A DNA stretch of 35,782 bases from assembly GCA_947458335.1 (NCBI GenBank), contig CANGYW010000006.1, forward strand, positions 1-35,782, written 5' to 3'. The notes beneath the pieces are model-generated. The model saw only the letters and a list, made by a program, of their open reading frames with translations, was not told the DNA's origin and ran no database searches. Shown here one piece after another: positions 1 through 35,782 of the stretch. This DNA comes from Chitinophagaceae bacterium (GTDB lineage: Bacteria; Bacteroidota; Bacteroidia; Chitinophagales; Chitinophagaceae). A program made the translations under genes and the position numbers. Each line of letters opens with the position of its first letter. Position 1 is the stretch's first letter.

Positions 1-2
1 AA

Positions 3-812
3 AGCGCTTTTGACATTGCCTTGCACGACCTAGCTTCGCAAGCAGCAGGAGTTCCGCTCTGGAAATGGCTACACGGAGATAATACCAAACGAATAACCAC
101 CGACTACACCGTAAGCATCGGCGATCCCGACAAGATGGCCCTAGATGCCAAAAAAATATTGGACCTGGGTTATCCGGCTATCAAAGTAAAACTGGGCAAA
201 AACGGCAAGACCGATGTGCTTCGTATGCAAGCCATCCGTAAAGCCGTAGGCCCCACCGTTCCGCTGCGCATCGATGCCAACCAGGGCTGGACCGTACCTG
301 AAGCCGTTGAGACACTTCAGGCGCTAGCGCCGTTGAACATCGAACATTGCGAGGAACCCATCTCTCGATATTTATATACTTCGTTGCCACAAGTAAAAAA
401 AGAAAGTCCCATTGCCATTATGGCCGATGAATGCTGCGGAGACCATCACGATGCCGCACGCCTGATTGCTCTTGATGCCTGCGACTATTTTAATATTAAA
501 CTGGGTAAAGCCGGAGGTATTCGCAATGGCGTACGAATTGTTCGATTGGCCGAAACGGCCGGTATCAAATTGCAAGTTGGGGCGATGATCGAATCACGAC
601 TGGCCATGACAGCTTTTGCACACTTTGCCTGCTGTAGCCCTCAGATCGTACATTATGATTTTGATACCGCGCTAATGTTTAAGCAAGATCCCGTTACCGG
701 AGGTATTCGCTACGAAAAAAATGGAGTCATTGAATTACCGGAAGGCCCCGGTCTTGGTGCAACTATAGCCGAAGAGTGGTTGCAAAAAATGGAAGCCATT
801 CATCTAGTTTAA
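3..812 (+). CDS. Dipeptide epimerase (L-Ala-D/L-Glu epimerase type, enolase superfamily), 5'-truncated by window edge
   Basis: Reading frame open from base 3 (SAFDIALHDLASQ...). Enolase-superfamily motifs KVKLGK, DANQGW, CEEP, MADE, NIKLGKAGG and the DxD motif (HYDFDTALM) typical of dipeptide epimerases. Confidence 0.85.
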   Translation, partial: SAFDIALHDLASQAAGVPLWKWLHGDNTKRITTDYTVSIGDPDKMALDAKKILDLGYPAIKVKLGKNGKTDVLRMQAIRKAVGPTVPLRIDANQGWTVPEAVETLQALAPLNIEHCEEPISRYLYTSLPQVKKESPIAIMADECCGDHHDAARLIALDACDYFNIKLGKAGGIRNGVRIVRLAETAGIKLQVGAMIESRLAMTAFAHFACCSPQIVHYDFDTALMFKQDPVTGGIRYEKNGVIELPEGPGLGATIAEEWLQKMEAIHLV

Positions 813-819
813 CTAATAG

Positions 820-1809
820 TTGATACCGCCTACAATGTGGCAGCGTTTACAAGATATAATCAGCTCACTCTTTTTAACCCGGGCGCAAGACCAGGTCTTT
901 GAGCATATGCTCACCCATTATCGAAAAGCAAAACGATACCGGGCCCGAAAGATCGTTGCGAAAAATCTTTTACGTGATATCATTTTTGTTTCGCTTGGTA
1001 TCGTATCGGCATCGTTCGGCCTTAAAGCACTCTTGCTTCCCAATCATTTTATCGATGGCGGAGCTACCGGCATCTCTCTCTTGCTATCTACCCTTAGCAC
1101 AACTCCACTTTGGATGTTTATTCCGCTGGTCAACTTGCCCTTTATCATAATGGGCTATCGTATCATGGGTAGCACTTTTGCCATTAAAACGGCGCTAGCC
1201 ATTGCGGGTCTCTCTCTATGTCTGGCTTTTGTACACTTTCCAGTAATTACACAAGACAAGGTATTGGTAGCTGTCTTTGGTGGATTTTTCTTAGGAGCAG
1301 GCATTGGGCTGGCCGTACGAGGCGGAGCGGTTATTGATGGCACCGAAGTACTCGCTATTTATCTAAGCAGAAAACTGGGTACGACCATTGGTGATATTAT
1401 TCTTATTATCAATATCATCATCTTTTCGCTAGCAGCTTATTTATTAAGCATCGAAGTAGCCTTGTATTCCATCATCACGTATATGGTGGCCTCAAAAATG
1501 CTTGACTTTATTGTAGAAGGCATCGAAGAATATATTGGGGTTACGATCGTATCGTCGCATAGCGAGGAGATACGAGAGATGATCATCAATGTTATGGGGA
1601 GAGGTGTTACCGTCTACCAGGGCAAAGGAGGATATGGTAAACGGGGAGAAAAAAGAGATCTCGATATTATTTATACGGTCATAACACGATTAGAGATCAA
1701 CAAACTAAATACAGAAATAGAGAAAATAACACCGACCGCCTTTGTGGTGATGAACTCCGTTAAGGAAGCAAAAGGAGGACGAATTAAAAAAAGACCGCTC
1801 AACCATTAG
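820..1809 (+). CDS. YitT family membrane protein (DUF161/DUF2179)
   Basis: Multi-TM protein with motif GGxxGxSLLLS, RGGAVIDGTEVLA and C-terminal DUF2179-like region (GRGVTVYQGKGGYGKRGEKRDLDIIYTVI). TTG at 820 or ATG at 835 are possible starts. Confidence 0.85.
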   Translation: MIPPTMWQRLQDIISSLFLTRAQDQVFEHMLTHYRKAKRYRARKIVAKNLLRDIIFVSLGIVSASFGLKALLLPNHFIDGGATGISLLLSTLSTTPLWMFIPLVNLPFIIMGYRIMGSTFAIKTALAIAGLSLCLAFVHFPVITQDKVLVAVFGGFFLGAGIGLAVRGGAVIDGTEVLAIYLSRKLGTTIGDIILIINIIIFSLAAYLLSIEVALYSIITYMVASKMLDFIVEGIEEYIGVTIVSSHSEEIREMIINVMGRGVTVYQGKGGYGKRGEKRDLDIIYTVITRLEINKLNTEIEKITPTAFVVMNSVKEAKGGRIKKRPLNH

Positions 1810-3308
1810 TCGATCCGCCAGGTCATCTCACCTCCCTTCTCATCTTTTAGCTGAATACCCACGCTGGCCAGCCTGTCACGGATCTTATCGGAGGTCATAA
1901 AATCTTTTCGGCCACGAGCCTCTTTTCGAATATCAATTAAAAGGTTCATCACCTGCTCTAGCTTATTGTGCCCTCCTTCTTCCATCCCCTGTAGACCTAA
2001 CACCGTCTCGAGCCAGTGAGTCATTTCTTTTTGAAGATGAAGCAAAGTAGAGGCCGCCAGCGCTCCGGTGGGTGTAAGTCCATCGTAAATTGCGTTGATG
2101 ATAGGTACTAGCTCAAAAAAGTTTGCCAACACCTTTGCCGTACTAAAATCATCATTCATAAATAAGTGCAATTCACCCAGTAAACGATTGACCGTTTGGG
2201 TGAGTGCCTCATCGGATCCGTTACCCGATGCACCCTTTTGTGCGCAATCGATCTTCTTTAATTTTTGATAGGCCTCCCACAACCGCTTTAGGCCTTTCTC
2301 GGCAGCTTGCAACGCCTCGTTACTAAAGTCGAGGGTGCTACTATAGTGTGTCTGTAAAATAAAAAAGCGCACCGTCATTGGGTGATAGGCCTTCTCGAGC
2401 AAAGGATGTGTGCCGCTAAAAAGTTCGGTAAGGCGGATCACATTGTTATAGCTCTTCCCCATCTTACGACCATTGATGGTGATCATGTTATTGTGCATCC
2501 AGTAGCGAACCGGCGTCTGGTGATTGCAAATCGTGCTCTGCGCGATCTCACTTTCGTGATGCGGAAAAAGCAGATCCATGCCACCTCCGTGAATATCGAA
2601 TTGCTTGCCCAGGTATTTAGTGGCCATAGCAGAGCATTCAATATGCCAGCCTGGGTAGCCTACCCCCCAGGGGCTTTGCCAACGCATAATATGTTCGGGT
2701 GCGGCGGCTTTCCAGAGGGCAAAATCGGTACGGTCTTTCTTTTCCTCTTGGCCCTCTAGCTCGCGGGTGGTAGTGAGTAATTCATCGATAACTCGCCCGC
2801 TGAGTTTTCCATAGTCATGGCTGGCCGCATATTTTTTTACATCAAAATAGACCGAACCCTGTACCTCATAGGCATAGCCAGCCTCTATTAGCTGTTCGAT
2901 CATGCCGATCTGTTCTACAATATGACCCGTAGCAGTAGGCTCTACCGACGGAGGCAGTGTGTTAAACTGCTCCATGGCCCAATGAAAAAGCCGTGTATAC
3001 TTATGGACCAGCTCCATGGGTTCGAGCTGCTCAAGTTTTGCTTTTTCGGCGATCTTATCGGTAGCCTCACGTCCCTCTTCTTCAAAATGTCCGGCATCGG
3101 TTATGTTACGCACATAACGCACCTTGTACCCCAGGGTTTGCAAATAACGAAAGACCACATCGAACGTAATGTAAGGTCTGGCATGACCCAGATGACTTTC
3201 TCCGCTTACGGTCGGGCCACAGACATACATACCCACATGTCCGGGTACTAAGGGTGTAAATACTTCTTTTTGTCGGGTCAGCGAATTATAGATGCGAAGC
3301 TCGGCCAT
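1806..3308 (-). CDS. cysS: Cysteine--tRNA ligase
   Basis: MYVCGPTVSGESHLGHARPYI, GWHIECSAMATKYLG, DIHGGGMDLLFPHHE, KMGKS motifs. Confidence 0.97.
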   Translation of the reverse strand: MAELRIYNSLTRQKEVFTPLVPGHVGMYVCGPTVSGESHLGHARPYITFDVVFRYLQTLGYKVRYVRNITDAGHFEEEGREATDKIAEKAKLEQLEPMELVHKYTRLFHWAMEQFNTLPPSVEPTATGHIVEQIGMIEQLIEAGYAYEVQGSVYFDVKKYAASHDYGKLSGRVIDELLTTTRELEGQEEKKDRTDFALWKAAAPEHIMRWQSPWGVGYPGWHIECSAMATKYLGKQFDIHGGGMDLLFPHHESEIAQSTICNHQTPVRYWMHNNMITINGRKMGKSYNNVIRLTELFSGTHPLLEKAYHPMTVRFFILQTHYSSTLDFSNEALQAAEKGLKRLWEAYQKLKKIDCAQKGASGNGSDEALTQTVNRLLGELHLFMNDDFSTAKVLANFFELVPIINAIYDGLTPTGALAASTLLHLQKEMTHWLETVLGLQGMEEGGHNKLEQVMNLLIDIRKEARGRKDFMTSDKIRDRLASVGIQLKDEKGGEMTWRID

Positions 3309-3354
3309 ATGGCAAAGATGATTAAAATAAATGGAATCAAACAGCAGTGCCCGA

Positions 3355-4479
3355 CTAGTGCTGCAATTGCAGGTCTGTCACTAGCATATAATGATCGGAA
3401 TAATCCTTTTTGACCCGCTTAAACTGTTGTACCGCAAAGTGACGGTCGGCAAAAATATAATCGATACGAAGCGTAGGCGAGAGCCCGCGAAAGGTACGGC
3501 CCAACCCATAGCCCTGTTGTAAGAAGACATCCTGCAAGGTGCCCCGCACGGTAAAATAAGTGTATGAATTAGGTACATCATTTAGGTCGGCCGCTAAAAT
3601 AACTGGATGGGGAGAATCGGCTAGCAACGAGGCGATCATATCCGCCTGAAGGCTTCTAATAACTACACCTCTTTTTAATTTGCCAACAAGGGGAATAAAG
3701 TGATAGACTAAGCTGTCTTCGCGATCGCGAATTTTTTCGATACGCCGATAATCCTGTTTATCGAATCGCTGTGATTGAAGATGCGTAGTAAATATGCGAA
3801 TCACCCCATCGGTCGTCTTTATATCTGCCTGCAATAAAACTTCGGGCTGCGAAGGGCGCGGAAAACGTACCATTCCGCTATCTACAATGGGATAACGCGA
3901 AAAGATGACCGAACTGTAATAGTTAAGGTCGCCATCCAGATCTTTACTAAAATAAAAATAAGGATACCCCAGTTGCTTACGAATAGAACTGATATTGTCG
4001 TAATAAACAGGATTGTCAGAAGTATAGAACTCCTGCAAGCATAACACATCGGCCTTTTGCTCGGCCAGCAGCGCCAGCATTTTCTTGCGGGTCAAACTCC
4101 CCCGATTATTATTGCGCGTTAACTCAATAAAACGAGCCACATTCCAGCTGACCACCCGAATAACCTTAGGCTCTTTTTTTACCTCGAAAGCAGTAGGTGC
4201 ATTAAAGGCAATAAATACACCGATACTTTTATACCCGAGCAACAGTGCGCTGAGCGAAATAAGAGCGAGTCTGAACTTAAGCAACACCAACCAACCCACC
4301 AGAAAACCGATAACGATAAAAAGTAAAAAGGGAAAGGTTAGCCCCATCAGCGAAACCCACCACCACTGCTGCGGGTGAAGCAGCGGTATAAGACAAGACA
4401 ATAAGAAAAGGGCCACTGCCAGTACATTGGCCGAGATCACAAATTTTTTGGTAAATATTCGAAGTCGACTCTTCTTCAT
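3355..4479 (-). CDS. Endonuclease/exonuclease/phosphatase family protein with N-terminal TM helices
   Basis: EEP motifs: VVSWNVARF, LCLQEFY, ILAADLNDVPNSYTY, RIDYIFAD, SDHYMLV; hydrophobic N-terminus. Confidence 0.88.
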   Translation of the reverse strand: MKKSRLRIFTKKFVISANVLAVALFLLSCLIPLLHPQQWWWVSLMGLTFPFLLFIVIGFLVGWLVLLKFRLALISLSALLLGYKSIGVFIAFNAPTAFEVKKEPKVIRVVSWNVARFIELTRNNNRGSLTRKKMLALLAEQKADVLCLQEFYTSDNPVYYDNISSIRKQLGYPYFYFSKDLDGDLNYYSSVIFSRYPIVDSGMVRFPRPSQPEVLLQADIKTTDGVIRIFTTHLQSQRFDKQDYRRIEKIRDREDSLVYHFIPLVGKLKRGVVIRSLQADMIASLLADSPHPVILAADLNDVPNSYTYFTVRGTLQDVFLQQGYGLGRTFRGLSPTLRIDYIFADRHFAVQQFKRVKKDYSDHYMLVTDLQLQH

Positions 4480-4949
4480 TACTGTCGAATAAGGCTATCG
4501 GCCGCAGCCAAACTACCTAAGATGGCCGCTTTGACCTTCTGTACTTTTTCTAGCTCCTCCTGAAAATAACGCACCCGAAGAGGCTTATTATCTTTTGCAG
4601 AATCCATGTTAAACTCAACCATCCATTTATCCATAGCAAAGTCAGCATAATTAAGATCACTACTTAGCTGTTCCAATTGTTGGCGATAAACCTTGTTGGC
4701 ACTGCCTGCTTGCTTGGCTAGTGAGTCGAGACGTTGCTGTACTCGCTGTTGCGCACCCCTTACCTTACCCATCTTGGGCATCACTTCGTCGTGTATATCC
4801 ATCACCTGGTGGTAGAGACTATCGTCGGCCGACAAGGGCTGGGTGGTCATATGACCAGGGCCGTGCTCCGACTGATCGGATGGACCTTTACAAGCAGCAA
4901 AAATTAAAACAACCCCTACAGAAAAAACTAAAAATAATGCGGTACGCAT
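4479..4949 (-). CDS. Small predicted lipoprotein of unknown function
   Basis: ATG at 4949 gives MRTALFLVFSVGVVLIFAACKGPS (signal peptide plus AAC lipobox). Stop/start overlap (TAATG) with the downstream EEP gene. The longer ORF call (4994) lacks the signal-peptide start context. Confidence 0.75.
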   Translation of the reverse strand: MRTALFLVFSVGVVLIFAACKGPSDQSEHGPGHMTTQPLSADDSLYHQVMDIHDEVMPKMGKVRGAQQRVQQRLDSLAKQAGSANKVYRQQLEQLSSDLNYADFAMDKWMVEFNMDSAKDNKPLRVRYFQEELEKVQKVKAAILGSLAAADSLIRQ

Positions 4950-5039
4950 AGCAGTATCAATTAGAAAACAAAGATACCCAAATGTAAAAGACAAGCGTCG
5001 TTCGGCTAATTTTGGGGTAAATTAGTACTCCTCTACCCT

Positions 5040-7115
5040 ATGCTTCAACTTCAAAACTATGTAGCCGGACAATGGCTTCGCGGACAAGGCAACGAACAAC
5101 CTCTTTTCGATGCGGTTACCGGCGAGCCGTTTGGTACCACCAGCACTCAGGGGGTCGACTTCAAGTTTATGATCGAATATGCGCGGCAAAAAGGAAATCC
5201 GGCGCTGCGTAGTCTCTCTTTTCACGAAAGAGGCAATCGACTCAAAGCACTCGCCTTTCACTTGCAAAAACACTTACCCGCCTTTTATGCATTGAGCTAC
5301 CGCAGCGGTGCTACCAAAGCGGATAGCTGGGTAGATATCGAAGGAGGAATCGGCAATCTTTTTTCGAATGCTTCGCTACGCCGAAAGTTTCCAAACGAAA
5401 CATTTTGCATCGATGGAGAAAGTCATAACCTAAGCAAAGGCAACAGTTTTATGGGTACCCATATACTAGTACCCAAAGAAGGAGTGGCCATTCACATCAA
5501 TGCCTTTAATTTTCCGGTCTGGGGAATGCTCGAGAAAATTGCCGTTAATTTACTTGCCGGCGTTCCCGCCATTGTTAAACCTGCCACCGCCACCTCGTAT
5601 CTAACCGAAGCTGTATTTCGCGAAATTATCAACAGTAAGATATTTCCAGAAGGGTCGCTACAACTGATCTGTGGCAGCAGCGGCGATCTGCTGAACTGGG
5701 TCGATAGCCAAGACGTAGTCACTTTTACCGGCAGTGCAGCTACAGGCGCACTACTTAAGAAAACACCGGCAATTCTCGATAACAATGTTCCCTTTAATAT
5801 GGAAGCCGACAGTCTCAATTGTATTGTGCTGGGCGAATCTGTACAACCGGACGATCCGGAGTGGGAGCTCTTTGTAAAAGAAGTACGAAAAGAAATGACC
5901 CTTAAAGCCGGGCAGCGTTGTACGGGGGTGCGTCGCATTTTTGTTCCGGCCCGCCACCTCGATGCCATCACCCATTCGTTACAAAAGGCACTGGCACAAA
6001 CGGTGATTGGATCTCCCTATAACGAAAAAGTTAGAATGGGATCGCTGGCTGGTCAGCAGCAACGAAACGAAGTACTGGCCCAAGTACAGAAACTACTAGC
6101 CTCCTCGCAACTCATCTATGGATCACTCGACAGTGTAAGCGTAATAGATGCCGATGCACAAAAAGGAGCCTTTCTATCTCCGCTACTACTGCGTAATGAG
6201 TCTCCCTTTGCCACCAACACTCCGCACGAAATCGAGGCTTTTGGTCCGGTAAGTACCTTGATGCCCTACCAGGGTATAGACGAAGCCATCACACTTAGTA
6301 AAAAAGGAAAAGGAAGCCTGGTTACCACCATAGTCACCAACGATACCCACGAAGCCCGTCAATATGTGATCGGTGCCGCCTCTCACCACGGAAGAATCCT
6401 GGTCTTGAACCGTGCATGCGCCAAAGAGAGCACCGGGCATGGCTCTCCTTTGCCTTTGCTGGTACATGGCGGACCTGGTCGCGCCGGAGGCGGCGAAGAG
6501 ATGGGCGGTATTCGCGGTGTTAAACATTATTTGCAACGCACGGCCTTACAAGGATCTCCCACCATGATCACGGCCATCACTTCGGTCTATCAACCCTATG
6601 CCGAAGGCAAAGATCCCGGCAAACATCCTTTTAAAAAATATTTCGAAGAGTTGCAGATCGGAGATCAGTTGCTCACAGAAAAAAGAATGATCACCGCAGA
6701 AGATATTGACCGCTTTGCCGATCTGAGTGGCGATCATTTTTATGCCCACATTAAAGAGACAGACTTTGAAGGCACCATGTTCGAACGACAAGTGGCCCAC
6801 GGTTATTTGATTATGAGTTTAGCGGCGGGCTTATTTGTTGATAGCTACGAAAAAAATCCAGTGTTGCTTAACTACGGCATCGATGAACTTCGTTTTACAA
6901 AACCGGTTTATCCAGGCAGCGAGATACAGATTCGTTTTACCTGCAAAGAAAAACTCTTACAAGACAAACGTGTTGTCGACAACCCTGCCGATATAAAAAG
7001 AGGAGATGATATTGAAAAAGGTATTGTAAAATGGTTAGTCGAAATACTCGACGAGAACCACGAAATAACCGGTATTGCCACCATTTTGACTATGGTCGCC
7101 AAACAACCCCAATAA
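5040..7115 (+). CDS. paaZ: Bifunctional PaaZ: aldehyde dehydrogenase + MaoC-like enoyl-CoA hydratase (phenylacetate degradation)
   Basis: N-terminal ALDH ([25 protein letters not shown] catalytic Cys) and C-terminal MaoC hydratase ([34 protein letters not shown]). Confidence 0.93.
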
Positions 7116-7130
7116 TCGTACACTAGTAAT

Positions 7131-7889
7131 ATGGATACTGCTTACGTTACCTCCACCCGACAAGACTCACTACAAATCGTAGAGTTCTATCACCCGCAAA
7201 GTAATTCGTTGCCCCGCACCCTGCTTACGCAATTGGCCGCTTCTATTACAGCTGCCGGCGAAGATGCCGATATCAAACTCGTCTTGCTTCGTAGTGGCGG
7301 AGAAAGGGTGTTTTGTGCCGGAGCCTCGTTCGATGAACTCGCCTCCATTACTACTGCAGCCGAAGGCCTTCGCTTCTTTAGTGGCTTTGCAGAAGTAATC
7401 AATGCCATCAGAACCTGTCCCATTCCGGTCATTGGAAGAATACAAGGTAAATGCGTAGGAGGAGGAGTAGGACTGGCTGCAGCAGTAGACTATGCATTAG
7501 CAACCGACAGTGCACAAGTTAAACTCAGCGAGCTGGCCGTAGGCATCGGCCCGTTCGTAGTAGGACCTGCCGTAGAAAGAAAAATAGGCGTCTCTGCCTT
7601 TTCACAATTAGCCCTCGATGCCACCGGATGGCGCAGTGCAACATGGGCACATCAACGGGGACTATTTGCCGAACTATTCGAGGATATTGCCGGTCTAGAT
7701 GAAGGAGTCAACCGATTAGTGGCACAACTGCTACAAAGCAGTCCTGCTGCCCTCAAAGAGATTAAGAAGATCTGTTGGGAAGGAACCGAACACTGGACCC
7801 AATTGCTACAGCACCGGGCCTCTATCAGTGGTCGACTGCTACTAACCGAAGAAAGTAAAAAAGCCATAGAGCGATTAACAAAAAAATGA
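7131..7889 (+). CDS. Enoyl-CoA hydratase/isomerase family protein
   Basis: Crotonase fold motifs: FCAGASFDELA, IGRIQGKCVGGGVGLAAAVDYALA, SELAVGIGPFVVGPAVERKIG. Confidence 0.88.
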   Translation: MDTAYVTSTRQDSLQIVEFYHPQSNSLPRTLLTQLAASITAAGEDADIKLVLLRSGGERVFCAGASFDELASITTAAEGLRFFSGFAEVINAIRTCPIPVIGRIQGKCVGGGVGLAAAVDYALATDSAQVKLSELAVGIGPFVVGPAVERKIGVSAFSQLALDATGWRSATWAHQRGLFAELFEDIAGLDEGVNRLVAQLLQSSPAALKEIKKICWEGTEHWTQLLQHRASISGRLLLTEESKKAIERLTKK

Positions 7890-8533
7890 AAGCTCCCCTT
7901 CTTTGCTATACGGAGCAAAACTTCAATAGCTTCTGCGATATAGTAGCGGAACGTGATGCCGATCTGCAGCAGATACTACACAAACACGGATATCCTCGAC
8001 CCTGGATCAGACCCAATACGTTTCAAACCCTGGTCCTCTCTATCTTAGAGCAGCAGGTTTCATTGGCGGCAGCTTATGCGGCTTTTAATCGCTTACGAAA
8101 AAAGGTAGGCACGGTAACTCCCAAAAAAATAGTATCGCTTACCGATCAGGAACTGCGCGACTGTTATTTTACCCGCCAAAAAATCGTTTATGCAAAGGGG
8201 CTGGCACAAGCTATTATCGAAAAAAAGATCAGCTTACGCAAGATGGAACAATGTAGCGACCAAGAGGTCTTTGACCAGCTGATCCCGCTCAAGGGAATCG
8301 GACCCTGGACAATAGATGTGTACCTGATGCATGCCCTGCGAAGAACCAATCAGTTTCCACTGGGAGATATCGCATTGGTCAATAGCTTAAAAAAAGTAAA
8401 ACGGATGCGAGCCACCGTTTCTAAAGAGCGAATGCTGGCTGTAGCGGCCAAATGGAAACCTTACCGCAGCATTGCAGCGTTTATTTTGTGGCACGCCTAT
8501 ATGAAAGAGAAGGGCGCACGCATTAGCCACTAA
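7886..8533 (+). CDS. DNA-3-methyladenine glycosylase II-like (HhH-GPD superfamily)
   Basis: HhH-GPD motif LKGIGPWTIDVYLMHALRRTNQFPLGDIAL with catalytic Asp; SILEQQVS helix. ATGA overlap with the upstream gene. Confidence 0.88.
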   Translation: MKAPLLCYTEQNFNSFCDIVAERDADLQQILHKHGYPRPWIRPNTFQTLVLSILEQQVSLAAAYAAFNRLRKKVGTVTPKKIVSLTDQELRDCYFTRQKIVYAKGLAQAIIEKKISLRKMEQCSDQEVFDQLIPLKGIGPWTIDVYLMHALRRTNQFPLGDIALVNSLKKVKRMRATVSKERMLAVAAKWKPYRSIAAFILWHAYMKEKGARISH

Positions 8534-8536
8534 TCA

Positions 8537-9292
8537 CTAGATATTTAATCCGCCGCAGGCACTAATCGTTTGACCCGTTACATAGGCCGATAGATCGGAG
8601 GCTAAAAACAAGGTTACATTGGCAATATCGGTAGCTGATGCAAAACGACCCAGGGGAATACCGGCCTTGTATTTTTCGGCTGCTTCGCCCGCCTGTAAAT
8701 ATTGTGTCATATCGGTTTCTACAAAACCCGGTGCAATAGCATTACAACGAATGTTACGGCTTCCCAACTCTTTGGCTACCGACTTGGTAAAACCAATAAT
8801 GCCGGCTTTGCTGGCAGCATAACTGCTTTGCCCCGCATTACCCATTTCGCCGATCACAGAACTCATATTAATAATAGAGCCCGAACGCGCTTTCATCATT
8901 GGGCGAATTACTTGCTTTGTCATATAAAAGACGCTGTTAAGGTTAACTCGCATCACTTCTTCCCACTGCTCATTGGTCATACGCATTAACAGATTATCCT
9001 TAGAGATACCCGCATTATTAACACAGATATCGATGGTGCCAAACTCCTTTAGCACCTCGGCCACCAGCGCCTCACAGGCCTGTGGATCTGACGCATTGCT
9101 CTGGTATGCCTTTGCCTTGACCCCGGCCTCTTGTAAAGCGGTTTCTAAAGAAGCCGCTTTCTCGGCACTGCTGTCGCTTATATAAGTAAACGCCACCTGT
9201 GCTCCCTGTGCAGCAAAGAGACGGGCAATTCCCTCTCCTATTCCCCGGGCACCACCGGTTACGATCGCCACTTTATTATCGAGTAGTTTCAT
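8537..9292 (-). CDS. fabG: 3-oxoacyl-[acyl-carrier-protein] reductase-like SDR
   Basis: TGGARGIGEGIA, NNAGISKDNLLMRM, SSYAASKAG, PGFVETDMT. Confidence 0.9.
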   Translation of the reverse strand: MKLLDNKVAIVTGGARGIGEGIARLFAAQGAQVAFTYISDSSAEKAASLETALQEAGVKAKAYQSNASDPQACEALVAEVLKEFGTIDICVNNAGISKDNLLMRMTNEQWEEVMRVNLNSVFYMTKQVIRPMMKARSGSIINMSSVIGEMGNAGQSSYAASKAGIIGFTKSVAKELGSRNIRCNAIAPGFVETDMTQYLQAGEAAEKYKAGIPLGRFASATDIANVTLFLASDLSAYVTGQTISACGGLNI

Positions 9293-9301
9293 AAAAAAAG
9301 T

Positions 9302-10828
9302 TTAGGATGAGGCAAATGTAGCTGTATTCAGTTGTAAAATATCTTCGATCATATTTCGATCGTTACTTAAACGAGGCACCTTGTGCTGACCACCTAATTT
9401 TCCTTTTTGTCGCAACCAATTCGAGAAGGTTCCCCGAGGTAACGACTGGACTTGCGGTAAACCCAATGCTATGTCCCTGTACCGCTTGGCCTCGTAGTCA
9501 CTATTGAGTCGCTGCAATGCTTTATCTAGAATCTCTGTAAACACAACAAGGTTTGCAGGGGCGTGCTCAAACTCAATTAACCATTGGTGCGCCCCTTGTA
9601 CACGTTCGTTAAAATAAACAGGGGCCGCCGTATAATCTATTACTATAGCACCAGTCTGCTGACAGGCCTCTGCCAGCGCTCTATCGGTATTATCTACAAT
9701 AACCTCCTCGCCAAAGGCATTGATAAAATGTTTTAATCGCCCCGATACTTTTACCCGAAAAGGTCTTAGGGTAGTAAACTCAATTGTATCGCCCAATAAA
9801 TAGCGCCAGAGACCTGCATTAGTACTAATAACAGGGGCATATTGACGGCCGATCTCAACATCGCTAAGCCCAATGGTGCGAGGAGCTGCCGAGCCATACT
9901 CCTCGACCGGCATAAACTCCATAAACACGCCGTGATCGGTAAAAAGCAGCATGCCCGGTTGCAACGGATCATCTTGCGCGGCAAAGAAACCTTCGCTCGC
10001 ATTATACATATCGAGATACTGAATATCGCGGCCGATCCATTTCGAAAATTGCTCGCGGTAAGGGGTAAACGAAACCCCGCCATGCATATATAACTCGAGC
10101 GAGGGCCATACCTCCGAAATAGTTTGGCAACCTGTTAGCTCTAAAATACGTTTAAACAATACCAGGGTCCAGGTAGGTACTCCAGAAATAGAAGTAACGT
10201 TTTCTTTGATCGTGCTGGCCGCCAATTTTTCAATCTTCGATTCCCACTCATCCATCAGAGCAATATCCAAATGTGGAGTGCGCAGCCAATGACCCCAGAA
10301 GGGAGAATTCTGCAGTAAAACGGCACTTAGATCACCATATTGTGCCTCCTCGTTAAGGGGGTTGATGGTATGACTGCCGCCAATAATGAGCCCCTTTCCG
10401 GTCAGTAACTCCGAATCGGGTTTTCGCAAATAGTACAACGACAGCACATCTTTCGAAGCCCGGTAATGTCCATCTTGCAAACTCTCTTCGCTAACCGGAA
10501 TAAACTTACTCTTATCGCTGGTCGTTCCACTGCTCTTTGCAAACCAATGGATAGGTGTATTCCACAACAACCCCTGCTCGCCCTGCATGATTCGCTCTAT
10601 ATAGGGTTTTAGATCATCGTATTCATGAATAGGAACAGCCTCTTTAAAGGACTTGACCGAGAACAAGCGAGCAAAATCGTATCGCCTACCCAACTCGGTA
10701 TATTGGGCTGATGTCACCAGATCTTGTAGCACTTCTCGCTGCGCATCGATAGGATTATTTCGCCAGGCATCAATCCGCCAGGAGCGTAAGCGAGCCAACG
10801 ATGATATCGCAGGAGAAAGTAGTTTCAT
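9302..10828 (-). CDS. GH3 family (auxin-responsive promoter-like) acyl-adenylating protein
   Basis: HWFAKSSGTTSDKSKFIPVSEES ATP-binding motif, YNASEGFFAAQDD, LKHFINAFGEEVIVDNTDRAL. ATG at 10828 preferred to the TTG at 10840. Confidence 0.87.
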   Translation of the reverse strand: MKLLSPAISSLARLRSWRIDAWRNNPIDAQREVLQDLVTSAQYTELGRRYDFARLFSVKSFKEAVPIHEYDDLKPYIERIMQGEQGLLWNTPIHWFAKSSGTTSDKSKFIPVSEESLQDGHYRASKDVLSLYYLRKPDSELLTGKGLIIGGSHTINPLNEEAQYGDLSAVLLQNSPFWGHWLRTPHLDIALMDEWESKIEKLAASTIKENVTSISGVPTWTLVLFKRILELTGCQTISEVWPSLELYMHGGVSFTPYREQFSKWIGRDIQYLDMYNASEGFFAAQDDPLQPGMLLFTDHGVFMEFMPVEEYGSAAPRTIGLSDVEIGRQYAPVISTNAGLWRYLLGDTIEFTTLRPFRVKVSGRLKHFINAFGEEVIVDNTDRALAEACQQTGAIVIDYTAAPVYFNERVQGAHQWLIEFEHAPANLVVFTEILDKALQRLNSDYEAKRYRDIALGLPQVQSLPRGTFSNWLRQKGKLGGQHKVPRLSNDRNMIEDILQLNTATFASS

Positions 10829-10858
10829 GGCTACTGCCAAATTAAAAAAAAATGGTCA

Positions 10859-11845
10859 TCAATAGGCCATCATTACCTGTTGACGTAACGTTGCTCGTAT
10901 CTCATCTTCTATAAAGGCAGCTTCTAGGGCCTGCAGATTACAAGCCAAGAACTCCGTTTGACCCCAACCAAATGCCTCGCTCAAGTGATGATATTCGCTG
11001 CTTAGGGTTACGGGGGTAATCATACGCGCATCGGTCGAGACACTAACAGAAACCCCTTGCTGATATAAGGCACGTAACGAATGAGCCGTTAGAGAAGAAA
11101 AAATATTTGTCTGCAAATTACTGGTAGGACAAACCTCTAAATGAATCCGCTCCTGTACTAGGTAACGCACCAAAGACGGGTCTTCGATACTCCTAACCCC
11201 ATGGCCTATACGCCGAGGGCCTAACTCGCGGATCACCTCCCACATACTGGCTGGTCCGGCTGCCTCTCCGGCATGAACCGTAAACGGGATGCCACTTTCT
11301 TTTATTAAGGCAAAAGCCTTTTTATGTGCCAACACCCCAAAGCCTGCCTCATCTCCTGCCATATCAAAACCCACCACCCAGCCTTTTCCAAAAAATTGCC
11401 GGGTCAGTAATGCGGTTTCGAAGCTTTGCTCTTCTGTAAAATGCCGAAGGGTACACAGAATTAGTCGGGCAACCACGTTATAACGACTGGCCCCCTCTTG
11501 CAACGCAGATTGTACTGTATCGATCACTTGTGCAGGAGACAAACCTTGCTGTGTGTGCAACAAGGGAGCAAAACGAATCTCTGCATAAATCACCCGATCG
11601 GCCTCGAGCTGGGCCAGCAGGTCTAGGGTCACTAGCCGTAATTGTGCAGGCGTTTGCATCAACGAAAAACCCTTTACAGCACGAGTCAGGTAGTCGCGAA
11701 GGTCCTCACAGACAGGCGGGGCCACAAATTCTTGGCGATACTGGGCTTCGGTTATGGTATTATCGATGGCATGAACTACCGAATAGCTCAAGCTGCAATC
11801 GAGATGCAGATGCAATTCTATTTTTGGAAGCTGTGCGTAGTTCAT
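10859..11845 (-). CDS. add: Adenosine deaminase family protein
   Basis: PKIELHLHLDCSL, GFDMAGDEAGF, FTVHAGEAAG, RIGHGVRSIED, EVCPTSNLQT, STDARM. Confidence 0.85.
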   Translation of the reverse strand: MNYAQLPKIELHLHLDCSLSYSVVHAIDNTITEAQYRQEFVAPPVCEDLRDYLTRAVKGFSLMQTPAQLRLVTLDLLAQLEADRVIYAEIRFAPLLHTQQGLSPAQVIDTVQSALQEGASRYNVVARLILCTLRHFTEEQSFETALLTRQFFGKGWVVGFDMAGDEAGFGVLAHKKAFALIKESGIPFTVHAGEAAGPASMWEVIRELGPRRIGHGVRSIEDPSLVRYLVQERIHLEVCPTSNLQTNIFSSLTAHSLRALYQQGVSVSVSTDARMITPVTLSSEYHHLSEAFGWGQTEFLACNLQALEAAFIEDEIRATLRQQVMMAY

Positions 11846-11851
11846 GTACCA

Positions 11852-12631
11852 TCAAATGGAAAGACCCGATTGTTGCTGGGCCTCTTCGTGAAGCCAATCT
11901 TTGCGACGCAGCTCAAAGTTGCGACCCAGATATAATTTGCGCACCTGCTCGTCTTGCGCCAGCTCTTCGGCTGTACCGTGTTTAAAAATTTTTCCCTCAA
12001 TAAGCAGGTAAGCCCGGTCACAGATCGAAAGCGTTTCCGTTACATTATGATCGGTAATTAAGATGCCGATGTTCTTATACTTTAGCCGGGCTACAATGGC
12101 CTGAATATCCTCAACCGCAATAGGATCGATGCCCGCAAAAGGCTCGTCCAGTAAAATAAAAGTAGGGTCAACCGACAGGGCCCTGGCAATCTCCGTTCTT
12201 CTTCTTTCTCCTCCACTTAACACATCGCCATTGCTCTTACGCACATGCTGTAATCGAAACTCACTGAGCAGACGCTCCAGTTTTTCTTTTTGCTGCTGCT
12301 TACTAAGCCGGGTCATTTCTAGTACCGCGGCAATATTGTCTTCTACACTCAGCTTTCTAAACACCGAGGCTTCTTGTGGCAAATAACCGATTCCCATTTG
12401 GGCTCTCTTGTACATGGGTAAGGCCGTAATGTCTTGGTCATTTAAAAATACCTGCCCTTCATCAGGCTTGATTAATCCTACCACCTGGTAAAAAGAGGTA
12501 GTCTTGCCGGCTCCATTAGGCCCCAGCAGTCCTACGATCTCCCCTTGTTGTACCTCAAAAGATACCCGGTCTACAACGGTCCTACTGCCGTATCGTTTAA
12601 CCAGAGAGCGGGTACGAATGGTCAATTGCAT
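11852..12631 (-). CDS. lptB: LPS export ABC transporter ATP-binding protein
   Basis: Walker [25 protein letters not shown] signature, [29 protein letters not shown] typical of LptB. ATG at 12631 ([17 protein letters not shown]) fits the family start better than the 12844 ORF start. Confidence 0.94.
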
Positions 12632-12635
12632 ACAA

Positions 12636-12643
12636 CAAATGTA
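12636..12643 (-). promoter_or_regulatory. Putative -7 box 4 nt upstream of the lptB ATG
   Basis: Minus strand TACATTTG-TTGT-ATG; possible TTG -33 element at 12665-12667. Confidence 0.5.
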
Positions 12644-12701
12644 AGTCATCGGGACCTCTCGTGCCAACGGCCCTCTTCTTTTAACAAAAGGGGATTGATT
12701 C

Positions 12702-12732
12702 TTTGCTATAAACAACGGGTATGTTAAGTTTG
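12702..12732 (+). promoter_or_regulatory. Bacteroidota-type promoter for metF (TTTG-N19-TAAGTTTG)
   Basis: TTTG at 12702-12705, 19-nt spacer, TAAGTTTG at 12725-12732, ATG at 12747. Confidence 0.7.
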
Positions 12733-12746
12733 CATACCCCGTACCT

Positions 12747-13697
12747 ATGAAAGTTATTGAACATATCAACCAGGCCAAAGACACGCTCATTTCTTTTGAG
12801 GTGTTGCCCCCCCTTAAGGGTAAAGGTATCGGCGCTTTGTACAAGCATCTTGATCCACTAATGGCCTTTAAACCGGCCTTTATTAATGTTACCTACCATC
12901 GCTCCGAACATGTGTTCAAAAAAAGAGCCGATGGGAGTTTCGAAAAAGTAGTGGTGCGCAAACGTCCCGGCACGGAAAGCATCTGTGCGGCGATCATGAA
13001 TAAATACAATGTAGATACGGTACCCCATTTGATCTGTGGCGGATTTAGCATCAACGAGACCGAAGATGCGCTTATCAACTTGCATTACTTGGGCATCGAT
13101 AATGTGTTGGTGTTACGTGGAGATGCTGCCAAAAACGAATCTGCCTTTGAACCCGAGCCCGGAGGCCACCGCTACGCAGTCGATCTGTTACAACAGGTTT
13201 CTGCGCTCAATAATGGCATCTACATTGAGGAAGAGCTTAAGGACACACAAAAGACGCGGTTTTGTATTGGAGTGGCAGGTTATCCCGAAAAACATTTCGA
13301 AGCGCCTAACATGGATACAGACTTACGTCATCTAAAACAAAAAGTAGAGGCCGGCGCCGACTATATTGTAACACAGATGTTCTTCGACAATGCCAAGTAC
13401 CACAGTTTTGTAAAGGCCTGTCGCGAAATTGGTATTACCGTACCCATCATTCCCGGACTAAAGCCCATTTACTCCAAAAAACAATTGACCGTACTTCCCA
13501 AAACATTTCACATCGATCTCCCCTCAGAGCTGGCCAATGCCGTGCAAAAATGTAAGACCGATGCCGATGTAGAATTAGTAGGAAAGGAATGGCTGCTAAT
13601 GCAATCACGCGAACTCAAGAAAGCCGGCGTACCTGTGCTGCACTACTATACATTGGGTCGTCCGCAGTTAGTGGCCGATGTGGTCAAGGATATTTAA
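12747..13697 (+). CDS. metF: Methylenetetrahydrofolate reductase
   Basis: [61 protein letters not shown]. Confidence 0.95.
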
Positions 13698-13750
13698 TCA
13701 ACGAAAACGATCAAGGTACAACCTTACGTAAAAGAATGCGTAGCCTTTGC

Positions 13751-15184
13751 TTATTGTCCTTTTTTCTTCAGCTGAATTATTTCATCCATCTGCTCGTACG
13801 ACAGCTTTTTGGCAACGATGCGCTTGTCTTTATCTAAGAGGTAAAGCGTAGGAAAAGACTGTACATCGTAGAGCTGCGAATAGCCCGGTATACTTTTTTC
13901 TACCCGATTTTTTTCAGCCTCCTTGCTATAATATACATGACTCCAATGTCCGATCTTCTTATCGGCAATAAACCGAAGCCAATCAGCTCGGCTACCCTCG
14001 GTCTCTTTTGCCACTGCATAAATACCCACATTGTCTTTTTTCCAACGCTGTGTGTAGACCGAATCGATTTTAGGAAGCGTCTCTTTACAATGCCCGCAAG
14101 TAGGATCCCAGAATACGACCAGCGTAAAATCTTTTTTTAGACCGTAAAGTGGTACTGTACGCCCCGACGAATCGGGCAATTCAATATCCGATGCGGGCGT
14201 ACCCAAAATATTGGCCATTAAACTATAGGCCCTGTCGGTGATTGTCTTTTTGCCCTGTTCGCTCAACCACGAATAGGTCTTATTCGAAAAATACTTTTCG
14301 TACAAATGCACAAAGACGGCATCTTCCCACATATAACGCTGGGTGTAATAACGATTGATAAACCGAAGCAGCAAGAAACGTTGCATCTCGGCATTGACAG
14401 AAGCATAGCCGAGCATGTAATCCATTTCTTTATTGACCGAATCGGGATGGGGCGTTACCAACTGGTTAAAATAGGTATCGAGCTTATCTTCAAAAAAAGT
14501 AGTGTATGCCATGCGTCCGTCCCAAAAATTTACGCCGTCCCAAAAATGGTCCTTGTAATAGCGAAAAGCTTTTACTGAATCTTCGCGATTAGCAGGCTGC
14601 TGTAATTCGGCTGGCAAAACTGGTTGACGCATGGCCTGCAATAAGGCGGCTAAAAAACTACCTTTATTTTTCTCGATCAGCTCATCTCGCGAGTTACGCA
14701 GATCTTGATCGACCTTATTGAGCGAATCAATCAATCGAGTAGAATCAGATTTATTCGCGGCCGTTTTTAACAGCTCTCGAAGGCTGTTGATGCGCATACC
14801 TTTTTCTGCTGTCAATCGCTGGTATCCAGAAAAAAGATCGTTATCGGGCGAGTTAACATAGGTAATACCTCCTGGCAATGTAGCAGAGTCGGCAATAACT
14901 GAGAATTGCTGCTGCTTGTCTACCAGTATTTCAAAAAACCCAGACTTATTCGGAAAACCGATCAGGTAGATACCTCCTTGCAGTGGTTGTTTTCCTTTAA
15001 AAACCCCCTTGGATTGCTGATCTAGCTTAATGGAATCAATAATAGGATAGGTTTTACCAAAATAGTGCCCTAGGTAAATATATTGGTCTTTGTAGGGCTT
15101 AAAGGTGATGGAAATCTCGTACCCATTTTGGGCCTGTACAGCGAGGGTCGACAATAAGAGCAAAAAGCTAAAAAGACGCTTCAT
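13751..15184 (-). CDS. Secreted thioredoxin-like (TlpA/ResA type) protein with DUF4369-like N-terminus
   Basis: Signal peptide MKRLFSFLLLLSTLAVQAQ; DUF4369-like beta domain; C-terminal FWDPTCGHCKETLPKIDSVY with CxxC. Confidence 0.87.
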   Translation of the reverse strand: MKRLFSFLLLLSTLAVQAQNGYEISITFKPYKDQYIYLGHYFGKTYPIIDSIKLDQQSKGVFKGKQPLQGGIYLIGFPNKSGFFEILVDKQQQFSVIADSATLPGGITYVNSPDNDLFSGYQRLTAEKGMRINSLRELLKTAANKSDSTRLIDSLNKVDQDLRNSRDELIEKNKGSFLAALLQAMRQPVLPAELQQPANREDSVKAFRYYKDHFWDGVNFWDGRMAYTTFFEDKLDTYFNQLVTPHPDSVNKEMDYMLGYASVNAEMQRFLLLRFINRYYTQRYMWEDAVFVHLYEKYFSNKTYSWLSEQGKKTITDRAYSLMANILGTPASDIELPDSSGRTVPLYGLKKDFTLVVFWDPTCGHCKETLPKIDSVYTQRWKKDNVGIYAVAKETEGSRADWLRFIADKKIGHWSHVYYSKEAEKNRVEKSIPGYSQLYDVQSFPTLYLLDKDKRIVAKKLSYEQMDEIIQLKKKGQ

Positions 15185-15240
15185 ACACAATTAAAATATG
15201 CAGTAAAGTTATTAAAATCCCTAACAAGACCGACAGCAAC

Positions 15241-15248
15241 TATCTTTG
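15241..15248 (+). promoter_or_regulatory. Putative -7 box 4 nt upstream of the rlmD GTG
   Basis: TATCTTTG-TCGG-GTG. Confidence 0.5.
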
Positions 15249-15252
15249 TCGG

Positions 15253-16677
15253 GTGCGAAAAAAAAGACCCTCCCTTATCCTATCGAATCTACTGATCGAA
15301 GATTACGCCGCCGAAGGAAAATGCATTGCACGACAAGACGGAAAAGTAATTTTTATTGAAGGGGTGGTACCGGGCGATCGGGTCGATGCCAGGATCATTA
15401 AAAGCAAAAAAGACTGGGCCGAGGGCATGGTGGTAGCCTTTGTTGAAAAGGCCAAAGAACGGGTAGATCCTTTTTGTTCGCATTTTGGGATTTGTGGGGG
15501 ATGTCAGTGGCAAATGCTACCCTATCCCAAACAACTCCAGTTTAAGCAGCAACAAGTTGAACAGACCCTGCAACGCATCGGCAAAGTAACGCTTACTCCC
15601 ATTCAGCCTATTGCCGGCGCTTCTTCTACTACTCACTACAGAAATAAGATCGAATATACATTTGGAAATAAACGCTACCTATTACCCTCCGAACTGGGCA
15701 ACGAACAGATCAGCAGTCAGTCAAATGTAGCCGGTTTTCATGCCCGGGGATTCTTTGATAAGGTAGTGGATATAGATACTTGTTATCTGCAGGGATCTCC
15801 CACCAACGAAATACGCCTATTTATAAAATCGATGGCCCTGCAAAAAGGATGGACCTTCTATGACAGCCGGGCACACCAGGGCTATTTACGTAATGTGCAG
15901 TTACGACTCTGCCGCAGCGGCGAACTAATGGTCAATGTGATCGTTGGAGAAGACAGACCTCAGCAAACAAAGGAGCTGTTACAGGCCCTGCTCGATCGTT
16001 TTACAGGTATTACTACTCTTCTCTACACGATCAATACGAAATGGAACGACAGCATTCAAGATCTGCAACCCATTATTTTTTCGGGTAAAGGGTACGTAGA
16101 AGAGATCTTACGAGGAGAACAGGCAGATGAATCCTATCGCTTTAAAATCGGCCCCAAGTCTTTTTTTCAGACCAATACCGAACAAGCCGAAACCCTTTAC
16201 CGATTAACCGCGCATGCTGCTGCCCTTAGCGGACAAGAAACGCTCTACGATCTCTACTGCGGAACGGGCAGTATCGGCATCTTCTTAAGCCGAAAAGCCG
16301 GTCGCATTGTGGGGGTAGAACAAGTAGCCGCTGCAATAGACGATGCCAAAGAAAATGCAAGGCTCAACCAGATTTCGAATGCTTCTTTTTTTGCAGGAGA
16401 TGTGATTGATATTTGCACAGAATCTTTTTTTGCCGAGCAGGGACGCCCCGATGTAATCGTTACCGATCCTCCACGCGCTGGCATGCACGAAGCACTTATC
16501 GATACACTACTCACGATTGCTGCCCCCACGCTGGTCTACGTTAGTTGTAACCCGGCCACACAAGCCCGCGACCTTCAACGACTCGATAGCCTATACCAGG
16601 TAACCCTGGTGCAACCCGTCGATATGTTTCCGCACACACATCACATCGAAAACATTGTCCGGTTGACCCGTAGATAA
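15253..16677 (+). CDS. rlmD: 23S rRNA (uracil-5-)-methyltransferase RlmD
   Basis: TRAM domain, Fe-S cysteines CSHFGICGGCQW, LYDLYCGTGSIGIFLSR, VTDPPRAGMHE, VYVSCNPATQARDL. Confidence 0.93.
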   Translation: MRKKRPSLILSNLLIEDYAAEGKCIARQDGKVIFIEGVVPGDRVDARIIKSKKDWAEGMVVAFVEKAKERVDPFCSHFGICGGCQWQMLPYPKQLQFKQQQVEQTLQRIGKVTLTPIQPIAGASSTTHYRNKIEYTFGNKRYLLPSELGNEQISSQSNVAGFHARGFFDKVVDIDTCYLQGSPTNEIRLFIKSMALQKGWTFYDSRAHQGYLRNVQLRLCRSGELMVNVIVGEDRPQQTKELLQALLDRFTGITTLLYTINTKWNDSIQDLQPIIFSGKGYVEEILRGEQADESYRFKIGPKSFFQTNTEQAETLYRLTAHAAALSGQETLYDLYCGTGSIGIFLSRKAGRIVGVEQVAAAIDDAKENARLNQISNASFFAGDVIDICTESFFAEQGRPDVIVTDPPRAGMHEALIDTLLTIAAPTLVYVSCNPATQARDLQRLDSLYQVTLVQPVDMFPHTHHIENIVRLTRR

Positions 16678-16679
16678 CG

Positions 16680-16687
16680 TAATTTTG
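16680..16687 (+). promoter_or_regulatory. Putative -7 box 4 nt upstream of the rhomboid ATG
   Basis: TAATTTTG-TACA-ATG. Confidence 0.5.
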
Positions 16688-16691
16688 TACA

Positions 16692-17432
16692 ATGAGTGAG
16701 TTTCGATTTACGAGACCGGATAATTTTCCTCCTATTGTCAAAAATCTGATCATCATCAATGTATTGATGTATGTGGCGCAACTAACATTGGCCGCTCGCT
16801 TTCCATTTACGGAATGGATTATGCTGTGGCCACTGATGCCCGAAAAATTACAGGGGCTGCTGGCAGAGGCCGGGGTTGTAAACAGCGCCAGCCACTTTAG
16901 GCCTTATCAGTTACTGACCCATATGTTCGCCCATTCGCCGCAGACTTTATTTCATATTGTCTTTAATATGTTTACGCTGTGGATGTTTGGAAAAGTACTA
17001 GAAACCGTTTGGGGTGGACAGCGGTTCTTGCTTTTTTACATAGCCAGCGGCCTGGGTGCGGCCGCTTTGCATTTGGCAGTTCAATATTTGCGCTGTCAAG
17101 AATTACTGACCGCCTTTAATGCAGGAGATGCCGTGGCAGTACAACAACAACTCGGCGCCGTCTCGCCCGCCCTCGGTGCCAGTGGGGCGGTGATGGGTGT
17201 AATGGCCGCCTTTGCGTATCTGTTTCCCAACACCGAGCTCTACATTATGTTTATTCCTGTACCCGTCAAGGCCAAATGGGCTATGTTGGGACTAGCCGCC
17301 ATTGATCTATTTGGCGGTGTGGCCGGTGTAAGCGGAGACAATATTGCGCACTTTGCCCACTTAGGAGGGGCTCTCACTGGTTTTCTACTGGTGTTGTACT
17401 GGAACAAAACCAATCGTCAGACGTTATACTAA
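16692..17432 (+). CDS. Rhomboid family intramembrane serine protease (catalytic residues intact)
   Basis: FHIVFNMFTLWMFGKVLE (H..N oxyanion), ALGASGAVMG (catalytic Ser), IAHFAHLGGALTGF (catalytic His); multi-TM. Confidence 0.93.
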   Translation: MSEFRFTRPDNFPPIVKNLIIINVLMYVAQLTLAARFPFTEWIMLWPLMPEKLQGLLAEAGVVNSASHFRPYQLLTHMFAHSPQTLFHIVFNMFTLWMFGKVLETVWGGQRFLLFYIASGLGAAALHLAVQYLRCQELLTAFNAGDAVAVQQQLGAVSPALGASGAVMGVMAAFAYLFPNTELYIMFIPVPVKAKWAMLGLAAIDLFGGVAGVSGDNIAHFAHLGGALTGFLLVLYWNKTNRQTLY

Positions 17433-17449
17433 GAAAATAACAAGGAACC

Positions 17450-18355
17450 GTGTCTATGGGATATTCGTTAGGTGACAGCCAAAATAGTCTAACCCGGCTG
17501 GTGATCGTCAATCTGGTTGTATTCATTACCCTTGCACTTTGCAGAGCCTATTTCTTTTTTTTCTATCAAGATACAGCGCAGATCGAAGTGGTCTTTCGTG
17601 AGCAGATCTTACAATGGTTTGCCTTACCCGGCAATTGGCAACAAATAATCTACCGACCCTGGACGCTGCTGAGTGCCATGTTTACTAATGTGGGCGTCTG
17701 GATGGTATTAGGTCATTTACTATGGCTATGGGCCTTCGGATTTATTTTTCAGGACTTAAGTGGTAATCGCAAAATCGTTGCTCTCTATTTGTATGGCGGT
17801 TTGGCTGGTTCGTTGGGTTATCTGCTTGCAGTTTCTTTACTACCCTCTTCTACTTCGGCAGCTCTTTTCTTTGGGGCCGGCCCCTCTGTGATGGCTATCG
17901 CAATCGCCACCACCATGCTATCCCCCTACTACCGACTGTTTCCTCAACTGATGGGAGGCTTTCCACTATGGATCCTTACGGCGGTATATGTACTGGTTAG
18001 CATCGCGACTAAACCGTTGCAACAGCCCATCAGCTATCTGCCCTTGCTAGCCGGAGGCGCCATGGGTTTTTTATTTATGCAGCTAATTAGAATGGGTTAC
18101 GACCTAAGCGACTGGATGACGCGCCTCTTTGACAGCGCCAATAATCTGTTCAATCCCGAAAAGAAACGGCAAAAAAAATCAGGAATTAGGGACATGTACT
18201 TTTATAAAGCCACCCGCCAACCTTACGATAAAAAACCTAAGCTAACACAAGACCGAATAGATGCCTTGTTAGAAAAAATTCATCGTCAGGGAATGGACTC
18301 CCTCACTAAAGAAGAAAAAGAGTTTCTAGAACGGGCCAGTCAATCAAACCAATAA
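17450..18355 (+). CDS. Rhomboid-fold protein, predicted catalytically inactive, with cytosolic DUF6576-like tail
   Basis: Tandem to the active rhomboid and alignable, but GASGAVM becomes GAGPSVM, the AHLGG region becomes PLLAGG, and HIVFN becomes MVLGH. Charged C-terminal tail ends ...LTQDRIDALLEKIHRQGMDSLTKEEKEFLERAS. Confidence 0.88.
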   Translation: MSMGYSLGDSQNSLTRLVIVNLVVFITLALCRAYFFFFYQDTAQIEVVFREQILQWFALPGNWQQIIYRPWTLLSAMFTNVGVWMVLGHLLWLWAFGFIFQDLSGNRKIVALYLYGGLAGSLGYLLAVSLLPSSTSAALFFGAGPSVMAIAIATTMLSPYYRLFPQLMGGFPLWILTAVYVLVSIATKPLQQPISYLPLLAGGAMGFLFMQLIRMGYDLSDWMTRLFDSANNLFNPEKKRQKKSGIRDMYFYKATRQPYDKKPKLTQDRIDALLEKIHRQGMDSLTKEEKEFLERASQSNQ

Positions 18356-18931
18356 TCAGCGTGCCTTATCTATTTGGGCGCAAATCCCGGTAAAGATGTC
18401 ATCGATGCTGCCTTCTCCGGCAATGGAACTGAACTTACCACTCTGCTGGTAATGGGACGCCACCGGGCTGGTTTCATTTGTGTACACCGCAAAGCGTTTG
18501 CGAATGACCGACTCGTCGGTATCGTCGGAGCGACCCGAGGTCTGACCGCGTTGTAATAATCGTTTGACCAACTCCTCTTCGGATACTTCTAGTGCTACTA
18601 CCAGCGAAATAGCCGTGTTCTTTTTGGTCAGCAACTCATCGAGCGCTTCGGCTTGCGCTACCGTTCTTGGAAAACCATCGAATAAAAATCCGTTAGCCCC
18701 TTTATGCTGATCAAAGAAAGAATCCACCATGCCAATCACTACAGCATCAGGCACCAGCTTACCCGAATCGATATACGACTTGGCAGACAAGCCCAGCGAA
18801 GTTTGATCTGCTATCTCTTTTCTAAGCAGATTACCGGTAGAAAGATGAATCAGCCCGTATTTAGCCACCAGCTTGTCCGACTGGGTTCCCTTTCCACTAC
18901 CGGGCGGGCCAAATAGCACCAAATTAAACAT
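18356..18931 (-). CDS. adk: Adenylate kinase (short type)
   Basis: MFNLVLFGPPGSGKGTQSDKL, LSTGNLLRKEI, FLFDGFPRTVAQAE, GRSDDTDESVIRKRF. Confidence 0.96.
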   Translation of the reverse strand: MFNLVLFGPPGSGKGTQSDKLVAKYGLIHLSTGNLLRKEIADQTSLGLSAKSYIDSGKLVPDAVVIGMVDSFFDQHKGANGFLFDGFPRTVAQAEALDELLTKKNTAISLVVALEVSEEELVKRLLQRGQTSGRSDDTDESVIRKRFAVYTNETSPVASHYQQSGKFSSIAGEGSIDDIFTGICAQIDKAR

Positions 18932-19020
18932 AAACAGTTATTTTGAGCAGTAGGCAAATATAAGCCTCAAAGCCGTATGGGGCGCAATTGAACCTTTGGA
19001 ATGCCCTCTTGTTAAATGGG

Positions 19021-19611
19021 ATGATGATGGCATTTCCCCTTTTGAATTGGCCCTTAGTGGCAGTGGTCTTGCTGCAATGCAGCACCGACCCCATTACCCA
19101 GATCGATCAGGCCACCGGAAAAGACCGCGGCATTTCTACCCCCCAAAATCAAATGAGCATGGATACCACAAAAAAAGATAATCCGGTCTACTCACGCACC
19201 GATACCACAAAGGTGAACCTTGCGGAGAGTGAATGGAAAAAGATTCTGACCCCGGATGTGTATTACATTGCGCGTCAAAAAGGAACCGAAAGACCGTGGA
19301 CCAGCCCCATCGAACATTCCCAAGAAGTAGGCACTTATTATTGCAAGGCCTGCGGTAAACCCCTTTTTAAAAGTGAGGCCAAATTTGAAAGCGGCTGCGG
19401 ATGGCCCAGCTTTTTTGAGCCCATTTCGAAAGGAAGCATCCTCTACACTCCCGACAACAGCCACGGCATGCAACGTACCGAAGTGCAATGCGGACGTTGC
19501 AAAGCCCACCTGGGTCATGTTTTTGATGACGGACCGCCTCCCACCGGCCTTCGCTACTGTATCAACGGCGTTATTCTTGATTTTGAGAAATCGTCCGGGG
19601 CAAAGAAATAA
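19021..19611 (+). CDS. msrB: Peptide-methionine (R)-S-oxide reductase, predicted lipoprotein
   Basis: CKACGKPLFKSEAKFESGCGWPSFF, CGRCKAHLGHVF, GLRYCING. N-terminus MMMAFPLLNWPLVAVVLLQCS has a lipobox. An alternative start lies at 18988. Confidence 0.92.
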   Translation: MMMAFPLLNWPLVAVVLLQCSTDPITQIDQATGKDRGISTPQNQMSMDTTKKDNPVYSRTDTTKVNLAESEWKKILTPDVYYIARQKGTERPWTSPIEHSQEVGTYYCKACGKPLFKSEAKFESGCGWPSFFEPISKGSILYTPDNSHGMQRTEVQCGRCKAHLGHVFDDGPPPTGLRYCINGVILDFEKSSGAKK

Positions 19612-19641
19612 AGTACATTTGCCGAAGCAAATGGTCCTCCC

Positions 19642-20898
19642 ATGAAACTCTCCCAACTGGCTTCTACGTTGATCGGCTCCGAAATAGTAAAACTAGGAGG
19701 AGAGATCAAAGAAAAGATTCGCCAGGGAGCCCATATCTACAATTTTACCATTGGTGATTTTGACCCCGCGCTATTTCCCATTCCAAAAGAACTAGAAGAA
19801 GCCATCATTACAGCATACCGGCAAGGCCATACTAATTACCCGGCGGCAGAGGGTAACCTAGATTTGCGAGAAGCCCTTGCAGACTTTATTCTCGAAAAAG
19901 AAGGGCTTCGCTATTCTACCGACGAGATCTTGATTGCTTCGGGCGGACGACCCCTTATCTACACCGTCTTTCGTACCATTTGTGATAAGGGAGACAAAGT
20001 CGTCTATGCCGTACCCTCTTGGAACAATAACCATTACACGCATTTTACCGATAGTGAGCATGCCGTAATAGAAACCGGACCTGAAACACGCTTTATGCCC
20101 ACGGCAAAGCAACTGGCTCCCCATCTGAAAGGGGCTACCCTGCTCTCGCTTTGCTCGCCACAAAACCCTACCGGCACCACTTTTGACAAAGAAGAATTAA
20201 CCGCTATTTGCGATCTGGTACTCGAAGAGAATAATAGCAGAGGGCCCGATCAAAAAAAGTTATACGTGATGTTCGATCAGATGTACTGGCATCTCACCTA
20301 TGGAGATATTCAACATCATAACCCCGTATCGCTGCGACCAGCGATGAAAGACTATACTATTTTTATCGATGCCATCAGTAAGGCCTTTGCCGCCACTGGA
20401 GTACGCGTTGGTTGGGCATTGGGTCCTGCACTCGTAATTCAAAAGATGAAGCAGATCATGACCCATATCGGTGCTTGGGCTCCGATGGCCGAGCAAAAGG
20501 CATTAGCAGTTTATTTGCATAATAAGCCTGCCATCGAAAAATACCTGCATCACTATAAAAATGAGATCGAAGAAAGACTCAGTACTATATACAACGGGCT
20601 TATAGAATTAAAGCAGGCCGGATTACCCGTAGACGCTATCAAACCAGAAGCCGCTATTTACTTGACCGTAAAGATCGATGCCGTTGGCAAAACCACTCCC
20701 TCCGGCAAATTACTTTCATCACAGGCCGATGTTACGGCATTCTTGCTCGACGCGGCCGGTTTAGCACTGGTACCCTTTTATGCATTTGGCGCAGCTGCCT
20801 CTTCGCCTTGGTACAGAATGAGTATTGGAACTTGTAAAAAAGAGGAGATCGCCGCTATGCTGCAACAGCTTCGAAACGCTTTACAGCCTTTACACTAA
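19642..20898 (+). CDS. PLP-dependent aminotransferase class I/II
   Basis: HTNYPAAEGNLDLREALADF, SPQNPTGTTF, ISKAFAATGVRVGWA (PLP Lys), YRMSIGTCK. Confidence 0.9.
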   Translation: MKLSQLASTLIGSEIVKLGGEIKEKIRQGAHIYNFTIGDFDPALFPIPKELEEAIITAYRQGHTNYPAAEGNLDLREALADFILEKEGLRYSTDEILIASGGRPLIYTVFRTICDKGDKVVYAVPSWNNNHYTHFTDSEHAVIETGPETRFMPTAKQLAPHLKGATLLSLCSPQNPTGTTFDKEELTAICDLVLEENNSRGPDQKKLYVMFDQMYWHLTYGDIQHHNPVSLRPAMKDYTIFIDAISKAFAATGVRVGWALGPALVIQKMKQIMTHIGAWAPMAEQKALAVYLHNKPAIEKYLHHYKNEIEERLSTIYNGLIELKQAGLPVDAIKPEAAIYLTVKIDAVGKTTPSGKLLSSQADVTAFLLDAAGLALVPFYAFGAAASSPWYRMSIGTCKKEEIAAMLQQLRNALQPLH

Positions 20899-20906
20899 GA
20901 GCAGCC

Positions 20907-21152
20907 TTAATTTTTATTAATCACAAAGCGAAAAGACCGCATGGGGCGTTTGGATAACTCCTCTTTAATACGTGCCCGATTATGGGTAATACGATTACGA
21001 TCTACCAACTCGGTAGCCTGATAAAATCGTTCTTTCATTAATGGTGTAGCCAATAAACGAGCAAGAGCCAACCGCTCCTGCTCTATGGATAGGGCAGATA
21101 GGTAAGGAGAAGAGGAAGAACAGAGCAGTACAAAAAAATTATTAGCAGCCAT
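20907..21152 (-). CDS. Hypothetical small protein (81 aa) following a small lipoprotein ORF
   Basis: ATG at 21152: MAANNFFVLLCSSSSPYLSALSIEQERLALARLL...FRFVINKN. It lies 11 nt after the stop of the upstream lipoprotein ORF and fills an otherwise empty intergenic region. Confidence 0.5.
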   Translation of the reverse strand: MAANNFFVLLCSSSSPYLSALSIEQERLALARLLATPLMKERFYQATELVDRNRITHNRARIKEELSKRPMRSFRFVINKN

Positions 21153-21163
21153 ACCTAGATTTA

Positions 21164-21289
21164 TCAGCGAACACGTTGTCCGGGGCAACCACAATTGCGA
21201 GAGGCCTTGCTGCTGTAGAAATTACGGCTGCAAGCACTGAGCAGCAACAGCAAAACGGCCAATACAAAGAGGGTGCGGACTAGTTTCAT
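21164..21289 (-). CDS. Small predicted Cys-rich lipoprotein (41 aa)
   Basis: Manual translation: MKLVRTLFVLAVLLLLLSACSRNFYSSKASRNCGCPGQRVR*. Clean signal peptide with LSAC lipobox; too short for the ORF track. Confidence 0.65.
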   Translation of the reverse strand: MKLVRTLFVLAVLLLLLSACSRNFYSSKASRNCGCPGQRVR

Positions 21290-21374
21290 GACCTAAAAAT
21301 CATGAATTAAAACTACTTTACAAACGTTTTTGTTGCCCAAAGGTTCCGATTTTAGCTTTTTTATTTGACCCAAC

Positions 21375-22553
21375 ATGCTGCCTAGCCCTACTCGTCCGCT
21401 CGTTGTATTGGTAGCCCCCTTAAACTGGGGGCTGGGGCATGCCACTCGCTGCATTCCCCTTATCCGGACGCTGCAACAACTCGGGTGCGAGGTAATCACG
21501 GCATCGGATGGTGTCAGCAGAACCCTGCTTGTAGAAGAGTTTCCCTTGCTTACCCATCTTTCTTCTCCACACACTGCTGTGCGATACAGTCGGTTTAAAT
21601 GGCTTTTTGGATGGGCTATGTTGCGACTGGTTCCTCGGCTTTGGATACAGCTAAAAAGAGAACAACGTTGGATTAAGAAAACGGTACGCAAGTATCATAT
21701 CAATGCCATTATCTCCGATAATCGTTACGGACTGTCTCACCCCAAGGTGCCGGGCGTCATCATCACGCATCAATTAGACATTCGCACCGGGTTTGGTCGA
21801 CAGGCAGACCTTCTAGCGCAGCAATTACTCTACCGCTACATTAACCGATTCCAGGCCGTTTGGGTCCCTGACGTTCCCCAAGAGCCTTCGTTAGCCGGAG
21901 CCCTTTCTCATCCGCTAAAAGCACCAGCGAGCCCCCTTTACTACATAGGAATGTTGAACAGGTTGGCCTCTACACCACTGCAAGCAGCTCGTAGCGATGG
22001 TCCTATACTCGTGCTACTTTCGGGTCCCGAGCCACAGCGAACGATACTCGAAAAAATAATTCTCGAACAGGTCGCCTCTTTTAGCGAACAACTTATACTT
22101 GTTAGAGGATTACCTTCTGCTAGCAGCAACGACGTTGCTAACGAGGGTCCGCAACATACGCCCGCTGCCTCATTGGCCCTTTTATATGGGGTATCGCGCG
22201 TAACGCTGTTCGATCACCTGAGTGCAGCCGATCTGCAAAACTTGCTACCCTCCGTAAGCTATATTATTTGTCGAAGTGGCTACACCACACTCATGGAGAT
22301 GATCCCCCTTCAAAAAAAACTAGTGCTTATTCCCACCCCCGGCCAACCCGAGCAGATCTATCTGGCAGCACATGCCGATCGTCAACAGTATGCGCCGCAA
22401 TTTTCGCAACATAAATTCTCGATCGCTCAGGCATTGCAGGTGGCCCGCCAATACCCTTATCGTTTTCCTACACATTTTAGCGAAACACCCCTGCAAAGCA
22501 CCGTATTGCAGTGGATCGATGCCCTAAAAGTCAGTCGCCATAATTCTGCATAA
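21375..22553 (+). CDS. Glycosyltransferase (MurG/GT28-like)
   Basis: APLNWGLGHATRCIPLIRTLQQLGCEVITASDG N-terminus; C-terminal ICRSGYTTLMEMIPLQKKLVLIPTPGQPEQIYLA. Confidence 0.85.
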   Translation: MLPSPTRPLVVLVAPLNWGLGHATRCIPLIRTLQQLGCEVITASDGVSRTLLVEEFPLLTHLSSPHTAVRYSRFKWLFGWAMLRLVPRLWIQLKREQRWIKKTVRKYHINAIISDNRYGLSHPKVPGVIITHQLDIRTGFGRQADLLAQQLLYRYINRFQAVWVPDVPQEPSLAGALSHPLKAPASPLYYIGMLNRLASTPLQAARSDGPILVLLSGPEPQRTILEKIILEQVASFSEQLILVRGLPSASSNDVANEGPQHTPAASLALLYGVSRVTLFDHLSAADLQNLLPSVSYIICRSGYTTLMEMIPLQKKLVLIPTPGQPEQIYLAAHADRQQYAPQFSQHKFSIAQALQVARQYPYRFPTHFSETPLQSTVLQWIDALKVSRHNSA

Positions 22554-22585
22554 GATTTGCGTTCTTTGCCCTGCAACTTTTTACT

Positions 22586-23461
22586 TTGCGCGCCACCACT
22601 AAAGCACATATTGCCGTTTTACTTACCAATTTTTTCTTTGCTACCAACCTAAGTTTGGTCAAGCATATCTCGCCCGCTATGATTGGCCCATATGGAGTTA
22701 ATCTGCTTAGAGTAGGCATTACCCTGATTTTATTTTGGCTACTGTGGGTTTTTTCAAAACAAGAAGCGGGCATCGATAAAAAAGATATTCCTCGCTTTGT
22801 AGGTTGTGCACTCACCGGTGTAGTCATTAACCAAATGCTTTTTATAAAAGGATTGACCCTTACCTCTACCATTCATGCCGCCTTGCTTATGTTGACCACC
22901 CCGCTACTGATTAGTGTGCTGGCACTATGGTGGTTGCGCGAAAAATTTACCTATACCAAATTACTGGGGCTGCTCTTGGGTATCAGCGGAGCCTTGCTGC
23001 TGATCTTATCGAGAGATGCCAGTGGTGTTGCGAGTGTACGTGGCGACTTACTTATTTTGATCAATGCCATTTCGTATGCCATTTATTTTATTATGGTAAA
23101 ACCCCTAACCAGTCGCTATACACCGCTGCATGTAATTAGATGGGTCTTTACATTCGGCTTTATACTGATCGTTCCATTTAGTTGGCAAGATGCTCAACAA
23201 GCGGCTTGGCAAAGTGCTACCCTCTCACAATGGGGCGCGCTAGCCTCGGTAGTTATTTGCGGTACATTTTTAACCTACTCATTCAATAGCTACTCATTAA
23301 AACATCTGGGAGCCGCCACTACCGGCAGTTATATTTATACGCAACCCATCTTTGCCGCCATTATTGCAGCCCTTTTCTTACAAGAAGGATTTAGCCTCGA
23401 AAAAGCGCTGGCCGGCGCCCTCATCTTTGGGGGTGTTTATTTGGGAAGTCGAGGTCGATAA
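22586..23461 (+). CDS. EamA/DMT family transporter
   Basis: Ten-TM pattern, two EamA repeats (LLTNFFFATNLSLVK; TYSFNSYSLKHLGAATTGSYIYTQPIFAAIIAALFLQE). TTG is the only plausible start. Confidence 0.88.
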   Translation: MRATTKAHIAVLLTNFFFATNLSLVKHISPAMIGPYGVNLLRVGITLILFWLLWVFSKQEAGIDKKDIPRFVGCALTGVVINQMLFIKGLTLTSTIHAALLMLTTPLLISVLALWWLREKFTYTKLLGLLLGISGALLLILSRDASGVASVRGDLLILINAISYAIYFIMVKPLTSRYTPLHVIRWVFTFGFILIVPFSWQDAQQAAWQSATLSQWGALASVVICGTFLTYSFNSYSLKHLGAATTGSYIYTQPIFAAIIAALFLQEGFSLEKALAGALIFGGVYLGSRGR

Positions 23462-23485
23462 GAAAAGTTCTTTGTACAGGCTCTC

Positions 23486-25333
23486 TTAATAGCCCCGTAC
23501 ATTTTTGCCTTCCATGTAATTCATAAAGGCCTTGTTGACCACCTTATTGCCACCCGGGGTCGGGTAATCTCCTGTAAAATACCAGTCGCCCAAATTAGAG
23601 GGACACGAAAGATGCAAATCTTCGATGGTCTGAAAGATCACCTGTACCGGTATACTAAAAGAAGGGGGTGTAATAAGCTGTGCGATCTTGTCGGCTATTT
23701 CGAGCGCCGTAAACTGCTGGTATAAACTTTTGACTACATTTTCTTGATGGAGCTGCCCCGTGGCCTCCAGCGATCGACAACGCTCTAGCATTTGTCCTAA
23801 AAAGGATTCTTTTTGTCTTTCTTTCAATAAGGCCACCGCAGCATTAAAAGCAATAAAGTCGCCCATCTTACTCATATCGATCCCATAACAATCGGGATAA
23901 CGTATCTGCGGCGAAGAAGAAACAACAATAATCTTTTTAGGAGATAAACGACCGAGCATAGTAATAATGCTCTCCTTTAAGGTTGTGCCCCGCACAATAG
24001 AATCGTCGATCACAACTAGCGTGTCTTCATTAGCCCTTACCGTGCCGTAGGTAATATCGTAGACGTGCTGCACCATTTCATTGCGACTTACATCTTCTGT
24101 AATAAAGGTGCGCATCTTGACATCCTTTATAGCAATCTTCTCAATGCGAATACGACGATTGATCATCTCGCTTAGCTTCTCTTCATCAAAATCCTTATTC
24201 CAGCTAAGAATGCGCTCTACCTTAATACGATTTAAATAATCTTCCATTCCTTTGAGCATTCCATAAAAAGCCGTTTCGGCCGTATTGGGGATAAAGGAGA
24301 AGATCGTATTTCTCAGATCGTGGTCAATAGCTTTGAGCACCGGCTCACTCAGCTGATAACCTAACTTATTACGTTCGCGGTAGATCTTTTCATCACTCCC
24401 TCGCGAAAAATATATGCGTTCAAAACTACAGGCCTTACGCTCTTTGGCAGGTACCAGTTGTTCAAGTTCTATGCTACCGTCTTCATGCACGATCAATCCC
24501 TGGCCGGGCATTAATTCCTTTACTTCGTTTTCGGGAACATTAAAAGCAGTGCGAATGGCGGCACGCTCCGAAGCGGCCACTACCACTTCGTCATTAACAT
24601 AATAGTAGGCCGGACGAATACCATGCGGATCTCTAAAGACAAATCCTATTCCATTACCCGTAACGCCCCCCACATGAAAGCCCCCGTCGAGCAGCGGAAT
24701 TGTTTTGCGGAGTACGTTGGCTATATTTAATTTTTCGGGGCTGCTCTCATCTTCTTTTCTCAGCAGCGAAGACATGAGTTCAATAAGGGCCGCCAGATCG
24801 CTGAAGCGAACCTCTTCGTCTGGATTTTTGCCAATGTGAGCATAGAGCTCATCGGCATTCACAATATTAAAGTTTCCAGCTAACGCTATGTTGCGGGCCG
24901 GAATCACATCTCGATTAATAAAAGGATGACAATACTCTACTTTATTCTTGCCCTGTGTTCCATAGCGAAGATGGCCCAGCAAGATCTCGCCCACAAAATT
25001 AAGATTGCCCTTCATAAGCCCAGGATGTTTTCGTACATCTGGATTATACTTTTCGAACTCCTTAATTTCTTGACCGATACGTTGAAAAATATCGGCGATC
25101 GCCTGTTGCGCATTACTGCGCATCCGGTTCATGAAAGGATAACCCGGCTCTGTATGTAGTTTAACAGCTACCACACCCGCACCATCTTGGCCACGGTTGT
25201 GCTGCTTCTCCATTAAAAGATAGAGTTTGTTGAGCCCCCATAGCACGGTGCCATACTGTTGCTGATAATAAGAAAATGGCTTGCGCAAGCGGACAAAAGC
25301 TAATCCGCATTCATGTTTAATAGGGTCGCTCAT
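23486..25333 (-). CDS. Amidophosphoribosyltransferase-like protein (long Bacteroidota PurF paralogue)
   Basis: HECGLAFVRL (N-terminal nucleophile Cys after a short propeptide), QHNRGQDGAGVV, HLRYGTQG, PRPP loop LVVIDDSIVRGTTLKES; 615 aa, longer than classical PurF. Confidence 0.88.
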   Translation of the reverse strand: MSDPIKHECGLAFVRLRKPFSYYQQQYGTVLWGLNKLYLLMEKQHNRGQDGAGVVAVKLHTEPGYPFMNRMRSNAQQAIADIFQRIGQEIKEFEKYNPDVRKHPGLMKGNLNFVGEILLGHLRYGTQGKNKVEYCHPFINRDVIPARNIALAGNFNIVNADELYAHIGKNPDEEVRFSDLAALIELMSSLLRKEDESSPEKLNIANVLRKTIPLLDGGFHVGGVTGNGIGFVFRDPHGIRPAYYYVNDEVVVAASERAAIRTAFNVPENEVKELMPGQGLIVHEDGSIELEQLVPAKERKACSFERIYFSRGSDEKIYRERNKLGYQLSEPVLKAIDHDLRNTIFSFIPNTAETAFYGMLKGMEDYLNRIKVERILSWNKDFDEEKLSEMINRRIRIEKIAIKDVKMRTFITEDVSRNEMVQHVYDITYGTVRANEDTLVVIDDSIVRGTTLKESIITMLGRLSPKKIIVVSSSPQIRYPDCYGIDMSKMGDFIAFNAAVALLKERQKESFLGQMLERCRSLEATGQLHQENVVKSLYQQFTALEIADKIAQLITPPSFSIPVQVIFQTIEDLHLSCPSNLGDWYFTGDYPTPGGNKVVNKAFMNYMEGKNVRGY

Positions 25334-25339
25334 AAGCTA

Positions 25340-26701
25340 TCAGTTGACCGACATATACTTTTTTAGCAGAGGGCACTCCTCGCCCGTAGCCGGATCGATC
25401 ATTACATAATAGGTGGCCAGACGAGACTGGATCCACTTTTCCATCACCTTGGCTTTTTTCTCTTCTAACGCGTACTGAGAAATCTTGCTATAATCATCCT
25501 TTAGATTCATTCGATGGGGCGTAGATCTCGACTTAAGGTGAACGATACGTACTCCCTTTTTGCCTTGTTCATTTTCAAAAGCAGTAGGCATCGAATAATC
25601 GCCGGGTTGCATTTTAGCCAGCATATTAACCATATCACGATCGAGTTGATCGATAGTTACAAACGTAGAACCATCGCGGCCGGTAATATAGGGGCCGGTG
25701 TATTTGGCATTTTCGTCGTCGCTGTATTTAGTGGCGGCCTCGTTAAATGTAAGAGTTGCTGCCATTACTTTAGAACGGACCGAATCGAGTTTGCGCTTGG
25801 CCTGGTCAATCTCATCTTGTGTTACCGGCGGAATGCGTAAGATATGACGCACTATGGCATCGTCTCCGTTACGCTGTACCATCTGTATAATATGGAATCC
25901 AAATTTCGATTTAACAGGAGGCGAGATCTCGCCTTCTTTTAAGCGGAATGCCGTAGATAAAAAGACAGGATCCCACGATTTCTCAGCACGGTTTAGTTGA
26001 TACTGACCGCCTCGGTCCTTACTACCCGGATCTTCCGAATAACGCTTGGCCAATTGCTCGAAGGTAGCCAGCTTTAGTTCGATCTGACGGCGATAATTGT
26101 TCATCTCTCCAACAATGTATTGCTCTAGATCGCGAGAGGCCTTTGGATATAAGATAATCTGTCCGATCTCTAATTCCGACTCGTAAAAAGGTAAACTATC
26201 CTTGGGGATCTTATCGTACCAAGCCTTAACCTCTACAGGGGTAATGCGCACATTCTCTACGATCTTACGTTGCATGGCACCCGCCAGTTTTTGTTCGCGT
26301 ACCGACTCACGGGCATCATCTTTGATCTGGTAGATGGTCTTACCGGCAATTTCTTCGACCGCCTCTTGACTACCGAATTGATTAATGTAAGTACGAATAC
26401 GATTATCGAGATCGGCCTCGACCTCATCCTCGGTAACAGGTAAGGAGTCCTTTTGAGCCTGCAGCATCATCATCTTAGAGACCACGGCTTGTTCCATGAT
26501 CAGACACTCGGCATTGTCAGGAACTGTTTCGCCTCTGCGGGCAATATCGGCCACCGAGTTCTTGATATCGGAGAGAAGGATAATACGATCTCCTACCACC
26601 CCAGCAATCTTATCGGCTACCACTTTTTTAGGTTGCGCCTGTGCGGCTAAGGAGAGCAACACACTGCAAAAAAAACTAATTGCGATTTGACACCTATACA
26701 T
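25340..26701 (-). CDS. Periplasmic peptidylprolyl isomerase, SurA-like with two PpiC/rotamase domains
   Basis: Signal peptide; IAGVVGDRIILLSDI SurA-N motif; AKRYSEDPGSKDRGGQ...FGFHIIQMVQ parvulin; second degenerate repeat AATKYSDDENAKYTGPY. Confidence 0.9.
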   Translation of the reverse strand: MYRCQIAISFFCSVLLSLAAQAQPKKVVADKIAGVVGDRIILLSDIKNSVADIARRGETVPDNAECLIMEQAVVSKMMMLQAQKDSLPVTEDEVEADLDNRIRTYINQFGSQEAVEEIAGKTIYQIKDDARESVREQKLAGAMQRKIVENVRITPVEVKAWYDKIPKDSLPFYESELEIGQIILYPKASRDLEQYIVGEMNNYRRQIELKLATFEQLAKRYSEDPGSKDRGGQYQLNRAEKSWDPVFLSTAFRLKEGEISPPVKSKFGFHIIQMVQRNGDDAIVRHILRIPPVTQDEIDQAKRKLDSVRSKVMAATLTFNEAATKYSDDENAKYTGPYITGRDGSTFVTIDQLDRDMVNMLAKMQPGDYSMPTAFENEQGKKGVRIVHLKSRSTPHRMNLKDDYSKISQYALEEKKAKVMEKWIQSRLATYYVMIDPATGEECPLLKKYMSVN

Positions 26702-26706
26702 AATCT

Positions 26707-26714
26707 CAAATGTA
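26707..26714 (-). promoter_or_regulatory. Putative -7 box 5 nt upstream of the surA-like ATG
   Basis: Minus strand TACATTTG-AGATT-ATG. Confidence 0.5.
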
Positions 26715-26763
26715 AGTGACCTCCTTATTTGTAGCAGAAGGCCACCGGGGGTTTAACAAAAGC

Positions 26764-29529
26764 TTAGAGCGTTCGTTTTACTTCTTCTATTTCGTAGGCC
26801 TCTACCACATCGCCTACTTTAATGTCGCTAAAGTTCTTGATGGTAAGACCGCACTCCATTCCGTTGAGTACCTCTTTGGCATCATCCTTAAAGCGCTTGA
26901 GCGATCCCAATTCTGCGACCACTCCTTCGGCCGTGGGATAGACCACGATACCATCGCGGATCAGGCGAATCTTTGAATCACGCTTGATCTTTCCGTCGCG
27001 TACAAAGCAACCTGCCACTGTAGCCTTATCGAACTTGAACACCTCTCTGATCTCCACATTGGCCACGATCTTCTCTTGTGTCTTGGGTTCGAGCATTCCC
27101 TCCATGGCATTCTTGACTTCTTCGATCGCATTGTAAATGATCGAATACATCTTGATCTCGATACCAGCGTTTTCGGCCAGCTTCGATGCTTGCAGTGAGG
27201 GGCGTACATTAAACGCGATCACAATTGCATCAGAGGCTTCTGCCAGCACAATATCACTCTCGTTAATCTGTCCTACTCCTTTATGAATTACATTGACCAG
27301 GATCTCTTCGGTAGAAAGTTTTTGCAATGAGTCACTCAAGGCCTCGACCGATCCATCCACGTCACCTTTAATTATAACGTTAAGCTCCTTAAAGCTGCCG
27401 AGTGCCAGACGACGACCAATCTCGTCGAGGGTGATATGCTTTTTGGTACGTATACCTTGTTCGCGCAAGATCTGGGCACGACGATTTGCAACCTCTTTGG
27501 CTTCTGATTCGTCTTCGTATACCTTGAATTTTTCTCCGGCCTGGGGAGCACCATTCAATCCTAAGATAACAGCCGGTGCAGAAGGACCCGCTTTGGTCTC
27601 TTTTTTATTGCGCTCATTGAACATGGCCTTTACACGACCATAGAACTGACCACTGACTACCAGATCTCCGGGTTCGAGCGTACCGTTCTCTACCAGTAAG
27701 GTAGCCACAAAGCCACGTCCCTTATCGAGTGAGGCTTCGATAATGGTACCCGATGCTTCGCGATCGGGATTGGCCTTAAGATCGAGCATCTCGGCCTCGA
27801 GCAATATCTTCTCTAACAGCTTATCGACATTCAATCCTTTTTTAGCCGATAACTCTTGGCTTTGGAATTTACCACCCCATTCTTCGACAAGCAGATTCAT
27901 TTGCGAAAGCTGCTCGTAGATCTTTTGGCTATTGGCACCGTCTTTGTCGATCTTGTTAATGGCAAATATCATGGGTACACCGGCCGCCTGTGCGTGGCTG
28001 ATTGCCTCACGCGTCTGTGGCATCACCGCATCGTCCGCTGCAATAACAATCACCGCAATATCAGTCACCTTGGCTCCACGAGCACGCATAGCCGTAAAGG
28101 CCTCGTGACCGGGCGTATCCAAAAACGTGATCTCTCTTCCATTGGGGATCGCCACGCGATACGCACCAATGTGCTGGGTAATACCTCCGGCCTCACCTGC
28201 TACTACATTGGCACTGCGAATGTGGTCTAGTAGCGAGGTCTTACCATGGTCTACGTGACCCATGATGGTAACGATCGGAGAGCGAGGTTGCAGATCTTCA
28301 TCGTCATCTTCGTCATCGCCATCCGTTTCCATCTCCATCTGCTTCTCCATATCAATAAACTCTACAATAAATCCAAATTCACTGGCTACCAGCTCGATTA
28401 CTTCGGCATCTAATCGCTGATTGATCGACACCATGATGCCCAGACTCATACACTTGCTAATCACATCAGCAAAGCTTACATCCATAAGACTGGCTAATTC
28501 GCTAACACTGATAAACTCAGTTAGCTGCAGCTTGTTGTCATCGACCGCTTCGCCCATGGCCTCGGCCATTTCTTGACGTTTCTCACGACGCAGTTTAGCT
28601 TTAACGCCTTTTCCTTTTCCGGTTCCACCACCACTTAACTTGGCTTGCGTTTCTTGAATCTTGCGCTGAATTTCTTTTTCATCGATCAGTTTATCCTCGC
28701 GCTTGGCACCACGAGGTTGCGGCCTAGCACCGCCTCTTCCACGATTAAACCCACCACCGGTTCTGCCATCTTGATCTTTATTGATAAAGATCTCGCGGTG
28801 AGTAGTATCTTTTTTGGCGATCGGAATCCGTTTACGCGGTTTCTTTTCGTCTCGTACCGGACGAGTCTCGCTGTCGGTAGGCAGATCAATCTTACCCAAG
28901 ATCTTGGGACCCGATAATTTTTCGACCTCAATATTTTCAATAACAGGAGGAGCTTCTTCTGCAGGCGCTGCTTCGGCTGCGGGAGCCGGCACTTCCTGTG
29001 GAGTTGCTTTTTCTTTTTTTGACTTAGCAGGCTTTACTTCTTCGGCCGCTTCTTCTTTTTTAGCCTTTGCACCTCTCTTTGGACGGGTTGATGAATCGAT
29101 GGCATCCAAATCGATCTTTGTTACCACCTTTGGCCCTTCAAGTTCGGGCGCCTCTGCTTTTACCACAGCTTCGGGAGCTGCGGGTGTTGTCTGTGCAGGG
29201 GTCTCTGCAGGTTCTTCTTTCTTCTTTGATGCTTTACCAGCAGAAGGTTTATCGGCCGCTTTAAAGGTAATCTCTTCGTCCTCTTTCTTTTTGCGAGCCT
29301 CGCCCTGAGCAGACTTAGGAAGTTCGAGCTGGTCACTCTTCATCTTGGCGACCTTATCGCTCTGAAACTCCTGCTGCAGTGAGCGGTACATGTCTTCCGT
29401 TAATTTAGACGTCGGCTTTAGTTCGTCTTTGGGGAAGCCCTTTGCAACTAAAAAGGCAATAAGGGTATCCTGACCAATGTTGAACTCTTTGGCCGCTGCC
29501 AGTAATCGGGGAAGTTTTAATTCTGCCAT
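26764..29529 (-). CDS. infB: Translation initiation factor IF-2
   Basis: [40 protein letters not shown]; long A/E/K/P-rich N-terminal linker. Confidence 0.98.
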
Positions 29530-29574
29530 TCCAATCGGTTGTTTCGTTTGTGTGACCCCTTTTTTGGAGATCGT

Positions 29575-30822
29575 TTATTCCTTTTCAAATTCTGTCTTCA
29601 GCACTTTTCTGAGATCGTTGATGGTCTCTTTTTCGAGATCGGTACGACGCTCTAATTCATCGGCGGTAAGATTCAACACACTGCGAGCCGTATCACAACC
29701 CACACGCTTAAGCTCATCAATTACCCATCCGTCGATCTCGTCACTAAATTCTTCGAGGTCGATATCAAATTCTTCTTCGTCACCTTCGTTATCGCGATAT
29801 ACGTCTAGTTCGTACCCGGTAAGTTCAGAGGCCAGCTTAATGTTGACCCCGCGACGACCGATCGCCAACGACACCTGATCGGGAGCCAAATACACATTGG
29901 CATGTTTACCCTCGGTATCTAATTCCATACTCGTAATACGAGCGGGTGTAAGTGAACGCTGAATCAGTAACTGCGTATTCGCTGTATAATTGATAACATC
30001 GATATTCTCATTCTTAAGTTCGCGCACGATACCATGAATACGACTTCCTTTCATACCCACACAGGCACCCACCGGATCGATACGATCGTCGTACGATTCT
30101 ACAGCTACTTTAGCCCGCTCTCCCGGATCGCGTACGATCTTTTTTATCACGATTAGGCCATCGAAGATCTCGGGCACCTCTATCTCCAGCAACTTGGCCA
30201 GAAATTCAGGAGCCGTACGAGATAAGATAATGACAGGATTATTATTCTTCATATCGACGCGTCTGATCACCGCGCGAATACTCTCGCCTTTCTTAAAATA
30301 ATCTTGCGGAATCTGCTCGCTCTTGGGGAGGATCAGTTCATTGCCTTCTTCGTCGAGCAATAAGATCTCTTTTTTCCAGACCTGGTATACTTCGGCGCTA
30401 ATAATATCGCCTACACGATCACCGTATTTTTTAGCCAATGCATTTTTCTTTAGATCGCTAATGCGGCTAGCCAGGGTTTGTTTAGCGGCTAAAATGGCAC
30501 GACGACCGAAATCGAGCAAGTCGATTTCTTCGTAGAGTTCTTCGCCCACTTCGAAGTCGGGTTCAATCTTGGCCGCTTCGCTGTAACCCACCTGCGCCAA
30601 CGGATCTTCTACCTCGCCGTCTTCAACGATCATCCGGCGACGAATGATCTCAAGGTCACCCTTTTCGGCATTAACGATAACGTCGAAGTTTTCGTCGCTT
30701 CCGTATTTTTTTCTGAGCAAGGTCTTAAATACATCTTCTACCACTTTCATCATGGTAGGCCGGTCAATGTTTTCCGCGTCTTTGAAGTCCTGGAAAGCAT
30801 CAATTAAGTTAATACTGGACAT
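29575..30822 (-). CDS. nusA: Transcription termination/antitermination protein NusA
   Basis: S1/KH organisation; VGACVGMKGSRIHGIVREL, APDQVSLAIGRRGVNIKLAS; acidic C-terminus. Confidence 0.97.
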   Translation of the reverse strand: MSSINLIDAFQDFKDAENIDRPTMMKVVEDVFKTLLRKKYGSDENFDVIVNAEKGDLEIIRRRMIVEDGEVEDPLAQVGYSEAAKIEPDFEVGEELYEEIDLLDFGRRAILAAKQTLASRISDLKKNALAKKYGDRVGDIISAEVYQVWKKEILLLDEEGNELILPKSEQIPQDYFKKGESIRAVIRRVDMKNNNPVIILSRTAPEFLAKLLEIEVPEIFDGLIVIKKIVRDPGERAKVAVESYDDRIDPVGACVGMKGSRIHGIVRELKNENIDVINYTANTQLLIQRSLTPARITSMELDTEGKHANVYLAPDQVSLAIGRRGVNIKLASELTGYELDVYRDNEGDEEEFDIDLEEFSDEIDGWVIDELKRVGCDTARSVLNLTADELERRTDLEKETINDLRKVLKTEFEKE

Positions 30823-30849
30823 AAGGCAAATTTTTGATCCGTTTCTGTT

Positions 30850-31320
30850 TTAAAATTTAATTTGAATTTTTGTCGCTTTTATTTCCGAGAAGGGGATCAC
30901 ATGGGTATGTGTCTCCATCTTTTTTCCTTTTCCTTTTGTTTCTGTCAACTCAATCTGTGTATCACCCACCACCTGCAGCACCCCTTCTTTTTTGGCTCCA
31001 TCCACTAAGATCACTTCGACCGGCCGACCCATGTTTTTAACGTATTGGCGGTGCAGTTTTAGCGGCTCATCAAGTCCGGGCGAAGAGAGCTCCAGCGAAA
31101 AATCACCATTTGGAAACACCCCCTCTTCTTCGAGCTGACGGTAGAGCTTTCTGTTATATGAAACTAATTTATCAACACTAACTCCTTGATCTCCATCAAT
31201 ATAAATCTTAACATTGTTGGTCGGCTTTATCCGCACCTCTACCACAAAAAGGTCTCTTTCGGCCCCGATCAGGGCGGCCGCACGCTCTTGTAGGTTGGTT
31301 ATCAATGCTATCTGATCCAT
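30850..31320 (-). CDS. rimP: Ribosome maturation factor RimP
   Basis: VEVRIKPTNNVKIYIDGDQGVSVDKLVSYNR, LELSSPGLDEPLK; upstream of nusA-infB as expected. Confidence 0.95.
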   Translation of the reverse strand: MDQIALITNLQERAAALIGAERDLFVVEVRIKPTNNVKIYIDGDQGVSVDKLVSYNRKLYRQLEEEGVFPNGDFSLELSSPGLDEPLKLHRQYVKNMGRPVEVILVDGAKKEGVLQVVGDTQIELTETKGKGKKMETHTHVIPFSEIKATKIQIKF

Positions 31321-31324
31321 AGGT

Positions 31325-31356
31325 AAAAAGAAGAAGGGAACGATTTCGTTCCCTTC
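31325..31356 (-). terminator. Hairpin plus U-rich tract immediately upstream of rimP (attenuator or terminator of the upstream gene)
   Basis: Minus strand: GAAGGGAACG-AAAT-CGTTCCCTTC perfect 10-bp stem followed by TTCTTTTT, ending 5 nt before the rimP ATG. Confidence 0.75.
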
Positions 31357-31373
31357 CTACTTCGATACAGGTA

Positions 31374-31405
31374 CAAAAGTAAGCTAATCGGGCCTTTTTG
31401 CCAAA
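31374..31405 (-). promoter_or_regulatory. Bacteroidota-type promoter for rimP-nusA-infB (TTTG-N20-TACTTTTG)
   Basis: On the minus strand: TTTG GCAAAAAGGCCCGATTAGCT TACTTTTG, upstream of rimP. Confidence 0.7.
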
Positions 31406-31420
31406 AGAAAATTGAACCCC

Positions 31421-33175
31421 CTATTTGACCCTTTCAAAGAGCAACTCGGGCTCGTTGGTAGTAATAAAGTCGAAACCCTGCTCTAAAAACCAGTCCAACA
31501 AGGCCATGTCGTTTACCGTCCATGCGTTTAAGACCAGCTTTAGCCGCTTGGCCTGAGCGATCCAATCGGGATTTTTTTGAAAGACCGAAAAATTATAGTC
31601 AATCCCGTCTATACCATCTTTTGCGACCTGTTCTGGCGAGCGGTCTCCGTTCAAGTAATGTGCTTTGGCCTTTTTCTGACGTTGCTTTAAAACGAGCAGC
31701 TGGTCATAATCGAAGCTGATATACTCGGTGTAGGCTTCTACTCCCGCCTCTTGCACAGCACGGAGTACCGACTGGGCTATGAGATCACGTCGTTCGGTAG
31801 TCTTAGTGTCGGAGGGTTTTATTTCTAGAATCAAACGAGTAGTTGGCTTGTCTTGTTGCCCCGCTTTTAAATACGAAGACAAAGTCGGCAATACCTCTCC
31901 ATTAGGTAGTGGCTGCGCAGCCAGCACTGCATAGGGAGTGGCTTCGATTAGCATACCTTGGTAATGCGCATCATGATTGACCACCAATATGCTGTCGGCC
32001 GTCATGCGCACATCAAATTCTGAACCCGCACAATTAAGCCGAATGGCCTCACGCAGCGAAGCGATGGAGTTTTCGGGGAATCCGTTTTTCTTAAAGGCCC
32101 CACGGTGCGCAATAACAGGATTAGGCATAAACGTAAGTTGACTTCGTTTGATAGTGTAAGAGCTGCGTGAATTGTTCATTTCGTCGATCAGCTCAAGCTC
32201 AATAACCGGATCGATATCCCAACGTATCGTTATCAATCCGATATTATTTTCCATAATCGGGCCTTCGATGCGGTTACGATTGGGGGTGGCAAAATCCCAT
32301 ACCGAAGTAATGCCACTCGAAGTAATATCGTAGAGCGGATACATACCCGGTGAACGCAGCCGCGAGATCTCTCCATAGTGTACATCGCCTGTTAAAAAAA
32401 GGACCCCCTCCGCCCGGGTATCACGAATCAAGCGACAGAGCCGTTCTTGCTCGTGAGGATAATTGGCCCAGGCTTCGTACCCGTTGAACTCAATGCCAAA
32501 CTGCGATCCGCTACAAATAAGCCGTAGATCGGCCGGTTGTCGCAGCTGCTCCTCAAGCCATTGCCATTGCTGTTCTCCCAACAACGTACTGTCTTTGTTG
32601 GTGTGTGGCTTATAATCGAGCGGATAAAAATATTTTTTTCGGGGTAATACCGCCGTTGAGTCATAGAGCAAAACGTTTTCGCGAAACGTACGATTATCAA
32701 GTAAAATAATCTGCACCCTTCGATCGCCCACCTGTAAGTACTCGACGTGATAAATTCCTGGGTGCTTTCTTCTTTCGCTTTGTATCGGTTCTTTAAAAAA
32801 ATCGAGAAAGATGTTTTTTGATTCTTCTTTATAAGGATAATGCCGGCCCGCATCGTTGCGCCCAAAATCATGATCGTCCCAGATGGCTAGCAGTTGGGTG
32901 GCCGCGGCCAGCTGCTTAAACTCCGGCTTGGCTCCCCAGCGTTGGTACTTAGCCCGCAGCGTATCCATGTTATCGGTATCACCATATATATTGTCGCCCA
33001 AAAAAATAAAGCGATCTGGATTATAACCGGCCGCCAGCTTAAGCAGCGGCTGCGGACGGTCTTGATGAGCACAAGAACCAAAGGCAATACGGGTAATTTG
33101 TGCTGTGGCAGATAAAACAAGCATCAATATTAGCATTGCCCAGAGCCCTACCCGTACTATAATCTGCTTGACCAT
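31421..33175 (-). CDS. Secreted fusion protein: PhoD-like phosphatase + glycerophosphodiester phosphodiesterase
   Basis: Signal peptide (LSATAQ); PhoD motifs FGSCAHQD, FLGDNIYGD, IWDDHDFG, TGDVHYGE; then GDPD motifs IAHRGAFKKNGFPENSIAS, SEFDVRMTADSILVVNHD, LEIKPS, NAWTVND in the same ORF. Confidence 0.92.
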   Translation of the reverse strand: MVKQIIVRVGLWAMLILMLVLSATAQITRIAFGSCAHQDRPQPLLKLAAGYNPDRFIFLGDNIYGDTDNMDTLRAKYQRWGAKPEFKQLAAATQLLAIWDDHDFGRNDAGRHYPYKEESKNIFLDFFKEPIQSERRKHPGIYHVEYLQVGDRRVQIILLDNRTFRENVLLYDSTAVLPRKKYFYPLDYKPHTNKDSTLLGEQQWQWLEEQLRQPADLRLICSGSQFGIEFNGYEAWANYPHEQERLCRLIRDTRAEGVLFLTGDVHYGEISRLRSPGMYPLYDITSSGITSVWDFATPNRNRIEGPIMENNIGLITIRWDIDPVIELELIDEMNNSRSSYTIKRSQLTFMPNPVIAHRGAFKKNGFPENSIASLREAIRLNCAGSEFDVRMTADSILVVNHDAHYQGMLIEATPYAVLAAQPLPNGEVLPTLSSYLKAGQQDKPTTRLILEIKPSDTKTTERRDLIAQSVLRAVQEAGVEAYTEYISFDYDQLLVLKQRQKKAKAHYLNGDRSPEQVAKDGIDGIDYNFSVFQKNPDWIAQAKRLKLVLNAWTVNDMALLDWFLEQGFDFITTNEPELLFERVK

Positions 33176-33246
33176 ACATTTAATACTATTTGTTAAAGAT
33201 AAGCAGCCAGGTAATGACCCCCTCTTTAGGTATGTTGGCTTTTAGT

Positions 33247-33254
33247 TACTTTTG
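33247..33254 (+). promoter_or_regulatory. Putative -7 box for the tRNA-OMP-hflX unit
   Basis: TACTTTTG 7 nt upstream of the mature tRNA 5' end; no clear -33 element. Confidence 0.55.
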
Positions 33255-33261
33255 CCCCCTC

Positions 33262-33335
33262 GGACCCTTAGCTCAGACGGTTAGAGCATCTGACTCATAA
33301 TCAGAGGGTCGTTGGTTCGATCCCAACAGGGTCCA
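33262..33335 (+). tRNA. tRNA with CAT anticodon (elongator Met or Ile2/lysidine type)
   Basis: Full cloverleaf: acceptor GGACCCT/AGGGTCC, D arm GCTC..GAGC, anticodon stem TCTGA-CTCATAA-TCAGA, T arm GTTGG-TTCGATC-CCAAC, discriminator A, no encoded CCA. Confidence 0.96.
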
Positions 33336-33346
33336 CAACTATACTT

Positions 33347-34066
33347 ATGAAGAAGCTTATTTATGTATCGCTTTCGCTGCTGTTATGCACAGCCGCTGTT
33401 GCACAAGAGAAGTCCAGTTCGTCTAAACCAAAGATCGATCTATCGGGTCGACCCGGTGATCACCTAATGATGCAGTTCGGCTATGCCCAATGGATCGGCG
33501 TTCCCGACACTATTGCCATGGGAGGATTCTCTAAGACCTTCAACATTTATTTGATGATGGATTTTCCCTTTAAGAATAATCCCAAACTAAGCGTTGGTAT
33601 TGGCGCCGGTCTTGGTTCTGACCATATTATGTTCTCTAAGATCAACATCGGTCTAAAGGATGGCGGTAATAAACTTCCTTTTACTAACGTGCGCGATACC
33701 AATCATTTTAAAAAGACCAAGCTGGCTACCAACTATGTTGAGGCCCCCATTGAACTCCGTTACAGCGCCCAGCCTGCCACCGGAAAAGGCCTGAAAGTAG
33801 CACTGGGTATTAAAGTAGGCCAATTGATAAATGTGCATACACGTAGTGCCAAATTGCAAAACCGTAACGAGAACCTCATCAACGACTACGTGGTAAAAGA
33901 ATCGAGCTCTCGTTTTATTAATGGTACCCGATTATCAGGCACCTTACGCGTAGGGGTCGGACGCTTTACCCTATTTTCGAGTTATCAGCTAACCCCCGTT
34001 ATCCGCGATGGATTCGGCCCCGCCGTTCGAACGCTCTCTACCGGTATAGCCATTAGTGGTCTTTGA
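33347..34066 (+). CDS. Outer-membrane beta-barrel protein (PorT-like family)
   Basis: Signal peptide MKKLIYVSLSLLLCTAAVAQ; alternating beta pattern; GIGAGLGSDHIMF, VEAPIELRY motif typical of Bacteroidota OMP beta-barrel proteins. Confidence 0.75.
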   Translation: MKKLIYVSLSLLLCTAAVAQEKSSSSKPKIDLSGRPGDHLMMQFGYAQWIGVPDTIAMGGFSKTFNIYLMMDFPFKNNPKLSVGIGAGLGSDHIMFSKINIGLKDGGNKLPFTNVRDTNHFKKTKLATNYVEAPIELRYSAQPATGKGLKVALGIKVGQLINVHTRSAKLQNRNENLINDYVVKESSSRFINGTRLSGTLRVGVGRFTLFSSYQLTPVIRDGFGPAVRTLSTGIAISGL

Positions 34067-34079
34067 GGACCTTGCGCCC

Positions 34080-35276
34080 ATGATCGATAAGCGGAATAAA
34101 ATTGAGAACGAAGAACGGGCCGTGCTAATCGGACTGATCCAAAAAGATCAAACCGAAACTCAGGTACAGGAATATCTCGATGAGTTGGCCTTTTTAGCCA
34201 CCACCGCTGGTGCCGTAGCCGTAAAGACCTTTACCCAAAAACTGCCCCACCCCGACAGCAGAACCTTTATTGGTAAAGGAAAGCTCGAAGAGATCAAACA
34301 ATACATAGCCGGAAAGAATATTCGCATTGCCATCTTTGATGATGAACTGAGTGGTGCCCAGATCAATAATATCGAAAAGGCCCTCGAGGTAAAGACCATC
34401 GACCGAAGCGACCTGATCCTCGACATCTTTGCCCGTCGTGCCAAGACCGCGCAAGCCAAGGCACAAGTAGAGCTCGCCCAATACCAATATATATTACCGC
34501 GTCTTCGCGGTATGTGGAAGCACCTCGAAAGACTAGGAGGAGGCATTGGTACCCGCGGCCCCGGTGAGACCGAGATCGAGACCGACCGACGCATTGTGCG
34601 CGACAAGATCTCGCTGCTGCGCAAACGACTGGCCGAGATCGACAAACAAGCGTTTACGCAGCGAAAGGAACGCGGTGAATTTATTCGGGTGGCCCTGGTC
34701 GGTTACACTAATGTGGGCAAGTCGACACTCATGAATCTGCTTAGTAAACGAGACGTATTTGCCGAGAACAAACTCTTTGCCACCCTCGATACCACCACTA
34801 GTAAGGTCGTTTACGATAACACGCCGTTTTTATTAAGTGATACGGTAGGATTTATCAGAAAGCTGCCCCACCATCTGGTAGAAAGTTTTAAAAGTACGCT
34901 CGACGAAGTGCGCGAAGCTGATATCTTATTGCATGTGGTCGATATATCTCATCCGAAATACGAAGAACAGATGGCCGTGGTCAACCAAACGCTGGCCGAA
35001 CTGGGAGCTCTCGATAAACCCATGATCACATTATTTAATAAAATGGATCGCTACGAGACCTTGACCTTCGATGAATGGCTCGAGGCCAGTACCAAGCAAG
35101 AGATACTCAACGATCTGTACCAGCGCTGGCAAGAGGAAACCGGTGGACGTGCCGTGTTTATTTCGGCGACCGCCAAACAAAATATCGATCAGCTTCGTAA
35201 GACCATTTTGCAACAGGTCAGGTCGAGTTACCGGATTCGCTATCCATATAAGACCAATTTCTTTTACGGGGAATAA
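34080..35276 (+). CDS. hflX: GTPase HflX
   Basis: PDSRTFIGKGKLEEI, GGIGTRGPGETEIETDRR, GYTNVGKSTLMN, DTVGFIRKLPHHLVESFKSTLDE. Start ATG 34080 (ORF track 34056). Confidence 0.96.
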   Translation: MIDKRNKIENEERAVLIGLIQKDQTETQVQEYLDELAFLATTAGAVAVKTFTQKLPHPDSRTFIGKGKLEEIKQYIAGKNIRIAIFDDELSGAQINNIEKALEVKTIDRSDLILDIFARRAKTAQAKAQVELAQYQYILPRLRGMWKHLERLGGGIGTRGPGETEIETDRRIVRDKISLLRKRLAEIDKQAFTQRKERGEFIRVALVGYTNVGKSTLMNLLSKRDVFAENKLFATLDTTTSKVVYDNTPFLLSDTVGFIRKLPHHLVESFKSTLDEVREADILLHVVDISHPKYEEQMAVVNQTLAELGALDKPMITLFNKMDRYETLTFDEWLEASTKQEILNDLYQRWQEETGGRAVFISATAKQNIDQLRKTILQQVRSSYRIRYPYKTNFFYGE

Positions 35277-35284
35277 CTTTTTCT

Positions 35285-35659
35285 ATGGCCGATCAGTTTA
35301 TCGAATGGATCAAGGTGGCTGATTTTACAAATGCGCTGGCCTTTAATGCGGAACAAATTGCGGTGGTAACTGCGAGAGGTCAATCTTATTGTATAGGCCG
35401 CTATCGAGAACAACTACTAGGATTTGCCTATCGGTGTCCGCATGCCGCCGTTCCCTTGTCTGATGGCTATATTGATAGTCGCGGCAACATTGTTTGTCCT
35501 TTACACGCTTATAAGTTCAGCTTACTGAATGGCCGCAACGTAAGTGGCGAAGGGTATTTTTTAAAAACCTGGCCCGTAGAGTGCCGACCCGATGGGGTGT
35601 ATTTGGGATTGCCCGCCGCTACCCCTGACAATTCAAACGTAGCAGCCCCCTGCCACTGA
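35285..35659 (+). CDS. Rieske [2Fe-2S] domain protein
   Basis: Rieske CPH...CPLH motif: YRCPHAAVPLSDGYIDSRGNIVCPLHAYKFSLLNGR. Confidence 0.9.
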   Translation: MADQFIEWIKVADFTNALAFNAEQIAVVTARGQSYCIGRYREQLLGFAYRCPHAAVPLSDGYIDSRGNIVCPLHAYKFSLLNGRNVSGEGYFLKTWPVECRPDGVYLGLPAATPDNSNVAAPCH

Positions 35660-35782
35660 GGCTTCTTTCAAAAAAATGACCTTTACGCTCGCCCACAACC
35701 GCCAAAATCCCTATTTTTGCCCCCCGCTTTTGGCAGCCCGCTGCCCCAAGCGGACCGCTTCCGGTAACGGCAGCATACTCCT

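Follow-up and report, generated by a model that had tools for sequence, protein, structure and literature searches.

The window, by which we mean the whole stretch of 35,782 nucleotides analysed, carries the genes rimP, nusA and infB as an operon on its minus strand. The operon is preceded by a short leader containing a promoter, a hairpin and a T-tract, and upstream of these lies a PhoD-GDPD gene in the same orientation. In the direction of transcription, the features are:

31421..33175, minus strand: PhoD-GDPD fusion gene, context outside the element (Pfam PhoD and GDPD)
31402..31405, minus strand: TTTG, -33 element of a sigma-ABfr-type promoter (sequence; relatives)
31374..31381, minus strand: TACTTTTG, -7 box of the form TAnnTTTG (sequence; 54 order and genus relatives)
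31331..31358, minus strand: putative terminator hairpin of 12 pairs, the inner 10 perfect, loop AAAT (sequence, folding, 32 same-genus genomes)
31325..31332, minus strand: U-tract TTCTTTTT, end of the putative intrinsic terminator (sequence; 52 of 54 relatives)
30850..31320, minus strand: rimP, ribosome maturation factor, first gene after the leader (Pfam RimP_N and DUF150_C over cut-off)
29575..30822, minus strand: nusA, transcription elongation/termination factor, the proposed sensor (Pfam NusA_N, S1 and KH_5)
26764..29529, minus strand: infB, translation initiation factor IF-2 (Pfam IF-2, IF2_N and GTP_EFTU)

Bacteroidota promoters are known to carry TTTG at -33 and TAnnTTTG at -7 (PMC7366714), and both elements of this sigma-A promoter are present in the window. 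As the earlier note had it, TTTG (31405-31402) and TACTTTTG (31381-31374) are separated on the minus strand by a 20-nt spacer. The -7 box was mapped to -12 to -5 in Flavobacterium psychrophilum (PMC9723704); placed likewise, the box here predicts a start site for the rimP operon near 31369 and a leader of approximately 49 nt. Of 54 relatives from the order and genus, 52 have a perfect TAnnTTTG ahead of the hairpin, against 4.3% expected from shuffling, and 36 have TTTG 19-21 nt 5' of the -7 box. The distance from box to stem is near-constant across the 54 rimP leaders (median 16, interquartile range 15-17), and promoter box, hairpin and T-tract follow one another in the same order throughout these relatives.

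The hairpin core consists of GAAGGGAACG (31356-31347), the loop AAAT (31346-31343) and CGTTCCCTTC (31342-31333), which two weaker outer pairs lengthen to 31358-31331. The perfect 10-bp hairpin with an AAAU loop and a following U-tract is thus present as first described, with one small correction: the U-tract is separated from the rimP ATG at 31320 by the 4 nt ACCT, rather than by 5 nt. Folding energies are -24.6 kcal/mol for the leader region of 81 nt (z = -4.0, equalled by none of 200 shuffles) and -18.1 kcal/mol for the hairpin by itself (z = -4.9). The T-tract is interrupted, which counts against reading the element as an attenuator. A hairpin of at least 7 bp with 4 GC and a T-tract, within 90 nt upstream of an open reading frame, was then sought ahead of all window ORFs of at least 150 aa and in dinucleotide shuffles of the rimP upstream regions. 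Among the 31 such ORFs only rimP has one; across genus and order, 53 of 54 rimP genes do. Any such hairpin occurs in just 1.1% of the shuffled regions, none of which attains the observed median score.

Comparison of the rimP leaders of relatives, proposed in the earlier note as a check, revealed that the hairpin is kept in both genus and order. GAAGGGAACG-N3-5-CGTTCCCTTC lies ahead of rimP in 32 of 35 same-genus genomes, which are all those with the region assembled. In two of the three exceptions the contig ends inside nusA, while the third genome is 76% complete and yielded neither rimP nor nusA; assembly accounts for all three, and the lack of rimP in them carries no biological weight. The palindrome AGGGAACG-N-CGTTCCCT is likewise present as a single copy per genome in 32 of the 35, and at each locus examined it lies 33-36 nt ahead of rimP. 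Both hairpin arms are identical across the 32 genomes, among which RimP identity falls as low as 49%, and the loop varies both in sequence and in length (3, 4 or 5 nt). Because the arms are invariant, no compensatory stem changes are found among these 32 genomes. In other genera of the same family, GGGAACG/CGTTCCC precedes rimP in seven of eight copies. Matches to this motif outside the family were discarded as due to chance, RimP being nearby at 0 of 20 loci.

A near-perfect palindrome just downstream of a promoter, fixed in sequence within the genus and occurring once per genome, could in principle be a DNA operator for a dimeric repressor. A loop that varies from 3 to 5 nt within the genus is more readily explained by an RNA hairpin than by an operator of fixed spacing. 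Stems that covary between families, a T-tract lying on the rimP strand and the restriction to one site per genome also speak against an operator, which we regard as barely credible.

The earlier note offered as a fallback that the hairpin merely terminates the PhoD-GDPD gene, which would leave it no regulatory role for rimP. That gene is indeed on the same strand, with its stop codon 100 nt upstream, and a scan of the window listed no other terminator in between. However, the gene is found approximately 100 nt upstream in only three of 30 same-genus loci; in a further three a GDPD homologue lies 400-530 nt away, and in 24 there is none in the upstream stretch examined. The hairpin keeps a fixed position relative to rimP and its promoter instead, with the rimP promoter box upstream of it in all 54 loci (52 of them perfect). 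The fallback is therefore largely refuted, and very improbable as an account of the hairpin. The neighbouring gene joins a PhoD-like phosphatase domain and a glycerophosphodiester phosphodiesterase domain in one protein of 584 aa (31421-33175, minus strand). At two loci (L010 and L011) the PhoD and GDPD parts match in separate stretches.

Beyond the genus, a hairpin followed by a T-tract occupies the rimP leader in all 22 further order genomes, which represent 21 other families. Their stems are typically GAGGGGAC/GTCCCCTC and mostly of the GGGG/CCCC type; others have AGGGAAGC/GCTTCCCT or GGGGGC. Of 57 other genomes of the class, 31 contain a single copy of GAGGGGAC-N-GTCCCCTC. All 19 copies whose position was checked (12 from the sequence around them and seven from listed rimP coordinates) lie just upstream of rimP; a lone copy in another class is unrelated. 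Since MAFFT aligned only the 3' arm of such short hairpins, the count of base pairs was based on an alignment anchored at the stem. With 42 sequences anchored on their C-run, hardly any variation is seen in the inner GG/CC pairs or in the A-T pair that encloses them, while the pairs flanking these covary across families, from GC to AT to CG or TA. Compensatory changes in the stem, which the earlier note had named as a test, are thus found at this depth. The hairpin scan rewards pairing, so percentages of pairing are partly a product of its construction; covariation and sequence identity are not. When the strongest hairpin was chosen regardless of T content, 52 of 54 relatives still had at least six T in an 8-nt window after it.

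Stems differ in sequence or are inverted in the phylum's other classes, so recognition of the sequence by one conserved protein surface is not established. Four loci from these classes (L150, L164, L171 and L173) have two tandem terminator-like hairpins before rimP, one resembling GGGGGC/GCCC and the other CGCCCG/CGGGCG. This recalls the tandem arrangement of the Gammaproteobacteria, but the order of the two polarities is reversed.

A switch based on an RNA antiterminator was ruled out, as only about 15 nt separate box from stem and a 5-nt complement to the 5' arm is found in 0 of 54 leaders. With no alternative pairing available in any of them, sensing would have to be performed by a protein or by the polymerase itself.

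Hairpins at the 5' end are able to stabilise mRNA, and one close to a start codon might control ribosome access to rimP. In favour of such a role after transcription, the stem in this genus keeps a near-constant distance from the ATG, ending 10-15 nt ahead of it, within a ribosome footprint. Neither function would need the T-tract that directly follows the hairpin in nearly all cases, however, and elsewhere the distance to the start codon ranges from 4 to more than 40 nt among families (a single value of 126 is probably due to a misassigned start codon). Given this range, the suggestion that the hairpin sequesters the translation start is not supported as a conserved function. In addition, one family (f52) has the element before nusA rather than rimP. 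We consider a post-transcriptional role improbable.

Family f52 appears to have lost RimP altogether, which is notable in itself. A RimP_N match over the curated cut-off is absent from 39 of its 40 genomes. The sole match (G415:C71:2512-2724) is on a contig other than that of nusA; the genome shows 5% contamination, and the match may well be a contaminant. The RimP C-terminal domain is likewise absent, at cut-off, from four f52 genomes and from G327, a genome of a different family. Where rimP is missing, nusA is the first gene of the operon (L183-L186 and L194-L219 in f52, L187 in G327). Of 29 regions upstream of nusA in f52, at least 21 contain a GGGC/GCCC hairpin with a T-tract, nearly all of them 8-20 nt after TAnnTTTG, and no shuffled region scores as high. 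Three more hairpins with a longer loop were recognised by eye (L183, L195 and L199); in a few of the other regions the nusA start is poorly placed, and these were counted neither way. G327 has a TATATTTG box, a hairpin and T6 before its nusA. As promoter, hairpin and T-tract are retained at nusA without rimP, the element follows nusA (or infB) rather than rimP. RimP was accordingly rejected as the sensor.

Taken together, the conserved order and spacing of promoter, hairpin and T-tract, the compensatory changes across families, the confinement to this operon, the absence of a neighbouring PhoD-GDPD gene in most relatives and the lack of alternative pairing in the leader uphold the idea of a promoter-proximal intrinsic attenuator. 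On these comparative grounds the element is very probably a regulatory terminator close to the promoter. The fuller reading, an attenuator in the leader of the rimP-nusA-infB operon that responds to NusA, is likely. RNA polymerase would start near 31369 and transcribe approximately 13 nt before making the GC-rich hairpin and the U-tract. A fraction of polymerases would stop at the U-tract and free an RNA of approximately 45 nt, the rest reading into rimP-nusA-infB. Abundant NusA would stabilise the complex paused at the hairpin, increasing termination and thereby lowering expression of its own operon, while scarce NusA, or NusA titrated by rRNA antitermination complexes, would raise read-through. 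We infer that termination at the leader occurs and is partial in vivo, and that NusA is the quantity sensed. NusA as sensor is supported indirectly, by published work in Bacillus subtilis, Escherichia coli and Streptococcus agalactiae and by the retention of the element at nusA without rimP. By analogy with these systems, feedback by NusA through the leader is reasonably likely.

Attenuation might also be real and the signal something other than NusA, such as IF-2, the state of ribosome assembly, NusG or the transcription rate, or the element might terminate partially and constitutively, holding expression at a fixed level. IF-2 is encoded downstream of NusA in the same operon of the window. 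Because the two travel together, comparison cannot part NusA from IF-2, nor from a fixed throttle, which a leader without a sensor domain makes possible. Published evidence favours NusA: feedback by it is documented at the equivalent B. subtilis leader (as reported through PMC12288461), and genetic evidence for it exists in E. coli (Bylund 2011, as cited in PMC4448216). RimP as the sensor is disfavoured by the rimP-less family. We judge a signal other than NusA unlikely overall.

A stronger version of the NusA-responsive attenuator holds that NusA or another factor recognises the stem itself by its sequence, within a dedicated NusA-sensing attenuator shared by Bacteroidota, Firmicutes and Proteobacteria whose stem varies by lineage. 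The near-invariant AGGG/CCCT arms, the single site per genome and retention through the loss of rimP would fit this. The near-invariance of the AGGG/CCCT core may reflect sequence-specific recognition, a minority reading that we put forward only tentatively.

Attenuation in the rimP leader is ordinary in kind; what is new is its breadth, the stem sequence and the rimP-less cases. A switch of the same kind is known in E. coli and Bacillus and hardly described in Bacteroidota, and NusA autoregulation through termination in the leader is understood in few bacteria. Here the leader is conserved across a large class whose promoter is unusual and which mostly lacks Shine-Dalgarno sequences. With approximately 50 nt, one hairpin and no antiterminator, it offers a minimal system in which to study how the level of NusA determines termination. 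The rimP-less lineage shows that the element belongs to the control of nusA (or infB) and not to RimP feedback.

The closest known system is the rimP-leader attenuator of Firmicutes and Gammaproteobacteria (Naville and Gautheret 2010), an intrinsic terminator in the rimP-nusA-infB leader. It is defined by a GGGc/gCCC stem and a T-stretch, located 4-130 nt before the gene with no antiterminator, and its motif was not found at other genes (PMC2965389). No word beginning with Bacteroid appears in the text of that paper. The window hairpin also lies in the rimP-nusA-infB leader and within 4-130 nt of the gene. Its 5' arm is G-rich and its 3' arm C-rich, followed by a T-stretch, and there is no visible RNA antiterminator (0 of 54 leaders). 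Unlike GGGc(...)gCCC, the stem is GGGAACG/CGTTCCC in the window and GGGGAC/GTCCCC in most of the class, and only about 13 nt of RNA precede the hairpin. A GGGC/GCCC stem is seen both in the related family f52 and in E. coli, where GGGCTTTAGGCCC-T7 lies just before the rimP start. The rimP leader of Rfam (RF01770, 102 positions) has the same gene context, yet it has no match in the window and none over cut-off in 61 order genomes; at E-values up to 10 its matches are scattered and all under cut-off. A search of the window with all Rfam families at lenient E-values gave only chance matches on the hairpin. Because the Rfam rimP model misses them, the Bacteroidota leaders would close a gap in that database.

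Experimental precedents come from three bacteria. In B. subtilis, NusA is reported to stimulate intrinsic termination in the ylxS-nusA-infB leader (Mondal 2016, via PMC12288461 and PMC6200986). The same operon thus carries an intrinsic terminator in its leader, established by experiment there and predicted from sequence here; the B. subtilis leader, at approximately 180 nt (PMC2965389), is longer than the predicted 49 nt or so of the window. In E. coli, feedback by NusA was found by genetics (Bylund 2011, as cited in PMC4448216). In S. agalactiae, RNA-seq revealed intrinsic termination 31 nt after the start of rimP-nusA-infB, and its stimulation by NusA was inferred (PMC4448216). The window leader is similarly very short, though it belongs to another phylum and promoter class and its termination is predicted rather than seen by RNA-seq.

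Within the Bacteroidota, rimP and nusA receive no mention in the main texts of two B. thetaiotaomicron transcriptome papers. In F. psychrophilum, of the same phylum, a structured 5' element without an Rfam hit was reported at the same gene, rimP, and is kept in Flavobacteriaceae. It is presented among structured leaders, the main text giving neither a mechanism nor a link to the rimP-leader family (PMC9723704). The window element is a Bacteroidota version of the rimP-leader attenuator as judged by gene context and architecture, and is called a variant because it matches neither RF01770 nor the literal GGGc motif.
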